DNA of 64,000 bases from an uncultured Alphaproteobacteria bacterium (lineage in GTDB: Bacteria; Pseudomonadota; Alphaproteobacteria; Rs-D84), in NCBI GenBank assembly GCA_947054455.1, contig CAMRWN010000002.1:120104-184103 (forward strand), given 5' to 3'. This document shows positions 1-64,000 of this stretch, in pieces (positions within the stretch are counted from its first letter, which is position 1; each line of letters begins with the position of its first letter). The position numbers and the translations under genes are program-made. The notes below the pieces were generated by a model. That model was not told the DNA's origin, did no database searches, and worked only from the letters and a program-made list of their open reading frames with translations.

Positions 1-1046
1 GCGTCCGCCGTCAGCTTTTTAAGTTCGGCATCGGAATTGTCCAGCGTTTCCAGCTGTGCCGACATCCGCGCCAGCAAATCCGGCAATTCATCCGCTGAAA
101 CACGGTGCTTGCGTGCCGCGGCGCGCAATGCGAACAGACGCTCTTCCACGGTGTCCAGACTGTCGGTATCAATGTCGTCCGGCGCCAGCTGGTCGGATAT
201 TTCCGCCGCAGCCTGCGCGATTTCATACAGCCGGTCAATTTGCGCGGCGTACGGATTTGGATCTGTCTTGATGCGCTGCAGAATATGCGCAACGGAATAT
301 ATCTGTGATTCCAGCGACTGGCCGCGCGGGGACATTGCCTCGGCCGCTTCGGCCAGAATGGCGGCGTTTTTTTCAGTATTCATCATCGCGGCGCGACGCG
401 CGGCCAGTTCTTCTTCCTCGCCAGGGGTGGCGTTCAGCGCCCGCAGTTCCGACACATTGTGTTCCAAGAAATCGCGTTCGCTCTCGCTGCGGGCCAAAGT
501 TTCGTGCAGTCGGGCCAAACGAACCTCACATTCGTGATAGCTGGCGTATGCATCCCTGGCCGAATTCAGTAATTCGCGATATCCTGCCTGATGCGTGGCG
601 GCAAACGCGTCCAGTGTGTCGCGGTGCGTGGCGGAATTCAGCAATGCGTGGTTGGCAAACTGGCCGTGTATTTCAACCAGACTGTCGCCAATTTGCTTTA
701 AAATTTTGGCCGATACAGGGGTGTCGTTAACCCACGCCCTGCTTTTACCGTCGGCACCCAGTGTGCGGCGTAAAATCAGCCCATCATCACATTCTATTCC
801 ATTTTCGGTCAGCAGAATTTTTGCCGCCGCGGGTACGGTGTTAAATTCTGCAACCACATACGCCGTGTCGCATCCGCTTCGTACCAGTGCGGCGTCCGAA
901 CGCGCCCCCAGCGCCAGCGACAATGCGTCCAGCAAAATACTCTTGCCCGCACCGGTTTCGCCGGTCAGTATGTTCAGCCCGGCGCCGAATTCCAAATTCA
1001 GCTTTTCAATCAGTACAATATTAGAAATGCTTAAAGAAACCAACAT
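1..1046 (-). CDS. recN: DNA repair protein RecN (5' part of gene, runs off the left edge)
   Basis: SMC-like ATPase that acts in double-strand break repair. The N-terminal 348 residues are present; the gene continues beyond base 1. The protein opens with MLVSLSISNIVLIEKL and carries a Walker A motif (GETGAGKS, about residues 30-37) followed by the typical LLDALSLALGARSD stretch. The family signature HGQFANHALL (compare HGQHAHQ in other RecN) lies near residue 120, and a long Glu/Ala/Arg-rich coiled coil follows. The start is the ATG at 1046, directly in front of the conserved strand. It reads in the same direction as the addA genes behind it, so the two repair functions are neighbours. Known family, clear assignment; only the length is unknown. 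Confidence 0.95.
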   Translation of the reverse strand, partial: MLVSLSISNIVLIEKLNLEFGAGLNILTGETGAGKSILLDALSLALGARSDAALVRSGCDTAYVVAEFNTVPAAAKILLTENGIECDDGLILRRTLGADGKSRAWVNDTPVSAKILKQIGDSLVEIHGQFANHALLNSATHRDTLDAFAATHQAGYRELLNSARDAYASYHECEVRLARLHETLARSESERDFLEHNVSELRALNATPGEEEELAARRAAMMNTEKNAAILAEAAEAMSPRGQSLESQIYSVAHILQRIKTDPNPYAAQIDRLYEIAQAAAEISDQLAPDDIDTDSLDTVEERLFALRAAARKHRVSADELPDLLARMSAQLETLDNSDAELKKLTAD

Positions 1047-1101
1047 TATGCGCTGATTATAATCGTTTTAGTTTCGTGATTTCAAGGCTTTTTAGACAGT
1101 G

Positions 1102-1548
1102 TCAGACAATTTTTTCCAACTGCCAGTCATGCGTCCATAAAATATACGCTGTTATTTCATATCCCGGATAAATCCGCTGCATCAGACGTTTATATTCTGT
1201 CAGTTGCAAAACGTATTTAGCGCGCATGGCATCGCGGCTGACATCGGATTTGTAATCCAGAATTCGAATTTTTTTACACTGATGCCCGACAATAATTCGG
1301 TCTATGCGGCGGCTCAGGAACCGGCCGTCCAATTCGCCGGCCACGGGAACCTCTGTCATGGCGTCGGGCGTGAAAAATTCGGCCAGCATCGGACAGGCCG
1401 CTATGCGCGCCGCCAGCTGTTCATCGCCACGGGCCGCGCCGCCGTCAATTACCACGGTGCGCAGACGCGCATGCATTTTTGTTCCGCATTCCGTGGCAAA
1501 AGAACGACTTTGTTCTTCCTGCAATAATTCGCGCAAACTATTCGCCAT
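1102..1548 (-). CDS. addA: C-terminal nuclease part of AddA, encoded as a separate ORF
   Basis: A 148-residue protein that corresponds to the C-terminal RecB-type nuclease region of AddA. The core RIDRII...IRILDYKSD matches the PD-(D/E)xK site (Asp of RIDR, then D-x-K in LDYKSD), followed by a QLTEYKRLM helix like the QxxxY motif of RecB nucleases. The ATG at 1548 overlaps the end of the helicase ORF by 11 bases in another frame. An AAGGA motif 6 bases upstream could drive translational coupling. In most alphaproteobacteria both parts are one protein of about 1150 residues; here 887+148 residues are in two frames. Either a real gene split or a frameshift (mutation or assembly error). Confidence 0.8.
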   Translation of the reverse strand: MANSLRELLQEEQSRSFATECGTKMHARLRTVVIDGGAARGDEQLAARIAACPMLAEFFTPDAMTEVPVAGELDGRFLSRRIDRIIVGHQCKKIRILDYKSDVSRDAMRAKYVLQLTEYKRLMQRIYPGYEITAYILWTHDWQLEKIV

Positions 1549-4201
1549 GCACAATCCTTATTGTTTCACCGTCAAATGTCGCACCGGGGATGTTTTGTAA
1601 ATGCTGCCATAATTGCGCATGCCACGAAATATCTGGCGCGCTTGCATACGTTGTGTATCCATATATGTACAGGTGGTCGCGCGCACGCGTCATCGCGACA
1701 TACAACAGGCGATAGTATTCCGCAATGCGAACGTTCATCAGCGCGTCAGCCGCCGCTGCGCGCCGCACGCTGTCGTCGCTGCGGGGCGACCACAGCCATA
1801 CATTTTGCGCCGTGTCCGTCCCGTCGGATTTTCCGCGGCGCATTTCCGGCGTAATTGGCAGCACCTGCTCCGTCCCGGGTGTCCGCGCGGTATCAATCAG
1901 AAAGACAACCGGTGCCTCTAATCCCTTGCTGCCGTGCACGGTTGCGATGCGCACGCCGGACGCGGCATCCATGTCGCGTTTTATTTCGCTGCCACCGGTT
2001 ATGAACCATTTAAGGAAATGCCGAAGTATTCCCGGCTGGGTGCGTTCGTACGCCAAGCAAATTGTTAAAAATTCCTCTAGCGGGTCAATCGCCTGGGCGC
2101 CCAGCGCGGCGATAATCTGCGCGCGTGCGCCGCCGTCCAGAATTCGCGTGAAGAATGAATACGGCGCCAATACGTCCGCCCACTGTAAAAACTGTTCCAG
2201 TTCTGCATGAATATCTGGATGCGTTTGACGTAAAACATTGAAAACCGTTTCCGGCAATGCGTCCGGTGATGTGGCACGGCGCGATTTTGTTTCTTCGTTT
2301 CTTGTTTTGCAGATATTAAAAATATCCGCTTCATTCAATCTAAAAATCGGACTTTTTAACACACAACACAAACTATAGTCGTCCGTTGTGTCCAGACAAA
2401 ATCTGACCAGATTCATCAGGTCTCGTATTGCTGGAAAATTCGGCAGAACTATTCTGTCGCTGCCTGCGACGGGAACACTGCGCTTCTTTAATTCCGACAC
2501 CAGCGGGGCCGTCATGGGATGACGGTTTTGCACAAGAACCATGATGTCATGCGGCATGAAACGGCCTGAATCGACCAGTGATTTTATCCGGTCGGCAATT
2601 GTTTTTATATATCCGCCGACATCTGTGCCGTCGGACGCGCGGGAAATCATTTTGTGAACTTCAACCATTCCGGCGTCGCCGCGACGGAAACATGCATGGC
2701 GGTTGTTTGCAAATCCGGTTGCCTGGGCGACGGTCGGATTGGAAAAGAAGCAGTCGACCGCATGCAGTATCGAAGACAGGGAACGAAAACTCTGCGCCAG
2801 CGGTATTTCACGTATCGTGCGCAGGTTGTTTTGTATTTGCGCGGCGATGTCCTGGCGGCTGGCGGCGAATGCGCGCGGGTCGGCGCCCTGGAATCCGTAT
2901 ATGGACTGCTTGGTGTCGCCGACAACAAAGATAGAATGCGGATTTTTCCCGGCATCGCCTTCGGCAAAAAAGTCGCCGGACAACATGCGCAGTATGTCCC
3001 ATTGCAATGGCGATGTGTCCTGGGCCTCGTCCACCAGGATATGGGTCAGCGACAAATCCAACTGCGACAGCACCCATCCCATAGAATCCGGATTGGAAAA
3101 CAGTTTTCGCGTGTATAGAATAAGGTCTTCGAAATCCAGCAGGCTGCGCTGACGTTTCATATCGCGGTATGTTTGTGCGAACGCCGCACCCAGGTCAAAC
3201 AGTGCGACACTGTCGTCAAAAACGCGACGGCTGGCATGCTGCTGATTCAGGCGATAGACGCGCTCTTGCTCGTCCGCCAAATAATCCTTTTTAGAGACAA
3301 CAGAAATCTTGCCACCGTCGGCTTTTAGGTATATTTCTTTGTATTTTTCAAAATCTATAGTTTTATCAATGTATTGTTTTGTTATATTAACAATATCAAA
3401 CAGGTATTTTGCCGGCTTTTTTGATGCATTTATATCAGATGTTGCCATATTAATGATATCTAACAGCTTTTCTGACGAAAAATCATATGAAATCGGTGTA
3501 TTCAATTCTAAAAAATATTCAATTGTATCAATGAAATATTTACGATACTTATCAATATCAGACGCTTGGAAAAAGTACTTGTAAAGTCCGCTTAATATAT
3601 CCATTAAATCGGCCAGATAGTTTTCAGATACTCTGCCGACGATGTGTGCGAACGCATCTTTGACACGTTCAAAGTTTTGGATTGATTCGTCCCGTGCATT
3701 TATCAGTTTGTCGAACGCATCGTTCATCAATACACGCTGGTTTGCATCCGATACCAGCGTCCATGCAGGTGGCAATCCGGCCTCTATTGGAAAGCGGCGC
3801 AAAATCTCTTCGCAGAATCCGTGGATTGTTTTGATTTTCAAAACGTCCGGGTTGTCTATGTATTGGAAAAATATTTCACGGGCATGTGCGATGTCGTCCG
3901 CTGTTGCTGGATTGTTTATCGCCACCCCGTCCAGCAATTCACGCAATTGCGCGTCCGTGGCCATCGCCCATCCACGCAACGCGGCCAGAATTCTGTTTCG
4001 CATTTCGCCCGCGCCCGCGTTTGTATACGTCAGGCACAATATGCCACCCGCCCCGATGTTGGGTGCACGAAACAATATGCGCAGCAGGCGTCGCACCAAA
4101 ACACTGGTTTTGCCTGTGCCTGCGTTTGCCTGGACCCATATGTTTTCCAACGGGTTGGCCGCCGTGTCCTGGGCGGGGGAAAGGATGCTTTTTTGTGCCA
4201 T
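1538..4201 (-). CDS. addA: AddA-type UvrD/RecB superfamily helicase (double-strand break repair)
   Basis: Helicase subunit of the AddAB recombination complex, which resects broken ends for RecA. The 887-residue ORF has Walker A ANAGTGKTSVL near residue 28, the motif LCLTYTNAGAGEM (motif Ia region), a DExx box LVDEAQDTSPLQW, FVVGDTKQSIYGFQGA (motif III), HGSKGLEAPVVFL (motif V) and RLLYVAMTRARDHLY (motif VI). It stops soon after motif VI, so the nuclease domain is missing from this frame and appears in the overlapping downstream ORF. AddB, normally the adjacent gene, is not next door. A promoter-like TTGATG-17-TAGAAT lies in the 4202-4298 gap. The helicase assignment is firm. Confidence 0.92.
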   Translation of the reverse strand: MAQKSILSPAQDTAANPLENIWVQANAGTGKTSVLVRRLLRILFRAPNIGAGGILCLTYTNAGAGEMRNRILAALRGWAMATDAQLRELLDGVAINNPATADDIAHAREIFFQYIDNPDVLKIKTIHGFCEEILRRFPIEAGLPPAWTLVSDANQRVLMNDAFDKLINARDESIQNFERVKDAFAHIVGRVSENYLADLMDILSGLYKYFFQASDIDKYRKYFIDTIEYFLELNTPISYDFSSEKLLDIINMATSDINASKKPAKYLFDIVNITKQYIDKTIDFEKYKEIYLKADGGKISVVSKKDYLADEQERVYRLNQQHASRRVFDDSVALFDLGAAFAQTYRDMKRQRSLLDFEDLILYTRKLFSNPDSMGWVLSQLDLSLTHILVDEAQDTSPLQWDILRMLSGDFFAEGDAGKNPHSIFVVGDTKQSIYGFQGADPRAFAASRQDIAAQIQNNLRTIREIPLAQSFRSLSSILHAVDCFFSNPTVAQATGFANNRHACFRRGDAGMVEVHKMISRASDGTDVGGYIKTIADRIKSLVDSGRFMPHDIMVLVQNRHPMTAPLVSELKKRSVPVAGSDRIVLPNFPAIRDLMNLVRFCLDTTDDYSLCCVLKSPIFRLNEADIFNICKTRNEETKSRRATSPDALPETVFNVLRQTHPDIHAELEQFLQWADVLAPYSFFTRILDGGARAQIIAALGAQAIDPLEEFLTICLAYERTQPGILRHFLKWFITGGSEIKRDMDAASGVRIATVHGSKGLEAPVVFLIDTARTPGTEQVLPITPEMRRGKSDGTDTAQNVWLWSPRSDDSVRRAAAADALMNVRIAEYYRLLYVAMTRARDHLYIYGYTTYASAPDISWHAQLWQHLQNIPGATFDGETIRIVHGE

Positions 4202-4298
4202 TTATGCCCTTGCTTTATGCCAGAGATTCTAGTATAAATTTCATAGAACATCAAGAACCTTATAAAAACCGGGGATTCTCATTTCTTAGGGGGAGATT

Positions 4299-6242
4299 AT
4301 GGAAGCCAACCATACACTTTTTATTACAAATCATATACTGATGATTCTTGGCGGGGGGCTGGGATTTCTGCTGATTTTGGCACTGGGGGTTTTGTTTTTC
4401 GTGTCCAGACGCTCGCAAAAGGTTATGCAGTCGCTGCTGACGCTGATGACACAGCCACAGCGTGCCAAGGTTCAGGACGCGGCACGCGTTTTGCAGACAA
4501 TACTGGCGGATGAAATTGCAAAAATTGAATCTGGGTTCCAAAACATGCGCGACACGTTGAACGCGCAGATTGCATCTGCCGTGGAATTAAAACAGGAATT
4601 GACCGTGCAGAATGACAAACTGGTGGATACCGCCCAGAATGCGACAAAAAAATTGGTTCAAATGTCCCAGCGTTTGGATAACACCCTGTCGGGGTTGCAG
4701 GGGGTTGTGGATTCCGATTCCTGGCGCGATGTTCAGCAGTCTACGGACAGGTTTGGCGCGACCGTCAACGATTTGTTGGAAAAAATTAATGCAACCGCCG
4801 GCGACGCTGAACAACAAACGGCCCGCATCCAGCAACAAATTGAAGGCTGGATTTCAGCGTCTGATGAAATGGCGCAAAAATTGCATAATGAATTCGATTC
4901 TAATGCCAAAAACATGCATGCGGCATCTGACGAGGCTGCCACCCTGCAGCAGCAGTTATCGGCCCTGGCCCAGTCGACGGCCGAAGGGTTTAACAATGTA
5001 AAGGGGGCATCCGCGGATTATGCGGTCGTTATGGAACAAAACAACAAGATGTTGGACGGACACTTGAACAGGCTGGATTCGTTCGGCAAGCAGTCGAAAA
5101 AACAGCTGACCAGCCAGATGAATACACTGACCAATACGGCAAATGTTGTCGCAGGACAGGTTCGGTTGACGGAATCCTCTATTGAAAAGCAGATTCGAAA
5201 ACTGACCGATGCGGTCGAGGCATTGATGTCGTCCGCCGGCACGACCGAGGCCGCCGTCCGTGGAATTTCGACAGAACTGGCGACATTGACCAATCGTTTT
5301 GACAGCGAAATCAAGGAATTTGCAACCGGCGTTGTTTCAGAATTGAAAACGGTTTCCGGTGTTGCAAACATCACACTGGAAAACACCAAGACGGCGGCCG
5401 GCGCGTTTTCGGAATCTGTCAAGGCAATGGCGACCGGCGTGCGTGAAACACTGATTGAAATGAATACTGCCCATACCCAGCTGTCGGGCCAGTCGGCCAA
5501 TCTTATAAAGATGTCCGCGGAAACAACCGCCCAGCTGCAGCCGCTGTCGGAATTGATTGAAAAGTATTATGCAGCCCTGCCCGACTTGTCGCGCGGTTCC
5601 GTTGAGACGGGTGCGAATCTGGAAAAAACCGTGGCATCGCTGAACGAAAAAATTGCATTGATGAAATCAACTGTTTCCGAATCCACGGCCACAATCAGCG
5701 AGTCTGCCATAAAGCTGGAGGATTTGGCCGGCCAGTCGCGCCAGCAAATGATTGATTTGATGTCGGATTACGCCAAGGCTGTAAATACCATGCAGACACT
5801 GAACAAGCAAATGATGGTCGCGCGCGCAACCGCACCCATGGATGCAATCAGTGCCACGCCGGCGGCATACGGTCGCGTAAGCAGTGCCGACTTTTTACAG
5901 CAGAGCGAACGCATGTTTGAAAAAATGCATGAACAGTCGCTGGATTTGACGCGTGCCGCCGGTGCGGAAATACCGGATGTAGTGTGGAAGAAATACCATG
6001 GCGGCGATAAAACCATTTTCTCGAAATGGTTGGCCAAGATGATGTCGGCGGCCGACAAGAAACGCGTGCGGGAAATGCTGAAATCGGACGCCGTGTTCCG
6101 TTCCCAGGCGACCCAATTCGTGCGCAGCTTTGACAAGATTCTGGCCGGTGCGCGTAATGCCGACAATGCGGACAAACTGGCCGCGACATTAATTAAAACC
6201 GATTTGGGCCAAATATATATAGCACTGAAAGGAGACATCTGA
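4299..6242 (+). CDS. Membrane-anchored long coiled-coil protein, unknown function
   Basis: A 647-residue protein with one N-terminal membrane helix (about residues 13-36, rich in Gly/Leu/Ile, followed by SRRSQK) and then about 480 residues of Gln/Ala/Thr/Asp-rich heptad-like sequence that should form a long coiled coil, reminiscent of apolipoprotein or methyl-accepting chemotaxis protein coils. The C-terminal 100 residues are different, with a compact basic part around WKKYHGGDKTIFSKW, and may be a separate domain. No chemotaxis hairpin tip is recognised. Strong Shine-Dalgarno (GGGGGAG) before the ATG. The next gene starts about 20 bases downstream, so the two probably act together. I do not recognise the family. 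Confidence 0.8.
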   Translation: MEANHTLFITNHILMILGGGLGFLLILALGVLFFVSRRSQKVMQSLLTLMTQPQRAKVQDAARVLQTILADEIAKIESGFQNMRDTLNAQIASAVELKQELTVQNDKLVDTAQNATKKLVQMSQRLDNTLSGLQGVVDSDSWRDVQQSTDRFGATVNDLLEKINATAGDAEQQTARIQQQIEGWISASDEMAQKLHNEFDSNAKNMHAASDEAATLQQQLSALAQSTAEGFNNVKGASADYAVVMEQNNKMLDGHLNRLDSFGKQSKKQLTSQMNTLTNTANVVAGQVRLTESSIEKQIRKLTDAVEALMSSAGTTEAAVRGISTELATLTNRFDSEIKEFATGVVSELKTVSGVANITLENTKTAAGAFSESVKAMATGVRETLIEMNTAHTQLSGQSANLIKMSAETTAQLQPLSELIEKYYAALPDLSRGSVETGANLEKTVASLNEKIALMKSTVSESTATISESAIKLEDLAGQSRQQMIDLMSDYAKAVNTMQTLNKQMMVARATAPMDAISATPAAYGRVSSADFLQQSERMFEKMHEQSLDLTRAAGAEIPDVVWKKYHGGDKTIFSKWLAKMMSAADKKRVREMLKSDAVFRSQATQFVRSFDKILAGARNADNADKLAATLIKTDLGQIYIALKGDI

Positions 6243-6261
6243 TACGAACAATGACAAACCC

Positions 6262-6825
6262 TTGAATATTGTAAATGCACAAGACCTGACCGAATGGTTC
6301 AAAGGACTGACGTGGGGCGATACTGTCGTTGCGATAAGATATGCGGACACAAAAAACCGCGACTTTGTGGCGGCCAATTCTGACGCCGTGGCCAAGATGA
6401 TGACCCATGCCTATATCAAGCGTCATATGACGTATTATCTGAACGATTTTGTTGGAACCGATGCGTTGCAGCCGGTAAAGGATACTGAAAATTTATCGGA
6501 ATGTGTTCGCGCGGCGATTGCCGACGGATATCCCGCATACCAGTTTGATGCATCACGGCTGCCGCCGGAATTTCTGCGACTTGTCGGTAATCTGAATAAA
6601 TTTCTGCATAATGCGGCGATAAAGCATATAGATTCCAAAACACGGTCGAACGAAGGGGAATTTGCCATTGACCTGCAGTTCCTGAACAAGGAGTTTGCAG
6701 ATTATCGCAATGCGATGACCCAGGCAAAATGGCTGGCAAACGCACCGATGCGCGACGGCAAAAAAAATGATGAATTCTCAATGAACGCCGTGCTGAATGC
6801 AAAATCAAAAGATTTGGGGCTTTAA
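6262..6825 (+). CDS. Hypothetical 187-residue protein, co-transcribed with the coiled-coil protein
   Basis: Soluble protein with no signal or membrane helix; not recognised. It begins about 20 bases after the coiled-coil gene and ends in a strong terminator, so it is the second gene of a two-gene operon. The start is uncertain. The only standard start codon in frame before conserved-looking sequence is TTG at 6262. The good ribosome binding site GGAG at 6231-6234 sits 10 bases before an in-frame ACG (6244) but before no ATG, and the ATG at 6251 is out of frame and stops after four codons. Translation may restart at the upstream stop, or a small indel may have changed the start. Confidence 0.7.
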   Translation: MNIVNAQDLTEWFKGLTWGDTVVAIRYADTKNRDFVAANSDAVAKMMTHAYIKRHMTYYLNDFVGTDALQPVKDTENLSECVRAAIADGYPAYQFDASRLPPEFLRLVGNLNKFLHNAAIKHIDSKTRSNEGEFAIDLQFLNKEFADYRNAMTQAKWLANAPMRDGKKNDEFSMNAVLNAKSKDLGL

Positions 6826-6844
6826 TAAAAAAGCCGCAAAAACA

Positions 6845-6876
6845 AAAGCCCGTTGTTATCAACGGGCTTTGTTTTT
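6845..6876. terminator. Bidirectional intrinsic terminator
   Basis: Perfect 10-bp stem (aaagcccgtt / aacgggcttt) with a 6-base loop and T-rich flanks on both sides, between the convergent 6262 gene and rpoD. Confidence 0.9.
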
Positions 6877-8950
6877 AATCCTCCAAGAAGCTTTTTAATT
6901 TACGCGCGCGCGTCGGATGCTTCAGTTTATTCAGCGCCTTTTGCTCAATCTGGCGTATGCGTTCACGCGTCACGCCGATGTATTCGCCCACCTCTTCCAA
7001 TGTGCTGGTTTTGTTGGTAGACATTCCGAAACGCTGGCGCAGAACGGTTTCCTCTTTGGGATCCAGTTCCGACAGAATCTGTGTGACGATTTTACGCAGA
7101 TTTTTCTGGGCCGCGGATGTAAACGGATTTTTGGCCGTTTCGTCGGCGATAATCTCCAAACGCGAACTGTCGTCTTCGCTGCCGACAGGCGCTTCCAGTG
7201 AAATTGGCTTCAGATTCACCTTCATCGCCTTGTGAATCTTGTCGACCGGCAAATAAATCATCTTGGATAATTCTTCGGCGGTCGGCTGGCGGCCGTATTT
7301 GTGCATAAACTGGCGCGATGCACGCTGAATCTTGTGTATATTATCAATCATATGAACCGGTATGCGAATTGTGCGGGCCTGGTCTGCGATGCTGCGCGAT
7401 ATGCCCTGCTGAATCCAGTTGGTCGCATATGTTGAAAACTTGTTCCCCAAACGATAGTCGAATTTATCCACCGCCTTCATCAGACCGATGTTGCCGTCCT
7501 GAACCAAGTCCGAGAAATCCAACCCCAATCCGCGGTTGCTGGATTTTTTCGCAAATTTGATAACCAGACGCAGGTTGGCTTCTATCATTTCGCGCTTGGC
7601 GCGGGCCGCTTCGGTTTGACCGCGACGCACCAGTTCCACCACCTTTTTATATTCGGCGGTCGGCTGTCCTGTTTCGTTCGCGATGGCGGTTATATCCTCT
7701 TGAATTTTCAGGATGTCTTTTTCATGCTTTTTGGCAAAATTGACCCACGCAGGATTTTTGTGCTTCGCCATTTTCTTGACCCAGTTTCGGTTCAGTTCGT
7801 TGCCCGCGTATTCGGCCAGAAAATCTTCGCGCTTTATTTTGTTCGCCAACGCCAGACGCAGCAGTTTACCCTCCAGCCCCATCAGCAACTGGTCCCGCTT
7901 GGTCAGTTGTTCCAAAATTTCGGCGTTTCTGTCGTCGTTAAGGCGTATCTTGCTGACGTGTTCAAACAGTTCCAGACGCATCTTGGTATATTTCTTTTCC
8001 AGCGCGTCGTCTGGTTTGGCGGATGTCAGCAAATTCTCCAGTCGTTTTGCCTGCAGCTTTTGCATGCTGTTGAATATGCGTTTGATTTTTGTAAACAGTT
8101 CCGTAATCATGGGCATCAGCGCTTCTTCCATGACCGGAATTGGCACGCCGGATGTGCCGCGTGCTGTATCTTCCTTTTTTACGCCGTCTTCTTCGTCGGC
8201 ATCCTCTTCATCGTCTTCTTCGGCGGTGCTTTCCTCTAAATCATCCAAATCGTCGTCATCCAGTTCGTCAACGTGTTCCACACCCTTGGATTTCAATGCC
8301 TCGGACAAGGCGGCCAGTGATTTTTGCTCGGCCTCGCTGGAATACATTACTTCCAGATTCACGATATAACGCAGTCTGATGTCGTCATTAAGCAGCTGCT
8401 GATACCAATCCAGCATTGCCTGGATGGTCATGGGACTTTCACACAGGCCGTACACCATCAGGCGCGATGCCGCTTCTATACGCTGGGCAATGGCAACCTC
8501 GCCGGCGGCAGTCAACAACTGAACTGTTCCGATTTGCTTCAGATAAGATTGAACGGAATCTTGCACGCCCAGCACCAGATTTCCGGTCTGACTGCGTTCC
8601 AGCTGTTTTGCAAAGTGTTCGTAATCATCGTCGTTGACATCGACCTGCTCTGCATCGGCATTGAGCAAATTGCGAGTCTTGTCCAACGGTTCTTCATCTG
8701 GGTCGTCATAATATTTATCCATGTTTTTGGAAAAATCACCGGTTTCCAAAAACTCCAGCCCCAAATCCTGCTGAAAGAAATCCAACACTTCGTCTTTTTC
8801 GGCGTCAGGCACCTCGTCCGCTTCGGTCGCAGTATCAAAATCCAACTGAGACAGATAGCCGACCTCTATCGCACTGGATGCCAGTCTTTGCAGGTTTTCC
8901 GGCAATGAATCCATCAGCAACTTGGTTGCTTCATCAAGTTTTTTAGCCAT
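6875..8950 (-). CDS. rpoD: RNA polymerase primary sigma factor RpoD (sigma-70)
   Basis: Housekeeping sigma factor of 691 residues. Region 1.1 is at the N-terminus. A large acidic non-conserved region (about 220-265, dominated by Glu/Asp) lies between regions 1.2 and 2, as usual for group 1 sigma factors. Region 2 includes [20 protein letters not shown] and [20 protein letters not shown], with [20 protein letters not shown] for -10 recognition. Region 4 ends with the helix-turn-helix [20 protein letters not shown]. The gene is followed by the bidirectional terminator at 6845 and preceded at 37 bases by trcR. dnaG, the usual neighbour, is not here. Confidence 0.98.
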
Positions 8951-8987
8951 GAGACGCCCTTTGCGCTGTTATACGAATGTATGTTTA

Positions 8988-9512
8988 TTATTTGCTTTTC
9001 TTTGCCTTGGCAATCGCTTCGTGCAATGCGGATTCGGAAACCAGCCCCAAAACAATCGGGCTTTGAATCTGAATCAGCGAATAAGAACTGTGTGTTTTAT
9101 TGCGTACGGACGCGACGGTCGGATTGGTGCTGCGCATCAGGCGTGCCACCTGTCCGTCGGACAGTTCCGGATAATTCTTCAGAATCCACAAAATGCCGCC
9201 CAGACGGTTCTGGCGGTGCAATTTCGGCGTATATCCAACACCCTTTTTGTTCTGTGCCTTTTGTGCGACAACTATTTCATCACGCAGTGTCAGGCGGGCG
9301 TTCGGGTCGGCTTCGCACGCGGCGATGTCTTCACGTGTCAGCTGGCCGTTTAAAATCGGATTTAAACCCTGAATCTTGTATGTTTCGGCATCGGCGATAT
9401 TTTTAATTTCCAATTCATGCAGACCGCAGAAATCAGCGATTTGTTCAAATGTCAGTGCGGTGTTTTCAATCAACCAAAGCGCGGTTGATTTCGGCATATA
9501 CGGGTAATTCAT
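8988..9512 (-). CDS. trcR: TrcR/DUF1013 family cell-cycle transcriptional regulator
   Basis: 174-residue protein of the alphaproteobacterial DUF1013 family, annotated in databases as cell cycle transcriptional regulator TrcR. Seen features: opening MNYPYMPKSTALWLIENTAL, a helix-turn-helix-like segment FEQIADFCGLHELEIKNIAD, and the conserved central block GYTPKLHRQNRLGGILWIL and NYPELSDGQVARLMRSTNPTV. The start at 9512 was chosen because it has an AGAGGA Shine-Dalgarno and matches the family's start; the frame is open for 28 more codons upstream. It lies 37 bases before rpoD in the same direction. The family name rests on recall of DUF1013 sequences. Confidence 0.85.
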   Translation of the reverse strand: MNYPYMPKSTALWLIENTALTFEQIADFCGLHELEIKNIADAETYKIQGLNPILNGQLTREDIAACEADPNARLTLRDEIVVAQKAQNKKGVGYTPKLHRQNRLGGILWILKNYPELSDGQVARLMRSTNPTVASVRNKTHSSYSLIQIQSPIVLGLVSESALHEAIAKAKKSK

Positions 9513-9576
9513 GAACGTTCCTCTTTTTACTGGGGGCAATATACACCAAAACACGCCCATTTTCAAGCCATTTTTT

Positions 9577-9604
9577 CCAAAAAACATGTCCGGCAACGCC
9601 GGAC
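9577..9604 (-). terminator. Intrinsic terminator of cysS
   Basis: Stem gtccggc/gccggac (9588-9604) followed, on the minus strand, by a run of T (A-run 9578-9584), 11 bases after the cysS stop. Confidence 0.85.
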
Positions 9605-9614
9605 ATTAACATTC

Positions 9615-11039
9615 TCAAGCTTTCTTTATGATTTTCATTCCGTCGCGTGTGTCTACCACGGACCAGCCGGCGGCATCAATCTGATTGCGCAGATTGTCGG
9701 CCGCGGCCCAATCACGCGCCGCCTTGGCCGCCGCGCGCGCATCTGCCAGGCTTTGTATTTCCGCCGGCACATCGGTGTTTTCCAGTGCCAGCATTTTGCG
9801 CGCCCGGTCAATAAACTGCAGCCCCAGCAGACGGTCTGCAAATTCAAACAGCGCAATCTTGGTCGCGGCATTGATATCAGAATCTTTGGACATTTCTTGA
9901 ATGCGGACCAGAGTTTCTGCGGTTTTCATGTTGTCCGATACCGGCGCCAGGATTTTTTTACGCCACTGGTCAAAGCGCGCATTGTCAAGGGCCTCGGGCG
10001 CTGTTTTCAGCAAATCCACCACGCGGCGAACAATATTCTTATATCCGGCCGCCGCCGCGTCCATTGCTTCCCACGAAAACGCCAGTTGTGTCTGATAATG
10101 CCCCAACAGTATCAGATACCGGTACGCCATCGGGTCATAACCGCGCCGGCGCAGCGCATCAAGCCCCAGAAATTCACCCTTGGATTTGCTCATTTTTTCC
10201 CCGGACTTGTCGACCAGGAAACTGAAATGTACCCAATAGTTGACCCATGGTTTTCCGGTTATCGGCTCAGACTGTGCGATTTCGTTTGTATGATGCACGC
10301 GGGACAAATCTTCGCCGCCGGTATGTATGTCGAAATGCGCCCCCAGCAATTTCATGCTCATCGCGCTGCATTCCGCGTGCCAGCCCGGAAATCCGACGCC
10401 CCACGGACTGTCCCATTCCATTTGACGCCGAACATCGCGCGGCGAAAATTTCCATAATGCAAAGTCTGTTGGATTGCGCTTTGCCTGATTGAACTGCACA
10501 CGGGCGCCGGCGCGGTTTCCGTCAATCGCCCCGCCCGTCAGCGCACCGTATGCCGAAAATTTCGACGTGTCATAATAAATTCCGTCCCCCTGGATTTCGT
10601 ATGTATAACCCAGCTGTTCCAATTTCTGAACCAATTCGATTTGTTCGGGGATATAATCCGTTGCATGCGGCATTTCGGTCGGGCGTATAATGTTCAAGTC
10701 GTCATAATCATGCAGGAATTCTTCTTTATAAAATTTGGCGATATCCCATACGGATTTGTTTTCACGGGCGGCACCCTTTTCCATTTTGTCTTCGCCGGAA
10801 TCATCCGCATCGCTGGTCAGATGCCCCACGTCTGTGATGTTCATTACATGACGCACATCGTACCCGTTTTCGATAAACATGCGCTTTAATATGTCGCTGT
10901 GAATCATTGTGCGCAAATTGCCGATATGGGCATAATGGTACACCGTCGGTCCGCAAGAATAAAACCCGACGCGTCCCGGCGTCAGCGGTTTGAATTCTTC
11001 TATTTTTCTGGACATTGTATTGAATAATCTGATGGTCAT
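9615..11039 (-). CDS. cysS: Cysteinyl-tRNA synthetase
   Basis: Class I enzyme that charges tRNA-Cys; 474 residues, near the usual 460. The zinc ligand cysteine and HIGH-type signature are in VGFYSCGPTVYHYAHIGNLRT, zinc-site residues continue in FPGWHAECSAMS, and the KMSKS loop is in KSGEKMSKSKGEF. The start is the ATG at 11039 (MTIRLFNT) with AAAGG upstream. The frame stays open further upstream, but that stretch is antisense to a decayed Tlde1-like gene (11074-11251) and is not part of CysS. Confidence 0.97.
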   Translation of the reverse strand: MTIRLFNTMSRKIEEFKPLTPGRVGFYSCGPTVYHYAHIGNLRTMIHSDILKRMFIENGYDVRHVMNITDVGHLTSDADDSGEDKMEKGAARENKSVWDIAKFYKEEFLHDYDDLNIIRPTEMPHATDYIPEQIELVQKLEQLGYTYEIQGDGIYYDTSKFSAYGALTGGAIDGNRAGARVQFNQAKRNPTDFALWKFSPRDVRRQMEWDSPWGVGFPGWHAECSAMSMKLLGAHFDIHTGGEDLSRVHHTNEIAQSEPITGKPWVNYWVHFSFLVDKSGEKMSKSKGEFLGLDALRRRGYDPMAYRYLILLGHYQTQLAFSWEAMDAAAAGYKNIVRRVVDLLKTAPEALDNARFDQWRKKILAPVSDNMKTAETLVRIQEMSKDSDINAATKIALFEFADRLLGLQFIDRARKMLALENTDVPAEIQSLADARAAAKAARDWAAADNLRNQIDAAGWSVVDTRDGMKIIKKA

Positions 11040-11073
11040 GACGGTTTTTCCTTTGATATCGTAAAAATGATAA

Positions 11074-11251
11074 TCAAACCGCCGCCATTTTGCAAATGAA
11101 AAACTGACCAGCTTTTCCGTGCCGCCAAACACATCGCCACAAAACAACATGCTTGGACGAAGCAAATTCAATATTCACGGTGGGAAAGAATTAGGTTCAT
11201 TAGGCTGTATTGACCTAACATCTCAAATGGATGATTTTACAAAATGGTTTT
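11074..11251 (+). pseudogene. Decayed C-terminus of a Tlde1-like (DUF2778) peptidoglycan-active gene
   Basis: Translation of this open stretch ends in ...MLGRSKFNIHGG, KELGSLGCIDLTSQMDDF, TKWF, stop. This aligns with the catalytic end of the intact protein at 15349-16365 (FGRGGFSIHGG, GSAGCIDLT), including the catalytic His and Cys. A stop at 11071 and the missing upstream two thirds show it is a remnant. It lies between the cysS start and the terminators of tRNA-Ser(GCT). Its orientation is opposite to that tRNA. Confidence 0.8.
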
Positions 11252-11303
11252 AAATTTGCATTTTTGGAAATTCGGGCTATAACATGGACGAGTTATATAA
11301 AAA

Positions 11304-11355
11304 GCCCTCGGATTCGGAGGCAAAAAAAAACATCCCACAGGTATTCCATGGGATG
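11304..11355 (-). terminator. Tandem terminators downstream of tRNA-Ser(GCT)
   Basis: On the minus strand a hairpin with catccca/tgggatg arms (11331-11355) is followed by nine T, then a second hairpin (11304-11321) and a T run. The same two-hairpin block follows tRNA-Ser(CGA) at 15079-15133, and a related first hairpin lies before the lysozyme gene at about 53165-53192. Confidence 0.8.
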
Positions 11356-11366
11356 AGTTATATATC

Positions 11367-11455
11367 TGGCGGAGCGTATAGGACTCGAACCTATGGAGGA
11401 CTAATACGCCCTCACAGATTAGCAATCTGCTGCATTACCACTCTGCCAACGCTCC
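11367..11455 (-). tRNA. tRNA-Ser (anticodon GCT)
   Basis: 89-nt type II tRNA with acceptor GGAGCGT/ACGCTCC, encoded CCA, anticodon loop TTGCTAA (anticodon GCT), a long variable arm and T-loop TTCGAGT. Reads serine AGC/AGT codons. Confidence 0.95.
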
Positions 11456-11465
11456 GTGTGTGGGT

Positions 11466-11494
11466 ATTATATAGGAACCCTTTGGCGAATGCAA
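11466..11494 (-). promoter_or_regulatory. Sigma-70 promoter of tRNA-Ser(GCT)
   Basis: On the minus strand TTGCAT (11494-11489), 17-base spacer, TATAAT (11471-11466), about 10 bases before the tRNA start. Confidence 0.85.
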
Positions 11495-11520
11495 GTATGA
11501 AAATAACAATTTAAAAAAGA

Positions 11521-11545
11521 AAACGCCCGCAAGGGCGTTTTTTAT
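11521..11545. terminator. Intrinsic terminator of accDA
   Basis: Stem aaacgccc/gggcgttt with a GCAA loop. The flanks are A-rich on the left and T-rich on the right, so it could work in both directions. Confidence 0.85.
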
Positions 11546-13284
11546 TGTTCGGCGTTATGTTCCGGACTATAGATTTCAACATCCCGGGTCATGGCAATAA
11601 ACTTGTCCGCACGACGCGCCGGCAGTTCAGATGCCGGAACCTGCTGCAATTCCGTTATAGCGTCTGCAACGGCCGTCGACAACAGTTCCATCGTTGTCTG
11701 CCAATCGGTGTGTGCACCACCCGCCGGTTCGTTTATGATTTTGTCGATAACATTCAAGTCCGCCATGTCGCGCGCAGTCAGTTTCATTGCTTGGGCTGCG
11801 GTGGCCTTGAATTTGTTGTCCTTCCATAAAATACTGGCGCAGGATTCAGGTGCAATAACCGAATAAATCGCATTTTCCAGCATCAAGACCTTGTCCCCGG
11901 TGCCGATTGCAATCGCACCGCCCGAACCGCCCTGGCCAACATTTACCGCAACGTACGGCGTCTTGACCCGCAGCCCGGTTGCAATTGATTCCGCAACCGC
12001 CTGCGACTGGCCACGTTCTTCACCTTCGCGACCGGCAAACGCGCCCGCTGTGTCAAACAACGATATTATCGGCAGATTGAATTTTTCCGCCAGACGCATC
12101 ATGCGCTGCGCCTTGCGATATCCATCCGGATTAACCATGCCGAAACGATGCTTTTGCCGTGTTTCAATGTTGCGGCCCTGTTCCTGGCCGATTATCACGG
12201 CCGGGATACCGCGCCAGAAACCGATTCCGCTGCCCATGGCGGCATCTTCGGCAAACGTTCTGTCGCCGGCCAGATATGTCCAATCATCCACAATTCCGGC
12301 AATATAGTCCAGAAAGTGGGGACGATTTTCATGGCGTGCCAGCAAAACCTTGTCATAGGCGTCGGTTTCGCCCATGCCGCGAATCTTTTTTGACGCATCC
12401 ATCGCCGGTGTCGCGACATTAATCTGCTTTGGCGCGCGTTCCTGTCGCGTCAACACGGCCAATATCTTGACCAGCGCGTCGTGCATTCCGGCGCGCGGCA
12501 CAACCATGTCAACCATGCCGTGTTCATACAGATAGTCCGCTGTTTGAAAGTTCGACGGCAGTTTTTCGCGAATGTTTTGTTCGATTACGCGACGGCCGGC
12601 AAAACCAATGCGCGCGCCCTGTTCCGCGATGTGAATATCACCCAGCATTCCAAATGACGCCGTAACGCCGCCATATGTCGGGTCTGTCAGAATCACGATG
12701 TATGGAATTCCATTCGCGTTCAACTTGTTTACAGCAACCGTGGTGCGCGCCATTTGCATCAATGACAATATGTTTTCCTGCATGCGGGCGCCGCCACTGC
12801 AAGTCACCATTATGAACGGCTGCTTTTTTTCGATGGCATGCTCCATACTGGCAACTATGCCGTCGCCGGCCGCGCGTCCCATGGACCCCATCATGAAATC
12901 ACCGTTCAGCACGCATACCGTCGCCGGCACGCCACCGATAACGCCGTCGGCAGTTGTAATCGCATCGTTCGCACCTGTGTCGGCACGCGCCGCGGCCAGA
13001 CGTTCCTTGTACGGCATGCGGTCTACGAAATTCAGCGGATCGTCGGAAACCGTGGGCAGTGTGATTTTTTCCCATTCGGTGTTATCAAACAACAGGTCGA
13101 AACGCTGTTTCGGTGTCATGATGAACGCACGTCCGCATCGCGGGCATATATAATGATTGTCTTTGTAATCCTTGTAATAGACCAGGCGTCCACAGGATTC
13201 GCATTTTATCCACATCAGCCGGCGAACACGGTCATAGCGTTCGCGGTTGCGGTTTTTAATTCCGGATTTTTTACCAAACAACAT
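11542..13284 (-). CDS. accDA: Fused acetyl-CoA carboxylase carboxyltransferase, beta (AccD) and alpha (AccA) in one chain
   Basis: Transfers CO2 from carboxybiotin to acetyl-CoA, giving malonyl-CoA for fatty acid synthesis. One 580-residue chain holds both subunits. Residues about 1-285 are AccD: a four-cysteine zinc ribbon CESC...CPRC near residues 28-50 and the crotonase-like core SGGARMQENILSLMQMART...GGVTASFGMLGDI. Residues about 300-580 are AccA: FGMVNPDGYRKAQRMMRLAE, DTAGAFAGREGEERGQ, GQGGSGGAIAIG and PESCASILW. Proteobacteria normally have separate accA and accD genes, so the fusion is unusual. It starts 3 bases after the stop of the upstream IHF-like gene, whose last codons carry its ribosome binding site. 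Confidence 0.95.
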   Translation of the reverse strand: MLFGKKSGIKNRNRERYDRVRRLMWIKCESCGRLVYYKDYKDNHYICPRCGRAFIMTPKQRFDLLFDNTEWEKITLPTVSDDPLNFVDRMPYKERLAAARADTGANDAITTADGVIGGVPATVCVLNGDFMMGSMGRAAGDGIVASMEHAIEKKQPFIMVTCSGGARMQENILSLMQMARTTVAVNKLNANGIPYIVILTDPTYGGVTASFGMLGDIHIAEQGARIGFAGRRVIEQNIREKLPSNFQTADYLYEHGMVDMVVPRAGMHDALVKILAVLTRQERAPKQINVATPAMDASKKIRGMGETDAYDKVLLARHENRPHFLDYIAGIVDDWTYLAGDRTFAEDAAMGSGIGFWRGIPAVIIGQEQGRNIETRQKHRFGMVNPDGYRKAQRMMRLAEKFNLPIISLFDTAGAFAGREGEERGQSQAVAESIATGLRVKTPYVAVNVGQGGSGGAIAIGTGDKVLMLENAIYSVIAPESCASILWKDNKFKATAAQAMKLTARDMADLNVIDKIINEPAGGAHTDWQTTMELLSTAVADAITELQQVPASELPARRADKFIAMTRDVEIYSPEHNAEQ

Positions 13285-13287
13285 TTT

Positions 13288-13566
13288 TTATCCATTCATT
13301 TTTTTTGTTAACTCGCGGCTGGGCTTGAACAGGATTGTCGTGCTGGCCTGCAACGGCATCGGTTTTCCCGTCGCCGGGTTATATCCGATTTTTGTTGCGC
13401 GCGCGCGCGGCTGAAACGTGCCAAATCCGCGGATTTCTATTCTGTGGCCATCGGCGACGGATTCAATCATATGGTCTGATACCGTATCCAATATCGCGGC
13501 CGCATCCGACGCGCGCATGTGTTTAAACATAACCTGAATAGAGCGTACTATGTCCGAACGTTTCAT
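13288..13566 (-). CDS. ihfB: IHF/HU family DNA-bending protein (IHF-beta-like)
   Basis: 92-residue nucleoid protein that binds and bends DNA. It starts MKRSDIVRSIQ and contains the conserved IEIRGFGTFQPRARATKIGY and NPATGKPM turn. The beta-ribbon arm carries the NPATGKP motif with the intercalating proline, and the C-terminal helix is FKPSRELTKKMN. The start at 13566 has GGAAAG upstream. Closest in pattern to IHF-beta, though HU cannot be excluded by eye. Transcribed with accDA. Confidence 0.85.
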   Translation of the reverse strand: MKRSDIVRSIQVMFKHMRASDAAAILDTVSDHMIESVADGHRIEIRGFGTFQPRARATKIGYNPATGKPMPLQASTTILFKPSRELTKKMNG

Positions 13567-13715
13567 ATTTTCTTTCCTTTTTCTTGCCCTCAATTATTTA
13601 TATCTTAGCATATTTTATCAAGAGTAAAGTTTTTTTTGATTTATGAATATGTTCTTGGTGTCGCCCGACGCAACGCGTGATAGCCTGAAATCCGGACAAA
13701 GCAAAGGAGAAAGTT

Positions 13716-14513
13716 ATGCACGATTTATTCGACATATGCGACTGCGGTGCGGACGAATGCACCGAAAACACGGCGCCTACAATGCCACTGATTGGCGACC
13801 CGGCACCGGCATTTCATGCAATGACCACCAATGGCCCCGTTGATTTCCCGGCAGATTATGCGGGCAAATGGGTGGTATTGTTTTCGCATCCGGCGGACTT
13901 TACACCGGTTTGCACATCTGAATTCATGGCGTTTCAGGCCATGGGCGAAGAACTGCGCGACCTTAATACCGAACTTATCGGTCTGTCCGTCGGCAGCATC
14001 TCGTCCCATTTGGCGTGGATTGACGCCATCCGCGGGATAAAATACCGCGACTGGACCGATATGGAGATAACATTCCCCGTCATCGATGACGCCGCCATGC
14101 GCGTTGCCAAACAATACGGAATGATTCATCCCAACGCGTCTGAAACCCATGCCGTGCGCGCGGTTTTTATAATCGACCCCAAGGGAATAATACGCGCAAT
14201 ACTATATTATCCCGCATCAACCGGACGCAATTTTGATGAAATCAAGCGAATGCTGGTTGCGCTGCAGACAACCGACGCGTTCAAGGTGTCCACGCCGGCC
14301 GACTGGCTGCCGGGGGACGACGTGCTGGTGGCATCACCCGCAACCGCCGAAGACATGCGCCGCATGATGAACGGCATGCGCACCCCGGGCGGAAAAATCG
14401 ACAGCCGTGCCTGGTTTTTCAGCTTCCGCGCCCTGCCGGCAGAGGAAATAGCAAACAAATTGCAAAAAAAGCCATCGCGGTCGACGAACGGCGCAAAAAA
14501 CAAAAAGAAATAA
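13716..14513 (+). CDS. Peroxiredoxin of the Prx6 / AhpC-TSA type
   Basis: Thiol peroxidase that reduces hydrogen peroxide and organic peroxides. 265 residues. The peroxidatic motif is HPADFTPVCTSEF with Cys66 and Thr63, followed by the PIDD-like VIDDAAMRVAKQYGM and VRAVFIIDPKGIIRAILYYP. The long C-terminal arm with FKVSTPADWLPGDDVLVASP matches the Prx6 group. An odd Cys-rich start (DICDCGADEC) precedes the domain. No strongly conserved resolving cysteine is seen in the C-terminal arm, so it may work as a 1-Cys enzyme. Good Shine-Dalgarno (AAAGGAGA). Monocistronic, with its own terminator. Confidence 0.9.
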   Translation: MHDLFDICDCGADECTENTAPTMPLIGDPAPAFHAMTTNGPVDFPADYAGKWVVLFSHPADFTPVCTSEFMAFQAMGEELRDLNTELIGLSVGSISSHLAWIDAIRGIKYRDWTDMEITFPVIDDAAMRVAKQYGMIHPNASETHAVRAVFIIDPKGIIRAILYYPASTGRNFDEIKRMLVALQTTDAFKVSTPADWLPGDDVLVASPATAEDMRRMMNGMRTPGGKIDSRAWFFSFRALPAEEIANKLQKKPSRSTNGAKNKKK

Positions 14514-14540
14514 AAAACGGGGCGTAGACCCCGTTTTTTT
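14513..14540. terminator. Bidirectional intrinsic terminator
   Basis: Stem aaaaacgggg/ccccgttttt with 6-base loop between the convergent peroxiredoxin and alkyltransferase-like genes. Confidence 0.9.
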
Positions 14541-14543
14541 TAA

Positions 14544-14888
14544 TTAAAACACCAGCGGAAAATCACGAATATCCATCGGCACCCCGTCGCGGTCGGGATC
14601 CCATTGAAACTGCTCTATCAAAACTTTTTTATCTTTTGTGAATTTCACGCCTTCGGCCTTTAACGCCTTGTACTGTTGTTCAAAAAATCCGGCGCCGCAC
14701 AAACTGCCGTCCTTGAAGACAACCCGATGCCACGGCAGATGCCACGAGGCCTTGTTATTCGACGCATATCCGACAAAACGCGCCATTCGCGGTCGGCCAA
14801 TCATACGTGCAATCTGCCCGAATGTGGCCACCCGCCCGACTGGGATGCGGGCAACAATGTCATAAACCTGTTCATTAAACGTTTTCAT
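14544..14888 (-). CDS. Alkyltransferase-like protein (ATL), MGMT-related
   Basis: 114-residue protein related to the O6-alkylguanine-DNA alkyltransferase DNA-binding domain. It binds alkylated guanines and hands them to nucleotide excision repair. It shows FNEQVYDIVARIPVGRVATFG (start of the winged helix), GQIARMIGRPRMARFVGYA, and the active site segment LPWHRVVFKDG. The acceptor Cys of PCHR in true MGMT is Trp here, which defines the ATL group and rules out direct repair. Start 14888 chosen for family fit; the frame stays open upstream only through tRNA-Ser. Confidence 0.88.
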   Translation of the reverse strand: MKTFNEQVYDIVARIPVGRVATFGQIARMIGRPRMARFVGYASNNKASWHLPWHRVVFKDGSLCGAGFFEQQYKALKAEGVKFTKDKKVLIEQFQWDPDRDGVPMDIRDFPLVF

Positions 14889-14939
14889 GACATATATTTT
14901 ATATCGCCCACAAGAAATGTCAAATAAGCTATTAATCCC

Positions 14940-14967
14940 TTGCAAAAGAATTTCAAATATGTATAAT
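14940..14967 (+). promoter_or_regulatory. Sigma-70 promoter of tRNA-Ser(CGA)
   Basis: TTGCAA (14940-14945), 16-base spacer, TATAAT (14962-14967), 10 bases before the tRNA. Confidence 0.88.
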
Positions 14968-14977
14968 CCCATCCACA

Positions 14978-15067
14978 GGAGACGTGGCAGAGTGGTCGAA
15001 TGCGCGCGACTCGAAATCGTGTATACCGGCAACGGTATCAAGGGTTCGAATCCCTTCGTCTCCGCCA
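14978..15067 (+). tRNA. tRNA-Ser (anticodon CGA)
   Basis: 90-nt type II tRNA: acceptor GGAGACG/CGTCTCC, encoded CCA, anticodon loop CTCGAAA (CGA), long variable arm TATACCGGCAACGGTATC, T-loop TTCGAAT. Left edge of the toxin cassette described at 15068-16790. Confidence 0.96.
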
Positions 15068-15078
15068 GGAATATAGAG

Positions 15079-15133
15079 CATCCCACGGTAAACCGTCGGG
15101 ATGTTTCTTTTGCCCCGGAATCCGGGGATTTTT
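15079..15133 (+). terminator. Tandem terminators after tRNA-Ser(CGA)
   Basis: First hairpin catcccacggt...accgtcgggatg followed by tttctttt, then ccccgg-aat-ccgggg followed by attttt. Same block type as at 11304-11355. Confidence 0.8.
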
Positions 15134-15230
15134 ATCAGCAACGGTACCAGTGTATGTTCTCTGTCGCGGCCAATTGCACCAAAATCCGTCGCGCAGCATA
15201 CCTTGCCCAAAACATCGATGCCAGTTTATA

Positions 15231-15328
15231 TTGCTTTTTATCGTAATTTGTGGTATAATCTCTAGCAAGAACAAAGGCGACATTTGTCGCCGTTTTTTAT
15301 TGTCCCGCCGCCCGCGGGGCTTTTTTTT
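15231..15328 (+). promoter_or_regulatory. Promoter followed at once by two terminator-like hairpins, ahead of the toxin gene
   Basis: Excellent promoter: TTGCTT (15231-15236), 17-base spacer, TATAAT (15254-15259). Just after the predicted start come a hairpin ggcgac/gtcgcc with gttttttatt (15276-15298) and a second cccgc/gcggg with eight T (15304-15328). The toxin gene starts at 15349. Read-through would be needed for expression, so this may be an attenuator or a small RNA unit. Confidence 0.65.
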
Positions 15329-15348
15329 ATAACACAGGAAAAAATAAT

Positions 15349-16365
15349 ATGGCTACAAATTGGGGAGATGTTACTTGGAATGAATATGGGGAATTAGTAT
15401 TGGATATCTATAAACAACCTCCGGAAACAAAAGATGATACAACTAATAAACCGAAACATACATATAAAGAAATAGATTGTGGTGGTGAATGTGGCGGGTG
15501 TGTTGCGTTGGTTGTTGATGGCAAGGTTGTGTCTGGGCCGCCGTTCCACCCGAACTGTAAATGTTCTTTGTCGGGAAAAGATATTGAGGAAGCGCCTGAA
15601 CATGAATCTAATTTAGGTAATCCGGTTGGACGCGACAGAAATTCTGAACCAAGGGACGTTAAATGGTTGAAAGATGCTCTAAATAAACTTGGGTTTTATG
15701 ATCCCGATACCAGAGCCGGTGAAACACCAGATGATTTAAATGAATATCCTAACCAGAATTTGTTTGATGCGATTAATAAATTCCAACGCGAACATGGATT
15801 GCCCGAACGTGGCATTGTGAAACCCGGTTATCAAACCGAAGCCAAAATAAATAATGAATTGCAACATCAAACAAAAGAACCAAAAGCAGATTTTGAATAC
15901 AATGGCTCAACCTTTAAAGGACCAGTCAATGCAAAAGATAACCAATATGCAGTCTTTGATGGCAAAACATTGGCTGTTTATGATGGTGGTGAAAAAGTTG
16001 CTGAATTTGCCGGGGTGTCCGGCAAGCCAGGATATCAATCTCCAGAATATCAAAATAAAACAGATACTGGGCCGATTCCACAAGGAACATATGTTGCGAG
16101 AAAAAAAGATTTTCAAAATAGAGATGATTATGGCCCTATAAAAAAATATACTTCGTGGCCTGGTGGTGAACATGGTTGGGGAAAACATAGAGTATGGTTG
16201 GAACCCTCTAAAGAAACAAATACGTTTGGTCGAGGTGGTTTCAGTATTCATGGTGGCGACGAGCCCGGTTCTGCGGGTTGTATTGATCTAACAAATGAAA
16301 TGCCAGGATTTGCAACTTGGTTCAAAAATAATGGAAAAGATTTAATTATTAAAGTAAAATACTAA
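15349..16365 (+). CDS. Tlde1-like (DUF2778) L,D-transpeptidase-fold toxin candidate with a MuF-like Cys motif and peptidoglycan-binding domain
   Basis: 338 residues in three parts. Residues 40-75 hold C44, C48, C51, then HPNC (67-70) and C72; this C-x-C...HPNCxC pattern resembles the end of phage Mu gpF-type head proteins. Residues about 103-170 look like a PG_binding_1 domain (WLKDALNKLGFYD, FQREHGLP). Residues about 195-338 match DUF2778/Tlde1 enzymes: GPIPQGTY, FGRGGFSIHGG with His301 and GSAGCIDL with Cys311, the catalytic pair. Family knowledge: Tlde1 enzymes cut or exchange peptidoglycan stem peptides in rival cells. No signal peptide. A/T-rich codons unlike the neighbours suggest transfer. 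It shares its Cys motif with the lysozyme fusion at 51966-53138. Confidence 0.8.
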   Translation: MATNWGDVTWNEYGELVLDIYKQPPETKDDTTNKPKHTYKEIDCGGECGGCVALVVDGKVVSGPPFHPNCKCSLSGKDIEEAPEHESNLGNPVGRDRNSEPRDVKWLKDALNKLGFYDPDTRAGETPDDLNEYPNQNLFDAINKFQREHGLPERGIVKPGYQTEAKINNELQHQTKEPKADFEYNGSTFKGPVNAKDNQYAVFDGKTLAVYDGGEKVAEFAGVSGKPGYQSPEYQNKTDTGPIPQGTYVARKKDFQNRDDYGPIKKYTSWPGGEHGWGKHRVWLEPSKETNTFGRGGFSIHGGDEPGSAGCIDLTNEMPGFATWFKNNGKDLIIKVKY

Positions 16366-16381
16366 AAAACAAAGGCACAAA

Positions 16382-16708
16382 ATGAAAAAAACATTAAACA
16401 TAACAAGTTATGTCGCGACAATATGTTTGTTTTGTGCCTTGTATGTTTTTATATTTGATATTGCGTGTATAGGTAGAATTTCAAAATTTAATCATATTTG
16501 GGCAAATGCATGTCAGTTTGATATTGATGGTACGCATTTGAATTGTATGATAAATAATGATATTACATGCATTGTATTGCTGTTGCCTATCTTAGCTGTT
16601 ATGTCGTTTCGTTTGGCAAAGATATATCGCGAACGCGTCCTGTTGGCTCCGATTTTGGGCTTTTTACTGTTTGTTTTGTCGATTATAACATATTGGGGCC
16701 TTGTGTAA
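16382..16708 (+). CDS. Small three-helix membrane protein, possible immunity partner
   Basis: 108 residues with hydrophobic segments at about 9-29, 58-74 and 85-105 and two cysteines (C45, C52) in the loop between the first two helices. It starts 16 bases after the Tlde1-like gene in the same direction, with AT-rich codon use like its partner, and no other gene follows. An immunity role is an inference from position only; no family is recognised. Confidence 0.6.
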   Translation: MKKTLNITSYVATICLFCALYVFIFDIACIGRISKFNHIWANACQFDIDGTHLNCMINNDITCIVLLLPILAVMSFRLAKIYRERVLLAPILGFLLFVLSIITYWGLV

Positions 16709-16785
16709 AATGTTGGATTGTTTCAAGAACTCTTGAACGCTTTTTTCCTGTTATATTGTATGCAATTGACCGTAGAATTATCTAC

Positions 16786-16829
16786 CTCCGCCAGGATAAA
16801 AAAATGCCCCGGATGGGGCGATTTTTTTA
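16786..16829 (+). repeat. Copy of a tRNA-Ser 3' end plus terminator (right edge of cassette)
   Basis: 44 bases, from ctccgccagga through the hairpin tgcccc/ggggcg and its T run, match the 3' end and terminator of tRNA-Ser(GGA) at 53402 (minus strand) with one mismatch. There is no tRNA body in front of it. With tRNA-Ser(CGA) at 14978 it brackets the toxin and membrane-protein pair, as expected for attachment-site duplication. Confidence 0.8.
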
Positions 16830-16870
16830 TTCCCCTGTTTAACAAACGGGAAAACACTTTAATAAATAGG

Positions 16871-17023
16871 TTGCATGCAGTGTCTTAAACATGCTATAAT
16901 TCTTAATGATACGGGTGTTCCGTATTTGGACTTAGAAATCCATTAGCTGCGTCAGAAAAAGACGTTCAAACTCCAACCACCAATTTTGGTGGATTTTTGT
17001 TTGCACCCCGCCGGGGGGGGTGC
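16871..17023 (+). promoter_or_regulatory. Promoter and structured leader ahead of the secreted Cys protein
   Basis: TTGCAT (16871-16876), 18-base spacer, TATAAT (16895-16900). About 140 bases of leader follow, with a terminator-like hairpin (16977-16998, followed by TTTTT) and a GC-rich hairpin gcacccc/ggggtgc (17003-17023). The stretch 16830-17048 holds no other gene. No known riboswitch is recognised. Confidence 0.6.
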
Positions 17024-17048
17024 AACGGGCGGGAAAATGGAGTAAAGA

Positions 17049-17515
17049 ATGAAAAAGAACCTGTGTGTAATGTGCATTATTCTGTCTACAGTAAACACGG
17101 CGAATGCAGAAACGTTCTTTAGTAAAAACCAGAACGCAATAACCGACACTTCGCAGAGTTCAATATACTGGGCCGTCCCCAACACCATGTCTTCATCCGT
17201 GGCAGAGGCAACCGCAATCAGCAACTGCCGTGAACAATACTGCGACGTACATGTTCCAACGGATAGCAGTAGTGGTGCGCCAGATTCTGCCTTTGCACAA
17301 ACATTTGCCATAACCGCAGCGACGAAGGAATATGTATCAAGCGTCGGTTCATCCGGCGACGAGACCGAAACATCGCAAACATACCCCATCGCAACATGTC
17401 CGGCCGGCTGACATCGTTTCCAATCAATGCATGCAAGATAAATTGCGACGGCGACGAATGCCAGGCCAAAGATGATACCGGCACATGGCACTACACCAAT
17501 ACATGTCTGTATTAA
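17049..17515 (+). pseudogene. Small secreted Cys-containing protein, apparently frameshifted
   Basis: Starts with a clear signal peptide (MKKNLCVMCIILSTVNTANA) and a GGAG ribosome binding site. The first frame stops at 17411 right after CPAG. Another frame continues without stop to 17515 and encodes a Cys-rich tail (CKINCDGDEC... HYTNTCLY), in keeping with the secreted Cys-rich style of the genome. This points to one indel near 17400, giving about 154 residues if repaired. Could be mutation, assembly error or a true short protein. No family recognised. Confidence 0.6.
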
Positions 17516-17516
17516 A

Positions 17517-17546
17517 AATGCGGCGGGAAATTCCGCCGCATTTTAT
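17517..17546. terminator. Bidirectional intrinsic terminator
   Basis: Stem aatgcggcgg/ccgccgcatt with 6-base loop between the 17049 gene and the convergent amidase. Confidence 0.9.
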
Positions 17547-18700
17547 ACATCAAAATTATAATTTTTTACTGATTTTACAATTGCGTTAACCAGCTTGTTC
17601 TGGTGGTTGTCGGATTTCAGCAAACGCTCTTCGGCCGCATTTGACAAATGCCCCAGTTCAATCAACGCGCTGGGGACCGCGCAACGCAAAACCGCGAACG
17701 GCGCATGACGAACGCCCGGGCCGGGCTGCGCCTCTATCCCGCCGCTGCGAAACGCGCGCGAACATCCGTTGGCATACTCTTCGCTCATTTCGGCCAAGGC
17801 ATGCTGCTGCAGCGCAGACAACGCGACACGTATGTCTTTTTCAAAGTCAGAGAAATCGGACACCCCTATTCTATCGGCCGCGTTTTCGGATTCGGCCAAT
17901 TTTTTCGCTTCTTCGTCGGACGCCTTTTCGGACAATGTGTAAATCGAGAAGCCCTTCATTGCACGGCTGGGGTTTGCGTTCGCATGCAGTGATAAAAACA
18001 AGTCCGCCTTGCGCTGTTCGCCGATTTCGGCACGCTGGGCCAATTTAAGATATCGGTCATCGCTGCGTGTCATATAAGTTTTGAATCCCGCCGCATCCAA
18101 TTTCGTCCGCAGCTTTTTCGCCACCGCCAGAACGATATCCTTTTCACGGGTTCCGCCCTTGCCTATGCAGCCGGGATCCTTGCCGCCGTGTCCCGCATCA
18201 ATGACGATAACATATTTATGCGCGGGCGCCGTTTTCGTTCCCGTTGATGCAGCGGCCGTTGCAGTTCTGGCCGGCGCAGTGCCGGCGGCAAAATCCAAAA
18301 CCAGACGATATCCGTAATCGCCGTTCGGTTCCAAAACCATGATTTGATTTTTCGGAATCTGGCCGACAGGTTTGCGCAGGTTTGCCGCAATCTGCAGGCG
18401 GTCGCCAACCTGGGTTTGGGAAACAGAAGATATCAGCGTTCCCGACGCCAGCGACGGCGACAGCGATTGATTTGCGGCCGTATTTGCCAAACTTATTATC
18501 AAACGGTTTTCAGGATACGACAGCATATAGCTGGGGCGCATGGATGTTTCAATCACCAGGCGGGTTTTGTTTCCCGGCTGAACACCGGTTCGCAGCGAGC
18601 GCAACGAATTTCGTGCCGCCAGCGCCATCTTGGGCGCGATAGCCACCGCCGCGACTGAAAAACCGGTTATTTTCAAAAGAGTACGTCTGGATACTTTCAT
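17543..18700 (-). CDS. amiC: N-acetylmuramoyl-L-alanine amidase (AmiC-type), Tat-exported
   Basis: Cleaves the amide bond between MurNAc and the stem peptide during cell separation. 385 residues. A twin-arginine signal (SRRTLLKITG, then a hydrophobic stretch to ALAA) suggests Tat export. An AMIN domain lies at about 35-130. The Amidase_3 domain starts with VIVIDAGHGGKDPGCIG (zinc His), continues with the zinc Glu in GGTREKDIVLAVAKKL and SLHANAN (zinc His), and ends with ALIELGHLSNAAEE (catalytic Glu). Length and layout fit AmiC. It is monocistronic between two intrinsic terminators. Confidence 0.94.
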   Translation of the reverse strand: MKVSRRTLLKITGFSVAAVAIAPKMALAARNSLRSLRTGVQPGNKTRLVIETSMRPSYMLSYPENRLIISLANTAANQSLSPSLASGTLISSVSQTQVGDRLQIAANLRKPVGQIPKNQIMVLEPNGDYGYRLVLDFAAGTAPARTATAAASTGTKTAPAHKYVIVIDAGHGGKDPGCIGKGGTREKDIVLAVAKKLRTKLDAAGFKTYMTRSDDRYLKLAQRAEIGEQRKADLFLSLHANANPSRAMKGFSIYTLSEKASDEEAKKLAESENAADRIGVSDFSDFEKDIRVALSALQQHALAEMSEEYANGCSRAFRSGGIEAQPGPGVRHAPFAVLRCAVPSALIELGHLSNAAEERLLKSDNHQNKLVNAIVKSVKNYNFDV

Positions 18701-18751
18701 TTGAGTGAAATTATATCAAATTTTTAAAAACTGCACAAGTCCCGCGTCCGA

Positions 18752-18777
18752 AAAAATCCCCCAAGGCGGGGGATTTT
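18752..18777. terminator. Intrinsic terminator
   Basis: Stem atccccc/gggggat with A and T runs, just after the stop of the 18782 gene. Confidence 0.85.
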
Positions 18778-18781
18778 AAAA

Positions 18782-20026
18782 TTACTTGCTGACGCAGTTT
18801 GCAAATATTTGCGCAATCAGGGACGATTCCTCGCCGGTCATTGATGCGACCGGCACGACATAGCAGCGCGCACTGTCGCGCATAATGAACACCTTAGTTC
18901 CGCGCTTGTATGCGTTTTTCATATTGTCAATCTGGGCCGAAGACAGAAACGCGTTCTGGGTTGTCGCCGGCAACGACATCGCGGCGTTTACCACCTGATG
19001 CGCGGTGCCATAGCTCCACAATTCCGACATGGATGTGATTTCCATATAAACCGGCCAGTTTTCATACGGGTTTTCTTTTGCCTCTTCCACGGTCGGGAAC
19101 GCAACCCCGGTGATAAGCGCCGCCGCCGTCTGCAGTGCGGTCGGCTGAGATGCGCCGGAAGATGTGTGCGAAACCGTATTAAGCTGCATATTATCGCCGC
19201 ACGCCAAATTCATTCGGTTTGTATACCCGGCCAGCACCGCGTCAACCGCATTCTGCCAGTCGGCGCCCTTTTTATTTAAATCCAAACTGACGATTTTTTC
19301 CGCCCATCCCCAAACACTGGCGCCGACATTGCCCGCGTTTGCAAAACGGGTGACCATTTCCGCACTGCCCCCCGGAACGCCTGCACCGCAATAGTCCGTC
19401 AGTTGCGATGTCAGCATGCTGGTCGTTTCGTTCCCGTACGCCAGCGAAACCGAATGACATGCCATGGCGGCTTCCAATTCCTGGCGACGCTGCAGGCACA
19501 AATCGGAATGAGACTTGCTCAGCTGTGTGGCCATGTTTGACATCGCCAGATAAGACATCAATTCCTGTTGCACATACGACGGACACAGACGCGCCGCGGT
19601 GTTCATGCCACCAACGCCCGTACGTGTGTTCGTATCGTACTGCGGCAGCAGGATAGATGTGTCCTTTTGCAGGCACAGCAATGTATAATTGTACAGTTCG
19701 CTTTCGGTCGCATACTGGCAACGGCCGTCGCGCTGGCCCGGGATGACGGAAACGTCCCCGCAATAATCCGACAGACACTTGTAAATGCGTTCACGGCACG
19801 CGGTGTCGACATCGGGCTGGGTTATCATATAATATGTATTGCGCTGATTTGCCTTGTACGCATTTGCCAGACCCTGGTTCCCGCGCGCGCCGCCCGTTCC
19901 GGACGCAGACGACGATACCCCGCGCACGGTGTTTGACGCCCCCACGGTACCCGCAGACAGTGCATATGCCCCACCGCCCCAGCAGCATAATCCGACCAAA
20001 CCAAACAATGCAAAGATGTTTTTCAT
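18782..20026 (-). CDS. Secreted protein of unknown function
   Basis: 414 residues with a signal peptide (MKNIFALFGLVGLCCWGGGAYA). A Ser/Gly-rich linker (residues about 25-50) follows, then a folded part with several Cys (for example CRERIYKCLSDYCGD and CQYATESELYNYTLLCLQ), probably disulfide-bonded in the periplasm or outside. No domain recognised. It is single, with its own terminator. The start at 20026 fits the signal peptide. Confidence 0.75.
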   Translation of the reverse strand: MKNIFALFGLVGLCCWGGGAYALSAGTVGASNTVRGVSSSASGTGGARGNQGLANAYKANQRNTYYMITQPDVDTACRERIYKCLSDYCGDVSVIPGQRDGRCQYATESELYNYTLLCLQKDTSILLPQYDTNTRTGVGGMNTAARLCPSYVQQELMSYLAMSNMATQLSKSHSDLCLQRRQELEAAMACHSVSLAYGNETTSMLTSQLTDYCGAGVPGGSAEMVTRFANAGNVGASVWGWAEKIVSLDLNKKGADWQNAVDAVLAGYTNRMNLACGDNMQLNTVSHTSSGASQPTALQTAAALITGVAFPTVEEAKENPYENWPVYMEITSMSELWSYGTAHQVVNAAMSLPATTQNAFLSSAQIDNMKNAYKRGTKVFIMRDSARCYVVPVASMTGEESSLIAQIFANCVSK

Positions 20027-20131
20027 TGAAAATCCCTCTCGTTATCAGAAATTTTAACACATCGGGATTCAAAAGGCAAACATTCATTTAACACGGCATG
20101 CAACAAATCGATTGATTTGCACTGACAAATC

Positions 20132-20137
20132 TATAAT
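20132..20137 (+). promoter_or_regulatory. -10 box of prfB, nearly leaderless
   Basis: TATAAT 9 bases before the ATG at 20147, so transcription should start about 3 bases before the start codon. The -35 is poor (CGATTG at 17-base spacing). Confidence 0.55.
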
Positions 20138-20146
20138 AATTCGGGC

Positions 20147-21218
20147 ATGATTATACCAAATGAAATTTTAACCCGAATTTCCGACGACATTTCCGCCGTC
20201 AGGGGGTTTCTTTGACCCGGCAAAGCTGGAATCTGAAATAAGCGAACTGACCCGCCAGACCGAAAATCCCGAATTTTGGGATAATCCGGACGCCGCGCGT
20301 ACTGTAATGCAGAAAAAATCATCCAAGGAAAAGGCGTTAAGCGAACTGCGCGCAATGGAATCCGAATATGCCAACCTGCGTGATTTATATGAAATCGCCC
20401 CGGATGACGCGGATGTTGTCGCAGCGATTGAAAATTTGGCGGATACGGCGCACCGCGCGAAATTTATCACCCTGTTCAAAGACCCGGCGGACAATAACGG
20501 CGCATTCTTGTTCATCCAGGCCGGCGCCGGCGGAACCGAGGCCCAAGACTGGGCCCAGATGCTGTCGCGGATGTACGCCCGCTGGGCCGAGCGGCACGGA
20601 TTTTCAACAGAGGTCATAGAAGAACACGAAGGCGACACCGCGGGAATAAAAAACATTACATACCGCATATCTGGCGAACGCGCGTACGGTTGGCTAAAGA
20701 ATGAAATCGGTGTGCATCGTCTGGTGCGTATATCACCCTTTAACGCCAATGGCAAACGCCAGACCAGCTTCGCATCCGTCGACGTATGGCCCGACATCGA
20801 CGACACCATAGAAATAGAAATAAACGACAAAGACCTGCGGATTGATACATACCGTTCGTCCGGCGCGGGTGGCCAGCATGTTAACAAAACCGACAGCGCG
20901 GTGCGCATAACCCACCTGCCTACGAATACGGTGGTAACATGCCAGAACGAACGCAGCCAGATTCAAAACAAGGAAATGGCGATGAAAATGCTGCGTTCGC
21001 GCCTGTATGAACTGGAACTGCAGAAACGCGCCGAGGAGGAAAATGCCGCCAAGGCCGCGCAAAAGAAAATCGAATGGGGCAGCCAGATTCGCAACTATGT
21101 ACTGTACCCATACCAGCTGGTCAAGGATGTGCGCACCGGGGTCGAAAAAACTGATTCCGATGCGGTTCTGGACGGGGATTTGGACGAATTTATGCTAAGC
21201 CTGCTGCAGCGCGGATAA
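20147..21218 (+). CDS. prfB: Peptide chain release factor 2, with programmed +1 frameshift
   Basis: Releases the peptide at UGA and UAA codons. The first 22 codons (20147-20212) end in CTT followed by an in-frame TGA at 20213. Skipping the T at 20213 continues in the +1 frame (20214-21218), giving 356 residues. The slip site has all classic parts: internal Shine-Dalgarno-like AGGGGG (20201-20206), slippery CTT and TGA followed by C. Recognition motif SPF (VRISPFNANGKRQTSF) and the catalytic GGQ (SSGAGGQHVNKTDSAV) are present. RF2 thus controls its own synthesis, as in most bacteria. Confidence 0.97.
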
Positions 21219-21219
21219 A

Positions 21220-21430
21220 AAAACAAACCGGCTTAGGCCGGTTTTTATTCTGGTGCACCCGGCGCGATTCACTCGGCATAAATGCCTGCGTGGCATTCCT
21301 GACGTCTCGACTGCGCGAATGCTTGTCTCGACTAGTCATTGTCGAACGCGCGTTCTAATCGCGGCATATAAAATAAAAAACAAACCGGCTTATGCCGGTT
21401 TTTATTCTGGTGCACCCGGCGCGATTCGAA
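21220..21430. repeat. Direct repeat: terminator plus 3' end of tRNA-Arg, copies 160 bp apart
   Basis: About 51 bases (terminator hairpin, then tctggtgcacccggcgcgattc) occur at 21220-21270 and again at 21379-21430, where the second copy runs into the complete tRNA-Arg. The first copy has only the tRNA 3' end. The 108 bases between hold no gene. Confidence 0.85.
21225..21246 (+). terminator. Intrinsic terminator of prfB
   Basis: Stem aaaccggc/gccggttt followed by T run. An almost identical hairpin lies at about 21381-21404. Confidence 0.88.
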
Positions 21431-21484
21431 CGCGCAATCCCCGCCTTCGGAGGGCGATGCTCTATCCAGTTGAGCCACGGGTGC
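21408..21484 (-). tRNA. tRNA-Arg (anticodon CCG)
   Basis: 77-nt cloverleaf: acceptor GCACCCG/CGGGTGC, encoded CCA, D-arm GCTC/GAGC, anticodon loop CTCCGAA (CCG), T-loop TTCGAAT. Confidence 0.95.
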
Positions 21485-21495
21485 AAGTATTCCTG

Positions 21496-21523
21496 ATTGT
21501 ACCGCTTTTTATAAAAAATGCAA
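21496..21523 (-). promoter_or_regulatory. Promoter of tRNA-Arg
   Basis: Minus strand TTGCAT (21523-21518), 16-base spacer, TACAAT (21501-21496). Confidence 0.8.
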
Positions 21524-21634
21524 GCAGTGCTTTCACATATTTAAACGCCGCGCACACGTTCGGCAAAAATACGATTGCAACAGGAAATAATTCCCGCTAC
21601 AGTTCATACATAATATAAATAGGAGGGAATTCAT

Positions 21635-22087
21635 ATGTTCAGATTTTTGTTAATTGCACTGGCACTGGCGGGTTGCAACAGTATTTATGTAAAGCCCGGT
21701 ACACTGGATACCACCAAAACATTTTACGCGGACCGCGGCGGATACACAATGCGCCGCAGCATCAAGCAACAGATGGAGGCACGTGGATATAACGTGGTTG
21801 TCGGCATCGCCAAATCAGCCACACATTTGAACGACGGCGCCGAAGGAATAGAAATTGATTCCGCTGGCGTTCCAAACGATGCGCGCTATATTGTCAAAGT
21901 AAATGAACGCCGTGAAATGTTCAATCCGTTTTGGTGTCCGCTGAATGGTTTTTGGTGGTGGAATTTCAACGTATCCATTGCCGACCAGAAAACGGGACAA
22001 GAACTGATGACATGGCGCGGGCGCGGATGCTCGCACAGTTCGCTGCGCAAGCTGAACAAAATTTTGGAACAAATGGAAATTAAATGA
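21635..22087 (+). CDS. Small lipoprotein, unknown function
   Basis: 150 residues. Lipobox LALAGC with the modified Cys at residue 14 makes it a membrane-anchored lipoprotein. The mature part has a Trp-rich stretch (NPFWCPLNGFWWWNFN) and an ending (RGRGCSHSSLRKLNKILEQM) without a known domain. Strong ribosome binding site (AGGAGGG). Its TGA overlaps the ATG of the next gene (ATGA), so both are translated together. Confidence 0.78.
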   Translation: MFRFLLIALALAGCNSIYVKPGTLDTTKTFYADRGGYTMRRSIKQQMEARGYNVVVGIAKSATHLNDGAEGIEIDSAGVPNDARYIVKVNERREMFNPFWCPLNGFWWWNFNVSIADQKTGQELMTWRGRGCSHSSLRKLNKILEQMEIK

Positions 22088-22509
22088 CGTCAGACGAAAA
22101 TATCGCGGCAATTTTAGAAATAGTCAGGGCGTGCGACGCCCTGCAATTGTGTACGTGCGGCGCGACCGAATACCCAGAAACACGACACGTATCCAATGCA
22201 ATGAACCGTGATGCGAATGATTTGACACTGATGTTCATGACCGGCGCAAAAACGCCAAAGGCGGCACAACTGCGCGCTAATCCTAAATGCTGTCTGTACT
22301 ATTTCAACGACGCAAACCGTCATGCGGTGCGACTGTTCGGCGAAATCGAATTTATTGCGGACATGGCGTTGCGACGCGTGCACTGGCGACCGGAATTTGC
22401 AAAATTCGGATACAACGGCCCAGACGACCCGGATTTCGCGCTTATGCGTTTTATACCACGAAAATACAAATTTTATGTCGCATCCGAGTTAAAATCAGGA
22501 ACACTGTGA
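22084..22509 (+). CDS. Pyridoxamine 5'-phosphate oxidase-like (split-barrel flavin) protein
   Basis: 141 residues resembling the general stress protein 26 branch of the split-barrel FMN-binding superfamily. Seen: an N-terminal helix, CTCGATEYPETRHVSNAM as first barrel strands, LTLMFMTGAKTPKAAQLRANPKCCLYYF (family pattern of FxT...K...L..NP.v.l.f) and VRLFGEIEFIAD. Substrate unknown; these proteins often bind flavin or heme. Translationally coupled to the lipoprotein gene. Confidence 0.75.
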   Translation: MTSDENIAAILEIVRACDALQLCTCGATEYPETRHVSNAMNRDANDLTLMFMTGAKTPKAAQLRANPKCCLYYFNDANRHAVRLFGEIEFIADMALRRVHWRPEFAKFGYNGPDDPDFALMRFIPRKYKFYVASELKSGTL

Positions 22510-22522
22510 AAATAACAATAAA

Positions 22523-22550
22523 AAAAGGGGCCGAAAAAACGGCCCCTTTT
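22523..22550. terminator. Bidirectional intrinsic terminator
   Basis: Stem aaaaggggccg/cggcccctttt with 6-base A loop between convergent genes. Confidence 0.92.
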
Positions 22551-22565
22551 AAACAACTTGTGATA

Positions 22566-23189
22566 TTATTCATCAATGTTTGTGTATTCGCAAAAACCTT
22601 CGTTTGTATCGCAGCGGGAAATTGTGCCTTCGCTGATGAAATATCCGCGTTCATGCAGACATGCCGCGCACATTTCCGGGGCCTCGGTTCCGATGTGCCA
22701 GTTGCCACAGTTTGTGCAGCGCCACATGACAACCTTGTCCTGTTTGAACAATGTGCCGTTTTCAATGGCTTCGGCCAGTGCGCGATAACGCGATTCATGA
22801 TAACGTTCGGCATAACCGATGTTTTTCAAAACTTCCGCAATCGCCGGGAAGCCTTCCTGGGCCGCAATCTGGGCAAATTTCGGATACATTTCGGTATTTT
22901 CTTCGTGTTCACCGTATGCCGCCGCCTTCAGATTTTCCAATGTAGTTCCGATTTTGCCGGCCGGGAAAGACGCGGTAATTTCCAAATCACCGCCTTCCAA
23001 AAACTTGAACAGACGAGACGCGTGTTCCTTTTCCTGGTCCGCAGTTTCCAAAAAGATTTTCGCAATTGCCTGATAGCCTTCCTTTTTCGCCTTGGATGCA
23101 AAGAAGGTATAACGGTTGCGCGCCTGGGATTCGCCGGCAAATGCCATCAGCAAATTCTTTTCGGTCTGCGTTCCTTTTAGTGTTGCCAT
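22566..23189 (-). CDS. rbr: Rubrerythrin
   Basis: Di-iron protein that reduces peroxide in anaerobes and microaerophiles, suggesting a low-oxygen habitat. 207 residues: a four-helix ferritin-like domain with FAGESQARNRYTFFA, ADQEKEHASRLFKF (ExxH iron site) and YHESRYRALAEAI, then a rubredoxin-like C-terminus with CTNCG and CAAC iron ligands. Start at 23189 (MATLKGTQTEKNL) chosen by its GGAG ribosome binding site. The C-terminal tail after the rubredoxin part (about 25 residues with two more Cys) is longer than usual. Confidence 0.94.
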   Translation of the reverse strand: MATLKGTQTEKNLLMAFAGESQARNRYTFFASKAKKEGYQAIAKIFLETADQEKEHASRLFKFLEGGDLEITASFPAGKIGTTLENLKAAAYGEHEENTEMYPKFAQIAAQEGFPAIAEVLKNIGYAERYHESRYRALAEAIENGTLFKQDKVVMWRCTNCGNWHIGTEAPEMCAACLHERGYFISEGTISRCDTNEGFCEYTNIDE

Positions 23190-23271
23190 GATTTTCTCCT
23201 TTATGTAGTTTAGCTTGTGCATAAAATCCTAGCACATGGTAATTGAAAAATCAAAAAAATTATTATGCCGC

Positions 23272-25150
<1,879 letters not shown>

Positions 25151-25181
25151 TTAAACACATTAAAAATAAAAAGGCAAAAAA

Positions 25182-25412
25182 ATGTTTGGAAAAGTAAAAA
25201 AAGTATTCTTTACCGGTGTGTTTGGGATTTTGTATGTTTCGTTTATTGCACAGTTGGTATATATTCTGGGCTGGACACACGGATTTGAAAACAAACTGAT
25301 TCAGCTGGCGTTGCTGTCGCTGGAATGGCTGGTTCTGATTGCGGCACGTTATCTGTCAAAGCGCAGCAGCGGTGCCGCCCAGCATAACGGCTATAACAAC
25401 CGCCGTCGTTAA
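25182..25412 (+). CDS. Small two-helix membrane protein
   Basis: 76 residues with two hydrophobic segments (about 9-29 and 41-58) and a basic, Asn/Arg-rich tail (NGYNNRRR). A GG-containing A-rich ribosome binding site precedes it. Lies between ssrA and a terminator. No family recognised; small size but base use matches neighbouring genes. Confidence 0.65.
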   Translation: MFGKVKKVFFTGVFGILYVSFIAQLVYILGWTHGFENKLIQLALLSLEWLVLIAARYLSKRSSGAAQHNGYNNRRR

Positions 25413-25430
25413 TATTGCGACAACGCATAA

Positions 25431-25457
25431 AAAATCCCCGCAATCGGGGATTTTTTT
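25431..25457 (+). terminator. Intrinsic terminator
   Basis: Stem aaaatccccg/cggggatttt, loop caat, seven T. Confidence 0.9.
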
Positions 25458-25541
25458 ATATTCGTTTTGCCCGGCGAAGAATCCGCCCCCCCAACATATC
25501 CCGCACTATAAAAGTTCATTTTATTCTTGTCCATATTGCTC

Positions 25542-25569
25542 TTGAAAATCAATAAAAATGCCTTATTAT
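25542..25569 (+). promoter_or_regulatory. Promoter of the lon-like gene, nearly leaderless
   Basis: TTGAAA (25542-25547), 16-base spacer, TATTAT (25564-25569). Predicted start about 4 bases before the ATG at 25580; no Shine-Dalgarno is present. Confidence 0.65.
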
Positions 25570-25579
25570 TAGTTTTACC

Positions 25580-27337
25580 ATGAAAGAATATATTTTACCT
25601 TTTCGAAATCTTGTCGTCAGCCCGGGATTAACCGTGCCGCTGTACATAGACAATCCATTATCTATCGCCTGCATAGAAGCCGCGATGAAAAACAGCCGCC
25701 GCATCGTCCTGACGCCGCAGCACAGCTGGGGCTATCCGGCCGAGGCCGGGGATGTATATGATGCGGGGACAATCGGCGACATCGCCCAGGTTTTACGCAT
25801 GCCGGACGGTTCGGTTCACGCAATAGTACGCACGACGGGCGTTGTAAAGATATCGGACATTTCCGTTGAAAACGGATTGTTTACCGGCGAAATGACGCCG
25901 CTGGAAATTCTGGACGACATGGAAACGGAACGCGTCGTTGCATTGCGCGACAAGATAACCGCAAATCTGCAGTCGCTATATGCATCGCGCAAGGCCAAGA
26001 CGGACAAGCTGCGCGCTGTTGCACAAAATTATCCGCTGCCGGCGTTCATAGACTCGGTCGTGCAAATGCTGGACGTTGAAACGGACATATCCGTCCAGAT
26101 TCTGTGCGCAAACACTTGGCTGGAAAAACTGATTATTCTGCTGGGCCAGGTCAACCTGCTGGGCGAGACGATGAAAATAGAAGATTCCATCAACCGCCGC
26201 ATAAACCAGCAAATGGAAAACGGCCGCCGCGACGCATTTCTGCAGGAAAAGCTGCGTGCGATTCAAAAAGAACTGGGCGACGACAGCGAGGAAATGGATG
26301 CGGAAAACATGCGCCGCCGCATAGAAAAAGCCCCCCTGCCCGCGGATGCCCGCGACAAGGCCATGTCGGAATGGCGCCGCATGCGCAGTCTGTCGCCAAT
26401 GTCGAACGAAGGCGGCCTGCTGAAGACATATCTGGATGAACTGCTGGCGATGCCATGGACAAAATCTTCGTCTGCGCCGATTGATTTGAAAAATGCACGC
26501 GCCACATTGGATTCGTGCCACAGCGGCATGCCCGGCGTCAAGGAACGCATTCTGGAACACATTGCAGTCATGAAAAAAACGGGCCGCAACCAAGGCAGCA
26601 TTTTATGTCTGGTCGGGGCGCCGGGTGTCGGCAAGACATCCCTGTGCAAGTCAATTGCAGACGCACTGGGCCGCAAGTATCAGCGCATATCGCTGGGTGG
26701 AATATCGGACGAGTCGCATTTCCGCGGCCACCGCAAAACCTATATAGGTGCGCAAACCGGGCGAATAATGGACGCACTGAAACGCTGCAAGGTGAACAAT
26801 CCTGTCATTGTTTTGGACGAAATCGACAAAATGGGCCGCGATTGGCGCGGGGATCCGGAATCGGCGCTGCTGGAAATACTGGACCCGGAACAGAACAAGA
26901 CGTTCCGCGACCATTATCTGGAGGTTGATTTCGACCTGTCCAACGTATTGTTCATCGCAACCGCGAACAGTCTGAACATGTCCAGCGCGCTAAAAGACAG
27001 AATGGAAATTATCGAAATCCCCGGATATGACACCGCGGAAAAGATAAAAATCGCACGCGACCATCTGATTGCGCGCGCCGCCCGCGACACGGGTTGGGAC
27101 ATGGACAACATCGTCATATCAGACGACGCCATACGGCATGTTATTCAAAATCATACGTCGGAACAAGGCGTGCGCCAGTTGCAGCGCGAACTGACCGCGA
27201 TTCTGCGGCGCACCCTGCTGGAAAACGACGGCGAAGATGCAAAAACCGAATTTACACCGGCGACGATAGACAGACTGCTGTCCGTGCGTCAGTCGGCCGG
27301 ATTCGCAAAAAAAATCGGGTTCGGGATACGGGCCTAG
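25580..27337 (+). CDS. lon: Lon-like AAA+ protein lacking the protease domain
   Basis: 585 residues. The N-terminal LAN domain (PFRNLVVSPGLTVPLYI) and the coiled coil are present. The AAA+ module is complete: GAPGVGKTSLCKSIADALGR (Walker A), ISDESHFRGHRKTYIGA, VIVLDEIDKMG (Walker B), and the C-terminal helical lid with SEQGVRQLQRELTAILRR. Typical Lon is near 800 residues with a Ser-Lys protease domain after about residue 590. Here the chain stops at KKIGFGIRA, exactly where that domain would start, and the next gene begins 22 bases later. It cannot be proteolytic by itself. It may be an ATPase-only unfoldase or a decayed gene. The well-kept ATPase argues for function. Confidence 0.9.
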   Translation: MKEYILPFRNLVVSPGLTVPLYIDNPLSIACIEAAMKNSRRIVLTPQHSWGYPAEAGDVYDAGTIGDIAQVLRMPDGSVHAIVRTTGVVKISDISVENGLFTGEMTPLEILDDMETERVVALRDKITANLQSLYASRKAKTDKLRAVAQNYPLPAFIDSVVQMLDVETDISVQILCANTWLEKLIILLGQVNLLGETMKIEDSINRRINQQMENGRRDAFLQEKLRAIQKELGDDSEEMDAENMRRRIEKAPLPADARDKAMSEWRRMRSLSPMSNEGGLLKTYLDELLAMPWTKSSSAPIDLKNARATLDSCHSGMPGVKERILEHIAVMKKTGRNQGSILCLVGAPGVGKTSLCKSIADALGRKYQRISLGGISDESHFRGHRKTYIGAQTGRIMDALKRCKVNNPVIVLDEIDKMGRDWRGDPESALLEILDPEQNKTFRDHYLEVDFDLSNVLFIATANSLNMSSALKDRMEIIEIPGYDTAEKIKIARDHLIARAARDTGWDMDNIVISDDAIRHVIQNHTSEQGVRQLQRELTAILRRTLLENDGEDAKTEFTPATIDRLLSVRQSAGFAKKIGFGIRA

Positions 27338-27359
27338 CAAATAAACAAAAGGACATAAT

Positions 27360-27647
27360 ATGAAAATCCTGCATGCATACGAAATTGTAAAGACCATCGA
27401 AAAATCCAATGCCAAAATCCGCTTTCTAGAAGGTGCATATTCGGAACAATACATCTTGGACGACGTCAATCATTTCATAATCGCAACCAAACTGGGACCA
27501 GTAGCGGGCAAACAACTGATATACACAGCCAGCACAGAGGTGGCACACCCCTGCAATGATACTGATTTCCATGGACGCCCCGCGCAGATAATATTTGATG
27601 CCCTGCGCAAAAAAATGTGTCAAAATAATCAAAATCGGACGCGTTAA
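27360..27647 (+). CDS. Hypothetical 95-residue protein
   Basis: Small soluble protein with mixed charges, one Cys near each end of the second half, no recognised motif. AAAGGA ribosome binding site. It sits between the lon-like gene (22 bases) and tsaB (2 bases), so it is part of the same transcript. Confidence 0.65.
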   Translation: MKILHAYEIVKTIEKSNAKIRFLEGAYSEQYILDDVNHFIIATKLGPVAGKQLIYTASTEVAHPCNDTDFHGRPAQIIFDALRKKMCQNNQNRTR

Positions 27648-27649
27648 AA

Positions 27650-28201
27650 ATGATTTTGATAATAAATACATCAGGGGCCGGGCTGGAATTCGCAATGGGC
27701 GAACATTATGCGCACATTGATGCGGAAAAGCAGTCCGCCGCCCTGCCCGCCGCAACGCAAAAATTTTTAAACGAATGCGGCGCTGCATGGTCAGATTTGC
27801 ACGCAATCGGCGTTGTCGTTGGCCCCGGCAGTTTTACCGGCATTCGTCTGGGCATTGCATATGCCAAAGGACTGGCCATGGGATTGAACATTCCCGTCGT
27901 GCCAATCAGCGCATTTGAATTATACCTGGCGGCGACGCCGGACGCGTTTGTTGCAATTGATTCCGGACGCGGCGATTTCTTTGTCGCCGCACCGGGACTG
28001 ACGCCGTGTACAATGTCAATTGATGACGTTGAAACACGCCAGATGGAATGGCCCCGCACGGTCGGTCATCGTCCGTTCAACCTGGGGCTGGGGACGCATA
28101 TTGTGCAACAGAAACTGGATTCCGGCGCCATTGAACCTGCGGTTCCGATGTATCTGCGTCCCAGCTATGCGGAGCAAAACAACAAATGTTCGACGAAATA
28201 G
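27650..28201 (+). CDS. tsaB: tRNA threonylcarbamoyladenosine biosynthesis protein TsaB
   Basis: Partner of TsaD in making the t6A37 base of ANN-reading tRNAs. 183 residues with ILIINTSG at the start, the signature GVVVGPGSFTGIRLGIAYAKGLAMG and VPISAFELYLAA. Shorter than the usual 220-230 residues; the C-terminal part is reduced. Overlaps rimI by 16 bases, the frequent tsaB-rimI pairing. Confidence 0.92.
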   Translation: MILIINTSGAGLEFAMGEHYAHIDAEKQSAALPAATQKFLNECGAAWSDLHAIGVVVGPGSFTGIRLGIAYAKGLAMGLNIPVVPISAFELYLAATPDAFVAIDSGRGDFFVAAPGLTPCTMSIDDVETRQMEWPRTVGHRPFNLGLGTHIVQQKLDSGAIEPAVPMYLRPSYAEQNNKCSTK

Positions 28202-28572
28202 CAAATCTTCACGCGAAATGCTTTCCGGCAAAACCCTGGGCGGCGGGTGATTTTGCAGATTTGAAAAAATCCGGCTGCGAAATAATTGCCAGCCAAAACG
28301 GTTTCATTGTTTATCGCACCGTCCTGGACGAAGCCGAAATAATAACAATCGGCGTTGCACCCGACGCGCGGCGCGGCGGAATCGCGGCCGCCATGCTGGG
28401 GATTGTCGAAGGTGAACTGAAAAAATCCGGCGTAAAAAAAATATTTTTGGAAGTGGCCGAAGATAATGCCGCCGCGCGCGCACTGTACGCCCGCAACGGA
28501 TACGTTGAATCGGGGCGCCGGCCGAAATATTACGACGGCGTTGACGCCATTTTAATGGAGAAGAACATATGA
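28186..28572 (+). CDS. rimI: GNAT N-acetyltransferase, RimI-like
   Basis: 128 residues. The acetyl-CoA loop is VAPDARRGGIAAAMLG (R/Q-x-x-G-x-G/A pattern), followed by IFLEVAEDNAAARALYARNGYVESGRR, typical for RimI, which acetylates the N-terminus of ribosomal protein S18. Its position after tsaB supports the name. The stop overlaps the ATG of the next gene (ATGA). Confidence 0.88.
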   Translation: MFDEIANLHAKCFPAKPWAAGDFADLKKSGCEIIASQNGFIVYRTVLDEAEIITIGVAPDARRGGIAAAMLGIVEGELKKSGVKKIFLEVAEDNAAARALYARNGYVESGRRPKYYDGVDAILMEKNI

Positions 28573-29561
28573 CCGAAGAAAATGTAGAAATTCATCTGAC
28601 GCCATCCACGCCGGTTCCCGGCGACACGGTTGCAGTCGTGGCAATCGGCGGCGAGTTGACGAATACAGAAGACAAGGCGGATTCATATGCCAAAATGCTG
28701 CGACGTTTAATGGCTGAAAATGACATTGAGGGCGTTTCGGTATATTCGGTTTATTATTTGTTTGGCAATCATAACACGACAAATGAACGCATTGAACTGT
28801 TCTGCCGCGCGGGTCGCCGAGTTTTATGCCGTCAAAAGAGTCCTCAAAAAATCCCGGACTATGTCGCAAAAATATATGACGCTGTTTTGCGGCCGCGCAT
28901 TTCCAGCGCGGACGGAAAGCGGATTCCAACGCCAGAGGCCGACGCGCGCATCGGGCGACTGACGCTGTACGCGCACTGCCACGGTGCGGCGGTTATCGTG
29001 CAAATGGCGAATCTTATGCGGCGCGACATGGCCAAAATGGGATACACCAACGCAGAGATAGATAAAATTCAGAAAAACCTGCTGGTGGTGCAGTACAGCC
29101 CGATTGCCCCGCTGGAACATCCGCGCTTTACAACACTGTCGTTTGCATCGGCCGAAGACACGCAGATGGACCACTATAACACCGTATCGGAATATATCGC
29201 GGAACATTCCGCAGATATTCTGCCCAGCTATTTGTCGTTCATGGGCGAAAATCTGTTCGTCGCGTCAAAATTGAAATCCACATTCGGCAAAGAACACGAC
29301 CACCGTGGAATGCTGCGCGATGACGATACGCGCCACAATCTGACACCAGACGGGAAAATTATATTCGCCGCCCAGCGAAACGCACTGATTAACGGCGTAC
29401 GACGGTCGCAGGCCGGCGCTTCAATGCCGCCGGTTTCGAAACTGGTGTCGGATGACCGTATTGTGAATTTTGATGATTTGAATACAAACGGCGAATTTCT
29501 GAAACGAATTATGACGTTTGATTTGCAGCAACAAAATCTAGAACGCGGGCGTCAAAAATAA
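28569..29561 (+). CDS. Hypothetical 330-residue protein coupled to rimI
   Basis: Translationally coupled to rimI (ATGA). No signal or membrane segment. The middle contains LTLYAHCHGAAVIVQMANLM, which looks like a nucleophile-elbow region of an alpha/beta hydrolase (strand, turn H-G-A, helix), but the classic G-x-S-x-G is absent. The C-terminal part with HNLTPDGKIIFAAQRNALI is not recognised. Its end overlaps the convergent helicase gene by 53 bases. No function proposed. Confidence 0.7.
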   Translation: MTEENVEIHLTPSTPVPGDTVAVVAIGGELTNTEDKADSYAKMLRRLMAENDIEGVSVYSVYYLFGNHNTTNERIELFCRAGRRVLCRQKSPQKIPDYVAKIYDAVLRPRISSADGKRIPTPEADARIGRLTLYAHCHGAAVIVQMANLMRRDMAKMGYTNAEIDKIQKNLLVVQYSPIAPLEHPRFTTLSFASAEDTQMDHYNTVSEYIAEHSADILPSYLSFMGENLFVASKLKSTFGKEHDHRGMLRDDDTRHNLTPDGKIIFAAQRNALINGVRRSQAGASMPPVSKLVSDDRIVNFDDLNTNGEFLKRIMTFDLQQQNLERGRQK

Positions 29562-30789
29562 CATCGCGCGGACGCAGCGGCCCAGACACATGCATGTCCG
29601 CCGCCGTCCGCGTACGGGACAGCGCGACATACGTCTGGCCGTGTGCAAACGCACCGCGGGAAATATCAACCACAACCGAATCCAGTGTTTTTCCCTGGGC
29701 CTTGTGTATTGTCATGGCATAGCCCAGATTCAGCGGGAACTGTTTATAGGCGCCGACCTCGTTTTCCACCAGACGGTCATTCTCGTCGCGCGAATATTCT
29801 ATCTTCTGCCATTTTTCCGGTTTTACCACAACCGTGTCGCCCGTTCGATTAAGCAGACGCACCAATATTTCGCGGGCCGACATTGCCTGCACGACACCCA
29901 TGGAACCGTTGTGCCACTTGTCCCCGTTTTTCACAAACACAACCAACGCACCAACCTTTAGCGTCAGTTTCAGCGGCGCCGGCACGTCGCGTTCCTGGAA
30001 CGTTCCGGTCAGTTCCCCGTTGTACGTGATTTCAGGCGCCCCGATTTGATTCAGCCGGTCTGCGTTTATGCGTTCGGCCACAGCACGAAACGGCGTGATT
30101 ATAACCGCCGTGGCGCGCGCGCTATCATCCGAAATTTTGCAATTGTTAAAGAATTCCAGCGCCGACATGTCATTGTTGCGCAAACGCATCAGATTATCCA
30201 GCAATGCACCGTCGTTCTGGCGATAAACGCATTCAAAATTAAACATCCTGAAATCCGCGCGCTTATAGGCGTGGCTGTCGAAAAAATACGCGTTTGGATG
30301 CATGTATTCGGCACTGTACTGCGCGACGGCCGACGCGGTTATAACGGGCGGCAATTGAAACAGGTCGCCAATCGCCACCACCTGCAGGCCGCCGAACGGC
30401 GCATTATTATGCCGCGCGGCGCGCGCCAGATAATCCATCGCATCCAGCAAATCCGGCGCAACCATCGATATTTCATCAATAATCAGAACATCGGCCGCAT
30501 TCAGTATGTTTCGCGGTTTTGCCTTCAGCTTCAACAATTCCATCATTATAAAATCGCGTGGCTGAATCTGGAACAGCGAATGTATCGTCTGGCCGCCGAT
30601 GTTAAGTGCCGACACAGCCGTGGGGCATGCGCATATGATGCGCTTTTTCGATGCCGATTTCAGATAATTGACAAAGGTTGACTTGCCGGTGCCGGCCTGG
30701 CCCATAATCAGCAGGTTTGCATTAGAACGCTCTATCGCGTCAAAGGCGGCCATCTGTGTTTCATTCAAAATCGGCGCAATACATGTCAT
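29509..30789 (-). CDS. PIF1-like superfamily 1B DNA helicase
   Basis: 426 residues. Motifs: GQAGTGKSTFVNYL (Walker A), CPTAVSALNIGGQTIHSLF (motif Ia), VLIIDEISMV (DExx), GGLQVVAIGDLFQLPPV (motif III), and in the second half AMTIHKAQGKTLDSVVVD and TYVALSRTRTAADM (motifs V-VI). PIF1 helicases unwind stalled or structured DNA; bacterial copies are scattered and often acquired. Start 30789 chosen as the first ATG before conserved sequence; a TTG lies 30 bases upstream. Confidence 0.92.
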   Translation of the reverse strand: MTCIAPILNETQMAAFDAIERSNANLLIMGQAGTGKSTFVNYLKSASKKRIICACPTAVSALNIGGQTIHSLFQIQPRDFIMMELLKLKAKPRNILNAADVLIIDEISMVAPDLLDAMDYLARAARHNNAPFGGLQVVAIGDLFQLPPVITASAVAQYSAEYMHPNAYFFDSHAYKRADFRMFNFECVYRQNDGALLDNLMRLRNNDMSALEFFNNCKISDDSARATAVIITPFRAVAERINADRLNQIGAPEITYNGELTGTFQERDVPAPLKLTLKVGALVVFVKNGDKWHNGSMGVVQAMSAREILVRLLNRTGDTVVVKPEKWQKIEYSRDENDRLVENEVGAYKQFPLNLGYAMTIHKAQGKTLDSVVVDISRGAFAHGQTYVALSRTRTAADMHVSGPLRPRDVIFDARVLDFVAANQTS

Positions 30790-30857
30790 ATCGGCCTTAT
30801 ATTTGCACACCGCGCACAAAAAATAAAGCGGATATTAAAATTATCTTTATTTTTGGC

Positions 30858-30886
30858 TTGCAACAAAATGTAAATCATAATATAAT
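30858..30886 (+). promoter_or_regulatory. Promoter of tRNA-Ile(CAT)
   Basis: TTGCAA (30858-30863), 17-base spacer, TATAAT (30881-30886); start about 3 bases before the tRNA. Confidence 0.9.
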
Positions 30887-30895
30887 GGCCGCCGT

Positions 30896-30972
30896 GGGTT
30901 AGTAGCTCAGTTGGTTAGAGCGGAGCGCTCATAACGCTTTGGTCGTGGGTTCAAGTCCTACCTAACCCACCA
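30896..30972 (+). tRNA. tRNA with anticodon CAT, probably tRNA-Ile2 (lysidine-modified)
   Basis: 77-nt cloverleaf with acceptor GGGTTAG/CTAACCC, encoded CCA, anticodon loop CTCATAA. The region CTCATAA, CGCTTTGGTCG, GGTTCAAGTCC resembles E. coli tRNA-Ile2 (CAT read as AUA after TilS modification) more than elongator or initiator tRNA-Met, but elongator Met is not excluded. Confidence 0.85.
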
Positions 30973-30982
30973 AAGAATCTTT

Positions 30983-31011
30983 ACAGGCACGCGTGGCGCG
31001 CCTGTTTTTTT
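30983..31011 (+). terminator. Intrinsic terminator after tRNA-Ile
   Basis: Hairpin acaggc.cgcg / cgcg.cctgt followed by seven T. Confidence 0.8.
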
Positions 31012-31081
31012 ATTATGTTTATTTTTCTCTTGCGCCATATGTTTGATTTTTTCTAGAATGACATATAAAAGAGAGGAAAAT

Positions 31082-34000
31082 ATGAGGAAAAAGCGCTGTT
31101 TCCTAGTTTTTTTAACGTCTTTGTGTCTTGCATTTTTTACCGCCGGCGCAATGGCGGCTGGCTATATTTGCCCGGATTTAAAGCAATATACATCCTGCAA
31201 CACGGGGTATTATCTTAACTCGGCCGAGATAGGAAACGCGTGTGTTCTGTGCAGCACGGCGGCCAATAGAACATCCACCCAATCATGCACGCGTACATGC
31301 ACAACAACGGAACTGACCAACCTGCATGCGACAGCGGGAACCGTGTCCGGCGCAACGCAGACATGCGCGGGTAATTTCCAGACGGGAACTGGCGGCGAGA
31401 CCGTGGGAACGGGTTCGTGTAGCGGGTGTTCCACATGGGGAACATGCGGCGGCGGCACATGCGCGGCCACGTCGTGCGTCGCCGGCTATTATTTCGGCAG
31501 CAATACATGTTCGGCCTGTTCGGCGCTGAATAATACAGCAGTATTGTCAAACACGACAATAACGGGCGGCGGAACACGCACAAACAAATGTACCGGCAAA
31601 TACACCGGCGGTGCCGGCGGCACCAAGGGCAGCAGTGAATGTACAGGATGCAGCGCATCCACATGGTCATGCACATGTCCGGCGGGCTTCCACGCTGTAA
31701 ATCAGGGTACCAGCACATGCAACTGCGAAGCGGACACAGTCAGCGTTTCTTATAATCTGAACGGCGGCGCCGGCACGACGCCGACGGCGACAACATGCAC
31801 ACTGAACGCATCTTGCACGCTGCAGTCGGGCGACACCACGTCTTTCTATCGCGCAGGCTATGTGTTTACCGGCTGGTCCACGTCGACAACCGGCACAGGT
31901 TCGTCATCCGGCACGTTCAGCGCAAATACGACCGTTTATGCAATATGGACGCCGTGCGGCACCGGAAAATACAAGGGTGCCGGCACAAAAGCCGCCGCGG
32001 CATGCTCGGCATGTCCTGTGGCATATCCCAACACAACGGCAACGACATCGACCCTAATCACACAATGCTACAGCGGGACCAAGAAACGCTCGTCGACTGG
32101 CGCACACTTGGAAAAACTGCCCCAGGGCTGTAAAAGCGCAACATACACGGACTGCACCCCGGCGACATGCGATTACGTAGCATATTCAAACAGCGCAGGC
32201 ACCGGCGACGGCGAATTAAAAAGCGGCTGTGCGACAAACACCAATACATGCGACAAGCCTGTTAAAACCGTTATCGCTGATGTGAACCACTGGGCGTCTT
32301 CGACGGCAACCAGCTGTACGGCATGCGATGCGTCCTATCCGTATTCACCCGCCGGAACAACGGCCGCGGGCAAATGCTATCGCAACTGTACAACTGCCGA
32401 CGTAAACGGCGCAACCGCGGTGTCCGGAACCGTCCTGCAGGAAGGAACACGCTCATGCCGCGCCACAACATGCGACAGCAGTCATTGTATCGCCAGTGGC
32501 GGCGTCTGTATGACAAAGCCGACATATGGCACATGCAGTGGCAATCCTGACAACCCCCTTACCTGCAATACCGGGTATGAATTGTCTGCGGACAAACTGA
32601 ACTGCGAAGCAAAAACATTCACCGTTTCATATTCGTGCGGCGACGGCACGGGAACAAAACCGTCCAACGCCAATATCAAATACAACCAGTCTTTTACCCC
32701 GGCAAACAACACGTGCACCCGTGCATCGTGGCAGTTTGGCGGATGGACAGTATCCGGCACGTCGGACGTCAAACAGGCGGGCGCCGCATTCAAATGGCTT
32801 TATACCGAAAATAAAACATTCACCGCAAAATGGATTCAGACGGCGGGCAACTGCACCGCGGGCCAGTATTACAACGGCACCGTGTGCCAGTCATGTCCGT
32901 CCGGATACACATCAAATGCCGGCGCGACCGCACAATCCGACTGCTACAAGGATTCCACAACCGCGTGTACCAATCCGGGCGTAAACAAAAACTGCCCGTC
33001 GAACGCAAACGCGTGTGATTACGACACCAGCGTCAAGGTACCCTGCCGCCAGCAATACGGCAGCAGCACCTGCACCCCAACCGGAACCGCCACGTGTCCC
33101 ATCAAAACAGGCAGTGTTTCGTGCAACGCCAATTATTACCAGGACAGCGACAACTGCCTATCATGCGCCGATCTGGGTGGGAACTACACATATTCCGGCG
33201 GTGGCGACGGCGGCAGTGAAATCTGCTATGAAAAGTGCAAATTTGCATGCGACGCGTCCCTGTTGTGTCCGGCCAACGCCACCTGCACCAACGTCAGCGA
33301 CACCATAAACGGTGGTAAATTCTATCCGTCAAAAACGTGTACGCCATTTGCAGGAAACACATGTCAAATAACATTCACATGCAATACCGGATATTCAAAA
33401 AATAACAACTCATGCCAGGCAAACGTTTACGCAATCACGCTGGATGACAACGGCGGCAGCGGCGGCAGCGGAACCGTCTATGAAAAATACAACACGGGAT
33501 GGTCGCTGACAAACTTTGGCACGACGGTATCAAAGGTGCGTATCCCCACGCGCAGCAACTATACTTTCCTGGGATACTTTGAGGCCCGCACAGGCGGCAC
33601 CGCGGTGATTGCCGCGAACGGCACGCTGCCGGCCAACACCAAGTACGTGTCTACAAAAACACTGTACGCGCAATGGTCCCAGGACAATTTCTATTGCACC
33701 GCCGGGAAAAGCGCATCGGGCGCAGCGTGCGCGGCTGGTTCTTACTGTCCGGGTGGAACAGTGCCGGCCGGTACGGAAAACAATACCACAACCGGGTGTC
33801 AGCGCACATGTCCCGCGGACGCCAAGGGCGGCAATGTTTCATCACCCACAGGTGCGACATCCCGCGACCAGTGTTCTGCGACACGCACAAACTATTCGGA
33901 TGCCAGCATGCACGGGCGCGCGAATCAAACATGCCTGTACGGAACGTCGGAATACAACCGCAGCTGTACCATTGAAATAACCAGCTGCGAGGCCGGATAT

Positions 34001-37000
34001 TACCGCGCATCCGAAGCGGATACGACATGTACCAGCACCGATATCGGAACATACAGTCCGGCAAACGACCTGCGGGCGTATTCATGCCGCGACCTGAACG
34101 GGGCGAACGCCACCACCACCACCGAAAACAGAAACGCGGCGGCGGCAACCCAGTGCTACAATACATGCTCTAATATCAAGATTGACAACGGAACGCGCGT
34201 CCCGGAAAATTCCAAAGAATACTATACGGGTACGACCATACCGGCGTGCCGCTATACAACGCAATGCACGACCGGATATCAGGCATCGGGCGACACATGC
34301 GTGCCAAGCGTCTATAAAATCACCCTGAACCATGACGGCGGAACATCCGCAACGGCGGAAATCTTCCTGAAATACAACACCGGCTGGTATTCTGATTCCG
34401 CCGCAACGCGCGTGCTGACATCCATCGTGCTGCCGACGAAGCCGGGTGGATTTACATGCTATGGATACACATACGGAAACACAATCGTAGTTGATCAGGA
34501 CGGTGCGCTGACATCTGATTACAAACTGTTCACGGCACCGGCGACAATTCGCGCAAACTGGGAACAAAACCCGCAGATAACATGCGCGGCCGGCACATAT
34601 TATACAGGGACCGGAACAACATGCACGAAATGTCCGGCGGGTTCATATTGCACGGGAACAACCACATTCCAGGACATCGGCACCAGCACGGGAATTGCAA
34701 CATGCGCGTCCCTGAACGGAACATATACCAGCGCCGTAAACGCGTCCGGTCAGACATTGACCACTGAAATCGGGTCAAATGCGGGCGCAACCGGGCCGGG
34801 ATTGTGCTTTGCCACAAACGTCGCATACCGCCCCGCCAGCAATTCCGGAACGGGCAAGCAAACATGTTATTACAACACGTCCACCAGAAGCTATATAGCA
34901 AACTGTGAATCCCAGCAGATTCTGACCTGTGTCGAAGGATATTATCTGGCCAGAAACACCGACACTGACTGCAGCGTTGCCGGACACGGATACTACAGTG
35001 CGGCCAAAACACTGGAACGCACGGCGTGTCCGAATCTGGGTGAAACCGCGGGTGTAACAACCAAAAGCGAAACATCCGGTGATATTACAAAATGCTATCT
35101 GGGCAACATATGGTACGAACCGGCCGGCGGCCACAGCGGCCACAGACGCAGCTGCTATCATATAAACGACGCATCGATTACAGATGTTTCGGCCGGATAT
35201 AGCTATAACTGCGATGTATCCGTGATTGTCAGCTGCGATGCCGGATACTATGACAACGGTGCGTATAAAAACGACAACGGCGAACGCGACTGTATCGCGG
35301 TGGAAAAGAACTACTACAGCCCTGAACAGGCGTTCTATACGCCCGGCAATGATCGTCCGGACCAGAACAACCCGGGTATGTCTACAAAAAGATACGCATG
35401 TCCGGATTCGGGTCTGACCGACACGCGTTATGGCGCACGCGACAGCGAATGCTATAAGCAGTGCCGTGAAATCGCAATTGATAACGGAACAGGCATTGTA
35501 CCGGTCGGAATGGAAAAAGTATTCTATGAAAACACGGCGTATCCTGTATGCTTGTACACGGCGCAATGCGACGAAGGATTCACCCCGGCCAGCACCGAAC
35601 CGACGGCCAATCCGTCCTGCGGCGTATGTCCTGAAAACCATTATTGCGGCGACGGCGGCACCCAGAACAGCTGTCCGGCATCACATCCTTATTCGGATGC
35701 GGGCGCAACAGACCGCAGCGCATGTTATAAAAACTGCGAACTGGCGCAAAACGCACAGGAAATGTCCGGTCGCGAATACGCCAACGGCACCAGCACGTGT
35801 AAAATAACCGCGTGCGTTGCGGGGACATACCTGACCGGGGACAGATGCGTCGCCTGCCCGGCCGGTAAAATCTGCACGGGCGGAACAACACCGCCGACAG
35901 ACTGTCCGGAAAACTCCTATTGTCCGTCCGGTTCCGACGAGCCGATGGCATGCCCGGCGGAATTCCCGCTGTCCGCGGCAAACACGACAAGCATAAGTGC
36001 ATGTTATAGAAACTGCACGATTGACGACGTCGAAAATTCCGACAGCGTCAGCGGCACCATAACGCAGGCTGGGGTTAACACCTGCGTGGCAACATCGTGC
36101 AAACCGGGTGCATATATGACGGGTCAACACTGCACCATTTGTCCGGCGGGCAGCATATGCGACGGTGGAATCACGCCACCGACAGACTGTCCGGCAGACT
36201 CATACTGTCCGTCCGGTTCGTCCGACCCCATCGCGTGTCCGGCAACGCACCCCAATTCACCCGCGGGGACAACGGATGCACACGGATGCTATCAAACATG
36301 CGAAGAATACGCACTGGACGGCGGTACGGCCATACCCGATGCAGACAAGGCGTTCTGGGAAAAAGTATGCCAGTACCATGGTATTTCCGACACGGAAAAT
36401 CCGTGTGAAATTATCGGCGACAGATGTGTGGAAAAATCATGCCACAGTAATTTTGAGCTGATTGACGGTAAATGCCGCCTGTGCAACCGTGAAAACGTGA
36501 TGTCATACAAACCCACAGGCAACTGCATACCGCAGACATGCGTGCTGGGCTGGCACCCAAGCGGCCTGTATTGCGAAGAGGATGTACGGGAATGCACCGC
36601 CCCCAACGCAACATATGCCGAACAGACATGGAACCCGAAACTGGGGGCATTTGGAATATGCACCGTACGCGAATGCGATGCGGGATATCATCTGGCGTCG
36701 AATGCATGCGTGCCGGACGAACAGGCCTGTACGGTTGAAAACGGCGTCGGAATACGCGAATGGGACCAGGTCGCCAACAAATGGGGTGCGTGCCAGGCGA
36801 CATCATGTAATCCGGGATACACAAACGACCCGTCTGAAACCAACGAGCACAGCAAACCGTGCGGCCAGTGCAAGAACAAATTCAGCGTTCTGGGCGAACA
36901 GGCGGCCAGCAGTTATGTGCGCGGATGCGAAATCGCGTCATGCATGTACCAAGGCGAGATATATAATCTGGATAACAACGAATGCGTGCCGATTTGCATA

Positions 37001-37084
37001 GACGACAGCGACGACACCGGAACAATACGCCGCGTCGGCAATAAATGTATCCGAACATGCAACGAAGGATATACGGCATGGTGA
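31082..37084 (+). CDS. Giant secreted cysteine-rich repeat protein with InlB-type (Flg_new) repeats
   Basis: 2000 residues with a signal peptide (MRKKRCFLVFLTSLCLAFFTAGAMAAG); start 31082 has GAGAGGA. Very rich in Cys, Thr, Gly and Asn. Four units with the (Y/F)xxxYxxNGG...F.GW...AxW pattern of Listeria-Bacteroides InlB repeats lie at about residues 220-292, 513-586, 782-867 and 1077-1161. Between and after them are EGF-like or TNFR-like Cys units such as CPAGSYC and CPSGS; two near-identical blocks (CPAG.IC.GG..PPTDCP) lie at about 1589 and 1685. No membrane anchor or autotransporter domain is seen. Probably a surface or matrix adhesin stabilised by disulfides. Binding partner unknown. Confidence 0.88.
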   Translation: MRKKRCFLVFLTSLCLAFFTAGAMAAGYICPDLKQYTSCNTGYYLNSAEIGNACVLCSTAANRTSTQSCTRTCTTTELTNLHATAGTVSGATQTCAGNFQTGTGGETVGTGSCSGCSTWGTCGGGTCAATSCVAGYYFGSNTCSACSALNNTAVLSNTTITGGGTRTNKCTGKYTGGAGGTKGSSECTGCSASTWSCTCPAGFHAVNQGTSTCNCEADTVSVSYNLNGGAGTTPTATTCTLNASCTLQSGDTTSFYRAGYVFTGWSTSTTGTGSSSGTFSANTTVYAIWTPCGTGKYKGAGTKAAAACSACPVAYPNTTATTSTLITQCYSGTKKRSSTGAHLEKLPQGCKSATYTDCTPATCDYVAYSNSAGTGDGELKSGCATNTNTCDKPVKTVIADVNHWASSTATSCTACDASYPYSPAGTTAAGKCYRNCTTADVNGATAVSGTVLQEGTRSCRATTCDSSHCIASGGVCMTKPTYGTCSGNPDNPLTCNTGYELSADKLNCEAKTFTVSYSCGDGTGTKPSNANIKYNQSFTPANNTCTRASWQFGGWTVSGTSDVKQAGAAFKWLYTENKTFTAKWIQTAGNCTAGQYYNGTVCQSCPSGYTSNAGATAQSDCYKDSTTACTNPGVNKNCPSNANACDYDTSVKVPCRQQYGSSTCTPTGTATCPIKTGSVSCNANYYQDSDNCLSCADLGGNYTYSGGGDGGSEICYEKCKFACDASLLCPANATCTNVSDTINGGKFYPSKTCTPFAGNTCQITFTCNTGYSKNNNSCQANVYAITLDDNGGSGGSGTVYEKYNTGWSLTNFGTTVSKVRIPTRSNYTFLGYFEARTGGTAVIAANGTLPANTKYVSTKTLYAQWSQDNFYCTAGKSASGAACAAGSYCPGGTVPAGTENNTTTGCQRTCPADAKGGNVSSPTGATSRDQCSATRTNYSDASMHGRANQTCLYGTSEYNRSCTIEITSCEAGYYRASEADTTCTSTDIGTYSPANDLRAYSCRDLNGANATTTTENRNAAAATQCYNTCSNIKIDNGTRVPENSKEYYTGTTIPACRYTTQCTTGYQASGDTCVPSVYKITLNHDGGTSATAEIFLKYNTGWYSDSAATRVLTSIVLPTKPGGFTCYGYTYGNTIVVDQDGALTSDYKLFTAPATIRANWEQNPQITCAAGTYYTGTGTTCTKCPAGSYCTGTTTFQDIGTSTGIATCASLNGTYTSAVNASGQTLTTEIGSNAGATGPGLCFATNVAYRPASNSGTGKQTCYYNTSTRSYIANCESQQILTCVEGYYLARNTDTDCSVAGHGYYSAAKTLERTACPNLGETAGVTTKSETSGDITKCYLGNIWYEPAGGHSGHRRSCYHINDASITDVSAGYSYNCDVSVIVSCDAGYYDNGAYKNDNGERDCIAVEKNYYSPEQAFYTPGNDRPDQNNPGMSTKRYACPDSGLTDTRYGARDSECYKQCREIAIDNGTGIVPVGMEKVFYENTAYPVCLYTAQCDEGFTPASTEPTANPSCGVCPENHYCGDGGTQNSCPASHPYSDAGATDRSACYKNCELAQNAQEMSGREYANGTSTCKITACVAGTYLTGDRCVACPAGKICTGGTTPPTDCPENSYCPSGSDEPMACPAEFPLSAANTTSISACYRNCTIDDVENSDSVSGTITQAGVNTCVATSCKPGAYMTGQHCTICPAGSICDGGITPPTDCPADSYCPSGSSDPIACPATHPNSPAGTTDAHGCYQTCEEYALDGGTAIPDADKAFWEKVCQYHGISDTENPCEIIGDRCVEKSCHSNFELIDGKCRLCNRENVMSYKPTGNCIPQTCVLGWHPSGLYCEEDVRECTAPNATYAEQTWNPKLGAFGICTVRECDAGYHLASNACVPDEQACTVENGVGIREWDQVANKWGACQATSCNPGYTNDPSETNEHSKPCGQCKNKFSVLGEQAASSYVRGCEIASCMYQGEIYNLDNNECVPICIDDSDDTGTIRRVGNKCIRTCNEGYTAW

Positions 37085-37086
37085 TA

Positions 37087-37117
37087 AAAAAATCCCCCGA
37101 AAAATCGGGGGATTTTT
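37087..37117 (+). terminator. Intrinsic terminator of the giant gene
   Basis: Stem aaaatcccccga/tcgggggatttt. Confidence 0.92.
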
Positions 37118-37263
37118 ATCAGTAATAGCAAGGCCGGTCGCCATCGACATCAGTTTGGAGGCTTCGACGCCTCAACATGGTAATTCCCATGTCAGATTCA
37201 GTGTACACCAATTCCCATAGATTAACAATAGATTTTTTATATCGTTATGATTATCATTGCCGT

Positions 37264-38424
37264 ATGAAGAAATACGATGTTATCATAATCGGCGCTGGGG
37301 CGGCCGGCCTGACGGCGGCGCGGCACGCATTGGAAAACGGACGTCGCACGGCTGTGTTTGACATTGGCGACAACCCCGCGCGCAAGGTTGCGCTGTCGGG
37401 GGGCGGCCGATGCAATTTCACAAATGCGGCGGCAGCTCACAACCGATATTTCGGACGCAACCAGGATTTTGTTCGCGGCGCAATCGCACGCATCTGCCCG
37501 GACGACATGCTGCAATGGGCGCGGGAACGACATAATTTAAGCTTTGTGGAAAAATCGCCGGGACAGTATTTCTGTGTCCAGGGCGCCGGCGCGGTTGTGG
37601 ATGCACTGATGGCGGATTGCAACGACGCTGATTTTTATTTCAATGCGTCCGTACGTGATGTTGCCAAAACATCCGACGGATTTCTGGTCCAGGCTGGCCG
37701 GATTCAGGCGCAGTGTCAATCCATTATAATCGCAACAGGCGGAATATCGTTCCCAGCGGCCGGTGTGTCCGATGCCGGATATGTTATTGCAAAAAATTTC
37801 GGTCATAAAATCGTACCGGTTCGCCCCGCCCTGTGTGCGATTGCGACCAAGCGTTTTTCAGATGAACTGGCGGGTGTATCGGTGCCGGTGGAAATCCGTA
37901 TCGCAGGCGAAACAATTCGCGACGACATGCTGTTCACGCATTTTGGAATCGGCGGTCCAGCGGCATACCGCGCAACGGTTCGCGACATGTCCGGCGGCAT
38001 GGAAATCAACCTGGCCCCAGGCATGGATGTTGCCGCAATAATGCGAATGGCAAAACAAAACAGCGGCCGCAAATCCGCAGCAGGCGTACTGGGCGCGATA
38101 TTGCCCGCGCGCGTTGCGAAATGGGCCGCGCCGAACGCCGGTAAAAACATTGCCGATTACAAGGATTGCGAGATTGACGCAATCTGCGACCGTATATGCC
38201 GCATACGTCTAGACGCGGACGAAATCAAACTGCATGGCATGCAGTCCGCGGAAATTGTCCGGGGCGGGATTGATACGGACGGCGTGTCTTCAAAGACCAT
38301 GGAATCAAAAATTTGTCCCGGGATGTTTTTCGCGGGCGAAGTGCTGGATATCGCCGGCGATTTGGGTGGATTTAATCTGCACTGGGCATGGGCCAGCGGC
38401 GCCGTCGCCGGGAAAAATGCATAA
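37264..38424 (+). CDS. HI0933/YhiN family flavoprotein (NAD(P)/FAD-dependent oxidoreductase)
   Basis: 386 residues. FAD-binding Rossmann motif IIIGAGAAGLTAARHALE at the N-terminus, then the family hallmark ARKVALSGGGRCNFTN. Middle IIIATGGISFPAAGVSDAGY and the C-terminal FFAGEVLDIAGDLGGFNLHWAWASG are typical of the HI0933 (BaiN/YhiN) family, whose substrate is mostly unknown. Start at 37264 chosen because the conserved strand begins there. Monocistronic as far as seen. Confidence 0.92.
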   Translation: MKKYDVIIIGAGAAGLTAARHALENGRRTAVFDIGDNPARKVALSGGGRCNFTNAAAAHNRYFGRNQDFVRGAIARICPDDMLQWARERHNLSFVEKSPGQYFCVQGAGAVVDALMADCNDADFYFNASVRDVAKTSDGFLVQAGRIQAQCQSIIIATGGISFPAAGVSDAGYVIAKNFGHKIVPVRPALCAIATKRFSDELAGVSVPVEIRIAGETIRDDMLFTHFGIGGPAAYRATVRDMSGGMEINLAPGMDVAAIMRMAKQNSGRKSAAGVLGAILPARVAKWAAPNAGKNIADYKDCEIDAICDRICRIRLDADEIKLHGMQSAEIVRGGIDTDGVSSKTMESKICPGMFFAGEVLDIAGDLGGFNLHWAWASGAVAGKNA

Positions 38425-38501
38425 AATATACGGACGGAAAACGTACCTATAAAACAAAAGCGCGCAAACCTGTATAATTTCCTGCGACAGGGTTTAGTAT
38501 C

Positions 38502-39392
38502 ATGAGAGAAGAAAAATTCATTGCGCGCGACGGCAAGCGTCTGGTTTGCACTGTATGGGACAAAGTTTCCAATCCAATAGGCGTGGTACAAATAATTCAC
38601 GGCATGGACGAACATGTCCGTCGTTATGACAGATTTGCCAAATTCTTGAACCTGCACGGATACATAGTATTCGGCGACGACCACCGCGGCCACGGGAAAA
38701 CGGCGTCGGCCATTTCAAAAATCGGACAACCGGACGGCGACAAGGATATGTTTGCCGCAACCGTATCCGACGAAATGGAAATAATGAAATATCTGAAACG
38801 TAAATATAATCTGCCGGTGTTTTTATTTGGCCACAGTTATGGCAGCTTTATAACGCAGTCAATAATGCAACAGACGGATATTCCGGCCGCGGGCGTATGC
38901 CTGTCCGGTTCGGCGCGCTATCCGGAATGGATTCTGGGGCTGGCGCGCGGGGTGGCATGGATGGGCCGCGCGTTGTGGGGTGCGGACGCACCGGCGCGCC
39001 TGCTGGAACTGATTTCACCAATCAGGGGAAAAACAAACGGGACCAGCCGCCTTACGCGCGACGCGCATCAGGCAGCGCTGCACGATGCGGATCCGCTGCG
39101 GGCAAAATATTTCTCGTACGGATTTTATTTTTCATTGTTCAAAAATCTGATGACACTGCACCAGGAAAGCAAATTTCCAACCCCGCTGCTGATTATCAGC
39201 GGCGCGCGCGATATGGTCAGCTTGAACAGCCGTTTCAGCAAATCGCTGTACAATGCATATCAAAATCATGACATGTCGAACCTGACGCTGATTATATATC
39301 CGGATGCACGGCACGAATTGCTGATGGAACTGAACCACGAAGAAGTCCAGCATGACATACTGCAGTTTTTTAATTCAGCGATGAAACGCTGA
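38502..39392 (+). CDS. Alpha/beta hydrolase, monoacylglycerol-lipase-like (serine aminopeptidase S33 family)
   Basis: 296 residues. Lid and core: VVQIIHGMDEHVRRYDRFAK (oxyanion HG), FGDDHRGHGKTA, nucleophile elbow FLFGHSYGSFI (G-H-S-Y-G), late Asp in ISGARDMV and His in YPDARHELLMEL. This matches the Hydrolase_4 lysophospholipase/monoglyceride lipase pattern. No signal peptide, so cytoplasmic; natural ester unknown. Confidence 0.88.
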   Translation: MREEKFIARDGKRLVCTVWDKVSNPIGVVQIIHGMDEHVRRYDRFAKFLNLHGYIVFGDDHRGHGKTASAISKIGQPDGDKDMFAATVSDEMEIMKYLKRKYNLPVFLFGHSYGSFITQSIMQQTDIPAAGVCLSGSARYPEWILGLARGVAWMGRALWGADAPARLLELISPIRGKTNGTSRLTRDAHQAALHDADPLRAKYFSYGFYFSLFKNLMTLHQESKFPTPLLIISGARDMVSLNSRFSKSLYNAYQNHDMSNLTLIIYPDARHELLMELNHEEVQHDILQFFNSAMKR

Positions 39393-39467
39393 TTAAGATG
39401 CGTGCGTTCGTTTTTAAATCAAATAAAATGTAAAATACATAATAATTATAATTTTTAATGATTTTTG

Positions 39468-39496
39468 TTTACATGATAGGAAAACTTTACTATAAT
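39468..39496 (+). promoter_or_regulatory. Strong promoter of the kinase-like gene
   Basis: TTTACA (39468-39473), 17-base spacer, TATAAT (39491-39496), in an AT-rich gap; leader about 13 bases. Confidence 0.85.
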
Positions 39497-39515
39497 ATTC
39501 CGAAATGGAATAAAA

Positions 39516-40346
39516 ATGCTGGTAAAGAAAAAGTTTAAACAAAATCCAGTGGAACGCGCACTGGGCGCGCACGGGCGCCGGCGCAATACAATACCGGACG
39601 CCAAGGCGGCATTTTGCCGCTTTCTGGAAACTCAATACGGATTCACCGACATACGTCCAGTCATTGGCATAGTATGCAATACTTTTTTCACGGCACGCGA
39701 CGGCAACGGCCAGCGGCTGTTTATCAAAACCGGCACACATCGCGGAATATATGAAAACGAATTTTTAATGACGCGCGCCCTATACGCCAAAGACAATCGT
39801 CATTTTTTGGAACCACTGTATTATAACGACCACTGCGAATTTAATTTTGTCGCAACCAAATACGTCCGCGCCACCAGTTTGGCAACCGTCATAAACCGCG
39901 GTACGCTGACAGCGATGCAAAAACTAAGACTGATACGCGACCTGCACCGAATATTTATTGCACTGCGGGAATCCGACGTGGTACACCGCGACATCCGTCC
40001 CGATAATTTCATGATTTACCGCGGCCGCCTGATTCTGATTGATTTTCAGTTGGCGGTATCGAAATCGAATTATATCGAATTGGAATACATGCGTGAACAT
40101 CCGCGACGGCTGCGGAATCTGGGCGGTGCAGATTTCCAATCAGGGCATTTTGAATGGGACGATGCATATTCTTTGCTGCAGGTATTGAAATATATTGGGC
40201 GCATGCGTGAATACGGCGCCGAATATGATGCAATTTATCATGAAATCAAACGGCACATCGGCAAAGATAAAATCAAAAGCGCCGTACGCGAAGGCGGCAT
40301 GCACCGTCTGATGCGACATATGCACGCCGCCTGGGCGCGGGCATAG
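39516..40346 (+). CDS. Protein-kinase-fold protein (small-molecule or LPS-type kinase)
   Basis: 276 residues with a kinase-like fold: VHRDIRPDNFMIYRG (catalytic loop H-R-D...N) followed by LILIDFQLAVS, where the DFG motif reads DFQ. An invariant Lys candidate is in LFIKTGTH. Size and pattern resemble WaaP/RfaY-type sugar kinases or small eukaryotic-like kinases. Active-site Asp and Asn are kept, so activity is likely. Substrate unknown. Followed at 11 bases by the convergent usher gene. Confidence 0.78.
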   Translation: MLVKKKFKQNPVERALGAHGRRRNTIPDAKAAFCRFLETQYGFTDIRPVIGIVCNTFFTARDGNGQRLFIKTGTHRGIYENEFLMTRALYAKDNRHFLEPLYYNDHCEFNFVATKYVRATSLATVINRGTLTAMQKLRLIRDLHRIFIALRESDVVHRDIRPDNFMIYRGRLILIDFQLAVSKSNYIELEYMREHPRRLRNLGGADFQSGHFEWDDAYSLLQVLKYIGRMREYGAEYDAIYHEIKRHIGKDKIKSAVREGGMHRLMRHMHAAWARA

Positions 40347-40357
40347 CGCGCCGCCCC

Positions 40358-42880
40358 TTAGGCGCGGATTCTGACGCGCTGGAAATCACGATTTACACTT
40401 ATTTCATTCGAGCCGACGACGCGGCCAAAGGAATCGGCAACCTCTATCCTATAGACGCCGTACTTTATGCCGTCAAATATAAATCCCCCTGACGCGTCCG
40501 GACGCCGCGTGGCCACAATGTCGCCGTTCAAATCGCGCATATAAACGGTATATCGCGCACCAGGGGCGCAATCTGCAAACTGGCCTTCAACCGCACCCAG
40601 ATGATTAAACACCACATCTATGGGCCGTACGACACCGGGACGCAGCACCAGCTTTTTCTGGGTCCATTGCGGCACCAGCGATAAATCCGCAACATTCTGT
40701 TCGTCGACGATTATGGACGCCTTTTGATACGGGGCCAGATTAGTGATAATCAAATCACCGGACGCATCGGTTATGGACGGTGCTTCGCGGCCATTTACAA
40801 TCAACGCCACATCGGGAACCGGTGCGCCGCGGTCATCGCGCACGCGCGCGTATATGGTTCCGTAATCAATCATCTGGTTTTCCGAATTCGAGAACAAACG
40901 CGCAGTATCCGGAACGCGGCCGAAACTGATGTTATAAGTCAACCCCAACGACAAATTCCGGTCGGTGTCGGTTCCGACACTAAGATTTATGCCGCCGAAT
41001 TTAAACAGCCGCCCCAGTCCAACGCCGAAAGTATCCAAATCCGCCCCACCCCCATAGCCGGAACGACAGTCGTGCGTCCATGTTGCGGTTGCAAAAGTAT
41101 TTTTGTCCCAGCGATATTCGGCAAAGGCACCATATTCGCGCAAACCACTGTCGGGCGCCGTCTGATATCGCACGCGACCGTTTGCACGAATGCGTCCGTA
41201 TGTGGCCTGGAACATCGCATCCATCTGATTTTCAGTCTGGTCGAATTCGCGGCGCCATATGTTTTCAAGCGTAAAATTGTAATAGCGCATAAAGTTCGGC
41301 GACAAGCGCGCGGACACTTCGCGTGATGTTTGGCCATCATGATATTCGCGCGACGTATAAGATATATAGTAAGGCGTTCTTATCCACGGCAGCGAACCCG
41401 TCAGGCGCCCTTCGAACAAATCACGCAGATACCCGTCGCGATAGTACGATACGGGCGACATGGTGTCGCCATAGTATTCATAGCGCCCGAACAGCGTCCC
41501 GATATATATGTCGCCCTGGGCGTCTATGTGGTGGCCGATTGCGGATTTATTAATGTTATAATTAAGATTGTACTGAACCGACAGTCCGTTCAACGCCAGC
41601 TGCGCACCCAGCGTGGAAAACTGCGACACGTCAAAAGGATTCCGGACATCCTGCGCATTGGTCAGTCCGCCAATCAATGTTATATAATCGCCCAGCCCGT
41701 AATAAAAAGTTGCATCGGCGGAAACCTTGTCCGATGGATTCAGGTTCGGTTCGTTCGCTTCGAACACATACCGGTTTGGCTGAAACGCGGAAATATTGTA
41801 TCCAAACTGGCCCGCCCCCACAGGCGACGTCCCGGAATAATAACGGCGCGGGATTTCGCGAACCTCGCCATAGGGACCGTATAATACAACCCTGAAATCA
41901 TTTAGACCGTAATTTACCGGAATATTTCTAAATTCATACCGGCCGGCGGCGCCAGATTGGCGAAATCCTATCAGCTGGTTGTTCAGGTACAATTCGGCTT
42001 CCCAACCGCCCGGCATCGGCCCGGTGATGTCAATTGTCTTGTCTGCGGAAACAACCAAGTCTTTGAACGAACTGGCCAACACCCCACGACCATTGGCGGC
42101 GCCATAGAACATATTGCCCTGGATGCCCGTGATGTCGCCGGCGGCGAAACGCACCAGATTAAACCTGTTTCCCGGTTCGTCCAACAGTGTTCGGCCCGCG
42201 GTTATTCTTGCGCGCGCATCAGACAGGCGCGAATTGCCGGCATCATCACCAAACAGCGTCAGACGCGTGTCCAGTCCCGCAAAAACAAACCCCAAATTCG
42301 CCTGGTAATAATTCGAATAGGCATGCCCATAATTGTCCCGGTTTATGTTTCTGAAATTATGGTTGTACCTGTAAATCAAATCCGCAACGGGAAAGGTGAA
42401 CTTTCTGTTGTCGAATTCATAGTCGGCAAATGTATCATATGACGGCGCACGCGGCATGTTTCTGCGACGCGCGGCGTTTCTGTTTTCCATTTCAACCGGC
42501 AAAACAAATTCTGATGAAACATCCAGACGCATTTCCGACAAGTCCACGCCCAGCTTAATCGGCAACAGGCTTTCATAAACCGCCACGGAATAAAAATCAC
42601 GCTCGTCAAACGTACGAACCGGAACGTTGTCATCAATGCGAAACGGTCGTCCCGCCAATTCACCGCGACGACGCGCGTCGTCAAATTTTATGCGCATTGC
42701 GGAAACCATGTCGCCCCAGTCTAAAAAATAAACACCCGACACATCAACGGCATGCACGATATCGCCCGCCGGGAATCCGCCCACGCTGGGTTCCAGCAGC
42801 AGCATTTCACCGGCATTGGCGGATGCAACAACACCTGCGCCGCAAATCAGGCTATATAGTCCACTGGTCCACGGTTTCAT
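40358..42880 (-). CDS. Outer-membrane usher of a chaperone-usher system
   Basis: About 840 residues with a signal peptide (MKPWTSGLYSLICGAGVVASANA). Many alternating amphipathic strands form the barrel. A plug-like region with GWEAELYLNNQLIGF and GLNDFRVVLYGPYGEVREI matches FimD/PapC. The C-terminus has carboxypeptidase-like beta domains (VALIVNGREAPSITDASGD, LNGDIVATRRPDASGGFIFDGI). It exports and assembles the DUF4402 subunits encoded upstream. Start ATG 42880 is placed inside the chaperone gene's end (29-base overlap), so it is translationally coupled. Confidence 0.88.
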   Translation of the reverse strand: MKPWTSGLYSLICGAGVVASANAGEMLLLEPSVGGFPAGDIVHAVDVSGVYFLDWGDMVSAMRIKFDDARRRGELAGRPFRIDDNVPVRTFDERDFYSVAVYESLLPIKLGVDLSEMRLDVSSEFVLPVEMENRNAARRRNMPRAPSYDTFADYEFDNRKFTFPVADLIYRYNHNFRNINRDNYGHAYSNYYQANLGFVFAGLDTRLTLFGDDAGNSRLSDARARITAGRTLLDEPGNRFNLVRFAAGDITGIQGNMFYGAANGRGVLASSFKDLVVSADKTIDITGPMPGGWEAELYLNNQLIGFRQSGAAGRYEFRNIPVNYGLNDFRVVLYGPYGEVREIPRRYYSGTSPVGAGQFGYNISAFQPNRYVFEANEPNLNPSDKVSADATFYYGLGDYITLIGGLTNAQDVRNPFDVSQFSTLGAQLALNGLSVQYNLNYNINKSAIGHHIDAQGDIYIGTLFGRYEYYGDTMSPVSYYRDGYLRDLFEGRLTGSLPWIRTPYYISYTSREYHDGQTSREVSARLSPNFMRYYNFTLENIWRREFDQTENQMDAMFQATYGRIRANGRVRYQTAPDSGLREYGAFAEYRWDKNTFATATWTHDCRSGYGGGADLDTFGVGLGRLFKFGGINLSVGTDTDRNLSLGLTYNISFGRVPDTARLFSNSENQMIDYGTIYARVRDDRGAPVPDVALIVNGREAPSITDASGDLIITNLAPYQKASIIVDEQNVADLSLVPQWTQKKLVLRPGVVRPIDVVFNHLGAVEGQFADCAPGARYTVYMRDLNGDIVATRRPDASGGFIFDGIKYGVYRIEVADSFGRVVGSNEISVNRDFQRVRIRA

Positions 42881-43619
42881 TGGTGTTCTCGTCAATTAAT
42901 GTGATAAGGGCGCCCGCGGTCGGCCTTTGCAGCAACGGTATTTTCAGAACACGGGCCGACGTGGTCATGAATATGCGAAATTTGGACACCCGGCCGATTT
43001 CACGGCCATCTTCGCTGACGACCAACGTGCCGTAAAATGAACGGTTGCCGCCCCTGCGCACCATGACTGCGGCCAACGGTTTGCCGCCCGCATTGTAAAT
43101 TTCCACGCTGCTTATCGCGGCGGTGGCGCGCGGATCGCCTTTTTCTATCATGACCGGAATGGAAACGCCATATAATGCGCGCAAATTGATTTTCAATCCG
43201 TCCCCGCCGCGCGACGTTGTATCTGCCGGTTCGTTCGGTGCGGTTTCACGTATCATTAAATGCGAAACATATTCCCCGTCGGGCGCCGCGGCCATCGGAC
43301 GACGCGCCACACGTACGACCTGGGACTGCATTGGCGCCAACGTTATACGGCGCGGCGACCAGTCCAAATAAGGTTCCGCAAACGGATTGCCTGCAGACGG
43401 CGTGTCTATTTCCTTGTATTCTCCGTCCGAATTTTGAGAAAAATTAACCATGCGGATATCATATGTCTGGGTTTTGTCCGACGTGTTGGTAAAGCGCAAC
43501 TGGCCGGTGCGGCGTGCGCTGTCCGCGTCGAATTCCATAAAAAATGTCGCCAGTGATATGTTCGCCCGAACAGCGGCCGGTATCATAAGCATAATTGCGA
43601 CACAAAAAATACGTATCAT
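42852..43619 (-). CDS. Periplasmic pilus chaperone (PapD-like)
   Basis: 255 residues with signal peptide ending in ARA-N. Two immunoglobulin-like domains. Domain 1 has ISLATFFMEFDADSARRTGQLRFTNTSDK, RRITLAPMQSQVVRVARRP (G1 donor strand region with alternating hydrophobics) and EYVSHLMIRE. It holds subunits until they reach the usher. Position between pilin-like genes and usher supports this. Confidence 0.88.
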   Translation of the reverse strand: MIRIFCVAIMLMIPAAVRANISLATFFMEFDADSARRTGQLRFTNTSDKTQTYDIRMVNFSQNSDGEYKEIDTPSAGNPFAEPYLDWSPRRITLAPMQSQVVRVARRPMAAAPDGEYVSHLMIRETAPNEPADTTSRGGDGLKINLRALYGVSIPVMIEKGDPRATAAISSVEIYNAGGKPLAAVMVRRGGNRSFYGTLVVSEDGREIGRVSKFRIFMTTSARVLKIPLLQRPTAGALITLIDENTNETVDQWTI

Positions 43620-43637
43620 TGAATTTCTCTCCGCATG

Positions 43638-44543
43638 CTAGTAATTGACAACAACGGTGTACGTGCCGTTGTACGTTCCCGTCGCCTGGTTTGAATTAAT
43701 GTTCAGCGACGCCCCTACGTTCAGCGTCAAATTTCCCGACGCATCCAGTGTCGCGGTGCCGGCCGCAGGCGAACTGACAAAGTTTTCCAGCCTCATCACG
43801 GCGCCCGGCCCGGACAGCGTAGTCGTCGACGGCAGCGATATTGAAATGGATGTGTTTGGATTTCCGGTTATTGCAAAAGCCCCCGACGTCCCCGGCATTG
43901 ATGGAATCAGCCGCACACCGCCCGCCCCAGACGTGATTGTTCGCGTTCCAGACGGGGCGACCGTGATAAGGGAATTGCCGCCTGTGGCCTCTACCCCGCC
44001 AAAATTCAAGGCGCGCGTCTGACTGACCCCCAGCGTCCGCCACAATGTCAGCGTTATCGGCAGCGTAACCGTCGCCGTTCCGCCCAACGCTGAATCGCCG
44101 CGAATCTGGACGCTGCCGGTATAGTTGCCGGGTGTCGATGCGGACGAAAACGTCATCGTCGCGCCGATATTGGCCACCGCGGTCGGATTCAGCAATGAAA
44201 TCTGTAGATTGGGGGTTATGGTGAAATTGCTTACTGAAACAGTGCCGCCTGCACCGTTGCTAAGCACCACCGAAGAATTTAAAAACGTCATATTGACGAC
44301 ATTGGCGACCGTCCCCAAACCGGTGCCTGTAAAACTGACCTGTCCGGCGTAGTGGGTTGTGCCGCTGGGGGCGGCGGTTAACCCGGTTCGAGTTATATTG
44401 CCGTTCAACGCAACAACCGCGCTGCCGGATGTAGCTGTGGGAACCTGGGTCCCAAAGGACAGGTTTTTTACCACCGTAAACGTGGCCGCCCGAACCGGCG
44501 CCGCAGCAAACACACACAACACAAACCCACAAACAACACGCAT
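43638..44543 (-). CDS. Secreted DUF4402-type pilin-like subunit, long form (two domains)
   Basis: 301 residues with signal peptide (MRVVCGFVLCVFAAAPVRA). Ser/Thr/Gly-rich beta protein. The second half has GTRTITSGAGGVRLIPSMPG and ends with LNVGASLNINSNQATGTYNG and TYTVVVNY, the DUF4402 hallmark (close match to the short subunit). The first half looks like a degenerate copy. It could be a tip adhesin with a pilin domain. The start ATG overlaps the stop of the upstream subunit (TGATG). Confidence 0.8.
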   Translation of the reverse strand: MRVVCGFVLCVFAAAPVRAATFTVVKNLSFGTQVPTATSGSAVVALNGNITRTGLTAAPSGTTHYAGQVSFTGTGLGTVANVVNMTFLNSSVVLSNGAGGTVSVSNFTITPNLQISLLNPTAVANIGATMTFSSASTPGNYTGSVQIRGDSALGGTATVTLPITLTLWRTLGVSQTRALNFGGVEATGGNSLITVAPSGTRTITSGAGGVRLIPSMPGTSGAFAITGNPNTSISISLPSTTTLSGPGAVMRLENFVSSPAAGTATLDASGNLTLNVGASLNINSNQATGTYNGTYTVVVNY

Positions 44544-45019
44544 CAATAATTAACCGTAACAGTATATGTCCCGTTATAGGTACCGGGCGCCTGGTTGGCG
44601 CCGACATTCAGATTCGCACCAACATTCAGCGTCAGATTTCCGGACGCGTCGGTGGTGTTGCTGGTCGGTGTGGTTGTTGACGTGAAAGTGTCAATCGTCA
44701 TGGAATTTGAACCGCTGGTGACCGTGCCATTTGAAAACGTTATGGTCAGTGCAGTCGACGGCGCCGCCGTTATGTCAAAATGCCCCGCAGCCGCCGTGCC
44801 ATACGTGGTCAACGTCGCAGATGTGGCAGCCCCCGCCGGCGACAGTGTCACGACCCCCGCCGTGGCCCCCGGATTGACGGTACCAAAGTTCATTTGTTGT
44901 GTCTGGGTTGCGGTAATCGCGCGTTGAATGACAACAGACGCGTTTCCCGTGGCGTTGACAGCATGCGCCGCGCCCCCCAGTCCCGCGAACAATATCGCGG
45001 CAGTCAGTATTTTATTCAT
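44543..45019 (-). CDS. Secreted DUF4402 pilin-like subunit, short form
   Basis: 158 residues with signal peptide (MNKILTAAILFAGLGGAAHA). The mature part has AITATQTQQMNFGTVNPGAT, FDITAAPSTALTITFSN and the terminal NVGANQAPGTYNGTYTVTVNY pattern of DUF4402 proteins, which occur with chaperone-usher genes. Probably the main fibre subunit: first gene of the four-gene operon, with the best ribosome binding site (AGGAGGG). Confidence 0.85.
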   Translation of the reverse strand: MNKILTAAILFAGLGGAAHAVNATGNASVVIQRAITATQTQQMNFGTVNPGATAGVVTLSPAGAATSATLTTYGTAAAGHFDITAAPSTALTITFSNGTVTSGSNSMTIDTFTSTTTPTSNTTDASGNLTLNVGANLNVGANQAPGTYNGTYTVTVNY

Positions 45020-45206
45020 TTGATGTGCCCTCCTGTATACTTATTGTATTGCAGGTGCGCATATATTGCCATTGGCGCATATTCCCAAACAAACCGAGAC
45101 TTAGGCCGCAACAGAATCAACCATAGATTGAATTTTTAAACAAATAAGCCATATTCATTGCATTTGCAAGCATACGAACACTATGCGCCAAAATTGCACA
45201 ATATTC

Positions 45207-46031
45207 CTACCGCTGTTTAATTGTGAATAATTCAGGCTCTTCTTCAATGGGACGCTTGCGCAACAAGCACCTTATAAATGACAGATATTTATGGTTTTCA
45301 TTGAAAATTTGCAATATTTCCATCCATCGCTGTCTTATTGCAACTAAATCCTCTAAGGGCAATGATTTTATATGCGGCTTTGACATAAAATAATCCACAT
45401 ATTCAGCCAGTCTTTCATCGGACTGTGAAGCCAATGGAACAGTCTCCAGTTTATATACCTCAAAAACCTTATTATTCGTATAAATTTGCATCCAGTCATC
45501 TGCTGTCATGTAATTAATTTTTACCCCGATAATTTCTGATACTTTATCTAACAACTGACGCGGTGGACGGGAATGATAAAAAAGATTGCAAACAGAACAA
45601 AATCCCCAATTACTTAAAACGCGATGCATTTCAGATACGGCCCTAGACTTGTCATCCATAAAAGATGTTGCCCCACCAGATATTATTAAATCAATCGACT
45701 GATCAGCACATGGAATATCATATGCTGACGCAACAACAAATTTTACTAACTGTTGAATCTGGGGCGTATCACGCAACAACTCTTGATTAGCAACAGACAC
45801 CGCGGCTTCAGACACATCTATTCCCAACACATTAGCTCGAATTAATCTTGCCACCTCCAATGAAGAAAAACCTGTATTTGAGCCTATTTCCAATACACGA
45901 CTGTTTTGATTTGCAAAAGAATTTTGCAAAATCCAATTTATTGTATCTTTGCCACCCGGGCAACGATTTGTTTCCCGCAACAGAGAAATGAAATCCACAT
46001 ATGGCATTTTATAGTATTTGTCCGAAGACAT
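45207..46031 (-). CDS. Class I SAM-dependent methyltransferase in the aaRS-like island
   Basis: 274 residues. SAM-binding motif I is RVLEIGSNTGFSSLEVARLI, motif II LGIDVSEAAVSVANQELL, then IDLIISGGATSFMDD and HRVLSNWGFCSVCNLFY (post-motif). It starts 11 bases after the AsnRS-like gene with a perfect AGGAGG, so the two form one transcript. Target unknown; a small-molecule product of the island is the natural guess. AT-rich codons (AAA, ATT, TTA) set it apart from the pilus operon beside it. Confidence 0.85.
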   Translation of the reverse strand: MSSDKYYKMPYVDFISLLRETNRCPGGKDTINWILQNSFANQNSRVLEIGSNTGFSSLEVARLIRANVLGIDVSEAAVSVANQELLRDTPQIQQLVKFVVASAYDIPCADQSIDLIISGGATSFMDDKSRAVSEMHRVLSNWGFCSVCNLFYHSRPPRQLLDKVSEIIGVKINYMTADDWMQIYTNNKVFEVYKLETVPLASQSDERLAEYVDYFMSKPHIKSLPLEDLVAIRQRWMEILQIFNENHKYLSFIRCLLRKRPIEEEPELFTIKQR

Positions 46032-46042
46032 ATAATTCCTCC

Positions 46043-47053
46043 TTATGGCATTGATACATTATCATAATCGCGTAGTAAAATTGCACAATCACGTATGTCA
46101 TCATGTCTTAAAATCCACAAAATAAAGCGCTCTATTCCCAATCCAAAGCCACTTGTTTGTAATGGACATATTTCACGCATATGCCTATACCACTGATATT
46201 CAGAACCATCAACATTGTGCGCAATCAAGGATTCATCCAAATCTGCCACAGTCTTGACACGTTGACCACATCCCAGTATTTCTCCGATACCTGCCAATAA
46301 GTCTGAAGCAACCGCAGCACCGTCTGTCGTACCGCGCGCCTGATAGAATGGAACCAGCAGCCACGGTAAATCCGTTAACCAAATAAAATCCCCATATTGT
46401 TTTAGCAAATGCTGTTCTCCAATTTTGGTTATATTATACAAGCAATCAGATATTTGTGTGGTTGAATTGGGAATATCTTTTAATATTTCAACAGCATCGC
46501 CATATGCCAAGCGGCTAAAACCACGCTCTAATGCAGCTTGCAAATGTTCCACACCACCAGCGACCTGACATATACCATCAGCATTATGTTCCAGCAAATA
46601 CTGTATCATATACTTTATATAACGTTCTGCCAAATCCATTACATCATCTATTGTCCCCGGTATTTCAGCCTCAGAATGGATAAATTCATTCAAATGACGC
46701 TCATCAGTTTGTTCCCCTCGAAAAGTTGGCATTATATAATACGCCCCACGCCCCGACAAACGTGCCCCGATTTCTAGAGAAAATTGCATCGAGTCTGCCA
46801 AATAAACTTTATTTCCACGAATATTTACAGCCACTGGCACAGAGTCGCTGCCCAGTCCCATTGGACTACTAATCGAACCTGTTGTAATAGGAAACATCAT
46901 GGGGCATATATTTTCTTTATGATAGAACCGATGCGTGGCCTCAAATATGCTTTTATATATATTGCACAATATGCGATACCAAGGATCTTTTAATAGAACA
47001 TCTATGTGGTTGTTTGGAGTTTTCCATGATTTAGGAGCAGATATTTTACTCAT
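46043..47053 (-). CDS. AsnRS-like class II synthetase catalytic domain without anticodon-binding domain
   Basis: 336 residues. Matches the Asn/Asp-tRNA synthetase core: VYLADSMQFSLEIGARL (compare YLTQSxQLYLE), motif 2 MPTFRGEQTDERHLNEF with Arg112 and HLNEF at 120-124, SEAEI, and motif 3 GFGLGIERFILWILRH with Arg309 near the C-terminus. AsnRS is about 430-470 residues with an OB-fold anticodon domain first; here the chain goes straight into the catalytic core. Such paralogs make amino acid adenylates for other uses, for example asparagine synthetase A-like enzymes of archaea. Predicted to activate Asp or Asn. First gene of a pair with the methyltransferase; ribosome binding site AGGTGG. Confidence 0.85.
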   Translation of the reverse strand: MSKISAPKSWKTPNNHIDVLLKDPWYRILCNIYKSIFEATHRFYHKENICPMMFPITTGSISSPMGLGSDSVPVAVNIRGNKVYLADSMQFSLEIGARLSGRGAYYIMPTFRGEQTDERHLNEFIHSEAEIPGTIDDVMDLAERYIKYMIQYLLEHNADGICQVAGGVEHLQAALERGFSRLAYGDAVEILKDIPNSTTQISDCLYNITKIGEQHLLKQYGDFIWLTDLPWLLVPFYQARGTTDGAAVASDLLAGIGEILGCGQRVKTVADLDESLIAHNVDGSEYQWYRHMREICPLQTSGFGLGIERFILWILRHDDIRDCAILLRDYDNVSMP

Positions 47054-47192
47054 TTTACCACCTATCTCATTTTCACAAAATAACTAGCATATATATTTCA
47101 TAAAATCAACTGATATTAACGCGTTATTATGTGTTGTAATATTTTTATAATAACGGTATACTAATAATTATAATAAACCAAATGGAGTTAAC

Positions 47193-48266
47193 ATGAAAGA
47201 GCTTATAAAGCCAAACGCGTTGAAACCCGGTGATATAGTTGCAACCGTATCTTTGTCATGGGGCGGTGCAGGTTTATTGCCAGAACGTTATAATCATGGA
47301 AAACAACAAATTGAAGACACATTTGGAGTCAAAATTATTGAAATGCCCAACTCTATGAAAACAGATGAGTTATACGATAACCCTGAATTAAGACTTGGCG
47401 ATTTAATGGATGCATTTAAAAATCCCGACATCAAAGCAATTCTGACAAATATCGGTGGCAGCGATACTATACGACTGCTTCGCCATATGACCGACGAACA
47501 CTGGGAAATAATGCGCAAAAATCCAAAAATATTCTTAGGCATGTCAGATACAACGGCAAACCATTTTATGTGTATGAAAGCTGGGATATCTTCTTTCTAC
47601 AGCCCATCAACAATGTTTGGATTTGGTGAAAATTGCGGTATTTGCGATATAACAATCAAAAGTGTAAAAAAAACTCTGTTTCAGAATAATCCAATCGGTG
47701 TATTGCCACAATCGGATACATTCATTGTTGATAAGATTCGTTGGGATGATAAAAATAACACTTATCGTGAACGCACACAAACCGATGGTTGGCATTTTAT
47801 CCAAGGCACAAATATAGCCCAGGGCCGCCTAATTGGCGGATGCATGGAAGTTTTACAAATGATAAATGGCAGCCGTCTATGGCCATCGCTTGATGAATGG
47901 GATAACACAATACTGTTTATTGAGACAAGTGAAGATATGCCTTCTCCTTCTACATTCTCATATTTTTTACGCAACCTTGGCGCCCAAGGTATTTTAGACA
48001 AAATTAATGGCATTTTATTCGGGCGTCCCGGTGGCGAATTTACAAAAGCCCAAGAGGAAGCAAAAGAAAAATGGCTGAATAAATATAAAGATTTTGATAA
48101 ATATTTGTTAAAGGTTTGCAAAGAATACAACCGAACAGATTTACCGATTGTAAGCAACATGGATTTTGGTCATACAGTACCGCAGATATTATTACCTTAT
48201 GGTGCAATGGCTCAGATTAATCCGATACAGAAGACAGTGTCAATAATAGAATCTGCGGTAAAATAA
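47193..48266 (+). CDS. S66 family serine peptidase, MccF-like
   Basis: 357 residues. Ser-Glu-His carboxypeptidase fold: nucleophile Ser118 in FLGMSDTTANH, Glu in LFIETSEDMPS, His in NMDFGHTVPQ. LTNIGGSDTIRLL is the conserved N-terminal glycine turn. Length and the SDTT loop are closer to MccF than to LdcA. MccF cleaves the amide between aminoacyl-nucleotide and its carrier and so gives immunity to microcin C; LdcA trims muropeptides. Divergent from the AsnRS-like gene across a 139-bp AT-rich promoter region; GGAG ribosome binding site. In this setting a self-protection enzyme is the favoured idea. Confidence 0.85.
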   Translation: MKELIKPNALKPGDIVATVSLSWGGAGLLPERYNHGKQQIEDTFGVKIIEMPNSMKTDELYDNPELRLGDLMDAFKNPDIKAILTNIGGSDTIRLLRHMTDEHWEIMRKNPKIFLGMSDTTANHFMCMKAGISSFYSPSTMFGFGENCGICDITIKSVKKTLFQNNPIGVLPQSDTFIVDKIRWDDKNNTYRERTQTDGWHFIQGTNIAQGRLIGGCMEVLQMINGSRLWPSLDEWDNTILFIETSEDMPSPSTFSYFLRNLGAQGILDKINGILFGRPGGEFTKAQEEAKEKWLNKYKDFDKYLLKVCKEYNRTDLPIVSNMDFGHTVPQILLPYGAMAQINPIQKTVSIIESAVK

Positions 48267-48268
48267 AG

Positions 48269-48296
48269 AACATTCCCTGATAACACAGGGAATGTT
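48269..48296. terminator. Terminator hairpin between convergent genes
   Basis: Perfect 11-bp stem aacattccctg/cagggaatgtt with 6-base loop; T-tail weak. Confidence 0.7.
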
Positions 48297-49383
48297 ATCG
48301 GGACAGCATATCTTTATACTTAAAATACAGCGGATATAGCTCGGCTAGGCGACGCTGAACACTTGACTCTTCTGTACCCAATCTATATTGATTTTTTATA
48401 AAAGCATCCGCATGTACAAGCTGTTGACTCAGTCTGTATTGTTCCGCGGAAAAATCTTTCATTAATGTTGATATATTGTTTGTATTATTAAATTCAACAT
48501 TCATATAATCTGATAATATTCCAGCTATTTGGTAATCATTTAAATGATTGCGCATTTTTAACAAAGCTAAATTTACCAGCATTTTCTGCAATAATCTTTT
48601 ATAACCTATACCGGGATGTTCTTTTAAAGACATGCCTGTTGAATACGCACTAGCCACAGTGGAAAAAATATGTGAATTAGTAAAATTGGTATCAAAACCA
48701 TATTTCTTCAGAACCGGCGCAATAGCAAAGGCATCGTATTCATTTTGATATTGTTCTGTTCTAGCCAGCAACACTTCAATACCCACACCATATTCAGCCC
48801 CTATCATGCGCCCGTCATTAAATATTGCTATATATTGTCCGATACGCTTGTACTCCCCCGTATCCTGACGCAAATAAAAAGTTATTCCACGCCCTTTGAC
48901 TTTATCACCCATGCCATAAGTCCAGTTGTATGACTTTTCTGGCCTAGTATCATATTCAACATCATAATAATGCCGAAAGTGTTCAATTAATATTTTATCC
49001 TGTCTTGACGCATTAACTTTGACTTTATTCGCTGATATACCCTGATCCGATATAAGATCGGCGACAACATCTTGAAAATCAACAACAGCATCTGCTGGAA
49101 CCAAAGTTCCAAGCATATTAAAATAACCAGGATAGCGCACTTTTAATCCGGAATAAAACGGATCTGTCATTGATTGCAAACGCAGACACGGCTGATGCAA
49201 ATAAACGCCACGGTCATTTATTTTCTCATCTAACAACATATTTTTGAGCGGCGTTATGGTAGCGCTAGCAAAATATACCGTTTTATCGTATGTTAATAGC
49301 GGCGAAGGCTGATGCCACGTCAAACCATATCGCTGACATGATTGAAAAAATTTATCTTTGATAATTGAATGACGTAAGTCCAT
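48295..49383 (-). CDS. AlaRS-like class II catalytic-domain protein
   Basis: 362 residues that align by eye with the catalytic part of alanyl-tRNA synthetase. VYFASATITPLKNMLLD resembles LLFTNAGMxQFKxxFLG. QPCLRLQSMTDPFYSGLKVR and YPGYFNMLGTLVPAD resemble QKCxRxxD...RHxTxFEMLGNxSFGD (motif 2). GVGIEVLLARTEQYQNEYD resembles the motif 3 GMGLER...ID, and YKRLLQKMLVN resembles the YxLRRIIRR helix. AlaRS is about 870 residues; the tRNA-recognition C-terminal part, the editing and C-Ala domains are absent. It should bind ATP and a small amino acid. Translated after the kinase gene (18-base gap). I know no named function for it. Confidence 0.72.
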   Translation of the reverse strand: MDLRHSIIKDKFFQSCQRYGLTWHQPSPLLTYDKTVYFASATITPLKNMLLDEKINDRGVYLHQPCLRLQSMTDPFYSGLKVRYPGYFNMLGTLVPADAVVDFQDVVADLISDQGISANKVKVNASRQDKILIEHFRHYYDVEYDTRPEKSYNWTYGMGDKVKGRGITFYLRQDTGEYKRIGQYIAIFNDGRMIGAEYGVGIEVLLARTEQYQNEYDAFAIAPVLKKYGFDTNFTNSHIFSTVASAYSTGMSLKEHPGIGYKRLLQKMLVNLALLKMRNHLNDYQIAGILSDYMNVEFNNTNNISTLMKDFSAEQYRLSQQLVHADAFIKNQYRLGTEESSVQRRLAELYPLYFKYKDMLSR

Positions 49384-49401
49384 TATGGCAATGATAATAG
49401 A

Positions 49402-49908
49402 TTAAAATTTCGTAAAATCAATCAAATTTGATAATTTTTTGATGTTATTACTGCGGACAATCTTATACGAGACTCCTGCTTTATCCAGTTTGTTTTTCAA
49501 TATCGGCCAATAGATTGTATCATATTTATGATCCCAGCACAATAAATCCCACAAAGCACGAATAGACATTGTACGCAAAGACTCATTATAAAAAGCACGT
49601 TTAATGCAGCGATAATGACGCCGCCAACGTCCCACCCGTAAAACAATGACAAAATCTACATTTTCTAAAATTGCGTCTATCCAATCATGGTAATAAACAC
49701 CATCACAAATCCATTCAGAATTCTTGGAAATAAACCCAGCAATTATTTCTTTACGCTCGCTGACGGTACGACTATCAATAAATCTTTTACCAGCATCATT
49801 AATCCATTTTACTGCATCTAAATCCAAATAAGAAACACCCTTTCGTGTTGCAACCGCTTTGGCCAGCGTGGTCTTTCCGCTGCCGGAACCGCCCGTAATA
49901 TAAATTCT
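49402..49908 (-). CDS. P-loop kinase (adenylate/shikimate kinase-like, FlaR/topology-modulation type)
   Basis: 168 residues. Starts MRIYITGGSGSGKTTLAKAV with a clean Walker A, then YLDLDAVKWIND (substrate Asp), ICDGVYYHDWIDAIL and VIVLRVGRWRRHYRCIKRAF, a pattern of small P-loop nucleotide or metabolite kinases. ATG 49908 chosen because the strand before the P-loop starts there; an upstream ATG adds 14 residues. Leads the AlaRS-like gene in one transcript. Substrate unknown. Confidence 0.78.
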   Translation of the reverse strand, partial: RIYITGGSGSGKTTLAKAVATRKGVSYLDLDAVKWINDAGKRFIDSRTVSERKEIIAGFISKNSEWICDGVYYHDWIDAILENVDFVIVLRVGRWRRHYRCIKRAFYNESLRTMSIRALWDLLCWDHKYDTIYWPILKNKLDKAGVSYKIVRSNNIKKLSNLIDFTKF

Positions 49909-50001
49909 CATGCAACATAGGATATCTTTATTTTTACTAAAAACAAGCATTTTTACTTGTGATATTTTATAGTTATTGTACAGTTTGTCCAGAGGTCTTA
50001 T

Positions 50002-51246
50002 ATGAAACAGGTCCTAATAATTGGTGTTGGCAGTCGTGATAATTTCAAAGACAGATATATTTTATCTGAACTATCAAGGTTGCCTCATAATATATTTATT
50101 GCCAAAAGCACATACGATGACTATTGGTTCAAAGAATATATAAAAACCACAAATGTATTATCCCTAGATTTTTCAGATATTACTAATTGTATTGCCCAGA
50201 TTTCATATTGGTGTGAAACAAATAATATATATTTTGATGCCATATTCTCATTCAAAGAACACATGGTCGCCCAAGCATCTATAATCGCCCAAGCATTCGG
50301 GTGTATTCATACAAGTCTAGATAACATTTTTAGGGCGTCAAACAGTAAATTACTGTTTCGCAAACACTACAATACCATTGACAACCAAGATGTTATAAAG
50401 TCAGAAATAATACTTCTGGACAACTTCGATAACTTCGAAAAGTTGCCAGAAATAAAGTCTGCCATGGTTATAAAACCACTTTTTGGTTCCAGCAGCTGCG
50501 GCGTACGGCAAGTTTTACCGGGCGATGATATTGCAAGTATAATCGCAGACTCTAAACAGGCTATATCCGATAAATTCAACACCGCACATAATCGTGGCTT
50601 TTTATTAGAAAATTATATAAAAGGTCCCGCATTTAGTATTGACGGTATTATTCAAAATAACACCATTCATTTTGCCGGTATAAACGAATACATGTATGGC
50701 CCTTTGCCATATTTTGTTCAGACAGGAAATATAATACCGGCTTCGCTTTCAACAGACCAAACGAATTTTTGCAAAAATGCCCTGCAGAATCTTATACATC
50801 ACTTTGGATTTAACAACACCCCTTTTCATGCAGAAATTATTATCAACAGAGACAAAATATATTTGATAGAAATTGCATGTCGCATGCCGGGCGGCAAGAT
50901 ACCACGCGGATATGAGTTGGCCTATGGATTTCACTTTGTCGAACAAGTGGTAAACCTATATCTTGGACTGCCTGTAAACTTTGAACACAAAACAAATTTC
51001 CAGATAATCCAAAAAGGGAAACATATATTTAACGATTGTGTAATTGAGTCTATCTGCATACCTGAAGATATAGGTACTATAACAGATTTTTCATTACTAA
51101 CACAGGAAGGCGAAAAAAATCAATATCCTTCACACAATAAGCCAATTTATTTTTATACGGTACGAGCAAATAGTTTGGATAAAGCACATATAAAATCTCA
51201 TAAGATTGAAAAATCCATAAAGATTAAAACCAAGCTTAATAATTAA
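50002..51246 (+). CDS. ATP-grasp ligase (amino acid/peptide ligase-like)
   Basis: 414 residues. N-terminal Rossmann-like part (MKQVLIIGVGSRDNFKDRYIL), then ATP-grasp: MVIKPLFGSSSCGVRQVL (lysine and glycine-rich loop), FLLENYIKGPAFSIDGII (hinge and E-x-Y-I-x-G), and the metal site PFHAEIII... IYLIEIACRMPGGKIPRG (Glu and Arg, compare EINPRxGG). This pattern fits L-amino acid ligases such as BacD and DabC-type peptide synthases. Ribosome binding site AGAGG. Last gene of the island, divergent from the kinase/AlaRS-like pair over 93 bp. Predicted to form an amide bond via an acyl phosphate. Confidence 0.85.
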   Translation: MKQVLIIGVGSRDNFKDRYILSELSRLPHNIFIAKSTYDDYWFKEYIKTTNVLSLDFSDITNCIAQISYWCETNNIYFDAIFSFKEHMVAQASIIAQAFGCIHTSLDNIFRASNSKLLFRKHYNTIDNQDVIKSEIILLDNFDNFEKLPEIKSAMVIKPLFGSSSCGVRQVLPGDDIASIIADSKQAISDKFNTAHNRGFLLENYIKGPAFSIDGIIQNNTIHFAGINEYMYGPLPYFVQTGNIIPASLSTDQTNFCKNALQNLIHHFGFNNTPFHAEIIINRDKIYLIEIACRMPGGKIPRGYELAYGFHFVEQVVNLYLGLPVNFEHKTNFQIIQKGKHIFNDCVIESICIPEDIGTITDFSLLTQEGEKNQYPSHNKPIYFYTVRANSLDKAHIKSHKIEKSIKIKTKLNN

Positions 51247-51325
51247 AACGAAACCGCCGCCAGAACTGCGCTCCAATACATAAAGACGTGTTTTTTTGAT
51301 TTCACAGTCAATCCATTTTTTAGTA

Positions 51326-51540
51326 TTACACACCCACTATTAAATCTTTACCCACAGACTTAAACAACGCAACAAAATTTTTAATATTTCTTGTAATATC
51401 AATACACCCGGCTGAACTAGAAAACCATCCCCCGTGAATACTAAATCTATCACGGTCGTATGTGTTTGTCTCTTTGGATGGTTCCAGTCAGACACAAAAA
51501 TTACCGGACGATATTGTATTGACTAAGTATGCGAAAATGG
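51326..51540 (-). pseudogene. Second decayed Tlde1-like gene (C-terminal part)
   Basis: Minus-strand translation gives LEPSKETNTYDRDRFSIHGG, then WFSSSAGCIDITRNIKNF and GKDLIVGV, stop at 51326-51328. It matches the end of the intact protein at 15349-16365 (LEPSKETNTFGRGGFSIHGG, GSAGCIDL, GKDLIIKV). The catalytic His and Cys are kept, but the Trp before LEPSKE is a TGA stop at 51488-51490 and the rest of the gene is missing. The other feature here is the open extension of the 51555 gene on the opposite strand. Confidence 0.85.
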
Positions 51541-51554
51541 TTAGAATTTTTTGC

Positions 51555-51962
51555 ATGAGAATAGGTTTTTTCGTATTTTTTATGGCAGTTATAAACTTTT
51601 CGAGTGGTTTTGCCGCATCGTTTCAGACAGAAATTGTATTATGTGATGAAGTGTACGAAAAACAGTCCAAAAAATCCGATTCTACCATATCCATTATACA
51701 ATCTTTAAACGAGTATACCGACTGTTATCAAAAAATTGTCTTTAAGATTATTGAAACGGAATACACGCAAAATGCGGATAAAATGAAACAAAATTTCATA
51801 GCATATATAAATACGGCCGGTGAAATGACCGGTTTCATTGACCGACCGGATTCCTGCTATCCGCAATGCGGAACGACTGCTGGTATAAATGCTGCGACTG
51901 CGCGTAATCATGCCGCAAAGCAGTATTTGAATTTGATTCTGAATAGTAGGACAGAAATGTAA
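51555..51962 (+). CDS. Small secreted protein, possible lysozyme-inhibitor-like (LprI/DUF1311-like) partner
   Basis: 135 residues with a signal peptide (MRIGFFVFFMAVINFSSGFAA). Mature part has Cys near its start (VLCDEVYEKQ), DCYQKIV in the middle and PDSCYPQCGTTAGIN near the end, with a helical pattern that weakly recalls DUF1311/LprI lysozyme inhibitors. An ATG at 51537 would add six residues. It ends 3 bases from the end of the convergent lysozyme-fusion gene, so a protective role is possible but inferred from position. Confidence 0.5.
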   Translation: MRIGFFVFFMAVINFSSGFAASFQTEIVLCDEVYEKQSKKSDSTISIIQSLNEYTDCYQKIVFKIIETEYTQNADKMKQNFIAYINTAGEMTGFIDRPDSCYPQCGTTAGINAATARNHAAKQYLNLILNSRTEM

Positions 51963-51965
51963 AAT

Positions 51966-53138
51966 TTATCTATACCCACTATAATCTGCATTTTGAAACA
52001 ATCGCCATTCTGCATCCCGACGTCTATCTAAATCTCCATGGTTTCTAAATGCTCTCCAAGCGGATTCTGGTGTTGGATATGTATTACTGCGATAATTTTT
52101 ATCATTTATATATTTACGAATAGTTGATTGATATAGCCCCCTATTCACATTTGCTGGCGCACCAGAACCTGGACCAATATTGAACACCAATGCAACAAGC
52201 GCATCATATTGATGTTGAGGCATTGCCGCTAAAACATCATGATTTATTTGTTTAGCTATTGTGTCATATGTAGACTGTAAATCTCGATGGAATAACTCTG
52301 TCGCCTCTTTTTCGGTCAAACCTTTACTAAAATCGTCACCAGTTTTTATCAAGTGTCCATAACCAATTGTCGCACCAGGCGGTAGGGGGGCACCGGCCGA
52401 AACAGGCAGCCCAGTTGCATCATTGTAGATAACGTGTTTTCCATCTATTTTCACACATCCTTCTAATGATTTCAGCCATTCTATTCCTTTGTCGCTTATT
52501 TTCATATTTCTGATATCCTTTTCTATTTCATTCTTTTTTTCTTTTGATGAATACGGCTTGCTACTGATAGTACGACCGTCAGTGCCAATAACGTCCTCTG
52601 TGATACTGCAGCGACAATTGGGATGTAGCGGGATTTGCGGGATATCATCTTCGTTGTCATATATTTCACCATCACGTAATGCGCATTCTTCACAGGTGTC
52701 ATCCTCTTCTTCGGCATGCCAGCGCCACACACGACGCGTTTTGCCGTTTGGTATATTGTCATTCTCCGGCAAATCAAGACTATAAAACTCTAACTGTTTA
52801 TTTTCGATACGGCCATCCGGCAGCAGAACGCGAACGTCTATGTTTTCTTCCAATTCTACATAGTCTTCAACATCTATCTGCTGACCGGATTCTTCATATT
52901 CTGCCTCGGCCTGTGCGATGGCTTCCCCAAGTTCGGCATCCAGCTTCGCCTGAGCTGAATTAAACTGTTGCAATGTCATATCGTATTCCGGCGCAGCCAT
53001 GCGTCCCGTGGCATCTGTTTTTGCCATGCCGGGATACAGCATTTTCATATACCGCTCCACCATGGCATACGTCTTGCTGTTTTTATCCATATATGCGGGC
53101 GACGACATTAGTTGTCGTAAAAATTCTGGTGTTTTCAT
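51966..53138 (-). CDS. GH24 lysozyme fused to a MuF-like Cys-motif head
   Basis: 390 residues. Residues 1-140 are helical and acidic. Then a motif C149-x-x-C152 ... HPNC (172-175) and C177 like phage Mu gpF-type head proteins and like the toxin at 15349. Residues about 213-390 form a T4-type lysozyme: SLEGC with catalytic Glu226, DATG, TIGYGHL (258-263), QYDALVALVFNIG, and the tail FRNHGDLDRRRDAEWRLF. It cuts peptidoglycan glycan strands. No phage genes lie around it, so it is either a phage remnant or a free-standing toxin. Start 53138 has AAAGGA; the extended frame upstream runs through tRNA-like repeat sequence. Confidence 0.85.
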   Translation of the reverse strand: MKTPEFLRQLMSSPAYMDKNSKTYAMVERYMKMLYPGMAKTDATGRMAAPEYDMTLQQFNSAQAKLDAELGEAIAQAEAEYEESGQQIDVEDYVELEENIDVRVLLPDGRIENKQLEFYSLDLPENDNIPNGKTRRVWRWHAEEEDDTCEECALRDGEIYDNEDDIPQIPLHPNCRCSITEDVIGTDGRTISSKPYSSKEKKNEIEKDIRNMKISDKGIEWLKSLEGCVKIDGKHVIYNDATGLPVSAGAPLPPGATIGYGHLIKTGDDFSKGLTEKEATELFHRDLQSTYDTIAKQINHDVLAAMPQHQYDALVALVFNIGPGSGAPANVNRGLYQSTIRKYINDKNYRSNTYPTPESAWRAFRNHGDLDRRRDAEWRLFQNADYSGYR

Positions 53139-53199
53139 TTGTGATTCCTTTAGGTAAATAAAAAAAAGATCCCACAGAACTGCGGGGGATGAGTTATAT

Positions 53200-53221
53200 T
53201 CCTGGCGGAGACGAAGGGATT
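53200..53221 (-). repeat. Copy of tRNA-Ser 3' end next to the lysozyme gene
   Basis: 22 bases (tcctggcggagacgaaggga, then tt) are identical to 53399-53420, the 3' end of tRNA-Ser(GGA). The tRNA body is missing. A terminator of the type seen behind the other tRNA-Ser genes follows it (about 53165-53192). The 178 bases between the copies hold no gene. Confidence 0.85.
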
Positions 53222-53356
53222 GTATATTCCCACCGCTGTTGCGGCGGGCCCCTTTCGCTACGTAAGGCTCAAACTTCGTCATTGAACTGACTCGTTTTCG
53301 CCAACTGACGCCCCGAACCCTGCAACTTGCGTTGCGAATGTTTCGTCCACGCTTCT

Positions 53357-53397
53357 TCCGGGATAAAAAAAAATCGCCCCATCTGGGGCATTTTTTT
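53357..53397 (-). terminator. Intrinsic terminator of tRNA-Ser(GGA)
   Basis: Minus strand hairpin tgcccc/ggggcg followed by nine T. A copy occurs at 16797-16829. Confidence 0.85.
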
Positions 53398-53401
53398 ATC
53401 C

Positions 53402-53492
53402 TGGCGGAGACGAAGGGATTCGAACCCTTGATACCGTTGCCGGTATACTACATTTCCAATGTAGCGCACTAGACCAACTATGCGACGTCTCC
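53402..53492 (-). tRNA. tRNA-Ser (anticodon GGA)
   Basis: 91-nt type II tRNA: acceptor GGAGACG/CGTCTCC, encoded CCA, anticodon loop TTGGAAA (GGA), long variable arm, T-loop TTCGAAT. It starts 18 bases after rpoZ and is probably cut from the rpoZ transcript. Confidence 0.95.
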
Positions 53493-53510
53493 GGATTCTG
53501 GGACGGCCGA

Positions 53511-53882
53511 TTATTCGGCTGCCTCTTGCGCGGTTTCAACAGTTTCTTCTGCGTCAACCGGGTCTTCGACCAATACGTTTTCCAATTCCGCGTCAATTTC
53601 ACGCAAAACCGGATCTTCACCGCCGATTTCCAATGTTTCTTCGCCAGAAGCGACAATCGGCGAGTCCTTGTAGGACTGTACAAATTCATGACGAACATTT
53701 GCAACGTCCAACTTGCCGCTGGCAATTTCACGCAAGGCGACGACCGTCAGTTTATCTTTCGTCTTTTCAATAACAGGTTCCGCACCGCCATTCAAATCGC
53801 GAACACGCTGAGACGCCAGCATCCCCAGTTCATAACGGCTTTCTACAAATGGTAATGTATCAGAATTTGTTGTACGGGCCAT
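53511..53882 (-). CDS. rpoZ: RNA polymerase omega subunit
   Basis: Small subunit that helps assemble RNA polymerase. 123 residues: N-terminal SRYELGMLASQRVRDLNGGA and KDKLTVVALREIASGKLDV match omega; a long acidic tail (Glu/Val-rich) follows. Two ATGs in a row (53885, 53882); AAAGGA lies just upstream. Divergent from mtaB over about 60 bp. spoT, the common neighbour of rpoZ, is not here. Confidence 0.9.
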   Translation of the reverse strand: MARTTNSDTLPFVESRYELGMLASQRVRDLNGGAEPVIEKTKDKLTVVALREIASGKLDVANVRHEFVQSYKDSPIVASGEETLEIGGEDPVLREIDAELENVLVEDPVDAEETVETAQEAAE

Positions 53883-53942
53883 CATTAAATCCTTTGTTGA
53901 AATCGTTTTTAACCACGCTATAATGCCCCAAGGTTGGTAAAA

Positions 53943-55190
53943 ATGCAAGCAGAAAATAAAAAAAACAACATTAAAACGTTATCTTTTGGATGCCGGCTGA
54001 ATTCTTTGGAATCGGAAAAGATTCAAAATATGCTGTTTGGCCACATAAACACGGCTATATTGGTAAACACGTGCGCCGTCACGGCAGAGGCAGAACGCCA
54101 ATCCGGTCAGACAGTAAGAAAACTGGCAAGGGAAAACCCTGATGCACCGATATTCATAACCGGATGCGCTGCAACCAGAAATCCGGGGCTGTTTTCAAAT
54201 ATTCCGCACACATTCGTCGTTGCAAACCGCGATAAACTGCGTCTGCAAGCATATATGGATGCAATGGCAAGCGCGCCCTGCCACATTGAAAATCCAAAAA
54301 TTGCTGTATTTAAAAACTCGGACCCAAAACTGTCAAAACAGTTTGTACAGGTTCAAAACGGCTGCAACCACAAATGCGCATACTGCATAACACGCGCACT
54401 GCGCGGACCCGCGGAATCGTTTGAATATGCGTCCATTGTTGCAGATGCGCGCGCCGCGGTGGCCAACGGATTTAATGAAATCGTGCTGACCGGGGTCGAC
54501 ATCGCATCATACGCACGGCGCGATGCGGACGGCGTAATTCTGATATCAGACCTGTGCCGCAGACTGCTGGACGATGTGCCACAGATACGCAGACTGCGTC
54601 TGTCGTCAATGGATCCGGCGTCGCCAGAAATATTAAAAATAATAGACCTTATGCACCAAGAACCGCGAATGATGCCGCACATGCATCTGTCGATGCAATC
54701 GGGTTCTGATTCGGTTTTGCGCGCAATGCGCAGACGCCATACCGCCGCGGATATACGAAATCTGGTTGCGCGTGCGAACGGAATAACATTCAGCTGGGAT
54801 ATAATATGCGGATTTCCCGGCGAAACGGCCGAACTGTTTGCCCAAACCATGCAACTGGTGCAAGAAACGCGTCCAATTCGTATTCATGCATTCCCGTTTT
54901 CACCGCGCCCCGGCACCGAGGCTGCGAACATGCCGAATCAAATAGAGCGCGCAGAATCCAAACGCCGCGTAAAAATCATCGCGGATGCGGCCGACGCCAT
55001 TCGCATCGAATTCATGCAGTCTCAAATCGGGAAAAAAGTTCAGATACTGGCCGAAGAAAACAATATCGCGCGGGACCCGCATGATATTGCTGTAAAAATA
55101 TTGGGCGAACCTATCGCCCCACGAACCATATGCGATGTCGAAATAACAGGATACAATGCCGATGGGCTTATTGGCACATATAATCATTGA
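53943..55190 (+). CDS. mtaB: tRNA (N6-threonylcarbamoyladenosine(37)-C2)-methylthiotransferase MtaB
   Basis: Radical SAM enzyme that methylthiolates t6A37 (ms2t6A). 415 residues: N-terminal UPF0004 domain with KTLSFGCRLNSLESE and VNTCAVTAEAERQ (cluster Cys), radical SAM motif QVQNGCNHKCAYCITRALRG (CxxxCxxC), HLSMQSGSDSVLRAMRR and CGFPGE, and a short TRAM-like end. R-L-N-x-x-E in GCRLNSLE fits MtaB rather than MiaB. It links to TsaB at 27650, which helps make the t6A substrate. Confidence 0.93.
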   Translation: MQAENKKNNIKTLSFGCRLNSLESEKIQNMLFGHINTAILVNTCAVTAEAERQSGQTVRKLARENPDAPIFITGCAATRNPGLFSNIPHTFVVANRDKLRLQAYMDAMASAPCHIENPKIAVFKNSDPKLSKQFVQVQNGCNHKCAYCITRALRGPAESFEYASIVADARAAVANGFNEIVLTGVDIASYARRDADGVILISDLCRRLLDDVPQIRRLRLSSMDPASPEILKIIDLMHQEPRMMPHMHLSMQSGSDSVLRAMRRRHTAADIRNLVARANGITFSWDIICGFPGETAELFAQTMQLVQETRPIRIHAFPFSPRPGTEAANMPNQIERAESKRRVKIIADAADAIRIEFMQSQIGKKVQILAEENNIARDPHDIAVKILGEPIAPRTICDVEITGYNADGLIGTYNH

Positions 55191-55215
55191 CAAAATCGTT
55201 ATATCGTACTACAAT
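55187..55215 (+). promoter_or_regulatory. Promoter of the 55239 gene
   Basis: TTGACA (55187-55192), 17-base spacer, TACAAT (55210-55215). Confidence 0.8.
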
Positions 55216-55238
55216 AAATTAAATAAAGAGGTAAACAT

Positions 55239-55676
55239 ATGCAAAAATTTGACAAAAGACACGACAATATAATTTCATTTTTCGTTATTGTATTGGTATT
55301 AAGCGGATTTATCGGTGCCAGCGAATTGGCGTCCAGAAGACAGAAGCACGCCGGCTATGAACCCGGCAAAAGCCTGAATCGCAAAGAACGCACGGAAGTT
55401 AACGCGATGAATGATTCCACACTGAACAGTCGGATTGCCGCATATAACCTGATGCGCCGCGACTATAATCAAATGTTGAATAACTCACATGAGCGCAACA
55501 AAGAAAAATTCAATTCATTTGAATTGAACAAGGCGGGTTTACCGAGATTCTTTAATGACAACGACACAATCCGCAAACAGGACGAAATGATGCGAAAGTT
55601 CGAACGCGACAGCATAGAAGCACGTTATCAGCAGCTGCAGCGTCAGATTGCGCAAAAACGTCAAAAACAAAAATAA
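55239..55676 (+). CDS. Small membrane-anchored charged protein
   Basis: 145 residues. One membrane helix (about 12-29) near the N-terminus, then a strongly charged helical region ending in QRQIAQKRQKQK, probably a coiled coil. AGAGG ribosome binding site. Own promoter and terminator. No family recognised. Confidence 0.7.
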   Translation: MQKFDKRHDNIISFFVIVLVLSGFIGASELASRRQKHAGYEPGKSLNRKERTEVNAMNDSTLNSRIAAYNLMRRDYNQMLNNSHERNKEKFNSFELNKAGLPRFFNDNDTIRKQDEMMRKFERDSIEARYQQLQRQIAQKRQKQK

Positions 55677-55680
55677 AATC

Positions 55681-55706
55681 ACCCCGCCATGCGCGGGGTA
55701 TTTTTT
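55681..55706 (+). terminator. Intrinsic terminator
   Basis: Stem accccgc/gcggggt, then ATTTTTT. Confidence 0.88.
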
Positions 55707-55717
55707 AAAAAAATCTG

Positions 55718-55747
55718 TTGGCAAAAACCGTTTATAACTGCTATTAT
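55718..55747 (+). promoter_or_regulatory. Promoter of dacA, nearly leaderless
   Basis: TTGGCA (55718-55723), 18-base spacer, TATTAT (55742-55747); predicted start about 3 bases before the ATG at 55757. Confidence 0.6.
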
Positions 55748-55756
55748 CCAACAGCT

Positions 55757-56932
55757 ATGAAAAAGAAAATATTTACACTGCTGATTTTATTGATTTCAAC
55801 CGCCGCGCGCGCTGATTTTTCGACCAAGGCCAGGTCCGCATTTTTAATCGACTATGATTCTGGCACGGAAATTGTGGCAAAAAACGCGGATACGCTGATG
55901 CCGCCCTCCTCTATGGTAAAGCTGATGACGCTGGCGCTGCTGTTTGACGAGGTAAAGGCGGGCCGTTTGACGCTGGACGACAGGCTGCCGGTCAGTGAAA
56001 ATGCCGACTATAATCAGCCACAGTGGTACCCGGCCAGCAAAATTTGCCTGGTTGCGGGACAAACACTGACGGTGCGCGACGCAATATTGGGACTGATTGT
56101 GCTGTCCGGTGGCGACGCGTCGGTTGTTGTCGCGGAAAAACTGGCGGGAAGCGAGTCCGCATTCACCGACATGATGACAAAAAAGGCGCGCGCAATCGGC
56201 ATGCCCAAATCAACATTTGGAAACGCCAGCGGCCTGCCAAATCCGAACAACCTGATGACCAGTCGCGAATTGGCGACACTGGCGACGCATATTATTTCGG
56301 AACATTCCGCCATTTTCCCAATGTTCGCAACCAAGCGGTTTGAGTTCGGCGAACACAAAACAGAATGGTGCCGTGAATGGGGGCGCACACATACGGTGAA
56401 TTACAACAAACTGCTGTTTATAATGCCCGGCGCAGAAGGAATGAAGACAGGCCACACCGACGACGGCGGATACGGCATGGTGGCCAGCAGCATGGTCGGC
56501 GGACGCCGTCTGGTCGGCATCATAAACGGCTTTGACGGCAAGGGACACGATGCACTGGCCGCGGAAATGAAAAAGCTGCTGAACTATGGATATTCCACCA
56601 CCACCGGCAAAGTGTTCTTTCGCCCGGGCGACACGGTTGCAAAAATCCCGGTATGGTACGGCCGCGCCGACAGTGTCGACGCCACGGTTGCCCGACCGTT
56701 TGCAATAACGCTGCCGAAATCGGCGGGCATGTCGGGGCTGCGCGTTCTGGCGCGATATGACGACCCGGTGGCGGCCCCTGTGGCGGCGGGCGACGTCATC
56801 GGCGAAATCATCGCCGAACAAAACGGCCGCGTGATTGCGCGCGCACCGCTGGTTGCACGCGAACGCGTTTCCAAGATTCAGTTTCTGGGGCGCGTAATAA
56901 AAAATATCCGCGTATTATTCGGAGGCAGATAA
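55757..56932 (+). CDS. dacA: D-alanyl-D-alanine carboxypeptidase (PBP5/DacA type)
   Basis: Periplasmic enzyme that removes the terminal D-Ala of stem peptides. 391 residues: signal peptide (MKKKIFTLLILLISTAARA), SxxK motif in PPSSMVKLMTL, KTG motif in GMKTGHTDDGGYG, and a C-terminal PBP5 beta domain (about 270-365). The second motif, SGN in most family members, reads SGG (VLSGGDASVVVAE), which is unusual because the Asn helps catalysis. holB starts one base after the stop. Confidence 0.92.
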   Translation: MKKKIFTLLILLISTAARADFSTKARSAFLIDYDSGTEIVAKNADTLMPPSSMVKLMTLALLFDEVKAGRLTLDDRLPVSENADYNQPQWYPASKICLVAGQTLTVRDAILGLIVLSGGDASVVVAEKLAGSESAFTDMMTKKARAIGMPKSTFGNASGLPNPNNLMTSRELATLATHIISEHSAIFPMFATKRFEFGEHKTEWCREWGRTHTVNYNKLLFIMPGAEGMKTGHTDDGGYGMVASSMVGGRRLVGIINGFDGKGHDALAAEMKKLLNYGYSTTTGKVFFRPGDTVAKIPVWYGRADSVDATVARPFAITLPKSAGMSGLRVLARYDDPVAAPVAAGDVIGEIIAEQNGRVIARAPLVARERVSKIQFLGRVIKNIRVLFGGR

Positions 56933-56933
56933 A

Positions 56934-57836
56934 ATGGCGCCACGCAAAAACGCACCGCTTTACAACTTTCCCGACCCGATTGACAACGACAGCTTGGTCG
57001 GACATGCGGACACACTGCGGGCGTTCACGAACGCATGGGCGGCACGCGACACACACCCGATACATCCGGTATGGATGCTGACCGGGCCGCGTGGAATCGG
57101 CAAGGCGACGCTGGCGTATAAAATTGCAAAAATGGTTTTTGGAAACGTCGGCGACTTTTTTATCGTTGATTTGGCGCGCAACATTGACAAGGACGGGAAA
57201 TCCAAACCCGACGGCAAGATCATATCCGTATACACCGTGCGCGCAATGATTGAAAAGATGCAGATGTCGTCAATGTCGGGCGACTGGCGTGTTATTCTGA
57301 TTGATTCAGTCGACGAACTGAACACCGCCGCATCAAACGCAATTTTGAAATTGTTAGAAGAACCGCCGGCAAAAACACTGTTTCTGTTGGTGGTGCATCA
57401 ATTGGCGAACGTATTGCCCACCGTGCGGTCGCGCGCGCGCGTTGAAAAGATGCGGCCGTTGACGATATCCCAACTGCGCGAGCTGTGCGCAAAGTTCATG
57501 CCCGAAGACGACATCAGCACCGATACACTGAAACTGTCCAGCGGCAGTTTTGGAAAAATTGCCGGCATAAAAAAATCCGGCGGCGACGCTGTTTATGCCC
57601 AATTGATAGACGTTCTGGAAAACCCGCGCGCCACGGCGTCGGACATGATGAACATCGCAAAAAAAATCGCGGCCGACCCGGCGCTGCACACGATACTGCT
57701 GGACGCGGTGGCGCGGTTTGGCCTGGCCGAACTGTACCCGGTGGCAACCCATGCGATTGCGGACATAAACAAAATATATCTGGAACCGGAAATCGGCATA
57801 TTCAAAATCATCACGGAAATCAAAAAATGTTTATAG
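56934..57836 (+). CDS. holB: DNA polymerase III delta' subunit
   Basis: Clamp-loader subunit of replication. 300 residues: Walker A-like GPRGIGKATLAYKIA, ILIDSVDELNTAASNAILKLLEEPPA (the conserved S-N-A-L-L-K-x-L-E-E-P block) and LPTVRSRARVEKM (SRC region, here SRA). No zinc-binding Cys are seen, unlike E. coli delta'. It lies between dacA and tatD; the holB-tatD pair is common, and the two overlap by 10 bases. Confidence 0.92.
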   Translation: MAPRKNAPLYNFPDPIDNDSLVGHADTLRAFTNAWAARDTHPIHPVWMLTGPRGIGKATLAYKIAKMVFGNVGDFFIVDLARNIDKDGKSKPDGKIISVYTVRAMIEKMQMSSMSGDWRVILIDSVDELNTAASNAILKLLEEPPAKTLFLLVVHQLANVLPTVRSRARVEKMRPLTISQLRELCAKFMPEDDISTDTLKLSSGSFGKIAGIKKSGGDAVYAQLIDVLENPRATASDMMNIAKKIAADPALHTILLDAVARFGLAELYPVATHAIADINKIYLEPEIGIFKIITEIKKCL

Positions 57837-58585
57837 ACACCCACTGTCATTTGACCGACAATTACGTCGCGGGCGATTTGAACGCGGTGATTGCGCGCGC
57901 CGCCGCTGCAGGCGTCGACACAATAATATGTCCCACCGCCAATCCGGCCGACATCCCCGCCGCATTGAAAATCGCCGCGACACATGATAATATCTTTGCA
58001 ACAATCGGCATTCACCCGGAATACGCGGACACCGATGCGACGGCATGCCTGACCGACACTGTTTTAAAACATCCGCGCGTTGTCGGTATTGGCGAAATCG
58101 GGCTGGATTATCATTTCGGACGCGAAAACCGCGACAAACAGATAAAACTTTTCGAAAGTCAGCTGCATATTGCAAGGCGTGCCAACCTGCCCGTGGCGAT
58201 TCACACACGCGACGCCGAAGACGACACAGCCGCAATTTTAACGGGCGATGTGTGCGGCGTTATGCACTGCTTTACCAGCTCTTGGGATTTGGCGAAAAAG
58301 ATGTTGGACCGCGGGTTTTATTTTTCGGCATCCGGAATACTGACATTCAAAAATGCGGATGAAATAAGGGAAACATTTGCAAAAATTCCAAACGACCGCA
58401 TTGTTATTGAAACAGACAGTCCATATTGCGCCCCGGTTCCGCACCGCGGCACCACGTGCGAACCGGCTTTTGTTGTCGATACGGCGCGCGTGCTGGCAGA
58501 CATAAAGGGAATGCAGCTGAACGACATGGAAAAATTGTTGACAACAAACACATGCAACTTGTATCCAAAAATCAAAAAACAATAA
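57827..58585 (+). CDS. tatD: TatD family metal-dependent DNase
   Basis: 252 residues. TIM-barrel nuclease with metal ligands IDTHCHL near the start, GIGEIGLDYHF (Glu), PVAIHTRDAEDDT (His), VMHCFTSSWDLA (His) and IETDSPYCAPVPHRG (Asp). Removes 3' ends of DNA or proofreads D-Tyr-tRNA in some members. Start 57827 lies inside the end of holB; the frame extends further upstream through holB but without family sequence. Confidence 0.93.
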   Translation: MFIDTHCHLTDNYVAGDLNAVIARAAAAGVDTIICPTANPADIPAALKIAATHDNIFATIGIHPEYADTDATACLTDTVLKHPRVVGIGEIGLDYHFGRENRDKQIKLFESQLHIARRANLPVAIHTRDAEDDTAAILTGDVCGVMHCFTSSWDLAKKMLDRGFYFSASGILTFKNADEIRETFAKIPNDRIVIETDSPYCAPVPHRGTTCEPAFVVDTARVLADIKGMQLNDMEKLLTTNTCNLYPKIKKQ

Positions 58586-58588
58586 AAT

Positions 58589-58617
58589 TTGCAAAAATTA
58601 TTTACCTGTTGTAAAAT
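58589..58617 (+). promoter_or_regulatory. Promoter of smpB, nearly leaderless
   Basis: TTGCAA (58589-58594), 17-base spacer, TAAAAT (58612-58617); predicted start about 3 bases before the ATG. Confidence 0.7.
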
Positions 58618-58626
58618 AAGGGCATT

Positions 58627-59097
58627 ATGCCACGTCAAATAATAAAATCAGGCCAAGTTTCCGAAAACCGCAAGGCGCGGTTCAACTACTCTATTGACGA
58701 CACCATAGAGGCCGGCATTTCATTGACCGGTGCGGAAATAAAATCAATCCGATACGGCCTGGTCAGCATTGTCGACGGATTTGTGCAGCGGCGCGGGGAC
58801 AACCTGTTTCTGGCCGGTGTGGAAATTCAGAAACTGCCGACGGCGGCGCGTTATGTTAATTTTGACGAACGCCGGCCGCGCCAGTTGCTGCTGCATCGGG
58901 CACAAATAAACAGAATGATTGGCAAATTGCAGGAAAAAGGCGCGACGATTGTACCGCTGAAGCTGTATTTCAACAATCGCGGCCGTCTGAAGGTATTGCT
59001 GGGCGTCGGATACGGGAAAAACAAAGTGGACAAGCGTGAAACAATAAAACGTCGCGAATGGGATAAAAACAAATCTCGAATATTAAAGGGGCGCTGA
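58627..59097 (+). CDS. smpB: SsrA-binding protein SmpB
   Basis: Partner of tmRNA (ssrA at 24850). 156 residues: ENRKARFNYSIDDTIEAGI, the conserved LTGAEIKSIRYG, then YFNNRGRLKVLLGVGYGKNKVDKRE and a basic end. Complete. Own promoter and terminator. Confidence 0.96.
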   Translation: MPRQIIKSGQVSENRKARFNYSIDDTIEAGISLTGAEIKSIRYGLVSIVDGFVQRRGDNLFLAGVEIQKLPTAARYVNFDERRPRQLLLHRAQINRMIGKLQEKGATIVPLKLYFNNRGRLKVLLGVGYGKNKVDKRETIKRREWDKNKSRILKGR

Positions 59098-59121
59098 TAA
59101 AACGCCTGACGGAAACAAAAA

Positions 59122-59141
59122 AAACGCCCCGCGGGGCGTTT
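59122..59141. terminator. Bidirectional intrinsic terminator
   Basis: Stem aacgcccc/ggggcgtt with A and T runs, between smpB and the cold-shock gene. Confidence 0.88.
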
Positions 59142-59143
59142 AA

Positions 59144-59485
59144 TTATTTCTTCCAGAACGCGAATCCGCGACGCGTGGATTTTTCCTCGCGCTGTTTTCT
59201 GTCTTCGGCGGCGCGGCGGTGTTCCGCACGGCGTTCCTGGAAACGGCGGGCGGCTTCCTCGTCCCGCTGAATCAACTTGATGGATACAACCGACAATTTT
59301 CCATTGCGCGGTTCTTCGTCAAATTCAACTATGTCGTTTTCGTTCAAAAATCTGATGCCGGCATCCCTTAATGCACTGGAGTGAACAAACACATCGTCCG
59401 TATTACCATTTTCATTCGGCGCATCCGGCGTAATAAAGCCGAAACATTTCTTGCCGTTGTACCATTTTACTTTCCCTTGGCGCAT
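59144..59485 (-). CDS. Cold-shock domain protein with charged tail
   Basis: 113 residues. CSD at 1-70: GKVKWYNGKKCFGFITPD (RNP1 variant) and DVFVHSSALRDAG (RNP2). The C-terminal 40 residues are Arg/Glu-rich and helical, longer than in simple Csp. Binds single-stranded RNA or DNA. The start ATG comes from the family start. Confidence 0.9.
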   Translation of the reverse strand: MRQGKVKWYNGKKCFGFITPDAPNENGNTDDVFVHSSALRDAGIRFLNENDIVEFDEEPRNGKLSVVSIKLIQRDEEAARRFQERRAEHRRAAEDRKQREEKSTRRGFAFWKK

Positions 59486-59583
59486 AATCTTGTCCTTATG
59501 TTATGCTTGTTATGATTCCACGAAACCCGGGAACCTGTTTTTATTGTGTATTATTCGCACGCACAACGCAAGAAAATAACAAA

Positions 59584-59618
59584 CCCCGGCCCATAGTTTG
59601 ATTTCCTAGGAACCGGGG
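59584..59618 (-). terminator. Possible terminator of the 59626 gene
   Basis: Arms ccccgg/ccgggg around a long loop, followed on the minus strand by TTTGTTATTTT. Confidence 0.5.
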
Positions 59619-59625
59619 CAACGCG

Positions 59626-61014
59626 TCATTTTTTATAATATCGCTGCACTTCCTTCATAACGAAATTAAACAATTTTCCCGCCATGGTGTCGGACGGCAC
59701 CTGCCAATCGGTTCGGGGATATGGCATTGCGGCCACCAATATAAACCGCGCCATGAAATGAAAGATTTCGCTGGTCTGGGCAGGCGTCAGCGGGGCCGGT
59801 GTATGTGTTATGTAAAACACTTCGTTTTCAATCGCATTGTCCAGCTTTTCCATAATGGTGTCAACGACCTTGTCCGGATAATGCATTGTGCATTCTTTTG
59901 GGAAACCTTCGAACAATGATATGTTCAGACCACGGCTGTATGCGATATTCCAGCCCACGCGTTCAAACAAATCATCCAGACAGCGACAAACCAGCAAATT
60001 GTATTTCTTGGTCCCGGCGTCATGCATTGCCGCCGCGTAATTATCGCCCGGCGCCGCGTTCTTGCCACGAACACTTTCATACTTAACGTGGGTCTGCTTT
60101 TCAAACTCAAAAAATGTACGAACCTGGCATATAATCTCCATCGGGACAACCTCTTTCTGTGTGCCAATATTTATGACCAGTTTCGCATCACGATAATTTC
60201 GCGGATTTTCTATATTATAAAAATCATCGCGCACCGACAATATTCGTTCCGGCATCATCTGCTGAATGCGCTCGATAAAAGTGCGCGCCTGCGGCACCAA
60301 ATCAAACAGGCATTTTACGCGCCACACGTCCTGCAGTCGCATGCGCGGCTTTTTTACCATATCCAGCGCGCGCACTAAATCGGCGGCAATCTTTTCATGT
60401 CCGCCGCCCAATACAGCCAAAGCCGCCTCGGCCGGGGTGGAAACATATTTCTCCATCAGTTTTGCCCGCACCTTTTCCGATACGGCACGCGCGGATGCAT
60501 CGTTATTGGTTTTTATGATGACATCATAAACTGCGTCGCATACATCGCTAACATATTTTGAATAATATTTTCCGGTTATTTTTTCCAATGCACGGTCAAT
60601 ATTTTTCTCTGCACCGATTATAACCGTTACAATCGATGAAACATTCAAAACAATTTTATGCCCCGCCCCACTGGTAAAGAACTGGTTCCGCATCGGATCC
60701 ATGTCCAGACGATGGTTCACTATGTACGGCAGCAGCGGATGAATATCCGAAATCAACACGGGTTCGGAAACGGCGGAATCAGTTTCATAGTCATAACGCA
60801 TAACTGGCGCCTTGGGGGCGCCCAGACAGCGCCCCAGGAAATAAAACACCTCGCGGAACCAGTGCATTCCATCGCCGTATAATACACGCAGATAGTCGGC
60901 GGCCTCTTCATTAATGCGACCGTCGGCCACCGCACGGTCAATCGCCGCCAAGTTTTTGCGGTCGTGCGCGATGGTCAACGCATCTGCGTTAAATTCAACC
61001 TTTGGTTCGGTCAT
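59626..61014 (-). CDS. Protein with a RelA/SpoT-synthetase-like region, behind lysS
   Basis: 462 residues, cytoplasmic. The middle (about 225-340) carries a pattern like the RelA/SpoT nucleotidyltransferase fold: RLQDVWRVKCLFDLV (R-x-x-D-x-x-x-R), YRDAKLVINIG, VVPMEIICQVRTFFEFEK (P-x-E-I-x-x-Q-x-x-T) and THVKYESVRG (H-x-x-Y-E). There is no HD hydrolase motif, TGS or ACT domain. It begins 12 bases after lysS, so it is made with the synthetase. A (p)ppGpp or related nucleotide role is a guess; motif resemblance only. Confidence 0.55.
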   Translation of the reverse strand: MTEPKVEFNADALTIAHDRKNLAAIDRAVADGRINEEAADYLRVLYGDGMHWFREVFYFLGRCLGAPKAPVMRYDYETDSAVSEPVLISDIHPLLPYIVNHRLDMDPMRNQFFTSGAGHKIVLNVSSIVTVIIGAEKNIDRALEKITGKYYSKYVSDVCDAVYDVIIKTNNDASARAVSEKVRAKLMEKYVSTPAEAALAVLGGGHEKIAADLVRALDMVKKPRMRLQDVWRVKCLFDLVPQARTFIERIQQMMPERILSVRDDFYNIENPRNYRDAKLVINIGTQKEVVPMEIICQVRTFFEFEKQTHVKYESVRGKNAAPGDNYAAAMHDAGTKKYNLLVCRCLDDLFERVGWNIAYSRGLNISLFEGFPKECTMHYPDKVVDTIMEKLDNAIENEVFYITHTPAPLTPAQTSEIFHFMARFILVAAMPYPRTDWQVPSDTMAGKLFNFVMKEVQRYYKK

Positions 61015-61026
61015 ATCATCGTCCTG

Positions 61027-62493
61027 TTATTTCATTATTGGGAACAGTATCACGTCGCGCAATGTCGGCGCGTCCGCAATAATTGAAAAGAATCTGTCAA
61101 TCCCCAGCCCCAGTCCTGAAATCGGCGGCATGCCGTGTTCCATCGCGCGCAGGAAATCCTCGTCCAGATCGAACGCTTCGTCATCGCCGGCCGCTTTGTT
61201 TTTCGCCTGTTCTTCAAACGCGGCGCGCTGGACAATCGGGTCAACCAGTTCGGAATACGCCTTTATCAGTTCGGCACCGCATACGATAAATTGGAATATA
61301 TCGATTCTGCGACCGTCCGCATCATTGCGACGCGCCAGCGGTATCAGATACGCGGGATAATTGTGGACAACAGACGGCTGTACAATCTGGTCGCGAATTT
61401 TGCGCTTGAACACATAATCCACAATCGCCGGAACAGATTTCAACGGTTCCAGTTCGTCGGCGGGGAACATTCCCTTGGCCACCAATTGTTTCTTTAGAGC
61501 GTCGGTATCGCGGAATTCCAAAATATCCACGCCCAGCAATTCGTTCATGCGCGCGGTGTAGTCTATTTCATCGTACTTGGAGAAATCCAGTTTCGTCCCC
61601 TGATATTCAATCTGCAGGCTGCCGCGCAAATCCATCAGAATCTTTTGAATCAGATTCCAGGAAAATTCAACATTCTGTTTATAGTCCCAATATGCCGCGT
61701 ACCATTCCAGCATGGTAAATTCCTGCAGATGCATGGCGTCCATGCCTTCGTTGCGGAAATTTTTGCCCAGTTCGTAAACACGGTCAAATCCGGCCGCAAT
61801 CGTCTGCTTCAGAAATAATTCCGGTGCAATACGCAGATAGAAATCGGCATCCAACGCATTGTGGTGCGTAATAAACGGCCGCGCCGCCGCACCAGAGGCC
61901 ACAACCTGCATTATGGGGGTTTCAACCTCTACAAATCCGTTGTTGTTCAGATAATCGCGTATCAGGCGCAGCATCTGGAAACGCATCTTCATTGTGCGGC
62001 GCGTATCTTCGTTGGCGATTATATCCAGATAACGCTGGCGATATCTGGTTTCCATGTCCGTCAGACCGTGAAACTTTTCCGGCAGCGGACGCAGTGCCTT
62101 GGACAGAATTTCATATTGCGCGACCTTTACCGTCAATTCGCCGGCGGTGGTATGATATAATTCCCCGGTTATGCCGATGAAATCACCCAAGTCGACGTTG
62201 GCCTTCATAAATTTATAGTTTTCTTCGCCCAGTTCTTCACGCGACATTGAAAATTGTATTTCGCCGTCAATATCGTAAATACGTCCAAACATCAGCTTGC
62301 CCAGCCAACGCAGCGCCGTCACGCGCCCAGCCAGTTTAACCGCCGTGCCGTCCGCCAAATCACGCGCGGCGCAAATCGTGTGCGTGCGGTCAAATTTATC
62401 CTTCCATACCACGCCGTCCCGCGCACGGATATTTTCAGCCTTTTGCAGACGCGCGGTCAATTCGTTGGTGGACATTGCTGTGTTTTCTGCCAT
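61027..62493 (-). CDS. lysS: Lysyl-tRNA synthetase (class II)
   Basis: 488 residues. OB-fold anticodon domain (VKLAGRVTALRWLGKLMFGRIYD), then the class II core: ETPIMQVVASGAAARPF, FRNEGMDAMHLQEFTMLEWY (motif 2) and GLGLGIDRFFSII (motif 3). Contains the lysine pocket pattern GGRR-less C-terminus as in many alphaproteobacterial copies. Start 62493. Intact and ordinary; unlike the island's synthetase-like proteins it has its tRNA-binding domain. Confidence 0.95.
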   Translation of the reverse strand: MAENTAMSTNELTARLQKAENIRARDGVVWKDKFDRTHTICAARDLADGTAVKLAGRVTALRWLGKLMFGRIYDIDGEIQFSMSREELGEENYKFMKANVDLGDFIGITGELYHTTAGELTVKVAQYEILSKALRPLPEKFHGLTDMETRYRQRYLDIIANEDTRRTMKMRFQMLRLIRDYLNNNGFVEVETPIMQVVASGAAARPFITHHNALDADFYLRIAPELFLKQTIAAGFDRVYELGKNFRNEGMDAMHLQEFTMLEWYAAYWDYKQNVEFSWNLIQKILMDLRGSLQIEYQGTKLDFSKYDEIDYTARMNELLGVDILEFRDTDALKKQLVAKGMFPADELEPLKSVPAIVDYVFKRKIRDQIVQPSVVHNYPAYLIPLARRNDADGRRIDIFQFIVCGAELIKAYSELVDPIVQRAAFEEQAKNKAAGDDEAFDLDEDFLRAMEHGMPPISGLGLGIDRFFSIIADAPTLRDVILFPIMK

Positions 62494-62522
62494 TTTTATT
62501 TTCCTTTTTGAACTATAAATTT

Positions 62523-62551
62523 AAAAAACGGACGCAGAAAAGTGCGCCCGT
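62523..62551 (-). terminator. Terminator-like hairpin in the lysS leader
   Basis: On the minus strand acgg-gcgca/ctgcg-tccgt arms (62551-62528) run straight into TTTTTT, about 30 bases before the lysS start. The 62494-62726 gap holds no gene apart from this and the promoter at 62693. It may be an attenuator. Confidence 0.6.
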
Positions 62552-62692
62552 CATGAAATCTGATGGTCGCACCCCGATTAAAAAAATTTTTTCAAATTTA
62601 ACTTCATCTTGTCTTTGACCAATTTGGTGATTTATATTATTGCCAATTTCCTGTCAAAAGTAAAGAAATATTTACAATTTGCAAACCTATAC

Positions 62693-62720
62693 TTGACAAA
62701 CATAGTTATTGTATTATATT
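62693..62720 (+). promoter_or_regulatory. Promoter giving a leaderless glycosyltransferase mRNA
   Basis: Consensus TTGACA (62693-62698), 16-base spacer, TATATT (62715-62720); +1 expected at 62727, the A of the ATG. Confidence 0.75.
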
Positions 62721-62726
62721 TTAAGT

Positions 62727-63809
62727 ATGAAAAGACCTGACTTATCTATCATCATTCCAATGTACAACGCATCCAAATATATTGGCGGATGCATGGAAAG
62801 CATCCTGGCCCAGCAAGGCATTAAATCACATGAAATAATTGTGGTTAATGATGGTTCCCGCGATGGTTGCGATAAAATTGTGGCGGAATACGCCCGCCGT
62901 TTTCCAGAGGTAAGATTGATATCCCAAGAAAATGCCGGGGTATCAACCGCACGAAATCTGGGCATAGACAACGCGTCGGGCGAATATATCACATTTGTTG
63001 ATGCAGACGACCAGGTCGGCATTAATTATGCCAGTGTCGCACCATATTTTTCCAGCCCACAGGCCCAGAGTAAAAAAATCGGCAACATGCTGTATTCCAT
63101 TGTACAGCCATATAATATGTCAGATTTGAAATATGATTTTGACGACCGCTATTTCTCTCGGATGTTGGAATGCGCACGGGCAAACGACGCCGATGTCGCA
63201 CTGGCCGGAAAATTCACGGTAAACCATGACATGAACAGTATCAAGCAGCACGTTTACCACACAGAACACACATATTCCGTATCACCCGATGAAACAGCCG
63301 TACTGCTTAAACAGGCCACCGGCCGCGAAAACGCAAACTTTGCGCTGTATCGCACAGAAATGCTGAACCGCAAGGATCTAAGATTTATTCCGGAAATTCA
63401 TCTGGACGAAGATATTCTGTTTTGCATGCAGGCAATATTGAATTCAAAAAAGGTTTCGACCGTACCCGGCGCAACATATCTGTACAACAGACATATGGGC
63501 ACGCTGTCAAATTTCACAGACGCAATTCAAACGGAAATGAAATACGCAATCGCAAACATTCAGCGTTATTCTGTATTACTGCATGATTTAAATGAAAAAA
63601 TGCCGGATTCGCCCGCATTCAACAATCTTATGCGCGAATTTTCAACCAAGGGAATCGCGTCGCCACTATCATACGAATTTCCATCCATGTGCTATGATTG
63701 TCCACACGAAAGATGCACGGGCTGCTATATGCGCGAAAACAAAATGGCAAAGGTAAAAAAGAATCTGGAAATATACGTCCCATCCGTACTGAAATCCAAA
63801 CAGAGATAA
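62727..63809 (+). CDS. Family 2 glycosyltransferase
   Basis: 360 residues. GT-A fold: LSIIIPMYNASKYIGGCMES, IIVVNDGSRDGCDKIV, NAGVSTARNLGIDNASGEYI and the metal-binding FVDADD (DxD). LDEDILFCMQAILN in the middle is the usual acceptor-site Glu/Asp region. The end has an unusual Cys cluster (CYDCPHERCTGCYMRENK), possibly metal-binding. Likely adds sugars to surface glycans; donor and acceptor unknown. Start 62727 from the -10 position and family start. Confidence 0.9.
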   Translation: MKRPDLSIIIPMYNASKYIGGCMESILAQQGIKSHEIIVVNDGSRDGCDKIVAEYARRFPEVRLISQENAGVSTARNLGIDNASGEYITFVDADDQVGINYASVAPYFSSPQAQSKKIGNMLYSIVQPYNMSDLKYDFDDRYFSRMLECARANDADVALAGKFTVNHDMNSIKQHVYHTEHTYSVSPDETAVLLKQATGRENANFALYRTEMLNRKDLRFIPEIHLDEDILFCMQAILNSKKVSTVPGATYLYNRHMGTLSNFTDAIQTEMKYAIANIQRYSVLLHDLNEKMPDSPAFNNLMREFSTKGIASPLSYEFPSMCYDCPHERCTGCYMRENKMAKVKKNLEIYVPSVLKSKQR

Positions 63810-63819
63810 ACAGTGATGA

Positions 63820-64000
63820 GCCTCGCAACCCTGCGAGTTCTCGCCCCTTTGCTTACTATCATATAAAAAACCACCTAATGGTGGTTTTAAAACTTTGGTG
63901 CGAGCAAAGTACTTCGGGCTTCGCCCTCGCCTCGCAACCCTGCGGGTTCTCGCCCCTTTGCTTACTATCATATAAAAAACCACCTAATGGTGGTTTTAAA
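63820..64000. repeat. Tandem repeat with terminator hairpin at the right edge
   Basis: 72 bases at 63820-63891 recur at 63929-64000 (period 109) with one mismatch. Each copy ends in the hairpin aaaaccacc/ggtggtttt. The first serves as terminator of the glycosyltransferase gene. More copies may follow outside the window. Confidence 0.85.

Follow-up and report, generated by a model that had tools for sequence, protein, structure and literature searches.

Six enzyme genes lie together at 45207-51246 of the window, the 64,000-nt stretch of DNA analysed here, and raise the question of whether they form a single pathway and what that pathway makes. A sequence-only reading of the locus had proposed an aminoacyl- or peptidyl-nucleotide-like compound handled by MccF-type chemistry, a view now well supported by an AgnA relative, an MccD-like methyltransferase (MT), an MccF-like S66 protein and the co-occurrence of the set. 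By analogy with known systems, we consider it rather likely that the product is an alanyl- or peptidyl-alanyl-phosphoramidate nucleotide, a stable alanyl-adenylate mimic that would target AlaRS.

A discrete six-gene cassette

All six ORFs were recovered at the positions first reported, and their orientation agrees with the original description of four transcripts over 6 kb: AsnL>MT (minus strand, AsnL first and MT second), S66 (plus), Kin>AlaL (minus) and ATP-grasp (plus). The features are as follows.

45020..51425, no strand: extent of the accessory cassette, from homology with G160, the relative with the empty site
45207..46031, minus: MT, SAM enzyme (class I, MccD family), predicted phosphoramidate-phosphate alkyltransferase (phmmer, plasmid matches)
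46043..47053, minus: AsnL, stand-alone enzyme of AgnA type with AsnRS fold, predicted to be a P-N bond synthetase (identity, motifs, tree)
47193..48266, plus: S66, MccF-like (BA3275-type) serine peptidase family member (6.1e-98 to 5F9M; column check)
48269..48296, minus: 11-bp terminator-like hairpin where the S66 and AlaL genes converge
48295..49383, minus: AlaL, truncated AlaRS-like protein, predicted Ala-tRNA-dependent alanyltransferase (residues, fold, hhalign)
49402..49950, minus: Kin, small P-loop kinase (GGSGSGKTT), first gene of Kin>AlaL (Pfam)
50002..51246, plus: Grasp, ATP-grasp ligase (Pfam; an L-amino acid ligase is the closest relative with a solved structure)

The GC content of the island is 36.7%, against 49.0% for the whole window. 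Its base use had been described as unlike that of both neighbours, which is true of the left flank (~55%), but GC is lowered in the right flank too (40.8% at 51.2-53.3 kb). Homology to G160 stops near 44968 (gene end 45019) and restarts at 51425, the cassette being missing as one block from the same site in that relative. Four other genomes of the order also carry it, complete where contigs allow, and the six genes come and go together; the earlier concern that the set might recur in no other genome is thereby answered. Because the same set recurs elsewhere and a relative has an empty site, the grouping goes beyond chance, and the island is a real, discrete six-gene cassette.

Pfam matches within it comprise tRNA-synt_2, Peptidase_S66 with S66C, ATP-grasp_4, Methyltransf_11 and a P-loop kinase, so that the families foreseen for AsnL, S66 and Grasp were found, but Pfam gives no confident match for the AlaRS-like protein. 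The hairpin is weak as statistics, since five such sites were found in the region where 4.2 are expected.

A proposed route to an aminoacyl-phosphoramidate nucleotide

From the family memberships, residue states, co-occurrence and empty site we infer the catalytic steps, their order, the product and its target. AsnL would first form a nucleotide P-N bond, perhaps through attack of an asparagine side-chain amide on the alpha-phosphate of ATP, and the MccD-like MT would then alkylate that phosphate. S66 could next remove the aspartyl part to leave P-NH2, the known MccF product, or else protect the producer. AlaL, acting like AcmF of ascamycin biosynthesis, would move alanine from Ala-tRNA(Ala) onto P-NH2. 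The ATP-grasp ligase is predicted to attach an amino acid or a peptide as carrier, for masking or uptake, and the kinase is predicted to act on the nucleoside or to inactivate the product.

The S66 protein

S66 matches the MccF-type structure 5F9M at 6.1e-98 and reaches only 44.6 bits against an LdcA-type model with a cut-off of 378, which rules out LdcA, a grouping that the sequence-only reading had named among the outcomes that would refute it. At the nucleophile column, the position of the catalytic Ser in MccF, it has Thr, with Glu and His kept; Thr occupies this column in all five cassette members, none of which has the catalytic Ser. The MccF-type assignment made earlier thus stands, but a role as plain immunity hydrolase becomes uncertain because the nucleophile position is Thr. 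The same Thr counts against the alanyl-phosphoramidate reading.

Could S66 nevertheless serve purely in self-immunity, with no biosynthetic step and the remaining pathway as proposed? We give this version somewhat less than an even chance. MccF is known to cleave aminoacyl-nucleotides and to protect producers (PMC9239234, PMC7916415), and some producer protection would be needed here because the cassette encodes no resistant AlaRS. Against this, S66 members are also present in clusters that already have a second aaRS (L045, L047 and L050), and the catalytic Ser column is variable in other clusters, with Thr in Peribacillus and Cys, Leu or Ser elsewhere.

Counterparts in known systems and related clusters

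No described pathway was thought to contain this set. For the whole set this holds in the literature searched, where we found no description of the six-part combination, but its key parts all have counterparts in agrocin 84, ascamycin and microcin C. To our knowledge, no cluster of this composition has a known product, which weighs against the alanyl-phosphoramidate reading.

The agrocin 84 cluster of pAgK84 (agnA, an adjacent MT gene, agnB2, agnC5) shares with the cassette an AgnA-type enzyme, its adjoining MccD-family MT and an MccF-like S66 gene, whereas it lacks an AlaRS-like core and, in the stretch shown, an annotated ATP-grasp gene; its resistant LeuRS and acyl-tailoring genes are absent from the window. 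The microcin C operon (mccB-F) shares the MccD-family enzyme and the MccF-like S66, but its ThiF-type MccB, a recognised MccA peptide, the MccC transporter and MccE are not in the cassette. No ThiF protein of the MccB type occurs among the cassette genes, where a very short peptide gene (MccA) may still be present; the P-N step would here fall to AsnL.

Two plasmid clusters also resemble the cassette. L049, from a plasmid of Streptomyces sp. NBC_01707 and apparently of phosmidosine type, shares AsnL, MT and S66 with it and likewise has a class II aaRS core that stands alone, but the core is ProRS-like, and its molybdenum-hydroxylase and P450 genes are absent from the window cassette. L050, from a plasmid of Peribacillus psychrosaccharolyticus, shares AsnL, MT, S66, AlaL and ATP-grasp; it differs in encoding a second AlaRS as well as an MFS transporter, in an AlaL that keeps the motif 3 Arg, and in an ATP-grasp protein just 18% identical to that of the window.

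A second, resistant aaRS occurs in L045, L046, L047, L050 and three Pro-type gut clusters; no second aaRS was found among the window ORFs, and the window cassette contains neither a second AlaRS nor an exporter, two absences that weigh against the alanyl-phosphoramidate reading. They would also suit another small molecule made by the same enzyme class, such as an intracellular acyl-phosphoramidate signal or cofactor with S66 as a processing enzyme, given that the gut versions lack both genes and that the usual AlaRS is still encoded elsewhere in four of the five carriers. We regard such a signal or cofactor as unlikely: the closest characterised or antibiotic-like clusters point to aaRS inhibitors, as seen in the resistant LeuRS of agrocin 84, the extra AlaRS and MFS genes of Bacillota and the extra ProRS of the Pro-type clusters.

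AsnL and the MccD-family enzyme

AsnL shares 43-44% full-length identity with AgnA and with relatives in plasmid clusters, and it falls inside the AgnA clade, apart from AsnRS, with support of 100/99. Its class II ATP motifs are intact (motif 2, R112 and E114; motif 3, R309) and it lacks an anticodon-binding domain. Against the nearest NCBIfam model, PRK06462 (asparagine synthetase A), it scores 231.2 bits, below the curated cut-off of 389. This score and the tree rule out an asparagine synthetase or AsnRS; judged by its sequence, AsnL is an AgnA relative, of the agrocin 84 synthetase clade.

The name of that model would fit an asparagine synthetase serving a genome-reduced cell, with S66, kinase and MT as loose nucleotide-antibiotic resistance genes, and MccF-type S66 and S51 peptidases alone do confer microcin C resistance (PMC9239234). 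This is improbable in view of the score and the AgnA grouping, and also because MccD-like, AlaL and ATP-grasp proteins are no resistance genes and all six genes are present or absent as one block.

The MT had been called a methyltransferase. Its membership of the SAM enzymes is confirmed, but the protein is nearer to MccD, an enzyme that puts an aminocarboxypropyl or aminopropyl group onto phosphate, than to other class I SAM enzymes: its best PDB match by phmmer is MccD (5FCD, 8.8e-28; next best 3.6e-09), and its best plasmid-wide matches lie in AsnL clusters, then in mcc operons including that of E. coli. MccD decorates the phosphate of microcin C (PMC10491745). We thus predict that this MccD homologue alkylates a phosphoramidate phosphate, plain methylation as in phosmidosine being a possible alternative that we do not adopt.

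AlaL

The AlaRS kinship of AlaL emerges from a family HMM (seven AlaL rows), which finds AlaRS N-termini across the order, from hhalign, and from the predicted fold, for which each of the 13 best matches in the PDB is an AlaRS. Confidence in that model is moderate (pLDDT 74, pTM 0.62, five sequences), a point against the alanyl-phosphoramidate reading. AlaL comprises the AlaRS core and tRNA-recognition region only, without the editing domain. Q183 and E197 are present in 5/5 members, the motif 2 Glu is replaced by Asn and the motif 3 Arg by Val; AlaRS has the standard residue at these positions in 20/20 sequences, and 5/5 AlaL are changed. An active adenylating synthetase was rejected on this ground: both synthetase-like proteins had been expected to make adenylates, but only AsnL keeps its ATP motifs, and AlaL probably makes none because its ATP-binding residues are lost.

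AcmF carries out Ala-tRNA-dependent alanylation of a nucleoside sulfamate, and it is an active transferase with N219Q and D232E substitutions and lost ATP residues (PMC12945691). Compared by these published substitutions, AcmF and AlaL are both truncated AlaRS-like proteins in which an Asn has become Gln, an Asp has become Glu and ATP residues are lost, so that AlaL resembles an AcmF-type transferase that draws on Ala-tRNA. The systems differ in acceptor, a sulfamate in ascamycin and presumably a phosphoramidate here, and in AcmD, an AlaRS partner with no counterpart in the cassette. A toxin-binding AlaRS fragment, serving as decoy or for resistance, would explain why ATP-binding residues and the motif 3 Arg are gone, but is hard to credit given the activity of AcmF with the same substitutions and the strong conservation of AlaL (51-83% identity and >100 invariant residues in five genomes).

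Bacillota AlaL proteins keep the motif 3 Arg and the Asn, so not every member of the family shows the AcmF-like loss; this too sits against the alanyl-phosphoramidate reading.

Distribution and exchange of the synthetase-like core

AlaL was not found in a class-wide sample, nor AsnL in a phylum-wide sample. A genome contig scan with the A2 query, aimed at AlaL outside the order, returned only the four known loci, but absence elsewhere is not proven because the peptide patterns were strict. Phage carriage was rejected, as neither the window AlaL nor A2 matched a relative among phage records, plasmids and viral contigs; a remote AlaL copy gave weak partial matches only, in phage records. Anti-phage defence was likewise set aside, PADLOC matches being only weak and generic, and Nudix genes common to agnA and gut-cluster surroundings were dropped because the match is weak.

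We tentatively suggest a modular route, with less conviction than the product itself, in which an AgnA-type enzyme forms the P-N bond with Asn as nitrogen donor, a Thr-nucleophile S66 acts as deaspartylase, and an exchangeable AlaRS- or ProRS-like tRNA-dependent transferase sets amino acid and target, the module being swapped by genome-reduced gut bacteria. If true, this would unite the separately known chemistries of agrocin 84, ascamycin and microcin C in one swappable plan, in which the amino acid, and hence the target, could be predicted from the stand-alone synthetase core. It would also indicate that antibiotics directed at AlaRS and ProRS exist in gut Alphaproteobacteria with reduced genomes, a group not expected to have specialised metabolism. 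Two questions become accessible to experiment: by what means AgnA-type enzymes make or use the P-N bond, and why clusters already equipped with a resistant synthetase contain MccF-like genes.

Sister clusters in the same order have a ProRS-like core in place of the AlaRS-like one, and three such Pro-type gut clusters also carry a second ProRS beside the housekeeping copy; in Bacillota clusters the AlaRS-like core is paired with a second AlaRS. The X. bovienii cluster pairs a LeuRS with a ProRS-like core, which breaks a simple rule that the core matches the target and counts against the alanyl-phosphoramidate reading.

A six-gene accessory cassette

The six genes at 45207-51246 encode a MccD-family SAM enzyme (MT), an AgnA-type AsnRS-fold protein (AsnL), an MccF-like peptidase (S66), a truncated AlaRS-like protein (AlaL), a P-loop kinase (Kin) and an ATP-grasp ligase (Grasp), and are one accessory block. 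An ORF and base-composition check bore out the sequence-only reading: six genes, four transcription units and low GC (36.7% in the cassette stretch vs 49.0% for the whole window). The closest relatives of the draft genome containing the window (728 kb, 85.85% complete) are uncultured Alphaproteobacteria with small genomes (0.5-1.1 Mb), relatives that we read as gut-dwelling and Enterousia-like from genome size and gene content. Among 201 genomes of the order, five carry AlaL (51-100% identity); two remote copies were also found. All six genes recur in G126 in the window's order and in G144 in a different arrangement; G088 carries five before its contig ends, and in G177 the genes are split between two contigs, one with S66-AlaL-Kin-Grasp, the other with MT, AsnL and a broken second S66. 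At the same chromosomal site in G160 the cassette is absent between a DUF4402 gene (left) and hyp51462-lysozyme-mtaB (right): homology with the window ends near 44968 and restarts at 51425, and the gap is filled by roughly 0.5 kb of unrelated DNA.

The stretch behind the G126 cassette (locus L010, 15087-17768) encodes another S66 protein, whose nucleophile position is Cys, along with two Nudix-like proteins and an S51 peptidase; together these may form a group that gives resistance to nucleotide antibiotics.

Enzymes of the cassette

The simplest account of the cassette is biosynthesis of an alanyl-phosphoramidate nucleotide, to which Grasp, whose nearest solved relative is an L-amino acid ligase, might join a further amino acid or peptide. 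Searches of open-licence PMC papers turned up no description of this combination, though one may exist elsewhere in the literature.

AlaL matched no relevant Pfam family, but an HMM made from seven AlaL rows picked up AlaRS N-termini across the order, and the 13 best PDB matches of its predicted fold (pLDDT 74) were all AlaRS. By hhalign it is nearer to the AlaRS-related proteins of Peribacillus and Exiguobacterium (96.4%, 1.4e-09) than to AlaRS (77%, 2e-05). At positions uniform in 20/20 AlaRS, all five AlaL proteins have Gln for Asn (Q183), Glu for Asp (E197), Asn in place of the motif 2 Glu and Val in place of the motif 3 Arg. AcmF of ascamycin biosynthesis is described as an AlaRS-like, truncated protein that carries N219Q and D232E, lacks most ATP-binding residues and uses Ala-tRNA to alanylate a nucleoside sulfamate (PMC12945691). 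The Bacillota AlaL proteins may be less derived, since they retain the Asn and the motif 3 Arg. AlaRS itself gave no match within the window's own 85.85% complete draft, probably a gap in it; most genomes of the order do have one.

Remote AlaL homologues (22-25% identity) at L013:5986-11264 and L014:5952-9777, two loci without AsnL, have radical SAM genes and a gene for an S51 peptidase as neighbours; S51 peptidases (MccG) confer microcin C resistance (PMC9239234).

Compared with 72,556 plasmid records, AsnL best matched, at 37-48% identity, AgnA of pAgK84 and proteins of Xenorhabdus, Exiguobacterium, Peribacillus, Pantoea and Streptomyces, labelled mostly 'asparagine synthetase A' or 'amino acid--tRNA ligase-related' and in several cases lying inside biosynthesis-like clusters. 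Identity is 35% to a Bradyrhizobium relative vs 22-31% to true AsnRS in these records. In a tree the AgnA clade stands apart from AsnRS (support 100/99); motif 2 and motif 3 residues do not vary among ten members. AgnA is described as a truncated AsnRS homologue turned biosynthetic enzyme (PMC4392301). With NCBIfam's model for asparagine synthetase A, AsnL reached 231 bits where 389 are required, and is thus no member by that test. On a Bradyrhizobium elkanii plasmid, near nodU (L054:6763-10548), S66, the 35% relative, a HAD hydrolase and a class I SAM enzyme are consecutive.

Among solved structures, S66 is closest to proteins of the B. anthracis BA3275 type (6.1e-98); MccF comes next, and LdcA is distant. 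The triad Glu and His are retained. The nucleophile column holds Thr in 5/5 cassette members and Peribacillus, Ser in E. coli MccF, AgnC5 and Bradyrhizobium, Cys in Xenorhabdus and Leu in Streptomyces. MccF cuts a carboxamide bond, leaving a nucleotide phosphoramide (PMC9239234); because an aminoacyl transferase would need this product, S66 may be a biosynthetic enzyme.

MT has MccD as its best solved relative (5FCD, 8.8e-28; runner-up 3.6e-09). Its best plasmid matches lie first in AsnL clusters, then in the mcc genes of E. coli plasmids, arranged as a ThiF-MFS-MT-GNAT / S66 operon. In microcin C, MccD attaches an aminocarboxypropyl or aminopropyl group to the phosphate (PMC10491745). The 24-kb plasmid of E. 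coli ATCC 25922 carries S66, GNAT, MT, MFS and ThiF (L053:5364-11347), which looks like a microcin C operon.

Sister clusters

An AgnA-type enzyme occurs in 11 of the 201 genomes: five have AlaL, and in the other six a stand-alone ProRS-like core takes its place. The latter, Pro-type clusters are:

L066:7847-13310
L067:7966-13264
L069:603-5898
L068:4428-9814
L071:1816-5697
L070:76-2273, at a contig end

All except L070 also hold S66 and a SAM enzyme. Three of the six genomes have a second ProRS (425 aa; 38-39% identity to the same genome's housekeeping ProRS), and in Peribacillus and Exiguobacterium AlaL is paired with a second AlaRS of 595 aa. The Xenorhabdus bovienii cluster, with LeuRS and a ProRS-like core, does not fit a simple rule that the core matches its target. 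A plasmid of Streptomyces sp. NBC_01707 (L049:9914-18056) combines AsnL, MT, FAD and molybdopterin proteins, a ProRS-like core and S66; this fits phosmidosine, and we infer a candidate cluster for that compound.

Other features of the window

Common to the proteins at 51966-53282 and 15349-16365 is a phage-head-like Cys motif that ends in HPNC(R/K)C and is joined to peptidoglycan-acting parts: a lysozyme in the former and an apparently YkuD-like end in the latter. A surface-type, Cys-rich repeat protein of 2013 aa is encoded at 31043-37084.
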